The notes beneath the pieces were generated by a model. That model ran no database searches and had not been told where the DNA came from. It saw only the letters and a program-made list of their open reading frames with translations. 64,000 bases of DNA from Roseiterribacter gracilis (GTDB taxonomy: Bacteria > Pseudomonadota > Alphaproteobacteria > BOG-932 > Roseiterribacteraceae), in NCBI GenBank assembly GCA_018332375.1, contig BOPV01000001.1, positions 3,224,001 through 3,288,000 of the forward strand. Reading direction: 5' to 3'. Positions 1-64,000 of this stretch are shown here, piece after piece. The first letter of the stretch is position 1; each line of letters opens with the position of its first letter. The translations under genes were made by a program, and so were the position numbers.

Positions 1-499
1 CGCTCTTCGCAGCATGCAGATAAATGCCGTTGAGATAGTAGCGCGTCTCTTCGGTCGAGATCGCAAAGCGGGCGCGATCGATCAGCGTCTTGAGATCGCT
101 GGCGCCAAGCTCGAACGCATGCGGCAGTGAGCTGCCGGCCATTTGCGGAAAGTCTTCGGTCGGCAGGCAGCCGAGCTTGAAGTTCGAACGACCGGCGCGG
201 ACCGACAGGGTGGTCTGTTCACCGTTTGATTCGAATTCGACTGCGCCTTTGTCGGGCAGCTTGCGCACGATGTCGTACAGCGTGTGGGCCGGTGCCGTGG
301 TGGCGCCGCCGCTGCTCACTTCGGCCGGCACGGTCTCGAGGATTTCGAGATCCATGTCGGTGGCCGAGAGCGACAGCTCGCCCTTTTCGGCCTTGAGCAT
401 CACATTCGACAGAATCGGGATCGTATTGCGTCGCTCAACAACGCTCTGCACGTGCGCTAGTGCGCGGAGGAGCGCGGCTCGTTCGATCGAGAACTTCAT
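1..499 (-). CDS. dnaN: DNA polymerase III beta subunit (sliding clamp), N-terminal part, cut by window edge
   Basis: Sliding clamp that tethers the replicative polymerase to DNA. The reverse strand from 499 reads MKFSIERAALLRALAHVQSV, then VVERRNTIPILSNVML and a domain-1 fold typical of DnaN. It runs on to SNFKLGCLPTEDFPQM, a hallmark of the clamp, before leaving the window at base 1. About 166 of the usual 370 or so residues are present. The start is the ATG at 499. Two plus-strand genes lie between dnaN and dnaA, so the two replication genes, often adjacent in other bacteria, are probably not co-transcribed here. The family is certain. The rest of the gene lies outside the window. Confidence 0.96.
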   Translation of the reverse strand, partial: MKFSIERAALLRALAHVQSVVERRNTIPILSNVMLKAEKGELSLSATDMDLEILETVPAEVSSGGATTAPAHTLYDIVRKLPDKGAVEFESNGEQTTLSVRAGRSNFKLGCLPTEDFPQMAGSSLPHAFELGASDLKTLIDRARFAISTEETRYYLNGIYLHAAKS

Positions 500-610
500 G
501 CCGATTTTTCTTTGCGCTTCAGGGGGGCCAGTTGTACCGGACGCTCCGTGGGGTGCGCTAGTCCCCAAGGGAAATTGTCCGCACTCTTTCAACCCCGATT
601 CGAGCCACCG

Positions 611-1234
611 ATGCGCTTCGAACTCTGGAGCGTCTATCTCCTTGCGTCCCTGCTGGCGTCGCTGACGCCTGGACCCGCCGTTTTGCTCAGCGTGTCGACC
701 GGCCTGGCGCAGGGATTCGGCCGGGCGTTGTGGACGATTCTCGGCATCTGCATCGCCAACATTCTCTATCTGGGCGGCGCCGGGCTCGGCATGGGCGCCA
801 TCCTCGCCGCCTCGACCGATCTGTTTCTGGCGATCCGCTGGGCAGGCGCAGCCTATCTGATCTGGCTCGGCATCCGCGCGTTGCGGGCGCACGGCACGCG
901 ACTCGAAATCGGTGCGGCGCAGACCGAACGCTCGCTACGGCGGCTCGTCGGCGAGGGGTTTCTGCTGCAGGTCACCAACCCCAAAGCCTATGTCTATGTA
1001 ACCGCGATCCTGCCGCAGTTCGTCGAGATCGACCGGCCGCTGCTGCCGCAAATGCTGGTGATCACCGCAACTAGCCTGGCGGCGGAGCTTGTGGTCCTGG
1101 GCGGCTACGCAGCTTTGGGCGGGCGGGCACGGCGCATGACGCTCGGCGAAGGATTCGTCGGCTGGGCCAATCGCGGTGCCGGCATCGTTTTGATTCTCGC
1201 CGGGCTGATGGTGGTCGCGGTCGACTGGCTTTAG
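611..1234 (+). CDS. LysE/RhtB-family amino-acid exporter
   Basis: Inner-membrane exporter of the LysE/RhtB superfamily; such proteins export amino acids or homoserine lactones, and the substrate here cannot be read from sequence. The 207-residue product starts at the ATG at 611 and opens with a hydrophobic helix ending SLTPGPAVLL, the family's conserved N-terminal TPGP motif. Several further hydrophobic segments follow, with the conserved GAAYLIWLGIRALR and NPKAYVYVTAILPQF stretches. An earlier in-frame ATG at 512 adds 33 residues unlike the family and is rejected. It stands between dnaN and the ion channel on the strand opposite to the replication genes, 11 bases upstream of the channel, so the two may share a transcript. 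Confidence 0.9.
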   Translation: MRFELWSVYLLASLLASLTPGPAVLLSVSTGLAQGFGRALWTILGICIANILYLGGAGLGMGAILAASTDLFLAIRWAGAAYLIWLGIRALRAHGTRLEIGAAQTERSLRRLVGEGFLLQVTNPKAYVYVTAILPQFVEIDRPLLPQMLVITATSLAAELVVLGGYAALGGRARRMTLGEGFVGWANRGAGIVLILAGLMVVAVDWL

Positions 1235-1245
1235 GTTCGTCGCCC

Positions 1246-2346
1246 ATGCGCCTGCGCCGTCGTGCCTGGGCCGCGCTGGAAGGCAGCGGCCGTATCGATC
1301 GAATCGGATTCTGGATTCGCGCTGCCATCGTTGGCGCGATCCTCGCCAATGCAGCCGCGCTGATTCTCGAAACGGTGCCCTCGCTGGACGCTGCGTTCGA
1401 CGATCTGTTCCAGCTCATCGAAGTCGTGACGGTCACGATGTTCGTGATCGAATACGCGGCCCGCGTCTGGGTCGCGCCCGAACAACCCGATCCACGCTTT
1501 CGCCATCCGGTCTGGGGGCGCGTGCGTTATGTCGTGTCGCCGCTGGCGGTGATCGACCTCATCGCGATCCTGCCGGTGTTCCTGCGCGCCTTCGGCCTCG
1601 CCGATCTGTCGCTGCTGCGGTTGGTGCGTTTGATCGCGGTGCTGAAACTGACGCGCAGTTCGCCAGCCTTGCAGGCGATCGGCGCGGCCTTGTGGAACGA
1701 GCGCAAGACCGCGGTTGCGGCTTTGTCGATCATCGGCGTCGCACTGATCTTGGTGTCGACGATGATGTGGTTTCTCGAACGCCACGCGCAGCCTGACAAA
1801 TTCGGTTCGATCCCGGCGGCGATGTGGTGGGGCATCGTCACCTTGACCACGATCGGTTACGGCGACGTCGTGCCGGTGACCGCGTGGGGCAAGTTCTTTG
1901 GCGGCTTCGTCGCGGTGCTGGGCATCTTCACCTTCGCGCTGCCGGCGGCGATTTTGGCGGGCAGTTTCTCGCGCGAACTGACGCGCCGCGATTTCACCGT
2001 CACCGTGCCAATGCTGGCGCGCATGAAGCTGTTGGCGAATGTCGAACCGTTCCGCTTGCGTCGGCTGGCGACGCGCGCCGAGCCGCGCATCGTCACAAGC
2101 CGTCACGCTGTGGCGCGACGCGATGAAGACGTGCGCGGCGTCTATTTCATCGTTGAAGGGGCGGTCGAAATCGAACGGTCCGACCGGTTCGAACGCTGCG
2201 GGCCCGGCGAAGCGTTCGGTGCCTCGACCGATCACGTGGTCGACGGCAAACACATCTCGACCGTGATCGCGTCAGAGCCGACGCGGCTGGTCTTTATCTC
2301 GAATGACGCGCTCGGCGAGGCGTTCGGAAAGAGCGGCGACTCTTAG
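1246..2346 (+). CDS. Voltage-gated-type potassium channel with degenerate cyclic-nucleotide-binding-like domain
   Basis: Six-helix potassium channel subunit of 366 residues. S1 lies near 22-44 and S2 near 56-76. An S4-like helix near 122-139 has spaced R125, R128, K134 and R137. The selectivity filter TTIGYGD is at 201-207 and S6 follows at 215-242. The C-terminus (about 262-360) resembles the CNBD of MlotiK1-type channels, including the GVYFIVEGAVEIE beta-strand pair. However, the phosphate-binding cassette reads GPGEAFGASTDH and lacks the expected FGE glutamate and the later arginine, so cAMP binding is doubtful. The stop codon overlaps the dnaA stop on the other strand by four bases. Filter and fold make a K+ channel very likely; ligand gating is unproven. 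Confidence 0.9.
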   Translation: MRLRRRAWAALEGSGRIDRIGFWIRAAIVGAILANAAALILETVPSLDAAFDDLFQLIEVVTVTMFVIEYAARVWVAPEQPDPRFRHPVWGRVRYVVSPLAVIDLIAILPVFLRAFGLADLSLLRLVRLIAVLKLTRSSPALQAIGAALWNERKTAVAALSIIGVALILVSTMMWFLERHAQPDKFGSIPAAMWWGIVTLTTIGYGDVVPVTAWGKFFGGFVAVLGIFTFALPAAILAGSFSRELTRRDFTVTVPMLARMKLLANVEPFRLRRLATRAEPRIVTSRHAVARRDEDVRGVYFIVEGAVEIERSDRFERCGPGEAFGASTDHVVDGKHISTVIASEPTRLVFISNDALGEAFGKSGDS

Positions 2347-3764
2347 CCGGCGAGCGTCCGGCGCAGCAGCTCGACGTCTTCGGCGAAGCTTTGATCGGTG
2401 GCCATCAACTCTTCGACCTTCTTGCACGCATGCATCACGGTCGTGTGATCGCGACCGCCGAACTTGCGGCCGATTTCCGGCAGCGAACGTTGTGTCAGCT
2501 GCTTGGCGAGAAACATTGCCACCTGGCGCGGACGTGCAACGGCGCGCGCGCGGCGTTCCGAATACATGTCGGCGACGCGCATGTTGAAATGCTCGGCGAC
2601 TTTTTTCTGGATCTCGTCGATCGTGACGCGACGGTCGTTGGCGCGCAGCAGATCGCGCAGCACGTCCTGGGTTGATTCCATCGTCACCGGACGGCCGACC
2701 AGTTCGGCGTGCGCAACGATGCGCGTCAGTGCGCCTTCCAGTTCGCGCACGTTCGACGAAATCTTGTGGGCGAGAAACTCCAGCACCTTGGGCGGAATTT
2801 CGAGCGGCAGCGTGTCGGCTTTGGCCTGCAAAATGCCGAGGCGCAATTCGTACGTCGTCGGATGAATGTCCGCGACCAGGCCCCAGCCGAGGCGCGAACG
2901 CAGGCGTTCTTCCATGCCTTCGAGATCGCTAGGCGACTTGTCGGCCGAGATCACGATCAAACGGTTCTGATCCACCAGCGCGTTGAACGTGTGGAAGAAC
3001 TCTTCCTGCGTCGAATCTTTGCCGCAGATGAATTGGATGTCGTCGATCATCAACACGTCGACGGAGCGGAACAGCTCCTTGAACGACATCGTGTCCTTGT
3101 ACCGAAGCGCACGAATGAACTGGTACATGAACTTTTCGGCGCTGAGATACAGCACCTTGCGGCCCGGCGTGCGCTTGCGGATCGACCAGGCGATCGCATG
3201 CATCAAGTGCGTTTTGCCGAGACCGACGCCGCCATAGAGGAACAGCGGATTGAACGGAACGTGCTCGCTCTCGGCGACACGACGCGCAGCTGCGTGCGCG
3301 AGTTCGTTCGGCTTGCCGACGACGAAGTTTTCGAAGGTGAAGCGCGGATCGAGACCGATCAGCCCGTCTTCTTCTTCCAGCGCCGGCAGATTGGCGAGCG
3401 TCTCGCCGATCGGCCGAACACCTTCACGGGGGGCGCCGTTCTCATGCGACGGACCATCGAGATGGCCGAGTGGGACCGTCAGCGCGCTGTCGCTCGACAG
3501 GCTGCCTTCGATGCGCGCGACGACGATTTCAATACGGGCGACGTCGGGGTTTTCCCCCGACCACAGACGCTGGATGCGATCGGCATAGTGCGACGCGACC
3601 CAGTTCTTGAGGAATTTGGTCGGGACCGCCATCGAGACGGCGCCATCTTCGAGGTGCTGCGGGGTCAGCGGTGCGAGCCACCGGGCGAATTCGGTTTCTC
3701 CGATCTCGCTCTTCAAGCGATTGGAGACGCGCGCCCATTCGTGCTGCAGCGAACCAGGCCCCAT
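2343..3764 (-). CDS. dnaA: Chromosomal replication initiator DnaA
   Basis: AAA+ initiator that binds oriC and melts DNA. The 473-residue protein has an N-terminal helicase-loading domain (about 1-85), a linker, then the AAA+ core with Walker A GGVGLGKTHL at 178-187 and Walker B LMIDDIQF at 238-245. The C-terminal DNA-binding domain carries the DnaA signature GGRDHTTVMHACKK near 436-449. The start is the ATG at 3764, preceded closely on the minus strand by GGGAGAAGG. It follows rpsT on the same strand, an order I recall from other Alphaproteobacteria. A short hairpin lies in its leader. I found no TTATCCACA-type DnaA boxes by eye upstream or downstream, so oriC is probably not here. Confidence 0.98.
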   Translation of the reverse strand: MGPGSLQHEWARVSNRLKSEIGETEFARWLAPLTPQHLEDGAVSMAVPTKFLKNWVASHYADRIQRLWSGENPDVARIEIVVARIEGSLSSDSALTVPLGHLDGPSHENGAPREGVRPIGETLANLPALEEEDGLIGLDPRFTFENFVVGKPNELAHAAARRVAESEHVPFNPLFLYGGVGLGKTHLMHAIAWSIRKRTPGRKVLYLSAEKFMYQFIRALRYKDTMSFKELFRSVDVLMIDDIQFICGKDSTQEEFFHTFNALVDQNRLIVISADKSPSDLEGMEERLRSRLGWGLVADIHPTTYELRLGILQAKADTLPLEIPPKVLEFLAHKISSNVRELEGALTRIVAHAELVGRPVTMESTQDVLRDLLRANDRRVTIDEIQKKVAEHFNMRVADMYSERRARAVARPRQVAMFLAKQLTQRSLPEIGRKFGGRDHTTVMHACKKVEELMATDQSFAEDVELLRRTLAG

Positions 3765-3784
3765 GCCTTCTCCCGTGTCCGTTA

Positions 3785-3808
3785 CAGAAGACGTGAACCC
3801 GTCTTCTG
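3785..3808 (-). promoter_or_regulatory. Hairpin in the dnaA leader
   Basis: A perfect 8-base inverted repeat, CAGAAGAC and GTCTTCTG around the 8-base spacer GTGAACCC, lies 20 to 44 bases upstream of the dnaA ATG. If transcribed it would fold just before the ribosome-binding site, or it could be a protein-binding dyad. The rest of the 3765-4025 gap is A/T-richer than the genes and probably holds the dnaA promoter, but no convincing -35/-10 pair stood out. Function is unknown. Confidence 0.4.
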
Positions 3809-4027
3809 ACGCCTTCTGGCGCGTCGCCCGGTTGCGAGACTCGATTACTTGAGAATCTCGGTCCGAACGACGGAATTACTGGACGACAACTTCTCGAAAA
3901 CTCGCGCGATGCCCCACAACGCCGCGCGTTTTGAAACGATACGCCTGTGTGCAGGAACTCTGCAACGGGACCGAATCAAGAACGCTGAGTAATCGAAAAG
4001 TATCGGTTGCGAAATCAAAGTAGTGAC

Positions 4028-4056
4028 AAAGAAAAAGCGCTCCACACGGAGCGCTT
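4028..4056 (-). terminator. Intrinsic terminator of rpsT
   Basis: Arms AAGCGCTCC (4035-4043) and GGAGCGCTT (4048-4056) pair perfectly around ACAC. On the minus strand the stem is followed by a TTTTTCTTT tract, the classic rho-independent pattern. It lies 66 bases past the rpsT stop and upstream of dnaA, so dnaA should have its own promoter. Confidence 0.85.
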
Positions 4057-4122
4057 ACTTCAGCGGCTTCGTCGACTTTGATGAACGAAGACTGGGTGCG
4101 GACTAGGCCGCGCCCGCCTGGG

Positions 4123-4386
4123 TCAGGCGAGCGCCTTGATCCGCGAGCTGAGACGCGAAAGCTTCCGCGCGATCGTGTTCTTGTGCATCACGCCCTTCTG
4201 CGCGCCGCGCTGCAGTTCGGGCTGGGCGTCCTTGAAGGCGCTCTTGGCTTCGGCGGCGTTGCCGCTCGCGATTGCCGCTTCAACCTTCTTCACGAAGGTG
4301 CGGATGCGACCCACGCGGTCGCCATTGATTTCGGCGCGTCGGGCGTTCCGACGGATGCGCGTTTTCGCGGATTTATGGTGCGCCAT
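4123..4386 (-). CDS. rpsT: 30S ribosomal protein S20
   Basis: Small-subunit protein that binds the 5' domain of 16S rRNA. The 87-residue product [20 protein letters not shown] has the expected basic, all-helical composition, the usual family length, and the conserved [16 protein letters not shown] segment near the C-terminus. The start is the ATG at 4386. A sigma-70-like promoter (TTGACT, 17 bases, TAGGGT) lies upstream, and a strong terminator follows. It is the gene immediately upstream of dnaA. Confidence 0.97.
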
Positions 4387-4424
4387 CGCTTGGTCTATCT
4401 GCTGGTCCGATTGAGAAGCCGCGG

Positions 4425-4453
4425 ACCCTACGGATGGGTCCTGGATGAGTCAA
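4425..4453 (-). promoter_or_regulatory. Putative rpsT promoter
   Basis: On the minus strand, TTGACT (4453-4448) and TAGGGT (4430-4425) are separated by 17 bases, 39 bases before the rpsT ATG. The -35 matches consensus at five of six positions; the -10 is weak. The -10 sits inside an inverted repeat, GGACCC and GGGTCC (4423-4441). Called by eye. Confidence 0.45.
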
Positions 4454-4486
4454 TCGAATCTATGCACAGGTTTGGCATGTGCGCGG

Positions 4487-4508
4487 GGTGCGGCGGATCC
4501 GCCGCACC
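4487..4508. repeat. 22-bp perfect palindrome after the enoyl-CoA hydratase gene
   Basis: GGTGCGGCGGA is followed directly by its reverse complement, a perfect 22-base palindrome 22 bases beyond the stop of the enoyl-CoA hydratase gene. It could act as a transcript-end stem for that gene, but no T-tract follows on the minus strand, so this may be a rho-assisted end or a protein-binding site. Confidence 0.4.
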
Positions 4509-4530
4509 ACCGCGTTCAGTGCGCGGACTT

Positions 4531-5307
4531 TTATCGGTTTTTGAAGTTCGGTTTCCGCTTCTCGGCGAAGGCGGCCATGCCCTCTTTTTGGTCTTCGAGC
4601 GCGAAGCTGGCGTGAAACAACCGGCGCTCGAACCGCACACCCTCGGCGAGCGTGGTTTCGTAGGCGCGGTTGGTCGCTTCCTTGGCCATGTACACGACCG
4701 GACGCGAGAAGGCGGCGATCTTCTCGGCCGTGCGCAGCGCGTCCTCCAACAGTTCGGCGGCGGGCACGATACGACTGACGAGACCGCTCCGTTCCGCCTC
4801 GACCGCATCGATCATGCGGCCGGTCAGCACCATCTCCATCGCCTTCGACTTGCCGACAAAGCGCGTTAGACGCTGCGTGCCGCCGGCACCCGGAATCGTG
4901 CCAATCGTAATTTCAGGCTGGCCGAATTTCGCCGTGTCGGCGGCGAGAATAAAATCGCACATCATCGCCAGCTCGCAGCCGCCGCCGAGCGCATAGCCCG
5001 CAACCGCAGCGATCACCGGCGTGCGCAGCTTGGTGACCTCTTCCCACTTCTTGGTGATGAATTCCTCGGCGTAGACGTCCTGAAACGTCTTGGCCTGAAT
5101 CTCTTTGATGTCGGCGCCCGCCGCGAAGGCTTTCTCGCTGCCGGTCAGCACGATGCAGCCGATTGCAGGATCGTCGTCGAACGCATGCAGCGCCACGCCC
5201 AGCTCGGTATAGAGCTGATCGCACAGCGCGTTCATCGCTTTGGGGCGGTTGAGCGTGATGAGGCCGACCGCGCCGCGCGTTTCGGTAAGGATCATGTCGA
5301 AACTCAT
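4531..5307 (-). CDS. Enoyl-CoA hydratase / crotonase family
   Basis: Crotonase-fold enzyme that hydrates 2-enoyl-CoA in fatty-acid or amino-acid breakdown. The 258-residue length is typical. The oxyanion-hole segments [10 protein letters not shown] (61-70) and [10 protein letters not shown] (106-115) are present, as are both catalytic glutamates: E112 in GGGCEL and E132 in [14 protein letters not shown]. The ATG at 5307 overlaps the stop of the upstream 119-codon gene by four bases, so the two are translationally coupled and probably co-transcribed from mutM. The motif set fits a true short-chain hydratase rather than an isomerase, but the exact substrate is unknown. Confidence 0.93.
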
Positions 5308-5663
5308 TCCCGCTCTCCTGCTTTGCGTTCTGGCGCCACGGTGAATCGCACGGTTGTGCGCGTGTGTGTGGCGGTTAGTTCGATGGTCAGTTTTTCTTTG
5401 CCGCGCACCCAGCGCAGCGGTCCTGCTGCAACCCAGCCGAGTTGCGGCAACGACGACTCGTAAAAGCGGCGCACGTCGCTGGCCGGCACCAGCCCTTCGG
5501 CGCTGGCCTGCACGATGCGGCCTTCGGGCTTGTCGAATACGACCGGCGGCGTCGCCGACCGCGTCAGTTGCGGCATCAACGGCAGATCTTCGACGCCGTC
5601 GATCCAGGTGCTTGCGCCAAGCGCGAACACGGCGACCAGGATCAAAAGCGAACGTTGCAGCAT
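5304..5663 (-). CDS. Small membrane-anchored or secreted protein of unknown function
   Basis: A 119-residue protein that I do not recognise. Residues 1-18 ([18 protein letters not shown]) form a signal peptide or single membrane anchor. The remainder looks like a small alpha/beta domain with segments [20 protein letters not shown] and [20 protein letters not shown], ending in a beta-rich stretch ([18 protein letters not shown]). It lies between mutM (15 bases away) and the enoyl-CoA hydratase gene, which it overlaps by four bases, so it is almost certainly expressed as part of that operon. A gene of this kind in this position occurs, as I recall, in related genomes; its role is not known to me. 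Confidence 0.75.
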
Positions 5664-5678
5664 GCCGTGCGTCCTAAC

Positions 5679-6527
5679 TCACCGCTGCTTGCGCGGGCAA
5701 TAGAAGGTCGAGCGGCCGGCTTGCACCATGCGTTGAATGCCACCGGTGGCGGCGACGTTGCAGTCGCAGCCCGGGCATTTCTGGCCCTCGCGGTCATAGA
5801 CCGTGAAGCGATGCTGGAAATAGCCAAGCTCACCGCTGGCGCCGGCGAAATCACGCAAGGTCGAACCGCCGGCTTTGATCGCCGCGTCGAGCACTTTGCG
5901 GATGGCGGGCAGTAGGCGCGCAGCGCGCGCGCCGGCGACGGAACCGGCTAGTCGTTTGGGGCTGATGCCGGCCAGGAACAGCGCCTCGCTGACATAGATA
6001 TTGCCGAGACCAGCGATCACGCGCTGATCGAGCAGCGCGCTTTTAATCGGCGTGCGTTTGCCCGCCAGCGACGCAGAGAAGCTTGCGTCGTCGAGCGCCG
6101 GGTCGAACGGCTCGGGGCCCAGCTCGGCCAGCATCTTGTGCGTGGTTAATTCTGAGCGATGCAGCAGATCCATCACGCCGAAGCGGCGCGGATCGTTGAA
6201 CCGCACATGCGCGCCGTCATCGGTGTCAAAGCGCACATGGTCGTGCGGATCGTCGAGCGGCTGCGGCGAGCGCGGCGGATGGACCGTGAACTTGCCGGTC
6301 ATGCCGAGATGGATCAGCCAGATCAGGTCCTGATCCAACTCGATCAAAATGTACTTGGCGCGGCGCCGGATATCGCAAACACGCCGGCCTTCCAGCCGCT
6401 TGGCGAAATCTTTGGGAAACGGCGCGCGCAGATCGCCGCGTGCGGTTGCAACATGGACCAGGCGGCGGCCTGTCAGCATCGCGCCCAGGCCCCGCGCAAC
6501 GGTTTCGACTTCAGGAAGTTCAGGCAT
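5679..6527 (-). CDS. mutM: Formamidopyrimidine-DNA glycosylase (Fpg)
   Basis: Bifunctional glycosylase/AP lyase removing 8-oxoguanine. The 282-residue protein begins MPELPEVETVARGL, with the N-terminal proline nucleophile and Glu3. The beta-lysine region (RRRAKYILIEL) and the helix-two-turn-helix GLGNIYVSEALF are present. The C-terminal zinc finger is unusual: C251, C254 and C277 are in place, but the last ligand is Lys280 (FYCPRKQR, where CPRCQ is usual). An extra Cys256 sits beside the first pair and might substitute. The start ATG at 6527 is unambiguous because the proline must follow it. It appears to be first in an operon with the 119-residue protein and the enoyl-CoA hydratase gene. Confidence 0.96.
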   Translation of the reverse strand: MPELPEVETVARGLGAMLTGRRLVHVATARGDLRAPFPKDFAKRLEGRRVCDIRRRAKYILIELDQDLIWLIHLGMTGKFTVHPPRSPQPLDDPHDHVRFDTDDGAHVRFNDPRRFGVMDLLHRSELTTHKMLAELGPEPFDPALDDASFSASLAGKRTPIKSALLDQRVIAGLGNIYVSEALFLAGISPKRLAGSVAGARAARLLPAIRKVLDAAIKAGGSTLRDFAGASGELGYFQHRFTVYDREGQKCPGCDCNVAATGGIQRMVQAGRSTFYCPRKQR

Positions 6528-6603
6528 GCGGCCGTCTATGTAGTGCGTCCGGCAGGCCGAGGGATAGGCGAGCTGTGCGCCGCTGGTCTACGATCCCGCC
6601 GGC

Positions 6604-6849
6604 ATGAACCAAGAGCTGCCACGCGTCGCGCATCCGGGACCGCTTTCGATCGAGGTCGAAGCCGGCAAGACGTATTTTTGGTGCGCGTGCGGCCGCGCTG
6701 CGACGCAACCTTTCTGCGACGGAAGCCATGCCGGTACCGCGTTCGCGCCGATCGAACACCGCGCGACGCAAACGCGGGATCTCTATTTCTGCGGCTGCAA
6801 GCGCACGGGCCGACCGCCGCTGTGCGATGGCAGCCACAACAAGCTCTGA
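6604..6849 (+). CDS. Twin CDGSH iron-sulfur domain protein
   Basis: Small 81-residue protein with two copies of the CDGSH [2Fe-2S] motif: CACGRAATQPFCDGSH near 27-42 and CGCKRTGRPPLCDGSH near 63-78. Each supplies the three Cys and one His that hold a mitoNEET-type cluster. This two-domain layout resembles the CISD3/MiNT type. Such proteins are linked to redox and iron-sulfur handling; the specific partner is unknown. It is encoded six bases before the TerB-like gene, so the two are probably co-transcribed. The ATG at 6604 starts the protein with no extra sequence before the first domain. Confidence 0.92.
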   Translation: MNQELPRVAHPGPLSIEVEAGKTYFWCACGRAATQPFCDGSHAGTAFAPIEHRATQTRDLYFCGCKRTGRPPLCDGSHNKL

Positions 6850-6855
6850 AGGGCG

Positions 6856-7272
6856 ATGACAATGTTGATGTCAGATCCGCAGCGCGCGCTGATTACCGTT
6901 ATGATGCTGGTCGCAGCGTGCGACGATGAACTCAGCGACGCCGAGCTGCACACGATCACCGCCAACGTGCGGTATCTGCCGGTGTTCACTGGATTTGATC
7001 CCGAGCGGCTGCCCGGCATCGCGCAGGATTTCGCGCGCGCCGTCGAAACCGACGAAGATCTGGAAACGATGATCGACGGGATCGGCCGCGCCCTGCCCGC
7101 CAAGCTGCACGAAACCGCTTACGCGCTGGCGGTCGAAGTCGCGGCTGCCGATCACCATCCGAGCCAGGAGGCGCTGCGCTTGCTCGAGATCATCGGCGAA
7201 CGGCTGAACGTCGATCCGCTTGCAGCTGCCGCCATCGAACGCGGCGCCCGCGCCCGACACGCACTCGCCTGA
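6856..7272 (+). CDS. TerB-like (tellurite-resistance TerB family) protein
   Basis: A 138-residue all-helical protein of the TerB/DjlA-like fold. The N-terminal block LITVMMLVAACDDELSDAEL and the repeat-like second block LAVEVAAADHHPSQEALRLL carry the paired acidic, metal-binding-like motifs of the family (A-x-x-D-x-x-x-x-x-x-E). Function in isolated TerB proteins is poorly defined; a link to stress at the membrane is only inferred. It sits directly between the CDGSH gene and the CorC-like membrane protein on the same strand. The ATG at 6856 is followed by another at 6862 that could equally be used. Confidence 0.8.
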   Translation: MTMLMSDPQRALITVMMLVAACDDELSDAELHTITANVRYLPVFTGFDPERLPGIAQDFARAVETDEDLETMIDGIGRALPAKLHETAYALAVEVAAADHHPSQEALRLLEIIGERLNVDPLAAAAIERGARARHALA

Positions 7273-7310
7273 CAATTTAATCAGCTGCGCGATTGCGCGG
7301 CGCGGGGCCC

Positions 7311-8627
7311 ATGCTCGTCGACGTCCTCATCATCTTTGCGCTCGTCGTCGTGAACGGTTGGTTCGCGATGGCGGAACTTGCCATCGTGTCGGCGCGCCGC
7401 GCGCGGCTGCAAGCAATGGCGCGACGCGGACGACGCGGCGCACGTGCTGCGCTCGAACTTGGTGAAAATCCTGGTCGGTTCCTGTCGACGGTGCAGATCG
7501 GCATCACGCTGATCTCGGTTCTGTCAGGTGCATTCTCGGGTGCCGCCCTGTCGCAACCGGTGCATGACTGGCTGGAAGCGCAAGGCGTGCCGGCCGAATA
7601 CGCGCCGACCATCGCCTTCGCGCTGGTCGTCGCCTTCACGACCTATCTCTCGGTGATCGTCGGCGAGCTGGTGCCGAAACAGCTGGCGCTGCGCAACGCC
7701 GAACCGATTGCCGCACGCGTGGCGCCGCTGCTGCGCTGGTTCACCGTTGTCGGTGCGCCGGTTGCGGTCGTGCTCGAATGGTCGGGCAATCTGGTGCTGC
7801 GCCTGTTCGGCAGTATGGCGCAGCAGCGCGACGCGGTGTCGGAAGAAGAAGTGCGCATGTTGATCGCCGAAGGCGCGCGCACCGGCGTGTTCGAGCCCGC
7901 CGAACGCGAGATGGTCGATCGCGTGTTGCGCTTTGGCGACCGGTCGGTGCGGTCGATCATGACGCCGCGCGGCGACGTCGATTGGCTGGAGCTGAATGCG
8001 ACGCGCGACGAGGTGATGCGCACGATCGAAGAAAGCCGCCACACGCGCTTTCCGGTTGGGCGTGGTTCGCTCGACGACATTGCCGGCATCGTGCATCTGC
8101 GCCAGCTGACGCAATGCGCGATCGACGGCGTTGCGTTTGATCTCGCGGCGCTGGTCGAAAAAGCACCGGTTCTCTACGACGCGACCGACATTCTGAAAGC
8201 GCTGGAAGTGTTGCGCACAGCCGGCGCGCGCGTGGCGCTGGTGGTCGACGAATATGGCGGCTTCGAAGGTCTGGTGACCTTGACCGATATTCTCGAAGCG
8301 GCGGTTGGTGCTTTGCCCGAAGCGGGGCGCGACGAAGACGAGGCCTTCGTTACGCGCGATGACGGTTCGGTGCTGGTCGACGGTATGACCGCGATCGAAG
8401 ACATGAAGCTGCGGCTCGGCCTGCACGAGCTGCCGGGCGAAGACGATGTCGACACGGTCGGCGGCTTTATCCTGATCGCGCTCGGCCGCGTGCCGAAGAC
8501 CGGCGACAAGGTCAAACATGCGAACTGGGTGTTCGAAGTGATCGATATGGACGGGCGCCGCGTCGACAAGGTGCTGGCCCACCCGCCCAAACCCGACCAG
8601 CTGCTCGACGACACCGGCGGCGGCTGA
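7311..8627 (+). CDS. CorC/HlyC-type membrane protein (DUF21-CBS-CorC domains)
   Basis: Membrane protein of the CNNM/CorC family associated with Mg2+ or Co2+ transport. The N-terminal DUF21 region has helices starting LVDVLIIFALVVVNGWFAM and the family motifs MAELAIVSARRARLQ and VGELVPKQLALRN. Two CBS domains follow (FGDRSVRSIMTPRGDVDWLE and the later YGGFEGLVTLTDILEA), then the CorC_HlyC domain ending near the C-terminus. A TTG at 7293 would add six residues, but the ATG at 7311 fits the family N-terminus better, giving 438 residues. The older label 'hemolysin' for this family is misleading. It probably belongs to one transcript with the two upstream genes. Confidence 0.92.
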   Translation: MLVDVLIIFALVVVNGWFAMAELAIVSARRARLQAMARRGRRGARAALELGENPGRFLSTVQIGITLISVLSGAFSGAALSQPVHDWLEAQGVPAEYAPTIAFALVVAFTTYLSVIVGELVPKQLALRNAEPIAARVAPLLRWFTVVGAPVAVVLEWSGNLVLRLFGSMAQQRDAVSEEEVRMLIAEGARTGVFEPAEREMVDRVLRFGDRSVRSIMTPRGDVDWLELNATRDEVMRTIEESRHTRFPVGRGSLDDIAGIVHLRQLTQCAIDGVAFDLAALVEKAPVLYDATDILKALEVLRTAGARVALVVDEYGGFEGLVTLTDILEAAVGALPEAGRDEDEAFVTRDDGSVLVDGMTAIEDMKLRLGLHELPGEDDVDTVGGFILIALGRVPKTGDKVKHANWVFEVIDMDGRRVDKVLAHPPKPDQLLDDTGGG

Positions 8628-8705
8628 GCGTTTTCCCTCGGGAAAACGCGGCAAACCAAAGATAAAGAAAAGCCGGCCCGATCCGCGTGCGACGATCGGG
8701 CCGGC
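8628..8705. repeat. Two-hairpin intergenic repeat, copy A
   Basis: First part: GCGTTTTCC and GGAAAACGC (8628-8636, 8641-8649) around CTCG. Then a spacer with CAAACCAAAG. Second part: GCCGGCCCGATC (8672-8683) and its exact complement (8694-8705). The same order (GTTTTCC palindrome, CAAAC.AAAG spacer, second hairpin) recurs at 36590-36684, and a solo first part lies at 32790-32810. The second stem, followed on the minus strand by TTTTCTTTATC, probably also terminates the minus-strand gene that ends at 8784. Similar elements are, to my knowledge, scattered through many Rhizobiales genomes. Confidence 0.75.
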
Positions 8706-8783
8706 GCTGCGCGTCGCGAGGGACGGTCGCGACGCGCGCCGGCAAGACCGAGGGTAGGTCGGTCGTGCCGGCAGTCGGTTTGC

Positions 8784-9194
8784 TTACTTCACGTCGCCGG
8801 CCGGATTTCCATGCGGTCCGCGGTGATGCAATTCGTCGAACGCTTTCCTCTGCGCCGGGTCCAGCGTCTTCACGAAAGCGTCGACCTTCGCTTTGTGCTC
8901 AAGCCGGTGCTTCTGCCACTCGGCTTTCTTCGCCGCCTTCTGTTCCGGCGTCATTGCATCCCACGCGGCTTTGCGTTGGGCGCGCATCTGTTCGTGGAAC
9001 TGCTGGCGCTGCTCGGGCGACATCGCCTTGAGCTGGGCGCGCAGATCCTGGCGCTGCTGCGGAGTCATCGTCCGCATCTGTTCAAGCGTGGGCGGGGTCG
9101 GCGTATTCGTCCCCGAATTGGTTTGGGCCATTGCGGGGAGCGCGGCGGCAAACATCACGGCGCTCAGGGCGACGCGGATCAACTTCGTGCGCAT
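8784..9194 (-). CDS. Small secreted protein with M-x-P-x-Q-R repeats, unknown function
   Basis: A 136-residue protein with a clear Sec signal peptide (MRTKLIRVALSAVMFAAALP, cleaved near AMA-QT). The mature part is charged and helical. It repeats a short motif about every 12 to 20 residues: MTPQQRQDLRAQL, MSPEQRQQFHEQM, MTPEQKAAKKAEW and LDPAQRKAFDELH. This recalls Spy/LTXXQ-like or DUF3106-type periplasmic proteins, but I cannot assign it firmly. The ATG at 9194 has AGAGGA five bases upstream on the minus strand. It appears monocistronic, with the strong stem at 8672-8705 as its terminator. Confidence 0.75.
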   Translation of the reverse strand: MRTKLIRVALSAVMFAAALPAMAQTNSGTNTPTPPTLEQMRTMTPQQRQDLRAQLKAMSPEQRQQFHEQMRAQRKAAWDAMTPEQKAAKKAEWQKHRLEHKAKVDAFVKTLDPAQRKAFDELHHRGPHGNPAGDVK

Positions 9195-9314
9195 TGTATC
9201 CTCTAGCGTTGCTCCCTTTCGGGATCACGCCCATTCACGGCGGCAATTGCGGCCGACATGCGACGGCACAGGTAACGCGCCGTTGCTGGCGGGACGCTTG
9301 TCGCGTTCGGGTAC

Positions 9315-9344
9315 GAAAAAGGGCCCGGCGTTGCCACCGGGCCC
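9315..9344 (-). terminator. Terminator after the first chemotaxis receptor gene
   Basis: GGGCCCGG (9321-9328) and CCGGGCCC (9337-9344) form a perfect stem around an 8-base loop. On the minus strand a TTTTTC tract follows immediately (complement of 9315-9320). It lies 25 bases beyond the stop at 9370. Confidence 0.8.
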
Positions 9345-9369
9345 CAATTCACGTCGCGCGCTGGTGTGA

Positions 9370-11451
9370 TTACGCGGCGCGGATTTGCGCCAGGAACTCA
9401 TTCACCTGCAAGCGAAGCTGCTCTGCCTGGCGGCCAAGATCGGCCGCAGCCGACAAAACTTCGCCCGACGCGGCACCGGTTTCGCCCGCACCGCGATTGA
9501 CGATCGTGATCGTCTGCGAAACTTCCGACGTCCCGCGTGCAGCTTCGGCGACGTTGCGCGCGATTTCGTTGGTCGCTGCACCTTGCTCTTCGACTGCAGC
9601 GGCAATCGCGGTTGCGATCTCGCTCATCTCGGAAATTGTGCCGCCGATGCCCGCGATCGCCGACGCCGTGTCCTGCGTGGCACCCTGCACGGTTGCGATA
9701 TGCATCGAAATTTCTTCAGTCGCTTTCGCCGTCTGGTTGGCCAGCACTTTCACTTCCGAGGCGACGACCGCGAAGCCTTTGCCAAGTTCGCCTGCGCGCG
9801 CCGCTTCGATGGTTGCGTTCAGCGCCAGCAGATTGGTCTGGGAAGCGATCGACTGAATCAGACCGACGACTTCGCCGATCCGGCCGACCGCTTCGGTCAG
9901 ACCTTGCACCTTGTCGTTGGTCGATCCGGCGCGCGCGACGGCGCTGCCGGCAATGGTTGCGGAATGGCCGACACGCTGCCCGATCTCGGCGATCGACGCG
10001 CTGAGTTCTTCGGTGGCGGCAGCAACCGTCTGCACGTTGGCGGAGGCTTCTTCCGACGCCGCCGCAACAACGGTTGCCTGGCGGCTGGTTTCGTCGGCGG
10101 TGGTCGACATGGTTTCGGCCGAGGCACGCATCTCGGTTGCGGCCGAGGCCAGCATCTCGATCGCTTGCGCGACGCGGTGATCGAAATCCTGGCACAGCTG
10201 CGCGATCCGTTCGCCGCGCGCCAGTTCGGCCTTCTGTGCTTCGAGCTGGGCCGCGCTTAGCCGCTCGGCCTCCAGCGCACCTTCGCGCAACGCTTCCAAG
10301 GTCGTTGCCATGGTGCCGAATTCATCGTTGCGCGCGAACTGCGCCACTGGCTGGGCGTAGTTGCGACGCGCCATCGGTTCGATCGCTTCGATCAGCGATT
10401 TCAACGGCTGCTGCACGCGGCGGCGCACGATCACGAAAGCGCCGGTCGCGATCGCAAGCGCGACGAGCAGGCCGGCCGAAGCGACGACCATGCCGCGTTG
10501 CGCGTGGGCGCCACGTTCGTCGGCGCGTTGCGTCATCGCGGTATTGGCCGCATTGGCGACCGCAATGACCGACGGAAACGGCTTGTTGCAGATCGTGTTC
10601 CAGGCGTCGGCGGATAGTTGTTCGGTGCCGCTATCGTCGAACTTGGCATAGACCGCGTCGCGTTCGGCGAAGGCCGCTTTGAGTTGTTCGCGCGCCGTCG
10701 CTGCAGCGGTGCGTGTCGCGGGTGACAGGGCGTTGCGGATCAGAATGTCGTCGATGGCGCCCATCGTCGCCATCGCAGCACCGCGATACCGGCCCAGCGT
10801 TGCCAGCAGGTCGGGTTTGATACGGGCCGACGTCGCGACGTTGCTGCGGATTGCCGAGCATTCGTTGCCGATCTGCTCGCGCGTTGCCCAGGATAGTTGG
10901 CGGATGGTGACGAGTTCGCCGATCTCGGGATCGGCAATGCGCGCTTCGGCGGCGATGAAGCGCGACGCTTCGTTCAACGCGTCCGCCATCGCGCCGGCTT
11001 TGCCGTACCAGCCCATCGTCGCTTTGAGATCGCGCGTTGCTTTCGGCTTGGCGCCTTCGGCATCGATCTCGGCATTGGCCGCATCGGCGGCTTTGATCTT
11101 GGCGCGAATGTCGTCGACCAGCTGCTTCTCGTTCGCCAGATCGACGCCGTCGATCGACTTCAACGCGACGTCGATCTGCGCCTGCAGCTTTTTGCGCAGA
11201 TCGGCCAAGGTCGCTTTGGGATCGTCCTGGCCCAGGATCGCGGTCTGGGTCGAACCGCGTGTGAGGCGTACTTGCTGCGTGGCCTGGAAGATTTCTCGAT
11301 CGGCTTCAGCCAACAGGCGCACACGGCTGGACACTTTGCTTTCGCGCACCGCGTCTTGCAGCAGCACGCCGAGAGACGCGATCAGCACCAGCGACAACAG
11401 CAGCAAGACGCCGCCGAGGACGGTCGATACGGAGCCGGACTTGGTGGTCAT
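9370..11451 (-). CDS. Methyl-accepting chemotaxis protein, copy 1
   Basis: Transmembrane chemoreceptor of 693 residues. TM1 is near 12-31 ([18 protein letters not shown]). A largely helical periplasmic sensor domain of about 285 residues follows, then TM2 ([20 protein letters not shown]) and a HAMP region with [15 protein letters not shown]. The long signalling coiled coil contains the hairpin-tip consensus [20 protein letters not shown]. It ends FLAQIRAA with no CheR/CheB-tethering pentapeptide. The ligand is unknown. It is arranged in tandem with a second receptor of identical length 90 bases upstream. The sensor domains are clearly related but diverged, while DNA for the signalling region is nearly identical, indicating duplication plus gene conversion. 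Confidence 0.95.
9788..10257. repeat. Near-identical 470-bp block, shared with 11960-12429
   Basis: By eye this stretch and 11960-12429 (offset 2172) differ at one base only (9940 versus 12112), with divergence resuming at both ends (9787 and 10258). It encodes roughly residues 399-555 of both chemoreceptors, from just after the HAMP region through the conserved hairpin tip. The flanking halves of the two genes differ far more. Confidence 0.9.
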
Positions 11452-11541
11452 CGAGAAGGTTCTTTCGTGACTGGGAGCGGGCGCAAAAGGATTTCTGACG
11501 GGAAGTTCGTAAACCCGAAGTGAAGTCGTGCTGCGCCAGCC

Positions 11542-13623
11542 TTACGCGGCGCGGATCTGCGCCAGGAACTCATTCACCTGCAGACGAAGCTGTTCGGCTT
11601 GACGGCCAAGGTCAGACGCGGCCGACAAGACTTCGCCCGAGGCAGCACCCGTCTCACCGGCGCCGCGATTGACGGCGGTAATGGTCGACGAGACGTCGGC
11701 GGTGCCGCGTGCGGCTTCGGCGACGTTGCGCGCGATTTCGTTGGTCGCTGCACCTTGCTCTTCGACTGCAGCGGCAATCGCGGTTGCGATCTCGCTCATC
11801 TCGGAAATCGTGCCGCCAATGCCGGAAATCGCCGCTGCCGTGTCCTGGGTGGCGCCCTGCACGGTCGCGATATGGGTTGAGATTTCTTCGGTCGCTTTGG
11901 CGGTCTGATTGGCCAGCACCTTCACTTCCGACGCGACGACGGCAAAGCCTTTGCCAAGCTCGCCTGCGCGCGCCGCTTCGATGGTTGCGTTCAGCGCCAG
12001 CAGATTGGTCTGGGAAGCGATCGACTGAATCAGACCGACGACTTCGCCGATCCGGCCGACCGCTTCGGTCAGACCTTGCACCTTGTCGTTGGTCGATCCG
12101 GCGCGCGCGACCGCGCTGCCGGCAATGGTTGCGGAATGGCCGACACGCTGCCCGATCTCGGCGATCGACGCGCTGAGTTCTTCGGTGGCGGCAGCAACCG
12201 TCTGCACGTTGGCGGAGGCTTCTTCCGACGCCGCCGCAACAACGGTTGCCTGGCGGCTGGTTTCGTCGGCGGTGGTCGACATGGTTTCGGCCGAGGCACG
12301 CATCTCGGTTGCGGCCGAGGCCAGCATCTCGATCGCTTGCGCGACGCGGTGATCGAAATCCTGGCACAGCTGCGCGATCCGTTCGCCGCGCGCCAGTTCG
12401 GCCTTCTGTGCTTCGAGCTGGGCCGCGCTCAAACGTTCGGCTTCGATTGCGCCTTGGCGCAACGTCTCCAGCGTCGCCGCCATGGTGCCGAACTCGTCGC
12501 TGCGATTGAACTGCGTGACCGGCTCGCTGTAGTTGCGGCGCGCCATCGGTTCGATTGCTGCGATCAAGGTCTTCAGCGGCGTCTGCACGCGGCGGCGCAC
12601 GATCAGGCCGGCGCCGACCGCAGTCGCCAGCGCGACCAGCAGACCAGCCGTCGCGATCAGCAAGCGGGTTTGCGCATCGCCGTGACGCTTGTCGGCGCTT
12701 TCGCGCATCGCGCCGTTGGCGGCGTCGGCCAAGCCGATCAGCGGCCCGAACGGGCCGTTGCAGACTTTGGTCCATTCTTCCGGCGACGTATGGGCGGTGC
12801 CGGAATCGTCGAGCTTGCCGTAAATCTCATCGCGCTGCGCGATGTTGGCTTTGAGGTTGTTGCGCGCCGTATCAGCGGCCGTGCGCACCGGCGGTGACAG
12901 CGCCGCGCGAACCAGAATGTCATCGACGCCCGCAAGCGCGCCCTGCGCGCTACCGCGATACCGTTCGAGCTGTGCGCGCATGTCGGGTTTTAGCTTGGCG
13001 CCGGTCGCGATCGTGCCGCGCGTCAGCGAACATTCGCTGCCGATCTGTTCGCGCGCATTCCAGGCCAGCTGGCGAATCGTGACGAGTTCGCCGACTTCCG
13101 CGTCGGCGATGCGGGCTTCGGCCGCGATAAAGCGCGACGCGTCGTTGAGCGATTCCGACACCGCACCGGCTTGGGCATACCAGCCGTCGGTCTTCTTCAC
13201 GTCGCGCTCGGCTTTGGGTTTGTCCGCTTCGGTGTCGACGGCGCTGTGCGCCACGTCGGCTGCTTTCAGCTTGTCGCGGACGGTGCCGATCAGTTGTTTC
13301 TCATTGGCAAGGTCGAGCCCGTCGATCGCCTTCAAGGCGCGCTCGGATTGGGCGAGCTGGTTTTTCTTGATGTCGGCCAGCGCCTTCTTCGGATCGTCCT
13401 GCGACAGAAGCAGCGTCTGCGTCGTGCCGCGCGACGATCGCACCAGCTGCGTTGCCTGGAAGATTTCGCGATCGGCTTCGGCCAGCAGCCGAACGCGGCT
13501 GGCAAGCGCGGTCTCGTGCCACGCATCACGCATCAACACGCCCAATGCGGCCACCAGCACCAGCGACAACAGCAGCAAGACGCCACCGAGGACGGTCGAA
13601 ACGGATCCGGTTCTGGTCGTCAT
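11542..13623 (-). CDS. Methyl-accepting chemotaxis protein, copy 2
   Basis: Second chemoreceptor, also 693 residues, with the same architecture: TM1 near 12-31, periplasmic helical sensor, TM2 ([20 protein letters not shown]), HAMP, and a signalling domain with the tip [20 protein letters not shown]. Residues from about 399 to the end are almost the same as in the neighbouring copy. The sensor domains align along their length (both contain [13 protein letters not shown] and GELVTIRQL) but differ at many positions, so ligands may differ. Start ATG at 13623. No separate terminator is evident between the two receptor genes, so one transcript covering both is possible. Confidence 0.95.
11960..12429. 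repeat. Near-identical 470-bp block, partner of 9788-10257
   Basis: Second copy of the block shared by the two receptor genes; one mismatch to the first copy (C at 12112 against G at 9940). See the entry at 9788 for extent and meaning. Confidence 0.9.
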
Positions 13624-13751
13624 TCGAAATTCTTTCGCGAGCTTGGACGGGCGGTGATTTCTCGCGCGAATTTCGTAAAGCCTGCGTGTAAAGGCCAGCC
13701 ACCGACCAGCCGGATATACGAATGCCCGCTGTTCGATACGAACGGAGACAC

Positions 13752-13782
13752 GAAAAAGGGGCGGCCCTTGCAGGCCGCCCCT
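13752..13782 (-). terminator. Terminator of the groES-groEL operon
   Basis: AGGGGCGGCC (13757-13766) and GGCCGCCCCT (13773-13782) pair around CTTGCA, and on the minus strand a run of five T follows. It lies 39 bases past the groEL stop. The rest of the 13624-13820 gap presumably holds the promoter of the second receptor gene; none was obvious. Confidence 0.85.
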
Positions 13783-13820
13783 CGTTCGTTTGCGCTTGGA
13801 CCAGCGCGGACGACTTGGAC

Positions 13821-15479
<1,659 letters not shown>

Positions 15480-15509
15480 TTATCTGATTGGGCTGGACGA
15501 GCAGGTCGC

Positions 15510-15824
15510 TCAGGCGGCCTTCTTGGAAGCGGCGGCGCCTTCGAGGACGCCCATGATGTCGCTTTCCTTCATCACCAGCAGGTCTTCGCCATCGAGCTTG
15601 ACCTCGGTGCCGGACCACTTGCCGAACAGGATCCGGTCGCCGGCCTTCACGTCCAACGGGATCAGCTTGCCGCTCTCATCACGAGCGCCGGCGCCGACGG
15701 CGACGACTTCGCCTTCCTGCGGCTTTTCCTTAGCGGTGTCCGGAATGATGATGCCGCCACGGGTCTTCTCTTCAGACTCGATACGGCGGACCAGCACCCG
15801 GTCGTGCAGGGGACGGAATTTCAT
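15510..15824 (-). CDS. groES: Co-chaperonin GroES
   Basis: Heptameric lid for GroEL. From the ATG at 15824 the product is 104 residues, [20 protein letters not shown], with the mobile loop around [20 protein letters not shown] and the family ending [13 protein letters not shown]. An upstream in-frame ATG at 15839 adds five unsupported residues. The chosen start has GGGAGA eight bases before it on the minus strand. The last 10 residues (GAAASKKAA) extend slightly beyond a typical GroES. It is first in the groES-groEL operon. Confidence 0.97.
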
Positions 15825-15876
15825 AAGGCGATCTCCCAACGATCGAATGGAGTAGGGTTGTCACCGGCGGGCGCTG

Positions 15877-15903
15877 TTAGCAGTCCCACCCGGTGAGTGC
15901 CAG
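15877..15903 (-). promoter_or_regulatory. CIRCE-like HrcA operator, proximal site
   Basis: On the minus strand: CTGGCACTC, nine bases, GACTGCTAA. The CIRCE consensus is TTAGCACTC, nine bases, GAGTGCTAA. Spacing is exact. Seven of nine positions match in the first half and eight of nine in the second. The site is 53 to 79 bases upstream of the groES ATG, where HrcA repression of groESL is usually exerted. Confidence 0.6.
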
Positions 15904-15943
15904 CGGTAGATAGAGGAGAGTCCCTGGCGCTTCAAGGAACCCG

Positions 15944-15970
15944 GCAGCACTCTTTCGCCTGGGCTGCTAA
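15944..15970. promoter_or_regulatory. CIRCE-like site, distal
   Basis: On the plus strand: GCAGCACTC, the nine bases TTTCGCCTG, GGCTGCTAA, against the CIRCE consensus TTAGCACTC-N9-GAGTGCTAA. Seven of nine match in each half, with exact spacing. It lies 120 to 146 bases upstream of groES and about 146 bases before usg. It may be a second HrcA site or a decayed one. Confidence 0.4.
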
Positions 15971-16115
15971 ATTATTGGAAGCACACGGAAAAATTGTAGA
16001 CGCGCGAACGATTCGGGCCCGACGCTGGTTGGACCGAAGGCGGGGCGTCCTGTTCTTTGTCCCTGATGTCCCGCTGGACCCGGCCAAACAGGCCGGATCG
16101 AGTACAAGGAGCGTC

Positions 16116-16379
16116 ATGGCCAATCTGATCCGCCAGCTCGACGATTACCGTCTCACCACGGCACAAATCCTCTACCACATGCCCGACCACCCGACGCTGC
16201 TGCAGAGCTTCCTGTGGCAGGACTACGATTTGGCGCCGAAATTTCCGGTCCTGCACCGGTTCCTAGATTTCTGGACCGCCAAGATCGAGGGCAAGCTTCA
16301 CTCGGTGCAGGTGGCAAGTCAGAAGCTGATCACGCCCGGTGAACTGCGTCTGGTCGGGACGGAACTGATCCTGCACTGA
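16116..16379 (+). CDS. usg: Usg-family protein
   Basis: An 87-residue protein matching the Usg family that I recall from the tryptophan operon of Caulobacter and relatives, of unknown function. Recognisable segments are LTTAQILYHMPDHPTLLQSF, WQDYDLAPKFPVL and FLDFWTAKIEGKLHSVQVA, ending LRLVGTELILH. An open frame extends back to 15897, but the family starts at the ATG at 16116, which has AAGGAG just upstream. Here it is divergent from groESL and no trp genes are nearby. The 15825-16115 gap holds the groESL control region and both CIRCE-like sites. Confidence 0.88.
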   Translation: MANLIRQLDDYRLTTAQILYHMPDHPTLLQSFLWQDYDLAPKFPVLHRFLDFWTAKIEGKLHSVQVASQKLITPGELRLVGTELILH

Positions 16380-16450
16380 TCGCCGATCGCACGAGGTGCG
16401 ACGGCGCGGCGTAGATGCCGGGCCGGGCCCGACCTGCTATGTGCGGGCCC

Positions 16451-17275
16451 ATGAAATTTCGCGGCCTCGCTGCAGCGTTGGTGTTGCTCGGATTGACGTC
16501 GTCGGCGCATGCGCAAGACGGGCCGCCGGGCGAAACGATCTGGCTCAAAGGCGCGACACATCGTTTGAAAGCGCGCGCCTATCGCAGTCCCGCGTCGAGC
16601 GATCATCCGCAACTCGTCGTCGTGCTGCACGGCGACTCACCGTTTCGCAATCCGTCCTACCAATATCTGTTTGCGCGCCGCGCCGCCGCGTCTAACGTCG
16701 ATGTCGTTGCGGTCGGCTTGTTGCGCCCCGGCTATACCGATGGTGACGGTGAGACATCGGACGGCGAACGCGGCCGCACCACCGGCGACAACTACACCAA
16801 AGATGTCGTTGCCGACGTCGCCACTGCAGTCGACGAACTGAAGGCGCTTTTTGCTGCGCGCTCGGTCGTGCTGGTCGGACATTCCGGTGGCGCAGCAATT
16901 GTTGGCAACGTGATCGGCACCACGCCCAACCTCGCCGACGGCGCGATGCTGGTGTCGTGCCCGTGCGATCTGCCCGCCTTTCGCCGCCACATGTTTTGGA
17001 AGCAATGGGCACCCTTCTGGTTGTTGCCGGTCGACAGCCTGTCACCGCTGGCGCTGGTCGATCGCGTCCGGCCGACGACGCAGGTGCAGCTGCTGGTCGG
17101 CAGCGATGACGAGCTGACGCCGCCACGCTTCACGCAACTTTATGCGGATATGTTGAAGGCGCGCGGCGGCAACGTGTCGGTCACGATCCTGCCGGGCCAA
17201 CCGCACGACATTCTATTGGAGCCACCGGTCTTCGCTTCGTTGACGGCGATGCTGCAGAAGATGGAAGCACGATGA
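16451..17275 (+). CDS. Secreted alpha/beta hydrolase
   Basis: A 274-residue alpha/beta-hydrolase-fold protein. It has a Sec signal peptide (MKFRGLAAALVLLGLTSSAH, cleavage near AHA-QD), so it is probably periplasmic. The nucleophile elbow is GHSGG, the acid lies in VGSDDELTP, and the catalytic histidine in GQPHDILLEP. The substrate is not identifiable; it resembles dienelactone-hydrolase or esterase-like enzymes. The ATG at 16451 is chosen over 16415 because it starts the signal peptide directly. Its stop overlaps the ctaA start by four bases, so the two genes are coupled. Confidence 0.85.
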   Translation: MKFRGLAAALVLLGLTSSAHAQDGPPGETIWLKGATHRLKARAYRSPASSDHPQLVVVLHGDSPFRNPSYQYLFARRAAASNVDVVAVGLLRPGYTDGDGETSDGERGRTTGDNYTKDVVADVATAVDELKALFAARSVVLVGHSGGAAIVGNVIGTTPNLADGAMLVSCPCDLPAFRRHMFWKQWAPFWLLPVDSLSPLALVDRVRPTTQVQLLVGSDDELTPPRFTQLYADMLKARGGNVSVTILPGQPHDILLEPPVFASLTAMLQKMEAR

Positions 17276-18294
17276 CCGAACGTCCGCGCGCAGTCGTACT
17301 GTGGCTGTTGTTTGCTGCTGCGATGGTTTTCGCCATGGCGGTGATCGGTGCGGTCACGCGTCTAACGGAAAGCGGTCTGTCGATCGTCGAATGGAAGCCG
17401 GTGGCGCAGATGCTGCCGCCGCTGTCGCACGCAGAGTGGGAACGCGTCTTCGCGCTCTACAAGGACTCGCCACAATACAGGCTGGTCAATGCGGGCATGA
17501 CGCTCGCCGATTTCCAGCAGATCTTTTTCTGGGAATGGCTGCATCGTTTGTGGGGCCATCTGATCGGGATCGTCTATGCGGTGCCGTTCGTGTGGTTTCT
17601 GCTGAAGCGCGCCATTCCGCGCGGCTGGACGCGACCGATCCTGGGTCTGTTCGGTCTTGGCCTACTGCAGGGTCTGGTCGGCGCCTTCATGGTAGCGAGC
17701 GGTCTGGTCGATCGTCCGTCGGTCAGCCACTACCGGCTGGCGATGCACCTGGTTCTCGCCTTGGCGATTTTCGTTGCAACGATTTGGATCGCGCGCGGCA
17801 TATCTTCGCCGCGTCCGAATGCAACGACGCAAACATTGCGGCTGCGCGGCCACGCAATCGCCGCCTTCACCCTGCTTGCGATCACGATCGTGTGGGGTGC
17901 GTTCACGGCCGGCTTGCGCGCCGGTCTTGTCTACGACACCTGGCCGTTGATGGGTCTGTCCTTGGTGCCGTCGGAATGGCTCGACCTCGCGCCCGCTTGG
18001 ATCAATTTCGTCGAGAACCATGCGACGGTACAGTTCACGCACCGGCTGCTGGCCTATTGCACCTGTCTGCTCGTCATCGCGCTTTCGGCGCGTGCGATCG
18101 GTCTGGCGCGACCGGTCAAACGCTGGGGCCTGATCGCGGCGCATCTCGTTGTGTTGCAGGTCGCGCTGGGCGTTGCGACGGTGCTGTCGCACGTGCCGGT
18201 CTGGCTGGGCGCGCTGCACCAAGCGAATGCAATTCTGTTGCTCGGAGCGCTGACGATGCTGGTCTTCGAACTTGGGTCCAGGCACGCGCGATGA
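17272..18294 (+). CDS. ctaA: Heme A synthase (COX15/CtaA)
   Basis: Eight-helix membrane enzyme that oxidises the C8 methyl of heme O to make heme A for cytochrome oxidase. The 340-residue protein has the hallmark GAVTRLTESGLSIVEWKP near the first helix. Histidine ligand segments are seen in FFWEWLHRLWGHLIG, SHYRLAMHLVLAL, NHATVQFTHRLLAY and GALHQANAILLL. The lack of an N-terminal Cys pair and the VEWKP motif fit the alphaproteobacterial/mitochondrial class. It overlaps the upstream hydrolase gene and the downstream DUF1697 gene by four bases each. Confidence 0.96.
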   Translation: MTERPRAVVLWLLFAAAMVFAMAVIGAVTRLTESGLSIVEWKPVAQMLPPLSHAEWERVFALYKDSPQYRLVNAGMTLADFQQIFFWEWLHRLWGHLIGIVYAVPFVWFLLKRAIPRGWTRPILGLFGLGLLQGLVGAFMVASGLVDRPSVSHYRLAMHLVLALAIFVATIWIARGISSPRPNATTQTLRLRGHAIAAFTLLAITIVWGAFTAGLRAGLVYDTWPLMGLSLVPSEWLDLAPAWINFVENHATVQFTHRLLAYCTCLLVIALSARAIGLARPVKRWGLIAAHLVVLQVALGVATVLSHVPVWLGALHQANAILLLGALTMLVFELGSRHAR

Positions 18295-18830
18295 CGATCC
18301 GCATCGCGCTCTATCGTGCGGTCAATCTCGGCGCCAAAACCAAGCTGCAAATGGCGCCGTTGCGCGCGATGGCGGGTGAGCTCGGTCTCGGCAATCCGCG
18401 CACCCTGATCGCCAGCGGCAATCTCGTGTTCGACGGCGGCGCCAAGAAAGAATCGGCGCTCGAGAAACTGCTCGAGAAAGAGACCGAGGCGCAGTTCGGT
18501 CTCAAGACTGATATTTTTGTGCGCACCGTGCCCGATTGGGACGCGATCATCGCGGCCAATCCATTCCCGCAACAGGCCGACGACGATCCCAGCCATCTGC
18601 TCGCGATGGTGCTGCGTGACGTGCCCGCATCCGACGCCGAGTTACAGGCGGCGATGAAGGGCGGAACCGAACGCGCCAAGATCGTCGGCCGTTGCGCCTA
18701 TCTCTACTATCCCGACGGCGTCGGTGAATCGCGCATCACCACCGCGCTGATCGAGCGCAAGCTGGGAACGCGCGGCACCGCGCGCAACTGGAACACGGTG
18801 CGCAAACTCCAGGTCTTGGCGCAGAGCTAA
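18291..18830 (+). CDS. DUF1697-family protein
   Basis: A 179-residue protein with the DUF1697 pattern: MTIRIALYRAVNLGAKTKLQ at the start, NPRTLIASGNLVFDGG in the middle, and LGTRGTARNWNTVRKL at the end. The family has no established function. The ATG at 18291 overlaps the ctaA stop by four bases, so it is the third gene of a coupled set. A longer frame back to 17301 is a shadow of ctaA. Confidence 0.88.
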   Translation: MTIRIALYRAVNLGAKTKLQMAPLRAMAGELGLGNPRTLIASGNLVFDGGAKKESALEKLLEKETEAQFGLKTDIFVRTVPDWDAIIAANPFPQQADDDPSHLLAMVLRDVPASDAELQAAMKGGTERAKIVGRCAYLYYPDGVGESRITTALIERKLGTRGTARNWNTVRKLQVLAQS

Positions 18831-18869
18831 TCGAACGAGGTCGCACGTCTTTGATGTGCGGCTTTTCAA

Positions 18870-19409
18870 TTACTGCTGCGGCTGAATCATGATCTGAAAA
18901 TAGTGCCAGACATTGTCTTCCGGACCGTTGGTCAGGCGCTTCTGCGTCTTGCCGCCCGGCCAGAACAGATTGCCGCCCTTGCCCTGCATGCCCGTATATT
19001 CTTCGCCGTTCATCGTGGTGATGCCCCACGCCGCACCGTGATTGCGCCGGAAGATCTCGCCGACGTAAAAGCCGAATGCCTTGCCGTAATCGTCAATCGC
19101 CTTCTGTGGCGGCCGGACGCGCCGAGCGTCTTCGTACATTTGCCCCAGAATTTTTTCGATCTGCTGTACGCTTGCGTCGGAAAAATCCAGTTCGACATCG
19201 AACTGCGCGCGCGCGAAATCGACCACGTCGAGCGCATAGGCCTCTGCGATTTGTTGAATCTTCGCTTCGGCACGAAAGCTGCCCGCCATGGGTCCAGCCT
19301 CGGGCACTACGGTCGCGGCAGAACGGTGCCGGTTAAAGATCGCGCGCAGAATCGATTTCATGTCGGCCAACTGACCGTTCCGAAGCAGATTCGGCAAGCG
19401 TTTCCGCAT
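18870..19409 (-). CDS. Conserved hypothetical protein, 179 residues
   Basis: I do not recognise this protein with certainty. It is soluble and mostly helical. The block KAIDDYGKAFGFYVGEIFRR followed by HGAAWGITTMNGEEY and NLFWPGGKTQKRL recalls DUF3806-like proteins, which is only a suggestion. It ends NVWHYFQIMIQPQQ. The frame opens at 19409 (MRKRLPNLLRNGQ); an internal ATG at 19361 (MKSILRAIF) is an equally good start, and I see no decisive ribosome-binding site for either. It converges on the DUF1697 gene and has no obvious operon partner. Confidence 0.65.
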   Translation of the reverse strand: MRKRLPNLLRNGQLADMKSILRAIFNRHRSAATVVPEAGPMAGSFRAEAKIQQIAEAYALDVVDFARAQFDVELDFSDASVQQIEKILGQMYEDARRVRPPQKAIDDYGKAFGFYVGEIFRRNHGAAWGITTMNGEEYTGMQGKGGNLFWPGGKTQKRLTNGPEDNVWHYFQIMIQPQQ

Positions 19410-19449
19410 GGCGGGAATAACGGCAATCCGGCGCTATGTTTCCTCCGGC

Positions 19450-20725
19450 CTAGGCCGCCTGCGGTTTGCGTAACGTCATCACCAGCAACGATGCGACCAG
19501 GCACAGTGCGCCGGCAACGATGAATGCAGGCAGATAGGTCGCGAAGTTGGAGCGCGAGAAGCCGCCGCCAAAGGCTGCGAACGCGGCGCCGATCTGGTGG
19601 AAGGTGAAGATCCAGCCGAACACCATGCCGGCGCGTTCGCGACCGAACTTGTCGGCGGTCAGGCGCACGGTCGGCGGCACGGTCGCGATCCAGTCGAGAC
19701 CGTAGAACATCGCGAAGATCGACAGGCCGTAGAGCGAGAAATCGGTGAACGGCAGGAACAGCAACGATAGGCCGCGCAGCCCGTAATACCAGAAGAGCAG
19801 CCAGCGATTGTCGAACCGGTCCGACAGCCAGCCCGATCCGACCGTGCCGGCGAAATCGAACAGACCCATCAGCGCCAGCATGCTCGCAGCCGTGACGGCA
19901 GCGAGCCCGTAGTCGCCGCACAAGGCGACGAAGTGAGTCTGCACGAGACCGTTGGTGCTGGCGCCGCAGATGAAAAACGTCGCACCGAGAATCCAGAAGA
20001 CGCGCGTGCCGGCCGCATCGCGCAACACGCGCAGCGGCGTTGCGAACAGCGCGGAAAAGCTACGATCGACGGGCGGGGGTGCGACCGGTGTGGTTTCGCC
20101 CAGCGGTGCCAGGCCAAGATCGAACGGCCGGTCGCGCATCAAGGCCATCACCGCGATTGCGGCCAGCGCAATCATCGCGACGACGAAGAGCAACGCGCTG
20201 CGCCAGCCATAGCGTTCGGTGAGCGACGCAAGCAGCGGCAGAAAAACGAGCTGACCGGTTGCAGAACTTGCGGTCAGCAAGCCGACAACCAGACCGCGTC
20301 GTGCGGTTGAACCAGCGTGTCGCGACCGTCGCCGCCAACACAAGCGCGGTCAGGCCGGTGCCGACGCCGAGCACGATTCCCCAGGTGAAGACCAACTGCC
20401 AGAGATGCGTCATCTGCAGCGACAGGATCAGGCCCGATGCGATCATCAGCAGCGCGATCGTCACGACTCGGCGCACGCCGAAGCGGTTCATGAACGACGC
20501 CGCAAACGGACCAAGCAGGCCGAACAACAACATGCGCACCGCCAGCGCGGCGGAAATGTCCGCGGCACTCCAGCCGAATTCGCGTTGCAGCGGCACCATC
20601 AACACGCCCGGCGCGCCGACGGCGCCGGCGGTGACGAGCAAGGTCAGGAAGGTCGCAACGACGACGGCCCAGCCGTAATGCACGCTGCGGCGCGCGAGAA
20701 AGGGGGCGAGATGCGCGGACAGCAT
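19450..20725 (-). pseudogene. MFS transporter gene interrupted by a frameshift
   Basis: Two overlapping frames encode the halves of one major-facilitator protein of about 425 residues. The N-terminal half starts at the ATG at 20725 (MLSAHLAPFLARRSVHYGWA) and runs in frame to about VATRWFNR. The C-terminal half continues as RRGLVVGLLTASSATGQ in another frame and ends at 19450. Near 20302 one extra base, or two missing, would restore WFNRRRGLVVGLL, the usual loop and helix 5. Both halves otherwise keep MFS features (for example FMNRFGVRRVV and SDRFDNRW). It may be a real recent mutation or a sequencing error. It is divergent from a TetR gene that probably controls it. Confidence 0.85.
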
Positions 20726-20740
20726 GGCCAAGCCTCTTAA

Positions 20741-20783
20741 ATGACGATCATCATCAAACTTGCGTTTAGATGATGGGTGTCAT
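20741..20783. promoter_or_regulatory. Probable TetR operator between the MFS and tetR genes
   Basis: An imperfect dyad: outer arms ATGAC (20741) and GTCAT (20779-20783), inner arms ATCATC..AAC (20750-20759) and GTT..GATGAT (20764-20774). It occupies the 99-base gap between the divergent transporter pseudogene and the TetR-family gene, the usual place for an autoregulatory operator. Confidence 0.55.
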
Positions 20784-20824
20784 ATATGTCTGTCAAGCGC
20801 TGGGGCGCAGAGGAGCCATGAGCG

Positions 20825-21400
20825 ATGCGGGTCAGTCGGGAAAAGGCCGCCGAGAACCGGGCGCATGTCGTTGCGACCGCCAGCCGTCTGTTTCGGCAGA
20901 AAGGGTTCGATGGGATCGGCGTCGCCGATCTGATGAAAGAAGCCGGCCTGACGCATGGCGGCTTCTACGGTCAGTTTGACTCGAAAGAGCAGCTCGCGAT
21001 CGAAGCGAGCCAGCTACAGCACGACGCATCGGCAGCGAAATGGCGCGCCACGGTCGAAGCCAATCCGAAACGTCCGTTCGACGCGCTGGTCGACCAGTAT
21101 CTCAGCAAGCGTCATTGCGACGAGCTGGGCGGCTGCATGTTTGCGGCGCTCGCAGCCGATGCAGCGCGCCAGGGCGACGCAGTGCGCGCGACCTTCACCG
21201 ACGGGCTGGAAGGGTTGCTCGCCGTGTTGGTCGAAGTGTCGCCGGGCCGCACCAAAGAAGCGCGCCGCCGCGCCGCAATCGCGACCATGGCGCAGCTTGT
21301 CGGCACGGTCGTGCTGGCACGCGCGGTCGACAGTCGTGCGCTGGCGGATGAAATCCGCACCGCCAGCGTTGCGTCGTTGAAAGCTGCAGCAGCGGGCTAG
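20825..21400 (+). CDS. TetR/AcrR-family transcriptional regulator
   Basis: A 191-residue repressor. The N-terminal helix-turn-helix spans about 10-50 (ATASRLFRQKGFDGIGVADL and AGLTHGGFYGQFDSKEQL). The ligand-binding half is helical and contains GGCMFAALAADAARQ, a pattern typical of the TetR group near efflux or detoxification genes. It is divergent from the frameshifted MFS gene across a dyad-containing gap. The stop codon shares CTAG (21397-21400) with the stop of the penicillin-binding protein gene on the other strand. Confidence 0.93.
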   Translation: MRVSREKAAENRAHVVATASRLFRQKGFDGIGVADLMKEAGLTHGGFYGQFDSKEQLAIEASQLQHDASAAKWRATVEANPKRPFDALVDQYLSKRHCDELGGCMFAALAADAARQGDAVRATFTDGLEGLLAVLVEVSPGRTKEARRRAAIATMAQLVGTVVLARAVDSRALADEIRTASVASLKAAAAG

Positions 21401-23853
21401 TACAGCCCGCCCGTACCCGTCGTTGCGGCCGGCGTCGCTTTCGACAAATCGTTGCCGACCATCTGATCGTCGCCGCGTCCGGGTTCGGTGCCCGGCAGAT
21501 AGGCCTGCCAGATCGCGCGCGGATCGCCGAGACCAGTCTGGTTGCCGGTCGACGGATCGATACGCACCAGCTTCAAGCCGGACGGAATGCGGAACGGTGT
21601 CGGCGGTTCGTCGGCCAATGCCTTTGCGATGAATTCCTTGAACACCGGCGCCGACACGCCGCCGCCGGTTTCCTTGTCGCCCATCGGCTTGGGATCGTCG
21701 TAGCCGATGAACACACCGGCTGCGAGGTTGGGCGAGAAGCCGACGAACCACACGTCTTTGGATTCGTTTGTCGTGCCGGTCTTGCCTGCCAACGGACGAC
21801 GCAACTGGCCGACGATCGCGGCGGTGCCGCGTTGCACGACGCCTTCCAGCATTTGCGTCAACTGATAGACGGTGCGCGGATCGTCGATCTGTTCGCGATC
21901 GTCGGGCGGCAACGGCGTCGCTTGTTTGCCCCAACCGACATTGGTGCAGTACTCGCAACCACGTTGGTCGTGGCGATACAGCGTCTTGCCGTAGCGATCC
22001 TGTATGCGGTCGATCAAGGTCGGCTGGATGCGTTTGCCGCCATTCGCCAACATCGAATAGGCGGTGACCATGCGCATCAACGTCGTTTCGCCGGCGCCCA
22101 GCGCCATCGACAGAACCGCGGGCATGTTGTCGACGATGCCGAACTTGCGCGCGGTCTCGACGATCTTCGGCATACCGATCGCAGCGGCGACGCGCACGGT
22201 GCAGACGTTGCGCGACTTTTCCAGCGCGACGCGCAACGGCATCGGACCATAGAAGCCGCCGCCGTAATTTTCCGGCGCCCAACGCGGCAGGCCCGGGCCC
22301 TGGTCGTATTCGACCGGCTCGTCGAGCACGATCGTCGACGGGGTGAAGCCGTTATTGAGCGCGGTCAGATAGACGAATGGTTTGAAGCTCGAACCCGGCT
22401 GGCGCATCGCCTGCGTCGCGCGATTGAATTCGCTGGTCGCATACGAGAAGCCGCCGACCATCGCCAGCACGCGGCCCGATTCCGGATCCATCGCAACGAA
22501 CGCACCGTTGACGGCGGGCACCTGACGCAGCTTCCAACGCATCGCCACCGGCGCTTCTTCTTTCGGCGCTTCGCCCTTCTTCGGCTTGGCGACCGGCGCC
22601 GGCTTTTCATCGACCGGAAGATTTTCGACGTAGATCACGTCGGCGACTTTCACCACCGAGTCGACGTCTTTCGGAAACGCACCGAGGCCGCCTGTGGCCA
22701 ACACCGGTCGCGCCCATTTGACGTCGGCCAAACGCAGCTCGGCGGTTTTGCCGTCGGCGAATCCGATCTTTGCGTGTTCTTTGCCGGTTTCGAGCACCGC
22801 TGCAGCGCGCCACGTATCGGCACCTTCGGGCACCGGAATGGCGGCCAGCTGCTTGGCCCAATCATTCATCGTTTTGAATTGCTGCACGGCGCCGCGATAG
22901 CCGTGGCGTTCGTCGTAATCGATCAGGCCGCGGCGCAGCGCGGTGACCGCAATCTGTTGCAGCTTGGGATCCAAGGTCGTGCGCACCGACAGACCGCCGC
23001 CATAGAGACCGTTGCTGCCATAGCGGCCGATCAATTGGCGGCGCACTTCTTCGGTGAAATGTCCGGCGACGACGGTGTCGGCGTCGCGCTGGCGCACGGT
23101 GATCGCCTGCGCCTTGGCTTCTTTCGCTTCGGCATCGGTGACGACGCCGTCTTCGAGCATGCGATCGATGACGTAGTTGCGGCGCGCGACTGCAGCTTCG
23201 TAGTGGCGCAGCGGATTGTAATTGTGCGGCGCCTTCGGCAGCGCGGCGAGGAAAGCGCTTTCCGACAGGTTCAGCTCGTCGAGCGACTTGCCGAAATAGG
23301 CCTGGGCTGCAGCAGCGACGCCGTACGACTGGAAGCCGAGATTGATCTCGTTGAGATAGATTTCGAGAATGCGCGGCTTCGACAGCACGCTTTCGATGCG
23401 ATAGGCGAGCACCGCTTCCTTCGCCTTGCGTACATAGCTGACTTCGTTGTTCAGGAAGAAGATGCGCGTGACCTGCTGCGTGATCGTCGACGCGCCGATC
23501 GGGCGGCGGTTGCCGCCGGCATTCTTCAAGTTGGTCAACATGGCGCGCACGCTGCCGCCGATGTCGACGCCGTCATGCTCGTAGAAATTCTTGTCTTCGG
23601 CCGACAGGAACGCATTCACCAGACGCTGCGGGATTGCATCGATCGGAACGAAGATGCGGCGCTCGGTGGCGAACTCGGCCAGCATGCGTCCGTCGCCGGC
23701 GTGAATGCGCGTCGCGACCTTGGGTTCGTATTCTTTCAAGGTCGAATAGTCGGGCAGGTCCTTCGTCAGCGTTTTGAACGCGACGATCAGAACCACGAGG
23801 CCAACGATCGCCAAAAAGGCGAAGGCCGAAAACAGAACGGCAAGCACGCGCAT
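21397..23853 (-). CDS. mrcA: Penicillin-binding protein 1A (bifunctional glycosyltransferase/transpeptidase)
   Basis: Class A PBP that polymerises and cross-links peptidoglycan, anchored by one N-terminal helix (VLAVLFSAFAFLAIVGLVVL). The 818-residue protein has the glycosyltransferase motifs AFLSAEDKNFYEHDGVD, GASTITQQVTRIFF and ILEIYLNEINLG. The transpeptidase motifs are SSFK (in QPGSSFKPFVY, near residue 487), SRN (EKSRNVCTV) and KTGTTNESKD. An OB-like insert between the two domains carries a lysine/proline-rich loop (KPAPVAKPKKGEAPKEEAP). Length and motifs are normal. It is followed upstream on the same strand by the amidase gene, 42 bases away, so the two wall genes are likely co-transcribed. 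Confidence 0.96.
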   Translation of the reverse strand: MRVLAVLFSAFAFLAIVGLVVLIVAFKTLTKDLPDYSTLKEYEPKVATRIHAGDGRMLAEFATERRIFVPIDAIPQRLVNAFLSAEDKNFYEHDGVDIGGSVRAMLTNLKNAGGNRRPIGASTITQQVTRIFFLNNEVSYVRKAKEAVLAYRIESVLSKPRILEIYLNEINLGFQSYGVAAAAQAYFGKSLDELNLSESAFLAALPKAPHNYNPLRHYEAAVARRNYVIDRMLEDGVVTDAEAKEAKAQAITVRQRDADTVVAGHFTEEVRRQLIGRYGSNGLYGGGLSVRTTLDPKLQQIAVTALRRGLIDYDERHGYRGAVQQFKTMNDWAKQLAAIPVPEGADTWRAAAVLETGKEHAKIGFADGKTAELRLADVKWARPVLATGGLGAFPKDVDSVVKVADVIYVENLPVDEKPAPVAKPKKGEAPKEEAPVAMRWKLRQVPAVNGAFVAMDPESGRVLAMVGGFSYATSEFNRATQAMRQPGSSFKPFVYLTALNNGFTPSTIVLDEPVEYDQGPGLPRWAPENYGGGFYGPMPLRVALEKSRNVCTVRVAAAIGMPKIVETARKFGIVDNMPAVLSMALGAGETTLMRMVTAYSMLANGGKRIQPTLIDRIQDRYGKTLYRHDQRGCEYCTNVGWGKQATPLPPDDREQIDDPRTVYQLTQMLEGVVQRGTAAIVGQLRRPLAGKTGTTNESKDVWFVGFSPNLAAGVFIGYDDPKPMGDKETGGGVSAPVFKEFIAKALADEPPTPFRIPSGLKLVRIDPSTGNQTGLGDPRAIWQAYLPGTEPGRGDDQMVGNDLSKATPAATTGTGGLY

Positions 23854-23895
23854 TGAGAAATCCTTGGGGGCGCCAGGCGCTGGCGACAGCCGACT

Positions 23896-25299
23896 TTAAC
23901 GCCGAACAGGCCCGCTGATCGCGGCAAAATAACGGTCGACCGCATGAAGCATCGCCTGGGCGAAGCGTCGCTGGTGGGTCGGGTCCGCCAACAGCTTGGA
24001 ATCGCTGCTGTCTGATAGGTAACCCATCTCGACCAGGATCGAGGGCATGTCGGGCGCCTTCAGCACCGCAAACCCCGCCGACCGGTGCGGGTTCGCAACC
24101 GTCCGGATCCCGGTCGACTGTAATTCGTGCACCACGGTGGCGGCGAAGCGGTTCGACTGGTTGTTGGTCTCGCGCATCGTGAGGTCGGCGAGAATGCCGG
24201 CGACGTCGTCGTCGCCGACCGCCACGCCGCCCAACAAGTCGGCGCGGTTTTCTTTGCGCGCCAGACGCTCGGCCTGCGCGTCCGATGCTTTGCCCGACAA
24301 CGTGTAGACGGTGGCGCCGCGCGCCGAACGGCCGGCGACAGTTTGCGGTCCGTCTGCTGTGGAATCGGCATGCAGCGAAATGAACAGCTCGCCGGCTGCT
24401 TGCCGCCCCAGTTTCACGCGATCACCCAGCACGACGAAATCGTCGGTCGGTCGAGTCAGCACGACGCGATAGCGGCCGCTCTCTTCCAGCGCGCGCTTCA
24501 CCGCCAGTGAGTTGGCGTAGGTGACTTCTTTTTCGAAATAGCCGTTCACGCTTTCAGCGCCTGGATCGACGCCGCCATGCCCTGCGTCGAGCACGATCAG
24601 GCGCGGTCCGGATTTTTCTTTGCCGCTGCTGGGGCGCGTCGGCGCGGTCGGCAACGCAGCGGCCGGTGCGGTCACCGCCGCCTGCTGTTTCGGTTGGGAA
24701 GGCGTATCGACCGGTGCCGGTGCCTTGGGGGCGGCGACGGTGGGGGCGACGGGTTCGAGGCGTTTGGGCTCGGCTGGTTTGGGCTCCATGCCTGGCGGCA
24801 GGCGCAGCGTGCCGGCGCCGGGGAAGGCCGCGGCGGCGGTACGCGATGCGGGCTCGGCCGCCGGTGCCGCGCGGCGACCCCAGCTTTTGCCCAAGGACAG
24901 CGCGAATTCGATCGGGCCGGTCGGCTCGAGATCCAGAACGAACCGGGCCGGGCTGTGCCCGTCCGGCAGCATGCCGACCGCATTTACGACCTTGGCCGGC
25001 TTGGCCAATTCCAAGATCAGCCGAGTCGTCGCGCCCTCGGTCTCGGCCTTCCAGCTCTTAATAAGCGCGCGGCCGTTGCCGGACGGGCCGTGTTTGAAGT
25101 CCAGCGCCGGCATCTCGACCACGACGCGCTTGGGTCCGTCGGCCAGGGTGACGCGGAAGTCGCGGATCTCGCCCAGCTCCAACATAAAGCGGGTTCGGCC
25201 GCCCGGTTCGCCCAGCCGCACCTCCTGCACTGCCACGCCAGCCAGCGCGGGCAGCGGCAAAAGCAGCAGACAGAGGATGGTGAAAACGCGACGCAACAC
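23896..25299 (-). CDS. Periplasmic N-acetylmuramoyl-L-alanine amidase (AMIN plus Amidase_3)
   Basis: Cell-separation amidase of the AmiC type. A GTG at 25299 begins a signal peptide (VLRRVFTILCLLLLPLPALA). An AMIN-like beta domain follows (from VAVQEVRLGEPGGRTRFML), then a Pro/Ala-rich linker of roughly 90 residues, and a zinc Amidase_3 domain. That domain has IVLDAGHGGVDPGAE, ISLHADS and ILVEMGYLS supplying the zinc ligands and catalytic glutamate. The length is 467 residues. The open frame continues upstream to 26538, but that part is antisense to rne and is rejected. GGAG lies 10 bases before the GTG. The gene is divergent from rne and precedes mrcA. Confidence 0.93.
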   Translation of the reverse strand: MLRRVFTILCLLLLPLPALAGVAVQEVRLGEPGGRTRFMLELGEIRDFRVTLADGPKRVVVEMPALDFKHGPSGNGRALIKSWKAETEGATTRLILELAKPAKVVNAVGMLPDGHSPARFVLDLEPTGPIEFALSLGKSWGRRAAPAAEPASRTAAAAFPGAGTLRLPPGMEPKPAEPKRLEPVAPTVAAPKAPAPVDTPSQPKQQAAVTAPAAALPTAPTRPSSGKEKSGPRLIVLDAGHGGVDPGAESVNGYFEKEVTYANSLAVKRALEESGRYRVVLTRPTDDFVVLGDRVKLGRQAAGELFISLHADSTADGPQTVAGRSARGATVYTLSGKASDAQAERLARKENRADLLGGVAVGDDDVAGILADLTMRETNNQSNRFAATVVHELQSTGIRTVANPHRSAGFAVLKAPDMPSILVEMGYLSDSSDSKLLADPTHQRRFAQAMLHAVDRYFAAISGPVRR

Positions 25300-25713
25300 C
25301 CGGGAATCACTCCAATTCGGCCCCGATTCGGACCGTCGGGCCCGTTGTACGGGACGGTCCCGCGTCGGCCCAAGCCGTTCCGTGGGCGGTCGGTTGGACC
25401 GGGGCCGCCGCTTGTCGCCGTCAGGGTTGTGGATGGGTGGTCGGGTCCCTATGGTACCGGCCGCGACCAGCCTGGCCGTTGTGACGTACGTATCGTCGCT
25501 TCCCCGGTCGGCTGAACGGATTTCGTCTTCACGCGAGCGGTGCCCCGGCACAACTCTGCGACCCGCCCCGTCCTGGCTGCCCTTTTTGTGCGCCGTTTGA
25601 CGGGAACGCGCGGTTCGCGGATCGGACCCGCTCCCGAACCCGAGGATCGGCCCGTCGTTGCCCGCCCGTCGCACGGGCGCCGCCGGCACCCGGACCTCGT
25701 AGGAAAAATACGC
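25300..25713. promoter_or_regulatory. Divergent control region between the amidase gene and rne
   Basis: A 414-base gene-free gap. It must hold the promoters of both genes. Long 5' leaders of rne are known in E. coli to mediate feedback by RNase E itself, and a long leader here would fit, but that is inference. The clearest structure is a hairpin at 25330-25360. I see no convincing -35/-10 pair and no small gene. Confidence 0.5.
25330..25360. repeat. Strong inverted repeat upstream of the amidase gene
   Basis: GGACCGT (25330-25336) plus CCCGT (25341-25345) pair with ACGGG (25349-25353) plus ACGGTCC (25354-25360), leaving a three-base loop and a four-base bulge. It lies 31 to 61 bases before the amidase GTG on the minus strand and about 350 bases before rne. 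It could be a leader stem or an operator. Confidence 0.5.
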
Positions 25714-28700
25714 ATGGCCAAGCGCATGCTGATCGATGCCACGCACGCGGAGGAAACGCGGGTGGCGATCGTCTCGGGCACCAAGCTCGAGGAATTCGAC
25801 TTTGAGATCGCCAGCCGGCGACAGCTCAAGAGCAACATCTATCTGGCGAAAATCACGCGTGTGGAGCCGTCGCTCCAAGCCGCGTTCGTGGAATACGGTG
25901 GCAATCGCCACGGCTTTTTGCCGTTCCCCGAAATTCACCCCGACTATTACCAAATCCCCGTCGCCGATCGCGAACGGTTGGAAGCGGCAATGGCGAGCCA
26001 GGCCGAAGAAGCCGAAGAAAAGCGCGAACGCGCCGAACGCGGTGATCGTCCGGAACGTACCAGCGAGCGCGGCGGTGAACGCGGTGATCGCGAACGTGGC
26101 GGCCGCGGCCGTCGTCGTCGTCGTCGTCCGCGTCCGGGCGATGCACCGGGCAGCGAAGCGTCTGCGTCGGATGAAGCATCGGACGAGACCAGCGAAGAAC
26201 TGCGCACCGACGAGCTGAGCGGCGATCTCGACGAAGCCGCCGCACGCGGTGAGTCCTACGAAGCGCACGATGCGGAAACGCACGACGATGCGCACGACGA
26301 CCACACGCACGAAGAAGAAGAAGAACACGCGGCGGACGCGCACGCGGACGAGCATGTCCACGAGCACGGCAGCGAAGAAAAACGCGCTGACGAAAAGACC
26401 GACGACGAAACACCGCCGCCTTCGCGTCCGCGCGAAGCGTTGATGGCGAGCAATCTCGATCAGTCGCTCACCGGCGAAGCGCCGAACGACGCCGAAAAAG
26501 ACGAACACGCCGCGCACGACCACGCCGAGCACGAGCACGAATCAGATCATGCTTCGGTCGAGCCCGACGCCGAGCAGGTCGAGGCCAGCGGCGCAGAAGA
26601 AGCCGAACATACCGAAGCTGCTTCAGCCGACGGCGCCATCAACGGCGAACACGGTAACGGCGAGGGCGGCGAAACCGCGCCGGCGGAAAAGCCGGAAGAA
26701 CTCGGCGGCGACGACGTCGAGGACATGCAGCGCAAGCGGCGCTCGCAGATGCCGCGCTACAAGATCCAGGAAGTGATCAAGCGCCGCCAGATCATGTTGA
26801 TCCAGGTGTCGAAGGAAGAACGCGGCAACAAAGGCGCCGCGGTTACGACCTTCCTGTCGCTGCCGGGTCGCTACTGCGTGTTGATGCCGAACACGCCGCG
26901 CGGCGGCGGCGTTAGCCGCAAGATTGCCAACGCGGGCGACCGCAAGAAGATGAAGGAGCTCCTGTCGGAGCTGGATGTGCCGGATGGCATGTCGGTCATT
27001 CTGCGCACGGCCGGCCTGGAGCGTTCCAAGACCGAGATCAAGCGCGACCTGGATTACTTGCTGCGCCTTTGGGATTCGATCCGCGAAACCACGCTGCAAT
27101 CGACCGCGCCGGCGCTGATCTATGAAGAAGGCCGCCTGATCAAGCGCGCCATCCGCGATCTCTATGCACGCGACATCGACGAAGTGCTGGTTGCGGGTGA
27201 CGAAGGCTACCGTCAGGCCAAAGACTTCATGCGCATGCTCATGCCGAGCCATGCCAAGCGCGTGCAGCCCTATCGCGACGAAGTTCCGCTGCTGTTCAAA
27301 TACGGCGTCGAAAGCCAGATCGACGCGATGCACTCGCCGGTCGCGCAGCTCAAGAGCGGCGGCTACATCGTCATCAACCAGACCGAAGCGCTGGTTTCGA
27401 TCGACGTGAACTCGGGTCGTTCAACTCGCGAGCGCGGCATCGAAGAAACCGCGCTCAAAACCAATTGCGAAGCCGCCGACGAAATCGCACGCCAGCTGCG
27501 GCTGCGCGATTTGGGCGGTCTGATCGTGATCGACTTCATCGACATGGAGGATCCGAAGCACGATTCTCAGGTCGAGCGCCGCCTCAAAGAGGCGATGAAG
27601 ACCGATCGTGCGCGCATCCAGATCGGACGTATTTCCGCCTTCGGCTTGCTGGAACTGTCGCGTCAGCGTCTGCATCCGTCGCTGCAGGAAACCAACTTCG
27701 AAACCTGCATCCATTGCCGCGGCCTGGGCGTCGTTCGTTCGACCGAATCGACGTCCCTGCTGGTGCTGCGCGGGATCGAAGAAGAAGGCATCAAGCGCCG
27801 CGCCACCGAAATTCAGGTGCGCGTCCCGCCGCAGATCGCGTTGTTCATCCTGAACCACAAGCGTGGCGCAGTGGCTGAGATCGAACAGCGCTACGGCATG
27901 CGCGTGTTGATCGCGGTCGATGAATCGCTGCTAATCCCGGAATTCCGCGTCGAACGTTTGCGTCTGCGCGGCCCCGACGAGCCGGCTCCGCCGCCGATCC
28001 GTCAGGTCTATATGCCGGAGCCCGAGCCGGAGACCGACGACGACATCGTCGAGGATGAAGAAGAAACCGAAGAAGCACGCCCGGCGCGCGAGCGCAGTGG
28101 GGAACGTAGCAGCGAACGTGCCAGTGAGCGCAGCGGCGAACGTGCCGAGCGCAGCGCGCCGACCAGCGACGAAGATCGCCGTGGCAATCGCCGTCGCCGT
28201 CGTCGTCGTCGTGGCGGTCGTCGCGACGGTGAAGCCGGTCATGCAACCGAGGCGGATGAAGCCGCAGACGCGCATGCCGATCAGCATGCCGCCGATGACT
28301 CGGCGATTGAGCACAGCGAACACGAAGGCGGCGCACAGCACGCGGAAGCGGGCGAACATGCCGGCGGCGAAGAAGGTGACGGCGCAGCGCGTCGTCGTCG
28401 TCGCGGCCGTCGCGGTGGCCGCGGTCGTTCGCGCGATCGCGTGCGCAACGAGCAAGGCGAACTGGTCGAAGTCTCGCCGCACGAGAGCGACGAGTCGGAA
28501 GCAGTGCTCGACGATCAGCCGCCGCCGCCGACCGTCAGCCACGCCGACGAAGAACTGCCGTTCCCGCCGCCCGTGGCGCCGGTCAAAATCGAACCGGCCG
28601 TCGAACGCGCAGCACCGGTCAAATCGGTTGCCGTGGAAGATCCGGCCGCGCCGAAGCTGGACGACCAGCCGCCGCCGCCGCGCGACTACGAGGTTGTGAA

Positions 28701-28752
28701 CCAACCACCGGAAACGCCGCGTCGCGGCTGGTGGAAGCGGATCAGCTCTTAA
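25714..28752 (+). CDS. rne: Ribonuclease E with a split S1 domain
   Basis: Endoribonuclease of mRNA decay and rRNA/tRNA maturation. The 1012-residue protein starts MAKRMLIDATHAEETRVAIV. The S1 fold is interrupted: it reaches GFLPFPEIHPDYY (68-79), then about 260 acidic, His- and Arg-rich residues (86-345), and resumes at IQEVIKRRQIMLIQVSKEER. The DNase-I-like core has the catalytic aspartates in VSIDVNSGRS (D564) and VIDFIDM (D607). A zinc-link CIHC is at 665-668. The C-terminal third is disordered with Arg-rich RNA-binding blocks and Asp/His-rich stretches. It ends RRGWWKRISS, the GWW motif which in Caulobacter binds PNPase. The start is the ATG at 25714; earlier in-frame ATGs are not family-like. 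Confidence 0.97.
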   Translation: MAKRMLIDATHAEETRVAIVSGTKLEEFDFEIASRRQLKSNIYLAKITRVEPSLQAAFVEYGGNRHGFLPFPEIHPDYYQIPVADRERLEAAMASQAEEAEEKRERAERGDRPERTSERGGERGDRERGGRGRRRRRRPRPGDAPGSEASASDEASDETSEELRTDELSGDLDEAAARGESYEAHDAETHDDAHDDHTHEEEEEHAADAHADEHVHEHGSEEKRADEKTDDETPPPSRPREALMASNLDQSLTGEAPNDAEKDEHAAHDHAEHEHESDHASVEPDAEQVEASGAEEAEHTEAASADGAINGEHGNGEGGETAPAEKPEELGGDDVEDMQRKRRSQMPRYKIQEVIKRRQIMLIQVSKEERGNKGAAVTTFLSLPGRYCVLMPNTPRGGGVSRKIANAGDRKKMKELLSELDVPDGMSVILRTAGLERSKTEIKRDLDYLLRLWDSIRETTLQSTAPALIYEEGRLIKRAIRDLYARDIDEVLVAGDEGYRQAKDFMRMLMPSHAKRVQPYRDEVPLLFKYGVESQIDAMHSPVAQLKSGGYIVINQTEALVSIDVNSGRSTRERGIEETALKTNCEAADEIARQLRLRDLGGLIVIDFIDMEDPKHDSQVERRLKEAMKTDRARIQIGRISAFGLLELSRQRLHPSLQETNFETCIHCRGLGVVRSTESTSLLVLRGIEEEGIKRRATEIQVRVPPQIALFILNHKRGAVAEIEQRYGMRVLIAVDESLLIPEFRVERLRLRGPDEPAPPPIRQVYMPEPEPETDDDIVEDEEETEEARPARERSGERSSERASERSGERAERSAPTSDEDRRGNRRRRRRRRGGRRDGEAGHATEADEAADAHADQHAADDSAIEHSEHEGGAQHAEAGEHAGGEEGDGAARRRRRGRRGGRGRSRDRVRNEQGELVEVSPHESDESEAVLDDQPPPPTVSHADEELPFPPPVAPVKIEPAVERAAPVKSVAVEDPAAPKLDDQPPPPRDYEVVNQPPETPRRGWWKRISS

Positions 28753-28760
28753 AACAAAAC

Positions 28761-28789
28761 GGGCGGTGCAGCGATGCACCGCCCTTTTT
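28761..28789 (+). terminator. Terminator of rne
   Basis: GGGCGGTGCA (28761-28770) and TGCACCGCCC (28775-28784) pair perfectly around GCGA, followed by five T. It begins eight bases after the rne stop. Confidence 0.9.
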
Positions 28790-28800
28790 CATGTCACCTG

Positions 28801-28823
28801 GATCCCCGCCTTCGCGGGGATGA
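28801..28823. repeat. CCCCGCCTTCGCGGGG-type dispersed palindrome, copy 1
   Basis: ATCCCCGCCTTCGCGGGGAT, an inverted repeat around a central TTCG-like loop. A second copy in opposite orientation lies at 46952-46977. This sequence is a widespread intergenic repeat in proteobacterial genomes. Here it sits between the rne terminator and the convergent aminotransferase gene. Confidence 0.75.
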
Positions 28824-28849
28824 TGCAACAGCGCGGTCGCGCGGTTGCA

Positions 28850-30013
28850 TCAATTCCGCTGCAGAAAATTCTCGATGCGCTTGGCTGCTTCGGTGACTTC
28901 TTCGGTCGAGCCGGGAAAGGCGAGGCGGATCGTGTGATTGCCGCGCGCCGGATCGAAATCCATCCCCGGTGTTGCAGCGACACCCGTCGCATCCAACAGA
29001 CGCGCGCACCAATCGATGCTGTCGTTGGTCGCAAATCCCAGATCGGCATAGAAATAAAACGCGCCGTCGGGCGGCACGAGGCCGGTCACGCCGGCCCGTG
29101 TCAGCGTTTCGGTCAGCACATTCCGGCTGGCCGCGTAGCGACGCACATTCGCGTCCAGCTCGTCGCGGCAATCGAAGGCAACCACCGCGCCCTGCTGCGC
29201 CAAGGTCGGTGCGGCGATGTGAAGATTTTGCGCCAGACGTTCGACCGGACGTTCGAGATCGGGCGGCACGACCATCCAGCCCAGACGCCAGCCCGTCATG
29301 CAGAAATATTTCGAAAAGCCGTTGAACACGATCGCGCCGTCGTCGACTTCGAGCGCGCTGGTCGCGCGCGGCCCGAATTCGATGCCGTGATAAATCTCGT
29401 CCGACAGCAACCGCACGCGATTGTTGCGCGCCCAATCTGCCAGCGCCGCGAGTTCGCTTTTGGTCAGTACGGCGCCGGTCGGATTGGCTGGGCTGGCCAG
29501 CAACAAGCCTTGCACCGGCCGCTCCAGCGTTTCGAGCAGCGCCGGCGTCATCTGCCAGCGATCTTCGGCCCGCGCTTGCAGCTCGACCGCTTCCAACCCC
29601 AGCGCCATCAGCAGATTGCGGTAGGCGGGATAGGCCGGCGCCGCCATCGCGATGCGGTCGCCCGGATCGAACATGGCAAGAAACCCCAACACGAAGCCGC
29701 CCGACGAGCCGGTCGTCACCACGACACGCTTGGGGTCGAGTTCGACGCTGTATTGTTCGCGATAATGCTGTGCGATGCGCGCGCGCAGCATTTTCGTACC
29801 CAGCGCCTCGGTATAGCCAAGCTTGTCGCTGGCCAGCGCCGCCTGCGCCGCGGCGATGACCTTGGACGGGGCGCCGGTCGAGGGCTGTCCGACTTCGAGA
29901 TGCAGCACCTGATCGCCTGCGGCGGCACGTGCATTGGCGCGGGCCAGCACATCCATCGCCAGAAAAGGGGCTACGCCGGCACGGGCGGAGATCTTCATGC
30001 GCGCATTCGTCAT
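28850..30013 (-). CDS. Class I PLP-dependent aminotransferase
   Basis: Fold-type I aminotransferase of 387 residues, aspartate-aminotransferase-like. It has LHLEVGQPSTGAPSKV near the N-terminus, the VTTGSSGGFVLGFLAMFD cofactor loop, ASPANPTGAVL, LLSDEIYHGIEF, and the PLP lysine in NGFSKYFCMTGWRLGWMV. Substrate specificity cannot be read. I chose the ATG at 30013 (MTNARMKISARAG); 29998 is a close alternative. The open frame extends to 31222 antisense to the M48 gene, which is a shadow. It is divergent from the M48 peptidase gene across about 60 bases. Confidence 0.9.
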   Translation of the reverse strand: MTNARMKISARAGVAPFLAMDVLARANARAAAGDQVLHLEVGQPSTGAPSKVIAAAQAALASDKLGYTEALGTKMLRARIAQHYREQYSVELDPKRVVVTTGSSGGFVLGFLAMFDPGDRIAMAAPAYPAYRNLLMALGLEAVELQARAEDRWQMTPALLETLERPVQGLLLASPANPTGAVLTKSELAALADWARNNRVRLLSDEIYHGIEFGPRATSALEVDDGAIVFNGFSKYFCMTGWRLGWMVVPPDLERPVERLAQNLHIAAPTLAQQGAVVAFDCRDELDANVRRYAASRNVLTETLTRAGVTGLVPPDGAFYFYADLGFATNDSIDWCARLLDATGVAATPGMDFDPARGNHTIRLAFPGSTEEVTEAAKRIENFLQRN

Positions 30014-30073
30014 TTCAGGGACAAGGTTCTCGGGCCTACAGTCCGGCCTGGTTTCACGCAAGACGGACTGGCT

Positions 30074-31480
30074 GTGTCGAAGCGTATCCTCGCCTTCTTT
30101 CTCGCCCTGCTCTTTTTGATTCCGGCCGCGCCGGTGCGTCGCGCGTACGCCGCAGGCGACGACGTGTCGATCGTGCGCGACGCCGAGATGGAAGCGGCCA
30201 TCAAAATGATGGCGCGCCCGATCTGGATTGCGGCGGGGCTCAAGCCCGACGACGTGTCGATCGCGCTGGTCGAAGACCCGCGCATCAACGCCTTCGTCGC
30301 GGGTGGTCAGAACATCTTCCTCAATACCGGTCTGATCATCGAGACGCGCAATGTCGGTGAGTTGCTCGGCGTCATCGCACACGAAACCGGTCACATTGCG
30401 GGCGGCCATTTGCTGCGCGCGGGCGAAGCGATGGACAACGCATCGTACCAAGCGATCCTCGCCATGGTGCTGGGCGGTCTTGCAGCCGCTGCAAGCCGTG
30501 ACGGCGGTGCGATTGCGGGCGCGATCGGCGGCGGTCAGGAAATCGGCGCGCGCGCGTTCATGGCGTTTTCGCGCGGCCAAGAAAGCGCCGCCGACCAAGC
30601 AGCCGTTCGTTTCCTGCAAGGCGCCAAGATGCCGGCCGACGGTCTCGTCACGTTTTTCGAGAAGCTGCAAAGCCAGGAAGTGCTGCCCTCGACGCGCCAG
30701 GTCGAATATGTGCGCACCCATCCGTTGACGCGCGATCGTATTGAAGCGGTGCGCTATCAGGCCGAACGCAGCCCGTTCAAAGGCCAGCAATTCCCGGTCG
30801 AAATGCAGATCGCCTATCACCGCGTCAAAGCCAAGCTGTTGGCTTGGGCGCAGCCGGGTTTTGCGTTGCGCCGCTTCGGCCGCGGTGAAACCACGGTCGA
30901 CGGGCGCTATGCGCGCGCAATCGCATTGTTCCGCGCCGGCAATCTCACCGAGAGTTTGAAAGTCATCGACGGGCTGATCGCCGAAAAGCCGAACGAAGTC
31001 TGGTTCTACGAATTCAAAGGCCAGGCCTTGTTCGAAAACGGGCGCGTGCTGGAAGCGGCGCAGGTGCTGCGCAAAGCATCCGACCTGGCGCCCAACGAAG
31101 GTTTGATTCGCATGGCGTCGGGACAGGCGCTGGTCGAAGCCAACAAGCCCGAACTGCTCGACGCGGCGATCAAGGATCTGAAAGCGGCGGCGATCAAAGA
31201 ACGCAACGTGCCGCTGGTGCATCGTCTGCTTGCGACCGCGTATGGCCGCAAAGGCGACGAAGTCACCGCCAAGCTCGAACTCGCCGAAGAATCGGCGCTC
31301 GAAGGCCGCATCGTCGAAGCGCGCCGGTTGGCCGAACAGGTTCTGACCCGCGTGCCGCCCGGTTCGCGCCAGGCAATCCAGGCCCAGGACATTCTGGCTT
31401 CGACCAAGCCGCTCGACCCGGCGGTGCTGGAACGGATGGAACGGATGGAGCGCGAAGGGCGCCGGCGCCGCGGCCTCTAG
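30074..31480 (+). CDS. Secreted M48-family metalloprotease with TPR-like C-terminus
   Basis: Periplasmic zinc metalloprotease of the BepA type, involved in outer-membrane protein quality control in E. coli. A GTG at 30074 starts a signal peptide (VSKRILAFFLALLFLIPAAP, cleaved near AYA-AGDD). The zinc motif HETGH lies in VIAHETGHIAGGH, and the third ligand in FSRGQESAADQAA. The C-terminal 200 residues are helical with TPR-like pairs (ALFRAGNLTESLKVID, KGQALFENGRVLEAAQVLR). The length is 468 residues. The long frame upstream of the GTG is antisense to the aminotransferase. It heads a row of six genes (through aat) whose order I recall as conserved in Alphaproteobacteria. Confidence 0.92.
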   Translation: MSKRILAFFLALLFLIPAAPVRRAYAAGDDVSIVRDAEMEAAIKMMARPIWIAAGLKPDDVSIALVEDPRINAFVAGGQNIFLNTGLIIETRNVGELLGVIAHETGHIAGGHLLRAGEAMDNASYQAILAMVLGGLAAAASRDGGAIAGAIGGGQEIGARAFMAFSRGQESAADQAAVRFLQGAKMPADGLVTFFEKLQSQEVLPSTRQVEYVRTHPLTRDRIEAVRYQAERSPFKGQQFPVEMQIAYHRVKAKLLAWAQPGFALRRFGRGETTVDGRYARAIALFRAGNLTESLKVIDGLIAEKPNEVWFYEFKGQALFENGRVLEAAQVLRKASDLAPNEGLIRMASGQALVEANKPELLDAAIKDLKAAAIKERNVPLVHRLLATAYGRKGDEVTAKLELAEESALEGRIVEARRLAEQVLTRVPPGSRQAIQAQDILASTKPLDPAVLERMERMEREGRRRRGL

Positions 31481-31497
31481 GCTAGTCCATTGTTTTT

Positions 31498-31519
31498 CCG
31501 GGGATTTCTTCCGCCCCGG
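31498..31519 (+). terminator. Possible weak terminator after the M48 gene
   Basis: CCGGGG (31498-31503) and CCCCGG (31514-31519) form a six-base stem, followed by TCTAAAAATTTT. The T-tract is poor, so this may only partly separate the M48 gene from the DsbA-like gene. Confidence 0.35.
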
Positions 31520-31581
31520 TCTAAAAATTTTGCCAGCCCGCCCCGTTCGACTAGGGTGCGCGCCCGAAAGGACTTCCGTTC

Positions 31582-32328
31582 ATGCGTCTCGTACTAGCCC
31601 TGCTCGCTGCTCTGGCAGTGGCGCCCACTGCTTTTGCCGCCGATCCGGCCCCGGCTGCGACTCCGGCCGAAAAGGCCAAGATCGAAGCGGTCGTGCGCGA
31701 CTACCTGTTGCAGCACCCTGAAGTGCTGGTCGAAGCGATTCAGAAGCTGGAAGCCAAAGAAGAAGCCGAGCGCAACGACAAGGCTGCGTCGGCGATCACG
31801 GCGAAGAAGGACGAGCTCTACAACGACGCGATGGCGCCGGTTGCGGGCAACCCGAAGGGCGACGTCACCGTCGTCGAGTTCTTCGACTACAACTGCCCTT
31901 ACTGCAAAGCGGGCGCGCCGATCCTGAAGAAGGCGGCTGCTGCCGACGGCAAAGTCCGCATCATCTACAAAGAATTCCCGATCCTCTCGCCCGAGAGCGA
32001 ACTGGCTTCGCGCGCGGCGCTGGCTGCGAACCTGCAGGGCAAGTACCTGCCGTTTCACGAAGCGGTGCTGGAACATAAAGGCAAGCTCGACTTGCCGACC
32101 TTGGTCACGATCGCAAAAGCGACCGGCGTCGATGCCGAACGCATGAAGACCGACATGAACAAGGCCGAGATCGACACCGCGATCAAAAAGAACAAGGCGC
32201 TGGCCCGTTCGCTCGAAGTGCGCGGCACGCCGGCCTATTTGATCGGCAATACGATGGTCGGCGGCCAGATCGATGTCGAAGAGTTCGCCGCCAAGATCGC
32301 CGACGCACGCAAGAAGTCGGCCTCGTGA
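31582..32328 (+). CDS. Periplasmic DsbA/ScsC-like thiol oxidoreductase
   Basis: Thioredoxin-fold protein acting on disulfides in the periplasm. It is 248 residues long with a signal peptide ([20 protein letters not shown]). An N-terminal helical segment, [20 protein letters not shown], is typical of ScsC-like proteins that oligomerise through it. The DsbA-like domain has the active site [11 protein letters not shown] (C105, C108) and the cis-proline loop [10 protein letters not shown]. Oxidase versus isomerase role cannot be decided; the oligomerisation segment favours isomerase or reductase activity. The stop overlaps the aroQ GTG start by four bases. Confidence 0.92.
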
Positions 32329-32774
32329 GCGAGCCCGCTTCGATTCTGGTCCTCAACGGACCCAACCTGAACATGCTCGGATCGCGGGAACCCGCGATCT
32401 ATGGGCGTGACACGTTGGAAGACATCGAAGCTGCCTGCGCCGAGCGCGCCGAGTTGCTCGGCTTCGCGCTCGATTTCCGCCAGAGCAACATCGAAGGGGA
32501 GTTGGTCACCTGGATTCAGTCGGCTCGCACCGAGCATGACGGAATCGTGATCAATCCTGGTGCCTACGGGCACACGTCGATCGCTCTACTCGACGCACTG
32601 ACCTTCGCCGAATTGCCGGTGGTGGAAGTGCATCTATCCAACGTGTTCCGGCGGGAGGAATTCCGCTGGCACTCTTATGTGAGCCGCGTCGCCAACGGCG
32701 TGATTTGCGGGCTGGGTGCGCAGGGTTACCTGTTTGCACTCGACGCGATGGCTCGTTTGGTCGAGCGCGACTAA
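32325..32774 (+). CDS. aroQ: 3-dehydroquinate dehydratase, type II
   Basis: Third step of the shikimate pathway. The 149-residue protein has the three type II signatures: [20 protein letters not shown] with the catalytic tyrosine (Y26), [18 protein letters not shown] with the key asparagine, and [18 protein letters not shown] with the catalytic histidine (H103). The start is the GTG at 32325, overlapping the stop of the DsbA-like gene. The aroQ-accB-accC order is widely conserved. A palindromic repeat lies just after its stop. Confidence 0.97.
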
Positions 32775-32789
32775 TGCATGTTGGTGGTC

Positions 32790-32810
32790 GCGTTTTCCGT
32801 CGGAAAACGC
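32790..32810. repeat. Solo GCGTTTTCC palindrome, copy C of the two-hairpin repeat
   Basis: GCGTTTTCC (32790-32798) and GGAAAACGC (32802-32810) around GTC. This equals the first half of the elements at 8628 and 36590, without the second hairpin. It lies in the 74-base gap between aroQ and accB. Confidence 0.7.
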
Positions 32811-32848
32811 TCTAAGGTCGCGCCCTTCTTTCCGGGACTGATTCGAAG

Positions 32849-33298
32849 ATGCCGAAAATCGAAATTGACGACGATGTGATTCGTAAGCTCGCCGAATTGA
32901 TGGGCGAGACCGGACTGACCGAAATCGAAGTTGCCGAAGGCGACCGTTCGATCCGCGTCAGCAAAGGTGCGACTGCGGTTGCCGCGGCCGTGGCGCCTGC
33001 GACGACGACCGTGACGGTCAGTGCTGCGGCGGTTGCAGCCGCGCCGGCCAACATCGCCGATCATCCAGGCGCAGTTCCGTCGCCGATGGTTGGTACGGCC
33101 TATCTGCAGGCCGAGCCTGGTTCGCCGCCGTATGTGAAAGTCGGCGACAAGGTCAGCGTTGGTGCGACCTTGCTGATCATCGAGGCGATGAAGGTGATGA
33201 ACCCGATCAAATCGACCAAGAGCGGTACCATCACCCAGGTGTTGATCGATGACGGCCAGCCGGTCGAATACGGCCAGGTGCTGCTGGTCATCGAGTAA
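32849..33298 (+). CDS. accB: Acetyl-CoA carboxylase biotin carboxyl carrier protein
   Basis: Carries biotin between the two half-reactions of acetyl-CoA carboxylase, the first committed step of fatty-acid synthesis. The 149-residue protein has an N-terminal helical region, an Ala/Thr-rich linker (about 40-68) and the C-terminal biotinyl domain from PSPMVGTAYL. The biotin lysine is K115 in IEAMKVMNPIKS. The usual motif is AMKMMN; Val replaces one Met, which is a tolerated variant. It is followed six bases later by accC. Confidence 0.97.
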   Translation: MPKIEIDDDVIRKLAELMGETGLTEIEVAEGDRSIRVSKGATAVAAAVAPATTTVTVSAAAVAAAPANIADHPGAVPSPMVGTAYLQAEPGSPPYVKVGDKVSVGATLLIIEAMKVMNPIKSTKSGTITQVLIDDGQPVEYGQVLLVIE

Positions 33299-33304
33299 GC
33301 ATCC

Positions 33305-34645
<1,341 letters not shown>

Positions 34646-34657
34646 CCTGCCGCGGAC

Positions 34658-35275
34658 ATGGAGATCGAGCTCACCCCCGATCTCGTACTGCGGGCTTATG
34701 CGGCAGGCATTTTTCCGATGGCAGAATCAGCGGCCGAAGAACGGCTGGTCTGGTTCGATCCCGATCCGCGCGCCGTCATTCCGCTCGACGAGACCTTTCA
34801 CGTGCCGCGCCGTCTCGCGCGCACGCTGAAACATGCGCCGTTCGAGATGGCGGTCGATCGCGACTTTGACGGCGTGCTGGCCAGCTGCGCCGCAACACGT
34901 CCCGACACTTGGATCAACAGTTCGATCCGCCGCGTCTATGGCGAGCTGCATCGGCTGGGCTTCGCCCATTCGGTCGAAACGCGACGCGACGGCGTGCTGG
35001 TCGGCGGCCTGTACGGCGTGGCGATGGGCGCGGCGTTTTTTGGCGAAAGCATGTTCGCGACCGTGACCGATGCGTCCAAAGCGGCGCTGGTCCATCTGAT
35101 CCAACGATTGCGTGCCGGCGGCTATACGCTGCTCGACTCACAATTCCTGACGCCGCATCTGGCGCGCTTTGGCGCGTGCGAGATTCCGCGCCGCGACTAT
35201 CGCAAGCAGCTCGCCGATGCGCTGCAGCTGCGCACCGACTTTTTCGCACTCGACCGCGCTACGCCGCCTTCTTGA
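34658..35275 (+). CDS. aat: Leucyl/phenylalanyl-tRNA-protein transferase
   Basis: N-end-rule enzyme that adds Leu or Phe to proteins with N-terminal Lys or Arg, marking them for ClpAP. The 205-residue protein starts MEIELTPDLVLRAYAAGIFP and has the family segments WFDPDPRAVIPLD, TWINSSIRRVYGELHRLG, HSVETRRDGVLVGGLYGVAM and FFGESMF. It has the shorter alphaproteobacterial form. It is 12 bases after accC. Its 3' end overlaps the convergent aminotransferase gene by 17 bases. Confidence 0.96.
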   Translation: MEIELTPDLVLRAYAAGIFPMAESAAEERLVWFDPDPRAVIPLDETFHVPRRLARTLKHAPFEMAVDRDFDGVLASCAATRPDTWINSSIRRVYGELHRLGFAHSVETRRDGVLVGGLYGVAMGAAFFGESMFATVTDASKAALVHLIQRLRAGGYTLLDSQFLTPHLARFGACEIPRRDYRKQLADALQLRTDFFALDRATPPS

Positions 35276-36578
35276 TCGCGTCGGCCAAGGTGCCGACCAG
35301 CTGCTCGATCTGCTTCTCGTTGATGATCAACGGCGGCGAAACTGCGATCGTGTCGCCGGTCTGGCGCGTCAGCACGCCGGCCTCGTAGCAGCGCACGAAC
35401 ACATCATAGGCGCGGGCGCCGACCTTGCCGTCGCGCGGCGCCAGCTCGACGCCGCCGACCAAGCCGAAATTGCGCACGTCGATGACGTTCGGCAGGCCTT
35501 TCAGCGCATGCATCGCATCTTCCAGCGGTTTCGCCATGCGCGCCGCATTCTCGAACATGCCTTCTTCGCGATAGACGCGGATCGTCGCCAGGGCTGCGGC
35601 GCAGGCGAGCGGATGACCGGAATAGGTGTAGCCGTGCGCGAACTCGATCGCGCCTTCGGGGCCGGCATCGACAATCGTGTCGTGCACGGCCTGCGTCGTG
35701 TAGACGGCGCCCATGGGCACGGCGGCGTTCGAAATGCCCTTGGCGACCGTCATCAGGTCGGGCGTGACGTTGAACGCGTCGGCGGCAAAGGCGGTACCCA
35801 GACGGCCGAAGCCCGAAATCACTTCGTCGAAGATCAGCAGGATGCCGTGCTTGCTGCAGATGGCGCGCAGCTTCTCAAGATAACCCTTGGGCGGCACCAG
35901 CACGCCGGTCGAACCGGCCAACGGCTCGACGATCACCGCTGCGATGGTCGAGGCGTCGTGCAGCTGGACCAGCTTTTCCAGCTCGTCGGCGAGATGCGCG
36001 CCCCATTCGGGCTGGCCGCGCGTGAAGGCCTGGTGCTCGGGCGCATGCGTGTGGGGCAGGTGATCGACACCACCCAGCATGGTGCCGAAGGCTTTGCGGT
36101 TGCCGACGATGCCGCCGACCGAAATGCCGCCGAAGCCGACGCCGTGATAGCCGCGCGCGCGTCCGATCAGGCGCGTACGCGAACCTTCGCCACGGGCGCG
36201 GTGATAGGCGAGCGCCATCTTCAGCGCCGTGTCGACCGCTTCCGAACCCGAGTTCGTGTAGAAAATCCGGTTCAACGCTTGCGGCGAGATCGAAGTCGCC
36301 AGATTGGCGAGCTCAAACGCCAGCGGATGTCCCATCTGGAACGTCGGCGCGAAATCTAATTGCTTCGCTTGGTGTTGGATCGCTTCAACGATCTTGGGAT
36401 GCGCGTGCCCAGCATTTACGCACCAGAGACCGGCGGTACCGTCCAACACCTGACGGCCGTCGTGACTCGTGTAGTGCATGCCTTCAGCAGCAACGAGCAA
36501 TCGCGGCGTTGCTTTGAATTGGCGGTTCGCCGTAAACGGCATCCAGAAAGCGGCAAGGTCGTTGGGTCGTGCGTCCAT
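35259..36578 (-). CDS. Class III omega-aminotransferase, probable beta-alanine:pyruvate aminotransferase
   Basis: PLP enzyme of 439 residues that moves amino groups from omega-amino acids or amines to pyruvate. Starting at 36578 it reads MDARPNDLAAFWMPFTANRQ. The family features are GLWCVNAGHAHPKI, FYTNSGSEAVDTALKMALAY, GYHGVGFGGISVGGI, LIFDEVISGFGRLG and the PLP lysine in MTVAKGISNAAVPMG. The PFTANRQF start and GLWCVNAGH strongly match beta-alanine:pyruvate (omega-amine) transaminases as I know them. A frame reaching 36839 is longer, but the extra residues are not family-like. No operon partner is visible. Confidence 0.9.
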   Translation of the reverse strand: MDARPNDLAAFWMPFTANRQFKATPRLLVAAEGMHYTSHDGRQVLDGTAGLWCVNAGHAHPKIVEAIQHQAKQLDFAPTFQMGHPLAFELANLATSISPQALNRIFYTNSGSEAVDTALKMALAYHRARGEGSRTRLIGRARGYHGVGFGGISVGGIVGNRKAFGTMLGGVDHLPHTHAPEHQAFTRGQPEWGAHLADELEKLVQLHDASTIAAVIVEPLAGSTGVLVPPKGYLEKLRAICSKHGILLIFDEVISGFGRLGTAFAADAFNVTPDLMTVAKGISNAAVPMGAVYTTQAVHDTIVDAGPEGAIEFAHGYTYSGHPLACAAALATIRVYREEGMFENAARMAKPLEDAMHALKGLPNVIDVRNFGLVGGVELAPRDGKVGARAYDVFVRCYEAGVLTRQTGDTIAVSPPLIINEKQIEQLVGTLADAIKKAA

Positions 36579-36589
36579 GCCGATAGGGT

Positions 36590-36684
36590 AGCGTGTTTTC
36601 CCGCGAAGTGGGTACCGGTTCGCGGAGGGAAAACCCGCCAAACGAAAGGGAGAGCTCGGTCCGCTTCGAAGGAAGCGGCCGAGC
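36590..36684. repeat. Two-hairpin intergenic repeat, copy B
   Basis: First hairpin: GCGTGTTTTCCC, GCGAA, the centre GTGGGTACCGG, TTCGC, GGAGGGAAAACCCGC. A CAAACGAAAG spacer follows. The second hairpin pairs GCTCGGTCCGCTTC (36654-36667) with GAAGCGGCCGAGC (36672-36684). The order equals copy A at 8628. The core with GAAGTGG.TACCGGTTCGC resembles a repeat I recall in many Rhizobiales genomes. Confidence 0.75.
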
Positions 36685-36854
36685 GCGGGCACCGCTACAA
36701 AAATTGAAGCGATCTTGTTGTTGCGATTTCGCTCTGCGAATGACGCATGTCGAGTCGGCGCATTCGTGTGTTGTTGCGCCGCAGCGAATGACTCAAAACA
36801 TCGGCCAACAGGAGAGGCGGAACGGCTGGGCTCAATCACTTAGGAGTCCAAAGC

Positions 36855-36947
36855 ATGTTTCGTGACGTACTTGAATCGATGATCCCGCTGCTCGTCAGCG
36901 CGTTTGTCGCGGTTGTTTTCATTGGCCGTATCGGCGGGGTCGTTTGA
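36855..36947 (+). CDS. Candidate 30-residue membrane peptide
   Basis: A short frame starting at an ATG at 36855 with AGGAG (36842-36846) eight bases upstream, an ideal ribosome-binding site. The product begins MFRDVLESMIPLLVSAFVAV and ends FIGRIGGVV: one hydrophobic helix of about 17 residues behind an acidic amphipathic start. A terminator-like stem follows 45 bases after the stop. I know no family for it. The strong site, hydrophobic helix and following terminator argue that it is translated. The remainder of the 36579-37056 gap holds the repeat element and no other gene that I can see. Confidence 0.55.
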   Translation: MFRDVLESMIPLLVSAFVAVVFIGRIGGVV

Positions 36948-36991
36948 TCCTTCGCCCTAACAAGGCAACAACGTTGAAGACAGAAGCAAAG

Positions 36992-37024
36992 AAACCCCGC
37001 GGGGCGCAGGCCCTTGCGGGGTTT
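36992..37024 (+). terminator. Terminator-like stem after the membrane peptide frame
   Basis: AAACCCCGC (36992-37000) and GCGGGGTTT (37016-37024) pair perfectly; the loop region contains GGGGC..GCCC, which could extend the fold. The U-tract is only GTTT on the plus strand. On the minus strand it would read AAACCCCGC then TTTCTTTGC, a fair terminator in that direction too. Confidence 0.6.
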
Positions 37025-37056
37025 CGTATGTTTGGGTGAAGTGCATCGGACATCCG

Positions 37057-37905
37057 ATGACTGCCATACTTTCCATTCAAAGCCACGTTGCGTTCGGCCA
37101 TGTCGGCAATCGTGCCGCCGTGTTTCCGCTCGAACGGCTCGGCCATGAAGTGATCGCGGTCAACACCGTCGATTTCTCGAACCACACTGGCTACGGCGTC
37201 TGGACCGGCGAAGTCTTCTCGCCCGCGCATGTGCGCGCGATCTTGGCTGGCGTCGCTGAACGCGGCGCGTTGAAACAGCTCGACGCGGTTCTGTCCGGCT
37301 ATCTCGGCGACGTCGCGTTGGGCGAAGTCGTGCTCGAAACCGTGGCAACGGCGCGACCTGCCTTCTATGCGTGCGATCCGGTGATGGGCGATGTGGGGCG
37401 CGGCTTCTTCGTGCGACCCGGCCTGCCCGAATTCATCGCGCAGCGTGCCTTGCCGCTTGCCGACCTGGTCACGCCCAATCGGTTCGAACTGGAATTCCTG
37501 GCCGGCACGGAGGTGCGCACGTTGGCCGACGCGCTGGCTGCCACCGCAACGATCCGCAGCCGCGGACCCAAGCTGGTTCTGGTCACCAGCCTCGATCGCA
37601 AAGACGGCGCCTCCGACATGATCGAGATGCTGGTTGATACGGCGGATGGTGCGTGGCTGGTGGCGACGCCGCTGCTTCCCTTCGATCCGATGCCGAACGG
37701 TGCGGGCGACGCGGTCTGCGCGCTGTTCCTGTCGCATTTTCTCCGCACGCGCGACGCCGCGACCGCGCTGGCGCGGGCCGCGTCGGGCATCTACGCGATC
37801 TTCGAAGCGACAAAAGAAAAGGGCCAGCGCGAGCTGGCCCTGATCGCAGCGCAGGACGAATTCGCGGCAACGACGCCGCGCTTCGTTGCGCAGAAGGTCC
37901 GCTGA
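37057..37905 (+). CDS. pdxY: Pyridoxal kinase
   Basis: Phosphorylates pyridoxal and related B6 vitamers in the PLP salvage pathway. The 282-residue protein starts [20 protein letters not shown], with the family [10 protein letters not shown] substrate motif. It has the segments [25 protein letters not shown] and [15 protein letters not shown], and the catalytic anion-hole motif [13 protein letters not shown]. An ATG at 37036 adds seven unsupported residues. Two PLP aminotransferases lie nearby, though there is no shared operon. Confidence 0.95.
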
Positions 37906-37910
37906 CGGCG

Positions 37911-38948
37911 TTACGCCGCCTTCTTCGCCTTTTTAAATTCCGGCCGGCCGACCAACGCTTCGGCGATCTGCACCGCGTTCAGCGCAGCGCCCTTGCGCAG
38001 ATTGTCGCTGACGCACCAGAAGGCGAGGCCGTTCTCGATCGTCGGGTCTTCGCGCAGGCGAGACACGAACACCGAATCTTCGCCCGCTGCTTCGGCCGGC
38101 GTGACGTAGCCGCCATCGACGCGGTGATCGACCACCGACACGCCCGGCGCTTCGCGCAGCAATTCGCGCGCTTCGTCGGCCGTGAGCTGGCGTTCGAATT
38201 CGACGTTCACCGATTCGGCATGACCGATGAAGACCGGCACGCGCACGCAGGTCGCGTGCACTTTGATCGACGGGTCGAGAATCTTCTTGGTCTCGACGAC
38301 CATCTTCCATTCTTCCTTGGTCGAACCGTCATCCATGAAATTGTCGATGTGCGGAATGACGTTGAAGGCGATCTGCTTGGTGAAGTGTTCCTGCACCATC
38401 GCGTCGTTGACGTAGATGCCACGCGTCTGCGTGAACAACTCGTCCATCGCCTCTTTGCCCTTGCCCGACACGGATTGATAGGTCGACACGACGACGCGCT
38501 TGATCTTGGCGGCGTCGTGCAACGGCTTCAGCGCGACCACCATCTGAATGGTCGAGCAGTTCGGGTTGGCGATGATGTTCTTTTTGCCAAAGCCGGCCAG
38601 CGCGTTCGGATTCACTTCCGGCACGACCAGCGGAACGTCGGGATCCATGCGCCAATGCGACGTGTTGTCGATCACGACCGCACCGGCACGCGCAGCGCGC
38701 GGCGCGAACTCGGCCGAGATCTTCGCGCCCGGCGACGACAGAACCAGGTCGATGCCTTTGAAGTCGAACGTGGCGAGATCCTGAACCTTCAGAATATCGT
38801 CTTCACCGAACGACACTTCGCGACCGATCGAACGCGCGCTCGCCAAGGCGACCGCGTCCGACACGGGAAACTTTCGCTCGGCCAACGTCTGCAGCATCTC
38901 GCGACCGACATTCCCGGTGGCTCCAACGATGGCAACGCGATAGGCCAT
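37911..38948 (-). CDS. asd: Aspartate-semialdehyde dehydrogenase
   Basis: Second step of the aspartate pathway to lysine, threonine and methionine. The 345-residue protein begins [19 protein letters not shown], an NADP Rossmann motif. It has the catalytic cysteine in [15 protein letters not shown] and the conserved [18 protein letters not shown] and [15 protein letters not shown]. The ATG at 38948 is preferred to 38981. It converges on pdxY with five bases between stops. Confidence 0.96.
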
Positions 38949-39002
38949 GACACACGATCCTTTAGGCGAAAGAAGCGGCAAGAGTTATGCTGCGAACGCG
39001 AA

Positions 39003-39365
39003 ATGATCAACCACGAGCGTGACATGGGTGACCCGCGCATCGGCAGCTACGCTGCGTTCTGGCCCTACTATCTGGGCGAACATTCGAAGCCTGCAACGCG
39101 GGCGTGGCATTTGGTCGGGACCGGCCTGGCGCTGCTGATCGTGGTTGTCGCCTTCGCGACCGGCCACACCGATTGGGCGTTCGCGGCGCTGGTCGCGGGC
39201 TACGGCTTTGCCTGGGTCAGCCACATGGCGATCGAGCGCAATCGCCCCGCCACCTTCCGCTATCCGCTTTGGTCGCTCTACAGCGACTTCCGGATGTTCT
39301 TCCTGTTTGCCACCGGCCGGCTCGGCGCCGAGCTGGCGAAGCATGGGTTGCGCGGCGCCGGCTGA
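39003..39365 (+). CDS. Mpo1-like (DUF962) membrane protein
   Basis: A 120-residue protein of the DUF962/Mpo1 family; yeast Mpo1 is a dioxygenase acting on 2-hydroxy fatty acids. It has [20 protein letters not shown] with the conserved histidines, two hydrophobic helices ([40 protein letters not shown]), and [20 protein letters not shown], the family's second conserved block. The ATG at 39003 or 39024 could be the start. It is divergent from asd by 54 bases and precedes ribF by 19 bases on the same strand. Confidence 0.85.
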
Positions 39366-39384
39366 CCGTTAGGGTCGCCGCCCC

Positions 39385-40332
39385 ATGCGGCTCTTCCGCC
39401 ATACGACTGATCTGCCGGCCGACGCGCGCGGTGCGGTGGTCGCGCTCGGCAATTTCGACGGCGTCCATCTCGGCCATCGCGAAGTCGTCGCGCGCGCCGG
39501 CGCGCTTGCGCGCGAACAAGGGCGGCCGCTTGGCGTCGTCACGTTCGAGCCGCATCCGCGCAGCCTGTTCCGGCCCGACGATCCGCCCTTTCGCCTGACG
39601 CCGTTGCGCCCCAAGGCGCATGCGCTCGAAGCGTTGGGCGTCGATCTTCTCCACGTGCTGCATTTCGACCGGGCCTTGAGCGAAAAGACCGCGGCCGATT
39701 TCGTTTCCCAGATCCTGGTCGGCGATCTCGGCATCGCGCATGCGGTCGCGGGCTGGGATTTCGTCTTTGGCCACAAGCGCGGCGGCGACATGCAGCTGTT
39801 GCGCGCCGAAGGCGTCCGGCATGGCTTCGGCGTCGACGAAATCCGCCCGGTACTAAATTCAGGAATGGGGGGTGGTGGCGCGGTCGTGTCCTCGACCCGG
39901 GTGCGCGAATTGCTGCAGGCCGGCGACGCGCGGGCGGCGGCCGCACTTCTGGGCCGGCCCTGGGAAGTCGACGGCCACGTGCTGCATGGCGATGCGCGCG
40001 GCCGCGAGCTGGGCTGGCCGACCGCCAACCTCGAATTGGGCGAATATCTGCGCCCGGGCTACGGGATCTACGCGATCCGGGCCGCGATCGACGAAGCCCG
40101 GCCGGTCTGGCGCGACGGCGTCGCCAATCTCGGCATCCGCCCGATGTGGCGCACGGCAGAGCCGATGATCGAGGCGCATCTCTTCGACTTTGCCGGCGAT
40201 CTCTATGGCCGGGTGCTGCGGGTCCAGCTGATCGAGCGGCTGCGCGAAGAGGCCAAATTCGACAGTCTCGAAGCGTTGAAAGCCCAAATCGCCCAGGATG
40301 CGCTGGCCGCGCAGGCGGCCCTGAAAAAGTAG
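39385..40332 (+). CDS. ribF: Bifunctional riboflavin kinase / FAD synthetase
   Basis: Makes FMN and then FAD. The 315-residue protein has the N-terminal adenylyltransferase domain with VVALGNFDGVHLGHREVVA and the GWDFVFGHKRGGDMQLL region. The C-terminal kinase domain has GDARGRELGWPTANLE and GVANLGIRPMWRTAEPMIEA, with HLFDFAGDLYGRVLRVQLIE near the end. The layout is normal. It precedes ileS by 123 bases, an order common in bacteria. Confidence 0.96.
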   Translation: MRLFRHTTDLPADARGAVVALGNFDGVHLGHREVVARAGALAREQGRPLGVVTFEPHPRSLFRPDDPPFRLTPLRPKAHALEALGVDLLHVLHFDRALSEKTAADFVSQILVGDLGIAHAVAGWDFVFGHKRGGDMQLLRAEGVRHGFGVDEIRPVLNSGMGGGGAVVSSTRVRELLQAGDARAAAALLGRPWEVDGHVLHGDARGRELGWPTANLELGEYLRPGYGIYAIRAAIDEARPVWRDGVANLGIRPMWRTAEPMIEAHLFDFAGDLYGRVLRVQLIERLREEAKFDSLEALKAQIAQDALAAQAALKK

Positions 40333-40455
40333 CGCCAAAGCCGCCCTAGCCAGGTAAGCGGACGCCCCGAAAAGGCCAAAGGGTCACGGGACCCGGCTTG
40401 ATACGGACCTGTCCTTGACTCGGGTCTGGGCGGGCGCCACTACGACCGGTCTCAA

Positions 40456-43308
40456 ATGAACGCCCCGACCAACAAAGACGCCTACAAGGACACGGTCTTC
40501 CTACCGAAGACTGCGTTCCCGATGCGCGCCGGCCTCGCCCAGAAAGAGCCTCAGCTGCTCGCGGCCTGGCGTGAACAAGATCTCTATGGCCGCCTGCGAA
40601 AGGCGCGCGCCGGCAAGCCGAAATTCGTGCTGCATGACGGCCCGCCTTACGCCAACGGCGACATCCATATCGGTCACGCCGTCAACAAAGTCCTCAAAGA
40701 CGTCACGATCCGTGCGCGGTCGATGCTGGGCTTTGATTCGCCGTACGTGCCGGGCTGGGACTGTCACGGCCTGCCGATCGAATGGAAGATCGAAGAACGC
40801 TACCGCGCAGAAGGCCGCGACAAGGATCAGGTCGACGTCACGACCTTCCGCGCCGAGTGCCGTGCGTTCGCCGCCCACTGGGTCGATCAGCAGCGCGAAC
40901 AGTTTCAGCGTCTGGGCGTGTTGGGCGATTGGGCAAACCCCTATCTCACCATGACCAACGCGGCTGAATCCGCGATCGTCGGTGAGATCCACAAATTCCT
41001 CGGCAACGGCTCGCTCTATCAGGGCGTGAAGCCGGTTCTGTGGTCGGTGGTCGAAAAGACCGCGCTGGCCGACGCCGAAGTCGAATATCACGAGCACAAA
41101 TCCGCCATGGTCTGGGTGAAATTCCCAGTCGTGCGCGCGTCGATGCCGACTCTCGAAAATGCGTTCGTCGTCATCTGGACCACGACCCCGTGGACGATGC
41201 CGGGCAACCGCGCCATCGCCTATGGCGACGCGATCAAATACGGCGTGTTCCAGGTCGAAGACGTCGGTGAGTCCACCACGGCGAACGTCGGTGACCGGTT
41301 CGTGCTTGCCCCGGCGCTTGCCGACGCGGTGAAAAGCGCAGCCAAGATTGGCGCGTGGCGTCTCGAAGCCGAATTCGACGGCGCCGAACTGGCCGGCACC
41401 ATCACCGCACATCCGTTCCGCGGCCTCGGCTACGAGTTCGACGTGCCGCTGCTGCCGGGCGATCACGTGACCGAAGATGCGGGTACGGGCTTCGTGCACA
41501 CCGCGCCCGGTCACGGTGAAGAAGATTTCATTCTCGGCCGCGCGCACGGTCTCGAAGTGCCGCGCACCGTCGATGACGAAGGCGCCTATTACGACAGCGT
41601 GCCGCTGTTTGCGGGCAAGCGCATCTTCACGCGCGAAGGCAAGCCGGGCGACGCCAACGGCGCCGTCATCGGCAAGCTGCTCGAAGTCGAACGGCTGTTG
41701 GCGAAAGGCTCGCTGACCCATCCCTATCCGCACAGCTGGCGCTCGAAAGCGCCGCTGATTTTCCGCACCACGCCGCAATGGTTCATCTCCATGGAGACGA
41801 ACAACCTGCGCAACAAAGCGCTAGGTGCGATCGAACAGACGCGCTTCGTTCCGGCTGCGGGCCAGAACCGCATTCGTTCGATGGTCGAGCAGCGCCCCGA
41901 TTGGTGCATCAGCCGCCAGCGCACATGGGGCGTGCCGATCGCGTTCTTTACGCGCAAGTCGGACGGCGAACCGTTGCGCGACGAAGCAGTGCTGCAGCGA
42001 ATTCGCGACATCTTCGCCGAAGAAGGGTCGGACGCATGGTTCAAGCGTCCGCCGGCCGATTTCCTCGGCAATCAATATGACGCTGCGCTGTACGACCAGG
42101 TCGTCGACATCGTCGACGTCTGGTTCGAATCCGGTTCGACGCATGCGTTCGTGCTCGAAGCGCGCGACCAGCTTGGCAGCCCGGCCGATCTCTATCTCGA
42201 AGGCTCGGACCAGCATCGTGGCTGGTTCCAGTCGTCGCTGCTGGAAAGCTGCGGCACGCGCGATCGCGCCCCGTTCAAGACGGTGCTGACGCACGGCTTC
42301 GCGCTCGACGAGAACGGCCGCAAAATGTCGAAGTCGCTCGGCAACGTCGTGGCGCCGCAAGAAGTCGCTGACGATCTCGGCGCCGACATTCTGCGGTTGT
42401 GGACGGTCGGCTCGGACTATGCCGACGACATGCGGGTTGGTCCGGAAATCCTGAAACAGCACGCTGACTCGTATCGCCGGATCCGCAACACGTTCCGCTA
42501 TCTGCTGGGCGCGTTGGACGGTTGGACCGACGCCGAACGCGTTGCGCCGAACGAACTGCCCGAGCTGGAACGTTGGGTGCTGCATCGCGTGACCGAGCTG
42601 GATCAGCTCGTACGCGCGACGATCGAAGCCTACGACTATCCCAAGCTGGTGCGGTCGCTGCACGATTTCTGCGCCCAGGATTTGTCGGCCTTCTACTTCG
42701 ACGTTCGCAAAGACATGCTCTATTGCGACCGGCCGGACTCGTTGCGCCGTCGCGCTGCGCGCACGGTGATGCACGAACTTCTGTCGTGCCTGACGGCATG
42801 GCTTGCGCCGGTGCTTGTCTTCACTGCCGAAGAAGCGTGGTTGGCGCGCCCGAACGCTGATGACAGTTCGGTCCATCTGCGCGAATTCCCGGCCGTGCCG
42901 GCGTCGTGGCGCGATGAGGCGCTGGCGGCGCGTTGGGCGCGCTTGCGCGAACTGCGTCGCGTGGTGACTGGCGCGCTGGAAATCTCGCGCACCGAAAAGA
43001 AGATCGGCAGCGCGCTGCAAGCGCAGCCGAAATTCTATGTCGGCGCTGCCGATGCCGCGCTGGTGCGCAGCGTCGCGTTCGAAGAGTTGGCGCTGGTGTC
43101 GAGCATCGAGATCATCGAAGCCGCCCCGCCGACCGGCGCGTTTGCGATCGCAGAAATCCCCGACACGGGTGTGATCGTCGAACTGGCGTCGGGCGAGAAG
43201 TGCGAACGCTGCTGGCGCGTGCTGCCCGAAGTCGGCACCCATGCTGAACATCCGACTTTGTGCGATCGTTGCGACGACGCGGTCGACCAGCTCAGCGAGG
43301 CAGCATGA
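40456..43308 (+). CDS. ileS: Isoleucyl-tRNA synthetase
   Basis: Charges tRNA-Ile. The 950-residue protein has the class I HIGH motif in [16 protein letters not shown] and KMSKS in [15 protein letters not shown]. The CP1 editing domain contains [20 protein letters not shown] and [16 protein letters not shown]. The C-terminal zinc finger reads [12 protein letters not shown] then LCDRCDDAV, marking the eubacterial-type enzyme. The 123-base leader is GC-rich; I saw no T-box. The stop overlaps the lspA start by four bases. Confidence 0.98.
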
Positions 43309-43811
43309 TCACGCCGGGCCGCAAGAACCTCGCGCGGGCGATGCCCGTGATGATCGTGGTCCTGCTGCTGGACCAGGTCTCGAAGATCCTGGCGCTGGCC
43401 GCGTTGCAGGGCATCGGCATGATTCCGGTCGTGCCGTTCTTCGACTTCCAGCTGGCCTGGAATCGCGGTGTCAGCTTCGGTCTGTTCAACCATGGCGAGC
43501 CGTTGCCGCCCTGGGTGTTCGTGCTGGTGTCGGTTTTGATCGTGGCGGCGCTGTGCGCCTGGCTGGTGCGGGCCGAGCGGATCCGGATCGCGTTGGCGCT
43601 GGGGGCGGTCATCGGCGGTGCCATCGGCAATGCAATCGACCGGTTCGTACACGGCGCGGTCGTCGACTTTCTCCATTTTCACGTTGGCCAGTATAGTTGG
43701 CCGAACTTCAACGTGGCCGACAGCGCGATCGTGATCGGTGTCGCCATCATCGTTATCGACGGATTCGGTGCACGTGCACCGACGGCAGAAGAGGGATCAA
43801 AGATCACATGA
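43305..43811 (+). CDS. lspA: Lipoprotein signal peptidase (signal peptidase II)
   Basis: Membrane aspartyl protease that cleaves prolipoprotein signal peptides. The 168-residue protein has four helices, with [12 protein letters not shown] near the start. The two catalytic-aspartate motifs are [19 protein letters not shown] and [12 protein letters not shown]. Its start is ATGA-coupled to ileS and its stop overlaps the next gene's start, which encodes a lipoprotein that would be a substrate. Confidence 0.96.
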
Positions 43812-44239
43812 CGACCAAAGCGATCGCGCTGGCCGCGCTTTCGGCCGCGACGCTGATGACGAGCGGCTGCGACACATTCCGCAGCGCGCTGGGCATGCAA
43901 CGTTCGGTGCCTGACGAAACGCAGGTGACGCTCAATCGTCCGTTGGTGATGCCGCCGGATTACTCGCTGCGTCCGCCGGCCTCGGCGACCGAAAGCGTCA
44001 GCGGCACGCGCGTCACCAGCTTCACCGCCGGCTCGCGCGCCGACACGCTGCTGCAGTCGAGCCAGACGCAAGACGGCAAGCCGATCGGCACCACCGCGAC
44101 CACGGCCTCGTCCAGCACGACGACGACCAAGAAAGAAGAGCGCGGCTTCTTCGGTCGCCTGATGAACAGCTGGTTCGGGTCGGGCAAAGACGAAGAAACC
44201 GAACGCGCCGAACGCGAAGCGAAGCAGCAGTCCAAGTGA
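43808..44239 (+). CDS. DUF3035-family lipoprotein
   Basis: A 143-residue lipoprotein. The signal ends in a lipobox-like segment LMTSGCDTF, with the modified cysteine at residue 21. The DUF3035 core reads PDETQVTLNRPLVMPPDYSL then RPPAS. The C-terminal half is Ser/Thr-rich and ends in an amphipathic, charged helix (FFGRLMNSWFGSGKDEETER). The family is alphaproteobacterial and its role is unknown to me; proximity to lspA and to the M16 pair suggests an envelope function. It is ATGA-coupled to both neighbours. Confidence 0.85.
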   Translation: MTTKAIALAALSAATLMTSGCDTFRSALGMQRSVPDETQVTLNRPLVMPPDYSLRPPASATESVSGTRVTSFTAGSRADTLLQSSQTQDGKPIGTTATTASSSTTTTKKEERGFFGRLMNSWFGSGKDEETERAEREAKQQSK

Positions 44240-45642
44240 TGAAGCGTCGGTTCGGGGCGCTTCTCGCCGGTGTGTCGCTCTTCGCTGCGACAGCAGCCAG
44301 CGCGAAGGTCTTCGAGCCGACCAGCTTCACGCTGAAAAACGGTTTGCGTGTCGTCGTGGTCGAGAACCATCTCGCCCCCGTCGTCACGCAGATGGTTTGG
44401 TACAAATGCGGCGCCGCCGACGAGGCGCCGGGAAAGTCGGGCATCGCCCACTTTCTCGAACATCTGATGTTCAAAGGCACCAAGACGGTGCCGCCGGGTG
44501 AATTGTCGAAGATCGTCGGCCGCAATGGCGGCACCGACAACGCCTTCACCGCCTGGGACTACACCGCTTACTATCAGACGATTGCCGCCGACCGTCTCGA
44601 GATGGTGATGAAGCTCGAGAGCGACCGTATGTCGAATCTCGTTCTCACCGATCCGGTCGTGCTGCCCGAACGCGACGTCATCGTCGAAGAACGCCGTCAA
44701 CGCATCGACACCAATCCGCAGGCGCAACTTGCCGAAGCGGTGAATGCCGAACTGTTCGCCAACCACCATTACGGCATTCCGATCATCGGCTGGCGTCAGG
44801 AGATGATGCAGTTGACCCGACAGGACGCGGTCGACTGGTACAAAAAATGGTACCGGCCCGCGAATGCGGTGCTGGTGATTGCCGGCGACGTGACGCCGGC
44901 AGCCGTGCGCACCTTGGCGGAAAAATACTACGGCAACATTCCCGCCGGTCAGCCGCAGCTGCGCAACAACCGTCCGCAGGAACCTGAACTTCCGGGCGAG
45001 CGCCGCGTCGTGTTGCGCGATGCGCAGGTGCGTCAGCCATCGTTGGTGCGCGAAATCCAGGCGCCGTCCTATGCCAGCGATGGCAAGGAACATGCGTACG
45101 CACTGCAGGTGCTGGCCGATTTGTTGGGCGGCGGTTCGACCAGCCGCCTCTATCGCAGCCTGGTCGTCGAACAGAAACTCGCAACCGCGGTCAGCGCCGA
45201 CTACACGCCGGAATCGCTCGACCGGTTTGCCTTCGCACTCAGCGCGCAACCGGCGCAGGGCGTTGCGATCGACAAGCTTGAAGCTGCACTCGACGCCGAA
45301 CTCGCCAAGCTGGTGAAAGAAGGCGCGACGGCCGAAGAAATCAGCGATTCCAAAAAACGCCTGGTCGACAGCGCAATTCTCGCGCGCGACGGCGTCACTG
45401 GTGGCGCCTATGCGTTCGGTCTGGCGCTGACGACGGGGCAAACCGTTGAGGACGTCGAGGCCTGGCCCGATCGCATCGCCAAAGTCGAAAAGCCGATGGT
45501 CGATGCCGCAACGATTCTGGTGCTGACCAAGAACGCCAACGTCACGGGCTGGCTGTTGCCACCCGAAGGTCTGACGGCAGTCAGCGATTCAACGCCGGTC
45601 GCTCCGTCGCAAAGCGAAGGCCCCGCCGGAGCCATCCGATGA
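44236..45642 (+). CDS. M16 zinc peptidase, catalytic member
   Basis: Exported insulinase-type peptidase of 468 residues with a signal peptide (MKRRFGALLAGVSLFAATAA). The inverted zinc motif HxxEH is intact in GIAHFLEHLMFKGT, and the downstream glutamate lies within VIVEERRQRIDTNP. The second, structural M16 half follows. Such periplasmic enzymes usually work as a pair with an inactive partner, which is encoded next and coupled through ATGA. The start is the ATG at 44236. Confidence 0.93.
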   Translation: MMKRRFGALLAGVSLFAATAASAKVFEPTSFTLKNGLRVVVVENHLAPVVTQMVWYKCGAADEAPGKSGIAHFLEHLMFKGTKTVPPGELSKIVGRNGGTDNAFTAWDYTAYYQTIAADRLEMVMKLESDRMSNLVLTDPVVLPERDVIVEERRQRIDTNPQAQLAEAVNAELFANHHYGIPIIGWRQEMMQLTRQDAVDWYKKWYRPANAVLVIAGDVTPAAVRTLAEKYYGNIPAGQPQLRNNRPQEPELPGERRVVLRDAQVRQPSLVREIQAPSYASDGKEHAYALQVLADLLGGGSTSRLYRSLVVEQKLATAVSADYTPESLDRFAFALSAQPAQGVAIDKLEAALDAELAKLVKEGATAEEISDSKKRLVDSAILARDGVTGGAYAFGLALTTGQTVEDVEAWPDRIAKVEKPMVDAATILVLTKNANVTGWLLPPEGLTAVSDSTPVAPSQSEGPAGAIR

Positions 45643-46937
45643 TCCGCGCCATTCTGTTCGCCCTGGTCGCGTTGGTGTCGTTGCAGGCACGTGCAGCGAC
45701 GGATCCGCAGCGCGTCGTCAGCCCAGGTGGCATCGAAGCCTGGTTGATCGAAGACCACAAAGTCCCGGTCCTGTCATTGCGCTGGTCGTTTCTTGGCGGT
45801 TGGGCGCTCGATCCCGCCGGCAAAGAAGGCCTGGTCGAATTCGCCTGCACCTTGATGGATGAAGGCGCGGGCGATCTCGACAGCCAGACCTTCCAGAAGA
45901 AACTCGCCGACGCGAATATCGCGTTCGGCATTTCGCCCGAACGCGACCGGTTGAGCGGCTCGCTCAAAGTGCTGACGCAGTCGCGCGATCTCGGCGTCGA
46001 ACTGGCGGCGCTGGCGCTGACCAAGCCGCGTTTTGACGAAGACGCGGTCGAACGCATGCGCGCCGCGACTCTGTCGAACATTCAAGCCGAATTGGCGAAG
46101 CCGGGTTGGATCGCGGGCCGTGCGCTGGCCGAAGCGATCTACGGCAACCATCCCTACGCGCACCCGCAGCGCGGCACCTTGGCCAGCGTGAAGACGATCA
46201 CCGGCGCCGACATGAAGGCCTTCATGAGCCAGCGTCTCGCGCGCGACACGCTGATGGTTGCGGTGGCCGGCGATATCGACGCCAAGACGCTGGGTCCGTT
46301 GCTCGACAAATTGTTCGGCGGCCTGCCGGCAACCTCGCCCAAAGTCGACATCGCCGACGTGCAGCTTCCAACGCAAGGCAAGACGATCGTCGTCGAACGA
46401 CCGATCCCGCAGACGATCGTGGTCAGCGCGACCCAGGGCGTCCGCCGCAGCGATCCGCAATGGTATGCCGCGTCGCTGATGAATTACGTGCTCGGCGGCG
46501 GCAGCTTCAATTCGCGCCTGATGGAAGAAATCCGCGACAAGCGCGGGCTGACCTATGGCGTGTCGAGCGGGCTTGCGTCGTACGAACATGCGGCGTCGCT
46601 GCAGGCGAGCGGCGCGACCAAGAATCAAACGGCGCAGCAATTCGTCGACCTGCTCAAAGAAGAATTCAAAAAGATGGCCGATCGCGGCGTCACGCAGAAG
46701 GAACTGGACGAGGCCAAGGCCTACCAGACTGGTTCGCTGCCGCTGTCGATGACCTCGACCGACAAGATTGCAGCGTTGCTGTTGCAGTTGCGCCAGGACA
46801 ATCTCGGCATCGACTATCTGAAAAAGCGCAACGCGATGATCAACGCGGTGACCTTGGCCGAGGTGAATGCAGTGGCGAAGAAACTGCTGGATCCTGCCAA
46901 GCTTACCGTTGTCATGGTCGGCAAGCCGACGCAGTAA
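45639..46937 (+). CDS. M16-family peptidase, non-catalytic partner
   Basis: Exported 432-residue M16 homologue with a signal peptide ([20 protein letters not shown]). At the position of the zinc motif it reads [20 protein letters not shown], with no HxxEH, so it should not be catalytic. It keeps the conserved arginine-tyrosine region [20 protein letters not shown] that contacts substrate in the partner subunit. It overlaps the catalytic gene by four bases, which suggests one heterodimer. Confidence 0.93.
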
Positions 46938-46951
46938 CGCGCAGCGTTTGC

Positions 46952-46977
46952 GTCGTCCCCGCGAAGGCGGGGATGAC
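46952..46977. repeat. CCCCGCGAAGGCGGGG-type dispersed palindrome, copy 2
   Basis: GTCGTCCCCGCGAAGGCGGG continuing GATGAC, the reverse-orientation partner of the repeat at 28801. It lies in the 67-base gap between the M16 pair and pgi. Confidence 0.75.
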
Positions 46978-47004
46978 GAGTGGTGGGGAGCGTTTCGAAG
47001 CCTC

Positions 47005-48570
47005 ATGTCCGCACTGACCGACAGCCAGGAATGGAAGAAGCTCACCCAGCTACGTGCGACGTGGCGTGGGGCCTATGCAACGAAGGGGCGTATCGCCGCC
47101 CTGTTCGAGCAGGATCCGCATCGCGCGGAGCGCTATACGCGCGTGCTGGGCGGGTTGCGCCTGGATCTGTCCAAGACGCATCTCGATCCCGAAACGCTCG
47201 ACGCGCTGCTGGCGCTGGCCAAGGCGCGCGACGTTGAAACTTGGCGCGACCGCATGTTCGCGGGCGAGTCGATCAACCTGACCGAAGGCCGTGCCGTGCT
47301 GCACACGGCGCTGCGCGCCGAACAACCGCCGGCGCAAGTCGCCGAAGTGTTGACGCGCATCGACAGTTTCGTCGGCCGCGTGCGCAGCGGCGTCTGGACC
47401 GGCGCCACCGGCCAGCGTATTCGCACGATCGTGAATATCGGCATCGGCGGATCGGATCTCGGTCCTGCGATGGTGTGCCAGGCGCTCGAGCCGTACGGCT
47501 CGCCCGAACTCAAGACGCGCTTCGTGTCGAATATCGACGGTACGCATCTCGCGACCGCGCTCGACAGGCTCGATCCCGCCACGACCTTGTTCGTGATCGC
47601 GTCCAAGACGTTCACGACGCAGGAAACGCTGACCAACGCGACCAGCGCGCGCGCATGGTTGGTCGCTGCGTTGGGTGAGGCAGCCGTCGCCAAACATTTC
47701 GTCGCCGTGTCGACCAACGGCAGCGGCGTGAAGCAGTTCGGCATCGATCCCGCCAACATGTTCGGCTTCTGGGATTGGGTCGGCGGCCGCTACAGCCTGT
47801 GGAGCGCGATTGGTTTGCCGATCGCGCTGCAGATCGGCATGGAGAATTTCCGCGCCTTGCTTGCAGGCGCGCGCGCGATGGACACGCATTTTCGGTCCGC
47901 ACCGCTCGCCGACAATCTGCCGGTGCTGCTGGCGCTGACCGGCATTTGGTACCGCAATTTCTGGAACCTGCCGGCGCTAGCGGTGCTGCCCTACGACCAG
48001 TCGCTGGCGCGGCTGCCGGCGTTCCTGCAGCAGCTCGACATGGAGTCCAACGGCAAGTCGGTCGATCGCGACGGCAATCCGGTCGATTACGACACCGGCC
48101 CGATCGTGTTCGGCGAACCCGGGACCAACGGCCAGCACGCGTTCTACCAACTGATCCACCAGGGCACGACCGTGATACCGGCGGATTTCATTCTGGTGCG
48201 CAGGTCGCATCACCCGTTGGGCGACGGCGCGCATCAACGCATCCTGCTCAGCCACGGCATCGCGCAAACCGAAGCTTTGTTGCAGGGAAAGCATTCGCTG
48301 GAACCGCATCGGGTCTTCAGCGGCGACCGGCCGACAACAACATTCGCGCTCGACGAATTGTCGCCGTTCACGCTGGGCCAGTTGCTGGCGCTCTACGAAC
48401 ATAAAGTCTTCGTCCAGGGCGTGATCTGGAACATCAATTCGTTCGATCAGTTTGGCGTCGAATTGGGCAAGCAGCTCGCATCGACGATCCTGGCCGAGAT
48501 CGAAGGCGGCGCACGCCAGCCGCATGACGCGTCGACCAACGCGCTGATCGACTGGAGTCGCGACGCGTAA
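47005..48570 (+). CDS. pgi: Glucose-6-phosphate isomerase
   Basis: Interconverts glucose-6-phosphate and fructose-6-phosphate. The 521-residue protein starts [20 protein letters not shown]. It carries the PGI segments [53 protein letters not shown], and [20 protein letters not shown] with the catalytic glutamate and histidine region. It ends near [15 protein letters not shown]. The length is slightly short of the 545-550 usual in E. coli-type enzymes. The in-frame extension to 46867 lies in the M16 gene and is rejected. Confidence 0.96.
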
Positions 48571-48607
48571 GCTTCGCTTGCACTCGGCCGCGCGTTGCGG
48601 CTCGATG

Positions 48608-48630
48608 TTCCCCGGCTGAAAAGAGGGGAA
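48608..48630 (+). promoter_or_regulatory. Hairpin covering the ribosome-binding site of the RidA gene
   Basis: TTCCCC (48608-48613) can pair with GGGGAA (48625-48630), which is the ribosome-binding sequence four bases before the ATG at 48635. Folding would hide the site. A similar arrangement precedes the DUF4142 gene. Confidence 0.35.
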
Positions 48631-48634
48631 TCAC

Positions 48635-49129
48635 ATGCGCCTGGCTTTGTGTTTCGTCGCGGCTGCATTGGCAGCCACCACCGCAGACATCTCTGCAAAC
48701 GCCGCCGACGTTACGCGCGTCCAAGGTGAATCGCCGATCGCATCGGTGGTGACGGTGCCGGCGGGTGTCGACACGATCTATCTCAGCGGCACCGTTCCGC
48801 CCGTCGTCGATCAGAACGCGCCGAAAGGCACCGTCGCGTCTTTCGGCGACACCGAGACGCAAACGGTCAACGTGCTCAAGCGAATCGAAGAAACGCTCAA
48901 AGGTCAGAAGCTGACGATGAGCGATATTATTGCGATGCGCGTTTACCTCGTCGGCGATCCTGCGAAAGACAACAAGATGGACTTCGCGGGCATGATGAAA
49001 GGCTACGTGCAGTTCTTCGGCACCAAGGAACAACCGAACAAGCCGGTGCGCACGACGGTGCAAGTCGCTGCACTCGCGGCCTCCGGTATGTTGGTGGAAA
49101 TCGAAGTCGTCGCCGCGCGCGGCAAATAA
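48635..49129 (+). CDS. Exported RidA-family protein
   Basis: RidA proteins hydrolyse reactive enamines/imines released by amine- or amino-acid-oxidising enzymes. This one is 164 residues and, unusually, has a signal peptide (MRLALCFVAAALAATTADIS, cleavage near ANA-AD), so it should act in the periplasm. The RidA core shows IYLSGTVPP, TQTVNVLKRIEETLKG and the catalytic arginine R139 in NKPVRTTVQVAALA, with the E155/E157 pair in LVEIEVVAARG. It lies 46 bases upstream of an exported flavin amine oxidase gene on the same strand, which suggests a shared pathway. Confidence 0.9.
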   Translation: MRLALCFVAAALAATTADISANAADVTRVQGESPIASVVTVPAGVDTIYLSGTVPPVVDQNAPKGTVASFGDTETQTVNVLKRIEETLKGQKLTMSDIIAMRVYLVGDPAKDNKMDFAGMMKGYVQFFGTKEQPNKPVRTTVQVAALAASGMLVEIEVVAARGK

Positions 49130-49175
49130 AAAAAGCTTAGGGCAGGAAACGACCCTCGAGCTTTTGCGAGGGAAG

Positions 49176-50759
49176 ATGGAGCAGCAGGAATCGGGCACGT
49201 CGCGGCGTGCGTTCTTGGAGCGGCTTGGCGCGGTTGGTGGCACTGCAATGGTGATGGCGGCGATGGATGCGTGGCATGTGCCCACCGCATCCGCCGCTAC
49301 GGCGCCGCCGGCGCTGACCGGTGCGGGCAAAGGCAAAACCATCGTCATTCTCGGCGCCGGCCATGCTGGGCAGGTGGCCGCGTTCGAACTCAACAAACTC
49401 GGCTATCGCTGCATCGTGCTTGAAGCGCGCGGCTTTGCCGGTGGTCGCGTGCAGACGGCGCGGCGTGGTTTCACCGCGACCGAACTTGGCGGCGAAACGC
49501 AACGCTGCGATTTCGATCCAGGCGAGTATCTGAATATCGGCCCGTGGCGCATCCCGTTCCACCACCGCTCGACCTTGCACTACACCAAGCAGTTCGGCGT
49601 GCCGTTGGAGACGATGGTCAACGACAACGATGCCGCCTGGATGCAGCACAATGACGGCAGCGGCGCGCTGAAAGGCAAGCGCGTGCGCCAGTACGAAGTC
49701 AAAACCGACCTGCGCGGTCGCGTGAACGAATTGATCGCGAAAGCCGCCACCAGCGGCCAACTCGATCAGCAAGTACGGGCGGAAGATCGCGAACTCTTCC
49801 TCGACTATCTCGCGTCGAGCGGGCGGCTGAAGAAAGATCTCGCCTATCGCGGCAGCGACTTGCGCGGTTACGTCAAACCGCCTGGTGCGGGCGACCAGCC
49901 CGGCACGATCGACGATCCGTACGGCCTATCCGATCTGTTGCAGTCGCATTTGTGGCGCGACTTCCAGGTCGGCGAGTACACCCATCCGCTGACCATGTTC
50001 CAGCCGGTCGGCGGCATGGATCAGATCGCCAAAGCATTCGAGAAGCGCAACGCGCCGATGCTGCGCTTCAATTGCGAAGTGCAGCAGATCCGCCAGACCG
50101 ACAAAGCGGTCACGGTGAACTATGTCGACACCAAGACGGGCAAGACCGCCAGCGTCACCGGCGACTTCTGTCTTTGTACAATTCCCTTGTCGGTGTTGCG
50201 TTCGATCGACACGCCGTTCTCGGACGACTTCCGCGCCGCGATGGACGACGCGACCTATGTGCCGGTTGGCAAGATCGGGCTGCAGATGAAGCGTCGCTTC
50301 TGGGAAGAAGACGACGGCATCTATGGCGGCCACGTCAAACTCGATCATCCCGCGATCCGCCAGATCAGTCTGCCGTCGAATAATTTTCAGGGGCAGAAGG
50401 GCACGCTGCTCGGCGCCTATCTGCTCTTCGACGGCGCAACTGAAGTCAGCGCCATGTCGCTCAAGGAGCGCATCGACTATGCGCTCGCAGCTGGCGAAGC
50501 GGTGTTCCCGGGAAGCTACCGCGCCAATTTCGAACGCGGCTTTTCCTGGTTCTGGCATCTCGCCAAATACAATCTTGGTGGTTGGGCGAACTGGACCGCG
50601 GAAGCGCGCAAAGACTCCTATCCCAAACTCCTCAATGCCGACGGCCGCATCTATCTCGCGGGCGAGCATCTGTCCTATCTCGGCGGCTGGCAGGCCGGCG
50701 CGATTGAATCGGCGTGGCAGCAAATCGAAAAAATCCATCAGCGAGCACAGCAAGCATGA
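49176..50759 (+). CDS. Tat-exported flavin monoamine oxidase family protein
   Basis: FAD enzyme of 527 residues that oxidises amines to imines. The N-terminus carries a twin-arginine signal, GTSRRAFLERLGAVGG then TAMVMAAMDAW, so the folded, FAD-loaded protein should be exported. The dinucleotide motif is VILGAGHAGQVAAFELNKLG, then VLEARGFAGGRVQTARRG. The C-terminal FAD-binding motif is YLAGEHLSYLGGWQAGAIES. The ATG at 49176 has GAGGGAAG upstream; a TTG at 49164 is less likely. It overlaps the cytochrome c gene by four bases, pointing to a dehydrogenase that passes electrons to the cytochrome instead of O2. The substrate is unknown. Confidence 0.92.
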   Translation: MEQQESGTSRRAFLERLGAVGGTAMVMAAMDAWHVPTASAATAPPALTGAGKGKTIVILGAGHAGQVAAFELNKLGYRCIVLEARGFAGGRVQTARRGFTATELGGETQRCDFDPGEYLNIGPWRIPFHHRSTLHYTKQFGVPLETMVNDNDAAWMQHNDGSGALKGKRVRQYEVKTDLRGRVNELIAKAATSGQLDQQVRAEDRELFLDYLASSGRLKKDLAYRGSDLRGYVKPPGAGDQPGTIDDPYGLSDLLQSHLWRDFQVGEYTHPLTMFQPVGGMDQIAKAFEKRNAPMLRFNCEVQQIRQTDKAVTVNYVDTKTGKTASVTGDFCLCTIPLSVLRSIDTPFSDDFRAAMDDATYVPVGKIGLQMKRRFWEEDDGIYGGHVKLDHPAIRQISLPSNNFQGQKGTLLGAYLLFDGATEVSAMSLKERIDYALAAGEAVFPGSYRANFERGFSWFWHLAKYNLGGWANWTAEARKDSYPKLLNADGRIYLAGEHLSYLGGWQAGAIESAWQQIEKIHQRAQQA

Positions 50760-51142
50760 AAGTCGCGGTCACTCTCTTCGCGTTGCTGGTTGCAGCGCCG
50801 TGCGCAGCGCAAGACGTTGCGGCGGGCGAGGTGCTCTACAAGCAGAAATGCGCCGCCTGTCACCAGCCGACCGGCAAAGGCGTCAAAGGCGCATTTCCCG
50901 CGCTTGCTGGCGACGCGCTGGTGCTGGGCGATCCGGCTTTGCTGTCGCGCATGTTGCTGGTCGGCAAAGGCGGGATGCCGACCTTCAAACGTTTGATGAC
51001 CGATCAGCAGATCGCCGACGTGTTGAGCTTCGTGCGCTCGTCCTTCGGCAACAGCGCAGCACCCGTGCTGCCCGACGTCGTCGCAGCAATGCGCGCAACC
51101 TTGCCCGCCAGCGGCGGGCCGACGGGACCGTTGGGGAACTAG
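50756..51142 (+). CDS. Periplasmic class I c-type cytochrome
   Basis: Small monoheme cytochrome of 128 residues with a signal peptide (MKVAVTLFALLVAAPCAAQD). The heme motif is CAACH (C32, C35, H36) and the likely axial methionine is M74 in GKGGMPTF. The domain ends near residue 100, followed by a Pro/Ala-rich tail. Translation is coupled to the amine oxidase gene by a 4-base ATGA overlap. The natural reading is that it accepts electrons from that enzyme and delivers them to a terminal oxidase. Confidence 0.93.
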   Translation: MKVAVTLFALLVAAPCAAQDVAAGEVLYKQKCAACHQPTGKGVKGAFPALAGDALVLGDPALLSRMLLVGKGGMPTFKRLMTDQQIADVLSFVRSSFGNSAAPVLPDVVAAMRATLPASGGPTGPLGN

Positions 51143-51301
51143 CGCAAGCAGCCAAGGTCGCGGGGCAGTAGCGCAGCACCATCGCGTCGATGAATTTGCC
51201 CGGCGTGCAGGTCGGGCGTTCGAACGGTGCGAAGGGCGTCGTCACCGAACCCAGCCGCGCAATCGCTCAAGCAAACGCGCAGGACAACACGTGCCGACCA
51301 T

Positions 51302-51323
51302 CGTTTCGGCCACGACCGAAACG
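51302..51323. promoter_or_regulatory. Palindromic operator-like site 1 upstream of the ArsR-type gene
   Basis: CGTTTCGG (51302-51309) and CCGAAACG (51316-51323), a perfect 8-base dyad with six bases between, 45 bases before the regulator ATG. The same CGTTTCG/CGAAACG arms recur 57 bases downstream. The rest of the 51143-51367 gap shows nothing else that I recognise. Confidence 0.6.
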
Positions 51324-51358
51324 GTCGCAGTTGCGGGGACTCGGGCTCCCGGCGTAGA

Positions 51359-51380
51359 CGTTTCGTCATGAACCGAAACG
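51359..51380. promoter_or_regulatory. Palindromic operator-like site 2, covering the ArsR-type start codon
   Basis: CGTTTCG (51359-51365) and CGAAACG (51374-51380) flank the ATG at 51368. The arms match those of site 1. Binding here would block transcription and initiation, consistent with autoregulation by the encoded winged-helix protein. Confidence 0.6.
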
Positions 51381-52102
51381 TGCCTGCAGACCCCGATTTA
51401 CCCGCACTCGCCGCCGCCGTTGCTGCGCCCAGTCGCGCCGCGATGCTGCAGGCATTGATGGGCGGATTGGCCCTGCCTGCCAGTGAATTGGCGTGGCGCG
51501 CCGGCGTTGCCGCTGCGACCGCCAGCGAACATTTGTCCAAGCTGGAAAGCGCCGGCCTGGTGCGTGCGCGCGCGCAAGGACGCCATCGCTATTACGAACT
51601 CGCCGATGCGCGCGTTGCGCGCGCGGTCGAGCTGCTGTCGACCTTGGCGCCGCCTGCTGCAGTTCCCGCACCGCGCGGCTGCGGCGAGGCACTGCGCAAG
51701 GCGCGCTTTTGCTACGACCATCTCGCCGGCACGTTGGGTGTCGCGCTGGCAGATTCGTTGCTGCGCAGCGGCGCGATCAAAGAAGACGGCGACGATTTCC
51801 TGGTCACGCCGTCGGGCGCCAAGCGCTTTGCTGCGCTGGGGCTCGACCTCGAAAGCGCACGGTCGCATCGCCGGCATTTCGCACGCCGTTGTCTCGATTG
51901 GAGCGAGCGCCGCCCGCATGTCGCCGGCGCGCTCGGCACCGCGCTCGCCACGTTGATGGAAGACAGCGGCTGGGTCGCGCGCGCCAAGGACGATCGTTCG
52001 GCACGCGTCACGCCGAAAGGCTTGCGCGCGTTGCAGGACGAATTCGGCCTGTCGGTCGATGACAGCGGCTTTCGTGCGCCGACGAAACGAGGTGCGCGAT
52101 GA
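51368..52102 (+). CDS. ArsR-type winged-helix regulator with C-terminal extension
   Basis: A 244-residue regulator. Residues about 10-85 form an ArsR-like winged helix (AAPSRAAMLQALMGGLALPA, VAAATASEHLSKLESAGLV, then the wing RAQGRHRYYELADARVARAV). The C-terminal part continues with GCGEALRKARFCYDHLAGTL, a pattern known from longer ArsR-type proteins, and further helical residues to GVALADSLLRSGAI. No cluster of metal-binding Cys is evident; the few Cys are dispersed. The longer frame from 51227 is not used because the ATG at 51368 begins the domain. The stop overlaps mutL by four bases. Two matching palindromes lie at its promoter. Confidence 0.88.
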   Translation: MNRNVPADPDLPALAAAVAAPSRAAMLQALMGGLALPASELAWRAGVAAATASEHLSKLESAGLVRARAQGRHRYYELADARVARAVELLSTLAPPAAVPAPRGCGEALRKARFCYDHLAGTLGVALADSLLRSGAIKEDGDDFLVTPSGAKRFAALGLDLESARSHRRHFARRCLDWSERRPHVAGALGTALATLMEDSGWVARAKDDRSARVTPKGLRALQDEFGLSVDDSGFRAPTKRGAR

Positions 52103-53859
52103 CCATTCGTCGCCTACCCGAAACGCTGGTCAATCGCATCGCTGCGGGTGAGGTGGTTGAGCGGCCCGCTGCGGCGGTGAAGGAATTGGTCGAGAACGCG
52201 ATCGATGCGGGTGCAACGCGCATCGCGGTGCGTCTGCGCGATGGCGGTCGCACCTTGATCCAGGTCGACGATGACGGGATTGGCATGGGTCCCGACGAGT
52301 TGCTGCTGGCGGTCGAACGCCACGCGACCTCGAAACTGCCCGACGACCGGCTCGATGCGATCAAGACGTTGGGGTTTCGCGGCGAAGCCTTGCCGTCGAT
52401 TGGCGCGGTTGCGCGCCTGACCTTGACCTCGCGACGCCGCATCGATGACAGCGCCGCGACCTTGACCGTCGAAGGCGGCAAGTTGGGTCCGGTCGCACCC
52501 GCCGCGCGCGCCTACGGCACGACGGTGACGGTGCGCGACTTGTTTTACGCGACGCCGGCGCGGTTGAAGTTCCTCAAGATTGCGCGCACCGAAGCCAGCC
52601 ACGCCGAAGACGTGCTCGAACGTCTGGCGATGGCGCATCCCAAGATCGCGTTCGAACTGACCTTGGACGATCGCGTCGCGTTGCGGCTCGAGCCTGCGAA
52701 CGACTCCGCAACGCGCATCGCGTCGGTGTTGGGCGGCGAGTTCGGCATGGCCGCGATCGAGATTGCAGAATCGCGCGACGGATCGGCGATTGCGGGTTCG
52801 ATCGGTCTGCCGACCTTCAACAAATCGACCGCAGCCTCGCAATATCTGTTCGTGAACGGTCGTCCGGTGCGCGACCGGCTGCTGTTGGGTGCGATCAAGG
52901 GCGCGTATGGCGACACGATTCCGCGCGACCGGCACGCAGCATTGGCCTTGTTTCTCACCGTTCCGACGGCGGCCCTCGACGTCAACGTGCATCCGGCGAA
53001 AACCGAAGTGCGCTTCGCCGATCCGTCGCTGGTGCGCGCGCTGATCGTTGGTTCGATCCGCCGCGCGCTGACCCAACATGCGGGCCGCACCGCGCCGACC
53101 TTGGCCACGGATGCGCTGGCGTCGTTGCGGCCCTATAGCGGCGCGACCAGCATCATGCCGCACTTCGTCGGCGAAACACCGTCACCCTATTTCGAACAGG
53201 CACCGCTTGCGCTCGGCGCCGCACCTTCGGCGCGCACCTCCGAGCCGGCGGCAACGGCAACTGCGCCGACAATCGTGTCGTTCCCACTCGGTGCCGCCCG
53301 CGCGCAACTCCATGGCACCTATGTCGTGGCGCAGACCAATGACGGGATCGTGCTGGTCGATCAGCACGCGGCGCACGAACGGCTCGTCTATGAACGGATG
53401 AAGTCGGCGCTCGAAGCGGGTGCGGTGCCGCGTCAGGCGCTGCTGATGCCGGTGGTGGTCGAACTCGATTCCGGCGGCGTCGATCGCATCCTGTCGCGCG
53501 CTGACGATCTCGGCGCGCTGGGTCTGGTGATCGAGCCGTTCGGCCATGGCGCGATCCTGGTGCGCGAAGTGCCGGCACCGCTCGCCAAGGGCGACGTCAC
53601 GGCGCTGGTGCGCGACCTGGCCGACGAACTTGCCGAGTTCGATGACGCGGCGCCGTTGCGCAGCCGGATCGACGCGGTCTTGTCGCGCCTGGCGTGCCAC
53701 GGCTCGGTGCGCGCCGGCCGCTCGCTGTCGGTCGACGAAATGAACGCGCTGCTGCGCCAGATGGAACACACGCCGCTGGCCGGACAATGCAATCACGGCA
53801 GGCCGACGTGGATTGAGCTGAAACTGAGCGATATCGAGCGACTGTTCGAGCGCCGGTAG
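52099..53859 (+). CDS. mutL: DNA mismatch repair protein MutL
   Basis: GHKL ATPase that links mismatch recognition to strand removal. The 586-residue protein has all the N-terminal motifs: IAAGEVVERPAAAVKELVEN, DDGIGMGPDEL, TLGFRGEALPSIGAV and GTTVTVRDLFYATPAR. The linker is short. The C-terminal dimerisation domain has VLVDQHAAHERLVYERM, and ACHGSVRAGRSLS and QCNHGRPTW near the end. The DQHAAHERLVYE block shows it belongs to the endonuclease-type MutL expected in bacteria lacking MutH; the exact metal-binding motif was not verified. It is ATGA-coupled to the ArsR-type gene. Confidence 0.96.
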   Translation: MTIRRLPETLVNRIAAGEVVERPAAAVKELVENAIDAGATRIAVRLRDGGRTLIQVDDDGIGMGPDELLLAVERHATSKLPDDRLDAIKTLGFRGEALPSIGAVARLTLTSRRRIDDSAATLTVEGGKLGPVAPAARAYGTTVTVRDLFYATPARLKFLKIARTEASHAEDVLERLAMAHPKIAFELTLDDRVALRLEPANDSATRIASVLGGEFGMAAIEIAESRDGSAIAGSIGLPTFNKSTAASQYLFVNGRPVRDRLLLGAIKGAYGDTIPRDRHAALALFLTVPTAALDVNVHPAKTEVRFADPSLVRALIVGSIRRALTQHAGRTAPTLATDALASLRPYSGATSIMPHFVGETPSPYFEQAPLALGAAPSARTSEPAATATAPTIVSFPLGAARAQLHGTYVVAQTNDGIVLVDQHAAHERLVYERMKSALEAGAVPRQALLMPVVVELDSGGVDRILSRADDLGALGLVIEPFGHGAILVREVPAPLAKGDVTALVRDLADELAEFDDAAPLRSRIDAVLSRLACHGSVRAGRSLSVDEMNALLRQMEHTPLAGQCNHGRPTWIELKLSDIERLFERR

Positions 53860-53885
53860 GAACCGCACACGGCTGCTTCCGTTCG

Positions 53886-53909
53886 CTCCCCAGGGATAGA
53901 TTTGGGGAG
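53886..53909 (+). promoter_or_regulatory. Hairpin covering the ribosome-binding site of the DUF4142 gene
   Basis: CTCCCCA (53886-53892) can pair with TGGGGAG (53903-53909) around a 10-base loop. GGGGAGA is the ribosome-binding site, seven bases before the ATG at 53918. The stem could lower translation at low temperature or under binding by another RNA. Confidence 0.4.
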
Positions 53910-53917
53910 AGACGACG

Positions 53918-54475
53918 ATGACCCGTTTTTTGCTGACCAGCGCCGCAATGGCGCTGTGCCTGACTGCTTGTGGTGCACAGGCGCAGACCGCGCCCGGCAT
54001 TGCCAAGCCGGCGCCGACGGCGCCGTTAAACGCGCCGGCTGATTCCGACGTCGACTTCGTGAAGAAGGCGGCGACGTCCGACATGACCGAGATCGAAACC
54101 TCGAAAGTCGCCGTCACCAAGGCGACCAAGCCCGACATCAAGAAGTTCGCACAGCAGATGATCGACGATCACACCAAGCTGTCGACCGAGATGGGCACCT
54201 TGGCGAAGTCGAAGAACATCCCGGTGCCGCCGCGCGACTCGTCGATCGACGACAAGGTCAAAAAGCTGAGCGCCTTGTCGGGCGCCGACTTCGACAAGGA
54301 ATATTTGAAAGGCCAGGTCGACGGTCACAAAGACGCGGCGAAATTGTTCCACGGCGACGGCACCAAGCTGAAGGACGCCGATCTACGTGCAGCGGTCGCC
54401 AAGGCAACGCCGACGATCGATGCGCATCTGGATCACGTCCAGAAGCTCGCCGCCGCGAACGGCGTTAAGTCGTAG
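53918..54475 (+). CDS. DUF4142-family lipoprotein or secreted protein
   Basis: A 185-residue envelope protein. The signal ends in CLTACGAQAQ, a lipobox-like LTAC, so lipidation is likely. The rest is the DUF4142 ferritin-like four-helix pattern: DFVKKAATSDMTEIETSKVA, KPDIKKFAQQMIDDHTKL, FDKEYLKGQVDGHKDAAKLF and IDAHLDHVQKLAAANG. The function is unknown. A stem that can mask its ribosome-binding site lies just upstream. Its 3' end overlaps the convergent rsmD by 11 bases. Confidence 0.88.
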   Translation: MTRFLLTSAAMALCLTACGAQAQTAPGIAKPAPTAPLNAPADSDVDFVKKAATSDMTEIETSKVAVTKATKPDIKKFAQQMIDDHTKLSTEMGTLAKSKNIPVPPRDSSIDDKVKKLSALSGADFDKEYLKGQVDGHKDAAKLFHGDGTKLKDADLRAAVAKATPTIDAHLDHVQKLAAANGVKS

Positions 54476-55007
54476 CAACACGCCACAGCTCGATGCGTGC
54501 GGCGCCATAGTCGCGCGCATCGAGTGTTTCGACGCCGGCCGGTGCCGCTTCGGGCAGCTCGCTGCTCATCTCGGCGACGATGATCGCGTCATCGACGAAC
54601 CAACCCGCTGCCTGCAGTGCCGGCACGGCCAGCGCGAGCAGGCCTTTCGCGTAAGGCGGATCGAGAAAAATCAAATCGCAGGCTTGTCCGGCGCGCGGCG
54701 GTCGCGTCGCGTCGGCGCGCAGGATCTGCGCATTGGCGCTGAAAGTCTGCACGTTGCGTCGCACCAGCGCGACGCAGGCTGTGTCGCGATCAAAGAAGGT
54801 CGCGTGCGCAGCGCCGCGCGACAACGCTTCCAGCCCCAACGCGCCCGTGCCTGCGAAGGCGTCGAGCACGTGCATGCCGTCGAATTCGACGCGGCTGTTC
54901 AGCATGTCGAACAAAGCTTGGCGTACGCGATCGCCGGTCGGACGCGTCGCTTCGCCGTGCGGCGACTCCAAGGGTCGGCCGCGCCATTTCCCCGCAACGA
55001 TTCTCAA
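54465..55007 (-). CDS. rsmD: 16S rRNA (guanine966-N2)-methyltransferase
   Basis: Methylates G966 of 16S rRNA. The 180-residue protein begins MRIVAGKWRGRPLESPHGEA, with the TRPTGDRVRQALFDML motif. The SAM-binding loop is VLDAFAGTGALGLEALSRGA and the catalytic motif is LIFLDPPYAKG. It follows the pseudouridine synthase gene with an ATGA-type four-base overlap. Confidence 0.95.
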   Translation of the reverse strand: MRIVAGKWRGRPLESPHGEATRPTGDRVRQALFDMLNSRVEFDGMHVLDAFAGTGALGLEALSRGAAHATFFDRDTACVALVRRNVQTFSANAQILRADATRPPRAGQACDLIFLDPPYAKGLLALAVPALQAAGWFVDDAIIVAEMSSELPEAAPAGVETLDARDYGAARIELWRVATT

Positions 55008-56233
55008 CGCGCGTTTTTCCGTCCGCGCGGGCCACCACCGCCACCGCCGCTTCCGCGCGGCGCAGGCCCGCGACCACCGCTGCCACTGCGCGCAGGTCCG
55101 CCTTTCGGCCCGCGCGACGGCGCTGCGCCGCGATCATCGCTGCGCGGTGCTGCGCGTTTCGGACCGCTGCGCGATGGCGCCGGTCCCCGATCGTCACCGC
55201 GTGCAGGTGCACGTTTTGGTGCGTCGCGTGACGGGCCACGATCGTCGCGACGTGCCGGCGCGCGCCCGTCGCGTGACGGTGCAGGGCCGCGCTCGTCGCC
55301 GCGCGCGGGCGCACGTTTCGGTGCGTCGCGCGACGGCGCACGATCGTCGCTGCGCGACGCAGTGCGCTGTTTTGGTCGGGTGCGCGACGGCGGGCGCTCG
55401 TCGGTGCGTTCCGGCACATGGCGTGGACGCGAATAGGTCGGCGCAGTTGTCGATTTGCGCGGCGCTGCCGGTGCCAGTTTCGGCTTCGGCGCTGCAAGTC
55501 CCAGAAACGCGCCAAGCTGCTCCTGCACGACGCGCTTCGGCACTTCTTCGACGCCGCCTTCGGCCAGCTTGCCAAGCTGGAACGGTCCGTAGGCGACGCG
55601 GATCAATCGGTTCACGCGCAGGCCGAGATGTTCGAGCACTTTGCGCACTTCGCGGTTTTTGCCCTCTTTGAGGCCGACCAGGATCCACGCATTGGCGCCT
55701 TGTCGTCGCTCCAACACCGCTTCGATTGCGCCGTAGCGCACGCCTTCGATCTCGATGCCGTTTGCCAACTTGGCCAGCTGGGCTTCGTTGACCTCACCAA
55801 AGGCACGCGCGCGATAGCGGCGCGTCCAGGCGGTTGCGGGCAATTCGAGATGACGCGCCAACTCGCCGTCATTGGTCAGCAGCAACAGTCCCTCGGACGT
55901 CAAATCCAGACGTCCGACGGAAACCACGCGTGGCATGTCGCTGGGCAAGGCCTCGAACACGGTGCGCCGGCCTTTTTCGTCGCGCGCCGTCGTCACCAAC
56001 CCGGACGGCTTGTGATAGCGCCACAGCCGCGTCGCTTCGGCTTTGGGCACGGCTTTGCCGTCGACGACGATGTCGTCGGACTCTTTGACCACGAAAGCAG
56101 GCGTGGTCAGGACCTGCCCGTTCACCGCAACGCGCCCTTCCAGGATCCAGCGCTCGGCGTCGCGCCGGGAACAGAGGCCGGCGCGTGCCAGGCGTTTCGC
56201 GATCCGCTCGCCGTCTTTATCGTCATCTGCCAT
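55004..56233 (-). CDS. rluB: rRNA pseudouridine synthase (RluB/RsuA family) with Arg-rich repeat tail
   Basis: Converts uridines in rRNA to pseudouridine. The 409-residue product starts MADDDKDGERIAKRLARAGL, an S4 RNA-binding domain (GLCSRRDAERWILEGRVAVN). The catalytic domain has the aspartate motif SVGRLDLTSEGLLLLTNDG and, near the end, KEGKNREVRKVLEHLGLRVN. From about residue 250 a disordered tail of roughly 155 residues repeats Asp-Arg-Gly-Pro and Lys-Arg-Ala-Pro-Ala-Arg-Gly units, ending with a Gly-rich block. The catalytic D is intact. I use rluB for the family; RluE or RsuA is possible. Start at the ATG at 56233; it overlaps rsmD. Confidence 0.9.
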   Translation of the reverse strand: MADDDKDGERIAKRLARAGLCSRRDAERWILEGRVAVNGQVLTTPAFVVKESDDIVVDGKAVPKAEATRLWRYHKPSGLVTTARDEKGRRTVFEALPSDMPRVVSVGRLDLTSEGLLLLTNDGELARHLELPATAWTRRYRARAFGEVNEAQLAKLANGIEIEGVRYGAIEAVLERRQGANAWILVGLKEGKNREVRKVLEHLGLRVNRLIRVAYGPFQLGKLAEGGVEEVPKRVVQEQLGAFLGLAAPKPKLAPAAPRKSTTAPTYSRPRHVPERTDERPPSRTRPKQRTASRSDDRAPSRDAPKRAPARGDERGPAPSRDGRAPARRDDRGPSRDAPKRAPARGDDRGPAPSRSGPKRAAPRSDDRGAAPSRGPKGGPARSGSGGRGPAPRGSGGGGGGPRGRKNAR

Positions 56234-56249
56234 GCAGACGACTCTAACG

Positions 56250-56693
56250 ATGCGCGGGCCAATGGCCCAGGCGCTGGACCTTGCCGCGGCCGCCGGTCGC
56301 GCAGGCGAGGTGCCGGTCGGTGCCGTGCTGGTCGCGGGCGACGGCACCGTGTTGGCCACGGCCGCCAATCGCACCGAGATCGATCGCGACCCGACTGCGC
56401 ATGCCGAGATGCTGGTGATCCGCGAAGCCGCGCGCGTGCGCGGCGACGCGCGCCTGCCCGATTGCGAGCTGTTCGTGACCTTGGAGCCGTGCGCCATGTG
56501 CGCCGCTGCGATCGCTTTTGCGCGGCTGAAACGCGTCACCTTCGCTGCCTACGATCCCAAAGGCGGTGCGGTCGAACACGGGCCGCGTTTTTTCTCGCAG
56601 CCGACCTGCCATCACCGGCCGGAAGTGATCGGCGGCGTCGAAGAAAGCGCCGGCGCCGAATTGCTGCGGCAGTTTTTCCAGACGCTACGCTAG
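56250..56693 (+). CDS. tadA: tRNA-specific adenosine deaminase
   Basis: Converts the wobble adenosine of tRNA-Arg to inosine. The 147-residue protein has the cytidine-deaminase-fold zinc motifs HAE in DRDPTAHAEMLVIREAA and PCAMC in LEPCAMCAAAIAFARLKR. The GEVPVGAVLVAGDG region is also present, as is the late HGPRFFSQPTCHHRPEV. An ATG at 56232 is in frame and would make its start share the CATG with the pseudouridine synthase start on the other strand; I chose 56250 as typical for the family. Its stop overlaps the epimerase gene stop. Confidence 0.94.
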   Translation: MRGPMAQALDLAAAAGRAGEVPVGAVLVAGDGTVLATAANRTEIDRDPTAHAEMLVIREAARVRGDARLPDCELFVTLEPCAMCAAAIAFARLKRVTFAAYDPKGGAVEHGPRFFSQPTCHHRPEVIGGVEESAGAELLRQFFQTLR

Positions 56694-57622
56694 ATGCAGT
56701 TTAGCGCGCGCAGGCTGGTGCGCACTGCTTCATCGAGCGGCGTATGCGGCTCGGCGCCCAGCACTGCGACCAGCTTGCGATTGTCCATGCGAATGTCGGT
56801 GCGCCAGAGATAGCGCATCTCTTTCATCTCGCGCAGCAACGTCACGAACGGCGCCAGCAGCCGCAAGACGAACCACGGAAAGAACCAGACTCGAGCGCCG
56901 CCAACGGCACGCTGGATTGCAGCCGTCATCTCGCCGCCGTCGCGATCGACATGGCCGGCAAAGTGAAACAGCGCAACGCGATCGAGCGGTTTGTCGAGCA
57001 ATTGCGCGATCGCCGCTGCCGCGTCAGGCAGATAGGCCCAGCTATGCGCGACGCCGCGCGTGTTGGGATCGAGAATGCTGCGCGGCTTCTTGCCCGGCTT
57101 CACCATGCCGCCCGAAAACCAGTTCTGGCCCGGCTTGGGTCCGAAGAAATCACCGAAGCGAACGATCAGAACCGGCACGCCGGAGTCGCGCAGCCGTCGC
57201 TCCATCTCGACGCGAATGGCGCCTTTGCGCGTGCGCGGACGTTGCGGCGACTCTTCGCGCAGCAACGGGAAGGCGTCGGGTCCGTAATTATAGATCGTGC
57301 CCGGCAGCACGATGCGCGCACCGCTTGCTTGCGCGGCCGCGATCGAATTCTCGACCATCGGCACGACCAGCTCGTTCCAGTTGCGGTAGCCCGGCGGGTT
57401 CACCGCGTGAATGATGGCCGCGGTGCCGGTTGCGGCCGCGACGACGTCTTCGCGCACCATCGCATCGCCCTGGATCCAGGTGACGCCGCGACGCGCCGGC
57501 ATCGACGCAGCGCGACGGTGCAGCGCGCGCACCGCCCAACCGTTGCGCAACAGCGCATCCGTCACTTCACCTCCGATCCCGCCCGTCGCGCCCAACACCA
57601 GGGCAATTCGTTCGCTACGCAT
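56690..57622 (-). CDS. NAD(P)-binding epimerase/dehydratase-like protein
   Basis: Rossmann-fold protein of 310 residues with the N-terminal motif LVLGATGGIGGEVTDALLRN. The extended-SDR segments are VNPPGYRNWNELVVPMVENS, LPGTIYNYGPDAFPLL and VLIVRFGDFFGPKPGQNWFS. The usual YxxxK is not clear: the proline-rich linkage RTRKGAIRVEMERRL takes its place, so catalysis may differ from classic epimerases. It is divergent from a LysR gene, suggesting regulation by it, and convergent with tadA. The substrate is unknown. Confidence 0.85.
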   Translation of the reverse strand: MRSERIALVLGATGGIGGEVTDALLRNGWAVRALHRRAASMPARRGVTWIQGDAMVREDVVAAATGTAAIIHAVNPPGYRNWNELVVPMVENSIAAAQASGARIVLPGTIYNYGPDAFPLLREESPQRPRTRKGAIRVEMERRLRDSGVPVLIVRFGDFFGPKPGQNWFSGGMVKPGKKPRSILDPNTRGVAHSWAYLPDAAAAIAQLLDKPLDRVALFHFAGHVDRDGGEMTAAIQRAVGGARVWFFPWFVLRLLAPFVTLLREMKEMRYLWRTDIRMDNRKLVAVLGAEPHTPLDEAVRTSLRALNCI

Positions 57623-57693
57623 CTTCGTCTCCTTGGTTGGCCAGAAGATCGTCGCGCGGGCTGATAAACGGAATTCGCCAAGTCCGGTCAGTT

Positions 57694-57713
57694 GCTATAC
57701 ATTTTCGTATGGC
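57694..57713. promoter_or_regulatory. Dyad at the LysR gene start
   Basis: GC-x-ATAC, six bases, GTAT-x-GC (57694-57713), an interrupted palindrome of the LysR-box size, overlaps the ATG at 57709. It lies in the gap between the divergent LysR and epimerase-like genes. The rest of that 86-base gap shows no clear promoter. Confidence 0.4.
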
Positions 57714-58602
57714 CGACGCCCCGCCAAGCTGGGACCTGTACCGCTCCTTCCTCGCGATTCTGCGCGACGGATCGTTGTCGGGCGCCGCGCGCAGCCTGGG
57801 TCTGGCGCAGCCGACCTTGGGCCGGCACGTGCTGGAGCTGGAACACCGGCTGAAGATCTCGCTGTTCACGCGCTCGCAGGCCGGGCTGACCCCGACCGCG
57901 GCAGCGCTCGAACTTCGGCCCTATGCCGAGGCGCTCGAAGCCAGCGCGCATGCGCTGCTGCGCGTTGCATCGGGATCGCAGGACGAGGTGCGCGGCACGG
58001 TGCGGCTGACCGCCAGCGAAGTGATCAGTATCGAAGTCCTGCCGCCGATCCTGGCCGAGCTGCGCCACGCGCATCCCGGTCTGGTGATCGAACTCGTCGT
58101 GTCGAACCGCAACGAAGATCTGCTACGTCGCGACGCCGACATTGCGGTGCGCATGGTGCAGCCGACGCAACGCGCGCTGGTGGCCAAACGGATCGGTGCG
58201 ATCGAACTGGGCTTGCACGCGCATCCCGCCTATCTGGCGCGTGCGGGCAAGCCGCGCACCGCAGCCGATCTCGCACAACACGCGGTCGTCGGGTTCGACC
58301 AGCCCAGCCTGTTTGCGCGCGGTCTTACGATCGGCAATCACGCCGTCACGCGCGAAATGTTTTCGCTGCGCGCCGACAACGACCTGGCGCAACTGGCAGC
58401 AATTCGCGCCGGCTACGGCATCGGCGTGTGTCAGGTTCCGCTCGGCCGGCGTGCGCCGGGCCTTGTGCGCATTCTGCCGAGCGTCTTCTCGGTGCCGCTC
58501 GAATGTTGGGTCGCGATGCATGAAGACCAGCGCGCGACCTTGCGCTGTCGCGTCGTGTTCGACGCGCTGGTTGAGGGCCTGAGCGCCTATCTGAAAACCT
58601 AG
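57709..58602 (+). CDS. LysR-family transcriptional regulator
   Basis: A 297-residue LysR protein. The N-terminal helix-turn-helix reads [20 protein letters not shown] then [20 protein letters not shown]. The effector-binding half spans roughly 90-290 ([40 protein letters not shown]). Start at the ATG at 57709; a frame from 57637 lacks family likeness. It is divergent from the epimerase-like gene, the most probable target, and convergent with mntH (stops share CTAG). Confidence 0.94.
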
Positions 58603-59906
58603 CCGGTCACCACATCCCACAGCAGCTTGGCGTTCAGCACCACGATCAGTGCTGCAACGATCGAGGCGACGATCGTGGTCAGGCGGCGATTTTTGAAGTG
58701 ACCCATCAGCTTTTTGTCGGCGGTGAAAATCACCAGCGGGATCACCGCGAACGGCAGTTGCAACGACAGAACCACCTGGCTCAGCACCAGCAATTTTGCG
58801 GTGCCGCTTTCACCATAGAACGACGCGACGATGGCAGCGGGAATGATCGCCAGGCCGCGCGTCAGCAGCTGTCGCGCCCACGGCTTCATCCGTAGATTGA
58901 CGAAGCCTTCCATCACGATTTGCCCCGCGAGCGTTGCGGTGATGGTCGAGTTCTGGCCCGACGCAAGCAATGCCACCGCGAACAAGGTCGAGGCCAGCGA
59001 CGTGCCCAGCAGCGGCGTCAACAAAGCGTGCGCTTCTTGGATTTCGGCGACTTCGGTGCGGCCGGTCGTGTGGAACGTCGAGGCCGCAAGAATCAGGATC
59101 GCGGCATTGACCAGCAATGCGAAGGACAAAGCGATGGTCGAATCCCACGTCGCCCAACGGATCGCGTCGCGCTTGCCGGCTTCGTCCTGCACATAGGCGC
59201 GCGTCTGCACGATCGACGAATGCAGATAGAGATTATGCGGCATCACCGTCGCGCCCAGAATGCCGATCGCGACATAGAGCATGGCCGGATCGGTGATGAT
59301 GCGCGGGTCGGGAATGAATCCCAGCAATACTTCGCCCATCGACGGGCCGGCGAAGATCAGCTGAATCACGAAAGCGACGAAGACGATCGCGATCAGGGCA
59401 ATGACGAAGGCTTCAAGACGGCGGAAGCCGCGCGACTGCAGCCATAAAATTACCAGCACGTTGGCTGCGGTCAGCACCACGCCTTGCACCAGCGGCAAGC
59501 CGAACAACAATTGCAGCGCGATTGCGGTGCCGATCACTTCGGCAAGATCGCAGGCGCAGATCGCGACTTCGGCCAGCAGCCACAGCGAGATGGCGACCGG
59601 GCGGGAAAAACGCGCGCGGCATGCCTGGGCGAGATCGAGTCCGCTGGCGATGCCGAGTTTGAGACTCAGCGCCTGCAGCAACACCGCCATCAGGTTCGAC
59701 AGAAGAATGACCGACAAAAGCGTCGTGCCGTAGGCCGAGCCGCCGGCCAGATCGGTGGCCCAGTTGCCCGGGTCCATATAGCCGACCGACACGAGATAGC
59801 CCGGTCCGAGGAAGGCGAGCAGGCGCCACGCGCCCTTGCCGGTCACCGGAATCGAAGCGTGTGCCGCGCCGAGCGTCCCAGTGCCGGGATCGGGGAGTTT
59901 AGCCAT
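58599..59906 (-). CDS. mntH: Nramp-type manganese/divalent metal transporter
   Basis: Proton-coupled Mn2+ importer of 435 residues with 11 or so helices. The metal site motifs are both present: [16 protein letters not shown] (TM1 DPGN) and [15 protein letters not shown] (TM6 MPHN). The start is the ATG at 59906, within the AGCCATGGCT palindrome. The mntR regulator gene is divergent from it across 64 bases, the usual arrangement for Mn homeostasis. Nothing is truncated. Confidence 0.95.
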
Positions 59907-59910
59907 GGCT
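59901..59910. promoter_or_regulatory. Palindrome overlapping the mntH start codon
   Basis: AGCCATGGCT is a perfect 10-base palindrome with the mntH ATG at its centre, flanked by T-rich and A-rich ends (TTT and AAA). It is a candidate MntR site in the 64-base mntH-mntR gap but is short; evidence is weak. Confidence 0.3.
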
Positions 59911-59970
59911 GAAATCTTCGGCCCAAGCCCGACATTGTCAAGCGATGGAGGGGGCTGCATCTTGGCGGCG

Positions 59971-60420
59971 ATGGCACCCCGACCCGTCCCGCTGACCGAA
60001 ATCGATACGCAAGTCGCGGGATTCCACGAGGCGCGCCGCGCCGACGGCCGTGCCTCGACCGAGGATTATCTCGAACTGATCGCCGATCTGATCGGCAGCC
60101 AGGGCGAAGCACGCCTGACCGACCTGGCGCAGCGTCTGGGCGTCAGCCACGCCACCGTGGCCAAGACGGTGCAGCGCCTGGTGCGCGACGGCTATGTGCG
60201 GACTCTGCCGTATCGCTCGATCTTCCTGACCGATGAAGGGGCTGCGATCGCGGCTGAGGCGAAGAAGCGACACGAAATCGTGCATGATTTTTTGCTCGCA
60301 ATCGGCGTCGATGAAGCGACTGCGGCGATCGACGCAGAAGGGATTGAGCATCACGTCAGCGCCGCGACCTTGGCGGCGTTCGAGCGCGTGATCGCGCGCG
60401 CCGGACGAAGGCGGCGATGA
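59971..60420 (+). CDS. mntR: Manganese-responsive DtxR-family regulator MntR
   Basis: A 149-residue DtxR/MntR-type repressor. The metal-binding residues expected from Bacillus MntR are recognisable: D and E in [14 protein letters not shown] in [12 protein letters not shown], and E, E, H in [11 protein letters not shown]. The helix-turn-helix is [20 protein letters not shown]. No SH3-like third domain is present, as for the short MntR class. The ATG at 59971 is preferred to 59836. It is divergent from mntH. Its stop overlaps the next gene, a hybrid histidine kinase, by four bases, so mntR is co-transcribed with that kinase. Confidence 0.93.
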
Positions 60421-62021
60421 AGCCGGGCCCGAACGCCGAGGCCGAAACAGAGTTACAACGGCTGCGCGCGCAGCTGCTCGATGCGCAGATGCGGTTGCGG
60501 CAAGCGGGCGAAACCCACGCGCGCATTCTTGCCACCGTTGCGCATGAAATCCGCAATCCGTTGCATGCGATGCTCAGCCTACTCGACGTGTTGGGACAAA
60601 GCGGTCTCGACACGCAACGCCGCGGCTGGGTCGAAACTGCGCGGCAATCCGGACATGGTCTGATCGGGCTGCTCGACGATTTGCTCGAATTGGGCAGCGC
60701 GGAATCGGGCAGTCAGATGTTGATGGTCGCGCCGTTTCAGCCGACCAGCTTGTTCGGCGGCATCGTCGATCTGATCCGCCCGCGCGCTGCTGCGAAGGGC
60801 TTGCGCTTTGAAAGCGAAATCGCGCTCGGCGAAGCGTCGTGGCTGAACGGCGATGCGCGGCGTCTGCGCCAGATCGTGTTCAACCTGGTCGGCAACGCGA
60901 TCAAATTCACCGAACGCGGATTGGTGCGGTTGCGCGCCGCCGCAACACCGACGCCGGATGGGCGCTTCGCGCTGGTGATCGAAGTCAGCGACACCGGGCC
61001 TGGTTTTGACGCGGCGCTGGCCAGCACGCTGTTCGACGATTTTGTGCAAGGGCCGCAAGCGACGCGCGTCGGCGGCGCCGGGTTGGGATTGGCGATCGTA
61101 CGCCGGCTGGTCGAGTTGATGGGCGGAACGGTCGAGGCCGAAAGCACGCCCGGCACCGGTGCGCGATTCCGCGTGCGCCTGCTTCTGCCGCGCGCCGAAG
61201 AATTGGCGCCGGCCTGTGCGCGCCCGGTCGCAACCGACGAGCCGGCACCGCCGTCCTTGCTACCGGTTGCACCACCGATGCGGCGCCGTCTGCAGGTGTT
61301 GCTGGTCGAAGACAGTCCGACCAATCGCGCCGTCGCGCTCGCGATGTTGAAGACCGCGCCGCTGATCGTCGATGCGGTCGAGAACGGTATGCAGGCGATC
61401 GAACGTCTGCAACAGACCGCCTACGACCTGGTGCTGATGGACGTCGCGATGCCGGTGATGGACGGGCTGGAAGCGACGCGCGCAATTCGCGCGCTGGGCC
61501 CGCCGGTTGCGCAAGTGCCGGTGATTGCGATGACCGCGAACGCGTTGGCGGCCGATGAAATGCGCTGCCGCGATGCCGGCATGGACGACTATCTCACCAA
61601 GCCGATCGAGCGCGCCAATCTGCTGGCGATGCTAACGCGTTGGCTGGGTCCGCTCGACGAGCCGCGGCCCGCAATCGACGAAACCATCGTCGTGCGGTTG
61701 CTGCAGGAAGTCGAACCGGGCGCGTTGACGCGGCTGCTGGGCGTGTTCCTCGAAGAAGCGCGCAACCGTGCAGCGCGCATCGAAGCGGCGGTTGGACGGC
61801 TGGACGCAGCCGAAGCGATCGCGCAGATCGAACATGAGTCGCACGCGATGAAAGGCAGCGCGGAAACCTTCGGCGCTGCTGCGCTGGCAGCGCGTGCGGC
61901 GGCGATTGAATCGGCTATTCGCGCCCGCGCGCTCGACACGGTGCGCAATCAAGCCAACGGCTTGGCGTCGTTGGTGATTGATGCCGAGCACGCCTATCGC
62001 GCACGCGGCTATTATCAGTAG
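60417..62021 (+). CDS. Soluble hybrid histidine kinase with receiver and HPt domains
   Basis: A 534-residue signalling protein with no membrane segment and no recognisable sensor domain. A short N-terminal coiled coil (about 8-35) precedes the dimerisation domain with H43 in VAHEIRNPLHAML. The HATPase shows the N-box FNLVGNAIKFT (N160), G1 VSDTGPGFD and G2 GGAGLGLAIVRR. A receiver domain spans about 290-410 with D342 in LVLMDVAMPVMDG. An HPt domain at the end has H476 in HESHAMKGSAETFG. The full chain thus allows His-Asp-His relay. It is ATGA-coupled to mntR and ends three bases from the convergent LuxO-like regulator. Confidence 0.94.
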   Translation: MKPGPNAEAETELQRLRAQLLDAQMRLRQAGETHARILATVAHEIRNPLHAMLSLLDVLGQSGLDTQRRGWVETARQSGHGLIGLLDDLLELGSAESGSQMLMVAPFQPTSLFGGIVDLIRPRAAAKGLRFESEIALGEASWLNGDARRLRQIVFNLVGNAIKFTERGLVRLRAAATPTPDGRFALVIEVSDTGPGFDAALASTLFDDFVQGPQATRVGGAGLGLAIVRRLVELMGGTVEAESTPGTGARFRVRLLLPRAEELAPACARPVATDEPAPPSLLPVAPPMRRRLQVLLVEDSPTNRAVALAMLKTAPLIVDAVENGMQAIERLQQTAYDLVLMDVAMPVMDGLEATRAIRALGPPVAQVPVIAMTANALAADEMRCRDAGMDDYLTKPIERANLLAMLTRWLGPLDEPRPAIDETIVVRLLQEVEPGALTRLLGVFLEEARNRAARIEAAVGRLDAAEAIAQIEHESHAMKGSAETFGAAALAARAAAIESAIRARALDTVRNQANGLASLVIDAEHAYRARGYYQ

Positions 62022-62024
62022 CGC

Positions 62025-63422
62025 TCAGCTTGCGAGCTGTTGGCCCGCGTCTTCGGCTTCCCAAACCTGCTTCTTGCGGTAGATCGTCGACGGTGCGACG
62101 GCCAGCAATTCGGCTGCTTTGGGGATTGAACCGCCGCATGCGTTGATCGCACGCTCGATCATCTCGCGTTCGATTTCGGCCAGCGGACGAATGATCTCGG
62201 GCCGCATCGGTTGGCGCCAGCCCGTGTTCGGCGTCGTTGCATTGCTCGGCGACAGCAGGCCTTTCAACGGTTCCGGCAACATCTCGGCGCTGACGACGGC
62301 GCCGTCATGCAACACGACGATGTTGCGGATCACGTTCTGCACCTGGCGCACATTGCCCGGCCAGTCATACTGCAACAGCAGCCGTTCGATGTCGGGATCG
62401 AACCCGACAAAGCGCTTCTTTTCTTCGCGCGTATATTCGGCGAGCAGCGCCGAGGCGATTTCCAACGCGTCTTCTCCGCGTTCGCGCAACGGCGGCAGTT
62501 GCAGCGGAATGACGTGCAGCCGGTAGTACAGATCTTCGCGGAAGCGCCCGGCTTCGACTTCTTTTAACGGATCGCGATTGGTGGCGCAGACGACGCGGAT
62601 ATCGACGCGCTCGGTCTTGGTGCCGCCAACTGCGACGTAGCTGCCGGTTTGCAGGAACCGCAGCAGCTTGGTCTGCAGGTTGATATCCAGCTCGCAGATT
62701 TCGTCGAGGAACAAGGTGCCGCCGTCGGCCAGGCGGGCGGCACCGTCGCGATCGACCACCGCGCCGGTGAAAGCGCCTTTCACGTGGCCGAAGATCTCGC
62801 TTTCCATCAGGTCGCGCGGAATGGCGCCGCAATTCAGCGGCACGAACGGACGTTTCGCGCGCGGGCTTTGTGCGTGAATCGCTTCGGCGGCGACTTCTTT
62901 GCCGGTGCCGCTTTCGCCGGTGATGAACACGGTCGCCTTCGACGCAGCCGCGCTTTCGATGATGCGGTAGACGGCCTGCATCGCCATCGAGGAGCCGAGA
63001 AAGCCGTGATAGCGGTTGCGCTCGTAGTGATCGACTTTGCGCTTCAACGTGCTGAGATCGAGCGCGTTGGTCACGGTGACGACCAGCCGTTCCGCGGTGA
63101 AGGGTTTGACGAGGAAATCGTCGGCACCCGCCTTCATTGCCTCGACCGCGACATTCACACTGCCATTGGCGGTGATGACCACGACCGCGGTTTCCGGAGA
63201 CTTGGTTTTCACAGCTTGCAGCACGGACATTCCGTCCATGTCGGGCAGCTTCAAATCCAGCAGCACCAGCTGCGGCTTCATCGCGTCGAGCGCCGCCAGC
63301 GCCTCAGCCCCGGTCTCGACATGCGCCACGCGGCGCTGCGTCTTGGCCAAATACTCCTGATACAGACGCGCCAAAGCCGGCGTGTCTTCAATCAGTAGGA
63401 TTGGGGCATCGGTTTGGGGCAT
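62025..63422 (-). CDS. LuxO-like sigma-54-dependent response regulator
   Basis: A 465-residue NtrC-class regulator: receiver (about 1-120, D56 in LVLLDLKLPDMDG), AAA+ domain with Walker A ITGESGTGKEVAAEAI (167-182) and sigma-54 contact GAFTGA (216-221), and a Fis-type helix-turn-helix near the C-terminus (NACGGSIPKAAELLAVAPST). Wording such as YRIIESAAASKATVFITGES is very close to my memory of Vibrio LuxO. The likely phosphodonor is the HPt of the convergent hybrid kinase; that is inference. The target promoters are unknown. The stem at 63512-63533 separates it from the next gene upstream. Confidence 0.93.
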   Translation of the reverse strand: MPQTDAPILLIEDTPALARLYQEYLAKTQRRVAHVETGAEALAALDAMKPQLVLLDLKLPDMDGMSVLQAVKTKSPETAVVVITANGSVNVAVEAMKAGADDFLVKPFTAERLVVTVTNALDLSTLKRKVDHYERNRYHGFLGSSMAMQAVYRIIESAAASKATVFITGESGTGKEVAAEAIHAQSPRAKRPFVPLNCGAIPRDLMESEIFGHVKGAFTGAVVDRDGAARLADGGTLFLDEICELDINLQTKLLRFLQTGSYVAVGGTKTERVDIRVVCATNRDPLKEVEAGRFREDLYYRLHVIPLQLPPLRERGEDALEIASALLAEYTREEKKRFVGFDPDIERLLLQYDWPGNVRQVQNVIRNIVVLHDGAVVSAEMLPEPLKGLLSPSNATTPNTGWRQPMRPEIIRPLAEIEREMIERAINACGGSIPKAAELLAVAPSTIYRKKQVWEAEDAGQQLAS

Positions 63423-63511
63423 CGGACGGTTGCTTTGATCACTTCGCTATTCGCGACGATCCTGCCACGCCCTTTCGAAATCGAAAATGAAACAGCGCCC
63501 TAAAAACGAAA

Positions 63512-63539
63512 GCCGCCCGGTTTCCCGGGCGGCTTTTTT
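63512..63539 (-). terminator. Terminator of the Bax-inhibitor-like gene
   Basis: GCCGCCCGG (63512-63520) and CCGGGCGGC (63525-63533) pair around TTTC, followed by six T on the plus strand. On the minus strand the stem is followed by TTCGTTTTTA, so it serves the minus-strand gene that ends at 63599 and is also usable in the other direction. Confidence 0.8.
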
Positions 63540-63598
63540 GCGAACAGCGTGTAAACGCGATGCCAACTGGCGGTGCGCAGAACGCGAATCGCCGTTTG

Positions 63599-64000
63599 TC
63601 AGTCGCGGCGCTGGCCCATGAACGACAGCAGAAACTGAAACAGGTTGATGAAGTCGAGATAGAGGCTGAGCGCGCCCCACACCGCCAACTTGCCTGCGGA
63701 TTCGCTGCCATAGGCTTCGCTGTACTGTTCCTTGATGCGCTGCGTATCCCACGCGGTCAGGCCCGCGAAGATCAACACGCCCGCGGCGCTGATGATGAAG
63801 TTCAGACCCGACGAGTGCAGGAAGATGTTCACGATGCTCGCGATCATCAGGCCGATCAGACCCATGATCAGGAACGTCGCAAAGCCCGACAGGTCGCGCT
63901 TGGTCGTGTAGCCGTACAACGACAGGCCCGCGAAGGCGGCGGCCGTGACGAAGAAGGTCTGCGCGACGCTGGCGCCGGTGTAGTGCAACAGCAGCATCGA
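63599..64000 (-). CDS. Bax inhibitor-1 (BI-1/YccA) family membrane protein, C-terminal part
   Basis: Partial gene: about 133 C-terminal residues of a six- to seven-helix BI-1-family protein, cut by the right window edge. Recognisable segments are TFFVTAAAFAGLSLYGYTTK, ATFLIMGLIGLMIASIVNIF, ISAAGVLIFAGLTAWDTQRI with the conserved DTQRIK motif, and ALSLYLDFINLFQFLL near the end. The ATG near 63997 is internal; the frame is open to the edge. The bacterial function is not settled. It has its own terminator upstream of the LuxO-like gene. Confidence 0.92.
   Translation of the reverse strand, partial: SMLLLHYTGASVAQTFFVTAAAFAGLSLYGYTTKRDLSGFATFLIMGLIGLMIASIVNIFLHSSGLNFIISAAGVLIFAGLTAWDTQRIKEQYSEAYGSESAGKLAVWGALSLYLDFINLFQFLLSFMGQRRD

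Follow-up and report, generated by a model that had tools for sequence, protein, structure and literature searches.

What would three adjacent genes for an imine deaminase, a flavin-dependent oxidoreductase and a cytochrome c, each headed by an export-type leader, do together outside the cytoplasm? They lie in a row on the + strand of a 64,000-nucleotide stretch of Roseiterribacter gracilis DNA (the window) and had been proposed to form a periplasmic amine dehydrogenase in which the cytochrome takes the electrons and the Rid protein clears the imine. The first gene (48635-49129) encodes a putative exported Rid3-type imine deaminase of 164 aa with a Sec-like leader (PF01042, Ribonuc_L-PSP, 65.8 bits). 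The second (49176-50759) encodes a flavoprotein of 527 aa, predicted to be Tat-exported, of the L-amino acid oxidase (LAAO) type and an L-amino acid:cytochrome c dehydrogenase (PF01593, Amino_oxidase, 156.8 bits); its frame begins with ATG at 49176, with a TTG also present upstream at 49164, and its stop ends at 50759. The third (50756-51142, ATG start) encodes a small mono-haem cytochrome c of 128 aa with a Sec-like leader (PF13442, Cytochrome_CBB3, 49.2 bits; PF00034, Cytochrom_C, 46.4 bits). These coordinates are exact and confirm the four-base overlap of the last two genes in the original prediction: cytochrome start and flavoprotein stop share the ATGA at 50756-50759. A promoter/terminator scan found no promoter-like site, so that the trio is only a putative transcription unit; the 5 terminator-like sites that it returned, where shuffles average 3.5, are uninformative. 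Rfam gave nothing at gathering score across the window. The source genome has matches to TatC, cytochrome c assembly and COX1.

Our survey covers 80 relatives, the top of a list of at least 566 ranked by similarity to the window, and the shares given below describe this sample rather than the whole family. One scan of viral contigs with a single protein found no relatives. The twin-arginine signal peptide of the window flavoprotein extends over approximately 49176-49295 (+ strand; TSRRAFLE and a hydrophobic region, boundary set by eye), and the N-termini of the Rid protein and the cytochrome are Sec-like hydrophobic leaders as judged by eye and by a hydropathy script. The three leaders thus look as originally proposed (Sec, Tat, Sec); they are predictions from motif, eye and script. 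Among the 80 relatives, 79 flavoproteins have RR within the first 45 aa, and the hydropathy cut was passed by 37/42 Rid and 54/59 cytochrome leaders, some of the failures stemming from the scripted choice of start.

By sequence and modelled structure, the flavoprotein is of the LAAO type and not of the NicA2 type, so its substrate should be an L-amino acid. Its best match is the LAAO of Rhodococcus opacus (2jae; residues 49-526, E 4.5e-88), an oxidase that uses O2. The structure model (pLDDT 93.1) superimposes on 2jae with Z 55.0 over 476 aligned residues at 36% identity, and its next neighbours are snake LAAOs (Z 36.9-38.7). NicA2-type identity was rejected: the chains 5ttj and 7kho, which we take to be NicA2, match best over residues 6-106 (E ~1e-7, versus 4.5e-88 for 2jae), and the best monoamine oxidases reach a Z of ~35, versus 55 for the R. 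opacus enzyme. The 50 structural matches listed include no NicA2 chain, which is no proof of absence. In an alignment of 69 of the 80 relatives plus the window (A2), Arg125 (codon 49548-49550, + strand), the substrate-carboxylate Arg of LAAOs, is invariant in 70/70 rows and aligns with the Arg of the R. opacus LAAO and of a tetrapod-ancestor LAAO. Tyr415 (50418-50420, + strand; Y in 65/70 rows, F in 5/70) is taken as the carboxylate-binding Tyr from sequence alignment with LAAOs and from LAAO residue numbering, and Lys366 (50271-50273, + strand; invariant, 70/70) is presumably the flavin-N5 Lys of the family. Arg and Tyr bind the substrate carboxylate in LAAOs (PMC9814856, PMC9331233); the Lys of flavin amine oxidoreductases (FAOs) is associated with O2, yet dehydrogenases retain it too (Akram et al. 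2025, PMC12224317). Sequence, structure and the carboxylate Arg all point away from the "amine dehydrogenase" of the original prediction.

The cytochrome carries the haem-binding motif CAACH (50849-50863, + strand), whose Cys32, Cys35 and His36 are invariant in the 18/18 aligned rows of A4 (17 of 59 relatives' cytochromes plus the window). In 59 of the 80 top-ranked relatives (out of at least 566), a cytochrome c gene lies within 2.5 kb of the flavoprotein gene, always downstream and on the same strand, and every one of these cytochromes has CxxCH. With scripted starts, the median gap between the two genes is 5 bp and 17/59 pairs overlap by 4 bp; the gaps of -169 (L041) and -20 (L032) are artefacts of start choice or open starts. 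In the cytochrome tree, one branch (support 99) separates a set of 26, including the window, from a set of 34. The two sets match the two cytochrome-bearing clades of the flavoprotein tree, which argues for co-inheritance. The window clade and the clade of Acetobacteraceae, Rhizobiales and Xanthomonadales thus have distinguishable cytochromes.

The Rid protein is most similar, among solved structures, to PSPTO3006 (9bka, 1.6e-39) and PFL1385 (9bkc, 9.9e-37). Ile35, Arg139 and Glu155/157, the Rid3 signature, are invariant in the 26/26 rows of alignment A3 (the window and 25 of the 43 Rid rows). We take these positions to match those of E. coli RidA, with Arg139 (codon 49049-49051, + strand) as the counterpart of its catalytic Arg. 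The Arg is the catalytic residue of RidA, and Rid3 proteins are defined by keeping the catalytic Arg and the Glu with Ile in place of the RidA Tyr (PMC4433059); by its residues, the window protein is a member of the Rid3 subfamily. PFL_1385 and PSPTO_3006 are Rid3 proteins with imine deaminase activity in vitro and reduce semicarbazone formation from imines made by an LAAO (PMC5619798). That these two tested enzymes are its best matches is consistent with imine hydrolysis by the window Rid, as originally predicted.

Of the 80 top-ranked relatives (out of at least 566), 42 have a strong Rid match no more than 2.5 kb away (a weak one at L083, E 2e-5, is not counted as Rid, nor one more than 3 kb upstream at L082, 3e-42, as adjacent), and 32/80 have both a cytochrome and an adjacent Rid. 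The trio's adjacency exceeds chance and is not unique to this genome, and an exported RidA beside its imine source, first thought unusual, is common among these relatives. The remaining 38/80 have no strong Rid within 2.5 kb, although in 11 of them the sequence to one side is shorter than 2.5 kb. When 15 genomes were picked from these 38 loci, 7 proved to have a strong Rid match elsewhere (E < 1e-55), so a Rid absent locally need not be absent from the genome; the other 8, including the 4 Cytophagia tried, gave weak matches only (best 6.9e-14). Besides the trio, the 25 largest neighbour clusters hold apparent shadow ORFs and clusters of 6-10 loci, among them helicase-like genes, mostly in Oxalobacteraceae, and an SDR-like gene beside 9 loci of mixed phyla, which we take for common families. 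At the Cytophagia loci, aminotransferase and Hint proteins were inspected.

The relatives examined include Bacilli, cyanobacteria, Trueperaceae and Cytophagia. Among the best 80, all 6 Bacilli have a Rid and no cytochrome nearby, all 8 Cytophagia have neither, and the three cyanobacteria have no cytochrome nearby; the cytochrome is therefore not essential to the family's chemistry. The flavoprotein tree (the 80 relatives, the window and six rows of L010-L016, which lie outside the 80, with L015 omitted) is a quick one with SH-aLRT support only, in which long rows (L013, L048, L014 and others) are unsure. It places the window in a second LAAO clade, apart from that of Acetobacteraceae, Rhizobiales and Xanthomonadales; L094 and L073, both Acetobacteraceae, are 41-43% identical to the window. 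A literature search found no experiment or biochemistry on the window's clade. The gene has no match in the only same-genus genome, and three same-family genomes hold four copies only 42-43% identical to the window, one with a cytochrome, one with a Rid and two with neither within 1.5 kb.

We consider it likely that the trio encodes a periplasmic dehydrogenase that passes electrons from L-amino acids to cytochrome c, together with an imine deaminase of the Rid3 type. Judging from its family and active-site residues, the Tat-exported flavoprotein would turn an L-amino acid, in the periplasm or outside the cell, into the imino acid. The co-translated mono-haem cytochrome c, more than O2, would then reoxidise its reduced FAD, and the electrons would go on to a haem-copper oxidase, while the exported Rid3, like its tested relatives, would turn the imino acid into 2-oxo acid and ammonium. 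The electron route is suggested by the gene pairing and by the rule that a TAT FAO with an adjacent Sec CytC is a good predictor of a cytochrome-using dehydrogenase (PMC12224317). The window has just this pair of predicted signals, which makes cytochrome c, the acceptor named in the original prediction, the best guess. Against a dehydrogenase, the nearest solved homologue is the O2-using R. opacus LAAO, and Lys366 is kept. The relatives without a nearby cytochrome, the share of Rid-less loci, the sparse linkage within genus and family, and the clade 1 cytochromes of Akram et al., which reacted poorly with their paired enzymes in vitro (PMC12224317), also count against the module. A true periplasmic L-amino acid oxidase, with O2 as acceptor, H2O2 as product and the cytochrome scavenging peroxide or serving some other step, is the reading toward which the R. 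opacus homology leans, as do the relatives without a nearby cytochrome, the mostly fast reaction with O2 of TAT FAOs that lack an adjacent CytC (PMC12224317) and the extracellular H2O2 reported for Chlamydomonas LAO1 with its RidA partner (PMC10805672, PMC5053998). We nevertheless think it unlikely, given a cytochrome that is tightly linked in 59/80 of the best relatives and co-inherited.

A dehydrogenase of the NicA2/Pnao type, acting on an amine and not an amino acid, would share the superfamily and the Tat-FAO plus Sec-CytC design of NicA2/CycN, but the NicA2 match of ~1e-7 over residues 6-106, Z scores that favour LAAOs and the invariant carboxylate Arg make it highly improbable. The purpose could also be biosynthesis or signalling, with a 2-oxo acid such as indole-3-pyruvate (the auxin route) as the product and energy secondary, which is compatible with the dehydrogenase reading. 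Loss of IAA in Gluconacetobacter diazotrophicus lao mutants (PMC5053998) and IAA production by Chlamydomonas LAO1 speak for such a role; we hold it doubtful, since relatives in Bacilli, cyanobacteria, Trueperaceae and Cytophagia argue against one plant-linked product.

If the dehydrogenase reading is true, many bacteria can feed their respiratory chain and obtain ammonium from amino acids that they need not import, with no H2O2 formed; the reactive imine is destroyed where it forms, and many proteins annotated as "L-amino acid oxidases" act as cytochrome-using dehydrogenases. The chances seem evenly balanced that LAAO-type enzymes include one or two further lineages that use cytochrome c and not O2, separate from the NicA2/Pnao clades. 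A family with and without the paired cytochrome, many of its members with a putative exported imine hydrolase of their own, offers a means to test the oxidant switch and O2 reactivity in flavoenzymes.

Among known systems, an operon of Tat FAO and Sec cytochrome c is shared by the NicA2/Pnao and CycN pair from Pseudomonas putida S16 and by the FAO dehydrogenases that Akram et al. describe. The window enzyme differs in being LAAO-type, not NicA2-type, in sequence and fold, with the fold and carboxylate Arg of the R. opacus LAAO; the terms "L-amino acid" and "RidA" are absent from the main text of PMC12224317. Chlamydomonas reinhardtii LAO1/LAO2 likewise combine, outside the cytoplasm, an exported LAAO and a RidA-type partner, a second precedent for what had seemed unusual; these eukaryotic enzymes form H2O2, LAO1 yields IAA, and the passages describing them mention no cytochrome partner (PMC10805672, PMC5053998). 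Closest is the lao-cccA-ridA cluster of G. diazotrophicus PAL5 (GDI2456, 2455, 2454), for which like roles of cytochrome and RidA were proposed in 2016; there lao insertions abolish IAA (auxin), ccm mutants cited in the same paper make only 5% IAA, and Caulobacter crescentus and Xanthomonas are reported to share the organisation (PMC5053998). The window has the same gene content, with adjacent genes for a Tat-signal LAAO, a cytochrome c and a RidA, in the order rid-lao-cyt instead of lao-cccA-ridA and in a different LAO clade from the Acetobacteraceae members, among which the G. diazotrophicus enzyme would fall. The original statement that no such three-part system had been described is thus superseded: the trio is a conserved but known kind of system, and a sister version has been in print since 2016.

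Three neighbouring genes on the forward strand of the window encode a Rid protein (48635-49129), a flavoprotein (LAO; ATG at 49176, stop at 50759) and a cytochrome c (50756-51142). These open reading frames match exactly the positions originally claimed, and the reported four-base overlap is present as an ATGA shared by the flavoprotein stop and the cytochrome start. The trio lies downstream of a phosphoglucose isomerase (ORF 46867-48570) and is directly followed by an ArsR/SmtB-type regulator (51368-52102; NCBIfam HTH_metalloreg, 59.1 bits) and then by an ORF that we take to be mutL-like (52099-53859). The export signals claimed for all three proteins (Sec, Tat, Sec) were also found: the N-termini of the Rid protein and the cytochrome are Sec-like hydrophobic leaders, while the flavoprotein begins with the twin-arginine motif TSRRAFLE, and an RR lies close to the N-terminus in 79 of the 80 best flavoproteins among at least 566 relatives. 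Motif, hydropathy and conservation together predict that the trio proteins are exported. The same genome has one TatC, two Cytochrom_C_asm matches and one COX1.

The original prediction had an amine as the substrate, a view that the identity of the flavoprotein does not support. In a sequence search of solved structures, its top match was the L-amino acid oxidase (LAAO) of Rhodococcus opacus (2jae; residues 49-526, E 4.5e-88), followed by LAAO designs of a tetrapod ancestor (up to 3.7e-35); snake LAAOs scored 3e-32 to 4e-27. For 5ttj and 7kho, which the structure table labels "Amine oxidase" and which we take to be the amine-type enzyme NicA2, the best stretch was residues 6-106 at about 1e-7. 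An AlphaFold2 model built with a 70-row alignment (pLDDT 93.1) scored Z 55.0 against 2jae, compared with 36.9-38.7 against snake LAAOs and about 35 against the top monoamine oxidases; Foldseek also placed 2jae/2jb1 first. Tyr415, a putative second carboxylate ligand that we placed using what we take to be the R. opacus residue numbers, is conserved as Tyr in 65 of the 70 aligned rows and replaced by Phe in the other 5. Arg125, which aligns with the carboxylate-binding Arg of LAAOs, and Lys366 are invariant in all 70 rows; the functions of these Arg, Tyr and Lys residues in LAAOs are described in PMC9814856 and PMC9331233. Sequence, fold and these residues therefore point to an L-amino acid, not an amine, as the most likely substrate.

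The closest matches of the Rid protein were PSPTO3006 (9bka, 1.6e-39) and PFL1385 (9bkc, 9.9e-37). Rid3 proteins are described as retaining the catalytic Arg and Glu with Ile replacing the Tyr of RidA, and FAD amine oxidases as clustering with RidA and sometimes with Rid3 (PMC4433059). Ile35, Arg139 and Glu155/157 are unchanged in all 26 aligned Rid rows. Among nine Rid-family matches in the genome, the window protein resembles the exported type far more closely than any other does (7.5e-75 versus 1.8e-14 for the next), and inspection by eye of five others that start near the domain (L097-L100 and L104) found no leader.

The trio is real, widely conserved and sensible. A scan that took a single genome from each species yielded at least 566 relatives; the top 80, at 41-62% identity, were retained. 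Within 2.5 kb of LAO, a cytochrome c was found in 59 of these 80, a Rid match counted as strong (E < 1e-15) in 42 and both together in 32. Where each flank exceeded 2.5 kb (64 loci), 30 had both, 17 the cytochrome only, 7 Rid only and 10 neither. In all 59 cases the cytochrome gene follows LAO on the same strand, with a median gap of 5 bp and a four-base overlap like that of the window in 17, values that depend in relatives on script-chosen starts. The 42 Rid loci include 29 with the order lao-cyt-rid on one strand, 9 with lao-rid lacking the cytochrome, 2 in which Rid precedes lao, as it does in the window (L078, Sphingobium; L084, Caulobacteraceae), and 2 with Rid on the opposite strand, one of them the window's nearest relative (L017). 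One alphaproteobacterial MAG has four tandem LAO-like genes (L048:2133-9287), with no cytochrome or Rid match within the stretch examined; the copy examined has KR in place of RR.

Around the window's own lineage the gene is patchy, which counts against a stable history. It had a match in 7 of 59 related genomes searched (its own included) and none in the single genome of the same genus. Three genomes of the same family hold four copies (only 42-43% identity to the window's), one with a cytochrome (L010), one with Rid (L016) and two with neither within 1.5 kb (L011, L012); none falls inside the window's clade in a quick LAO tree. There, the window is paired with L017 (61% identity), from an uncultured bacterium, inside a clade of 28 rows, mainly Oxalobacteraceae, Caulobacteraceae and Trueperaceae; a second clade of 36 comprises Acetobacteraceae, Rhizobiales, Xanthomonadales, further Caulobacteraceae and others. 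Both have a cytochrome in most rows and Rid in many. Rid without cytochrome occurs in all six Bacilli and the Gemmatimonadaceae row, and the three cyanobacteria have Rid in two and neither part in one. The tree requires at least 4 changes in cytochrome presence and at least 16 in Rid adjacency. The cytochromes split in parallel with the LAO clades (26, window included, versus 34; one branch, 99*). Because the second set scores no better against the window's cytochrome (median 48.7 bits) than does an alcohol dehydrogenase cytochrome subunit (8gy2_B, 55 bits), the two types may have been recruited separately. The flavoproteins also differ at residue 399 (window 50370-50372, where it is Leu), mostly Leu in the window's clade (15/23) and Tyr in all 47 other aligned rows, and at residue 386, His in 22 of 23 and mostly Ile elsewhere, possibly a substrate- or flavin-site difference.

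The eight Cytophagia LAOs (L042, L043, L050, L053, L068, L071, L090, L095) have neither cytochrome nor Rid within the stretch examined. Beside them lie an aminotransferase-like gene (class I/II PLP) whose product has an RR-type start and a second gene whose product carries a hydrophobic leader (neighbours at L042:7698-8867, L042:9306-10355 on the reverse strand and L050:7726-8745); in the two checked with Pfam, L042 and L050, the leader protein has a C-terminal Hint module. In Sphingobium fontiphilum, a related aminotransferase with an RR-type start (PF00155; L078:7907-9103) follows the cytochrome, joining the Cytophagia-type and trio-type neighbourhoods.

We infer the catalysis, the electron route and the place of imine hydrolysis. 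Most likely, the flavoprotein would oxidise an L-amino acid outside the cytoplasm, FADH2 electrons would pass through the co-translated cytochrome to a haem-copper oxidase, and the exported Rid3 protein would hydrolyse the imino acid. The chief alternative is that the enzyme is an oxidase using O2, with the cytochrome as an accessory. A study that characterised 25 flavin amine oxidoreductases (FAOs) concludes that a TAT FAO beside a Sec cytochrome c predicts a cytochrome-using dehydrogenase well (PMC12224317); its main text contains neither "L-amino acid" nor "RidA", and our searches of open-access full texts found no kinetic study of an LAAO-type enzyme with its partner cytochrome. An older hint that may point the same way is a cyanobacterial L-arginine-oxidising flavoprotein, possibly related to this family, whose electrons are suspected to enter the electron transport chain and not to go to O2 (PMC2242806).

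The original prediction knew of no description of such a three-part system, and one is already published. In Gluconacetobacter diazotrophicus, transposon insertions in lao abolish IAA production; the genes lao, cccA and ridA are clustered, and transcripts of all three drop in the mutant. The encoded LAAO carries a Tat signal, and the account of the cluster includes no single knockouts of cccA or ridA (PMC5053998). Its authors propose a helper role for the cytochrome c in electron transfer and for RidA in the imine step; they also cite ccm mutants, in which IAA stands at 5%, and conserved cluster organisation in Caulobacter crescentus and Xanthomonas. The cluster is cited in turn in work on Chlamydomonas, where periplasmic LAO1 occurs with LAO2/RIDA (PMC10805672). 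Like the window trio, lao-cccA-ridA groups genes for a Tat LAAO-type protein, a cytochrome c and a Rid protein, so that the trio's kind is already in print; new here are the survey, the assignment to LAAO rather than amine oxidation, the second clade and a natural series with and without the cytochrome.
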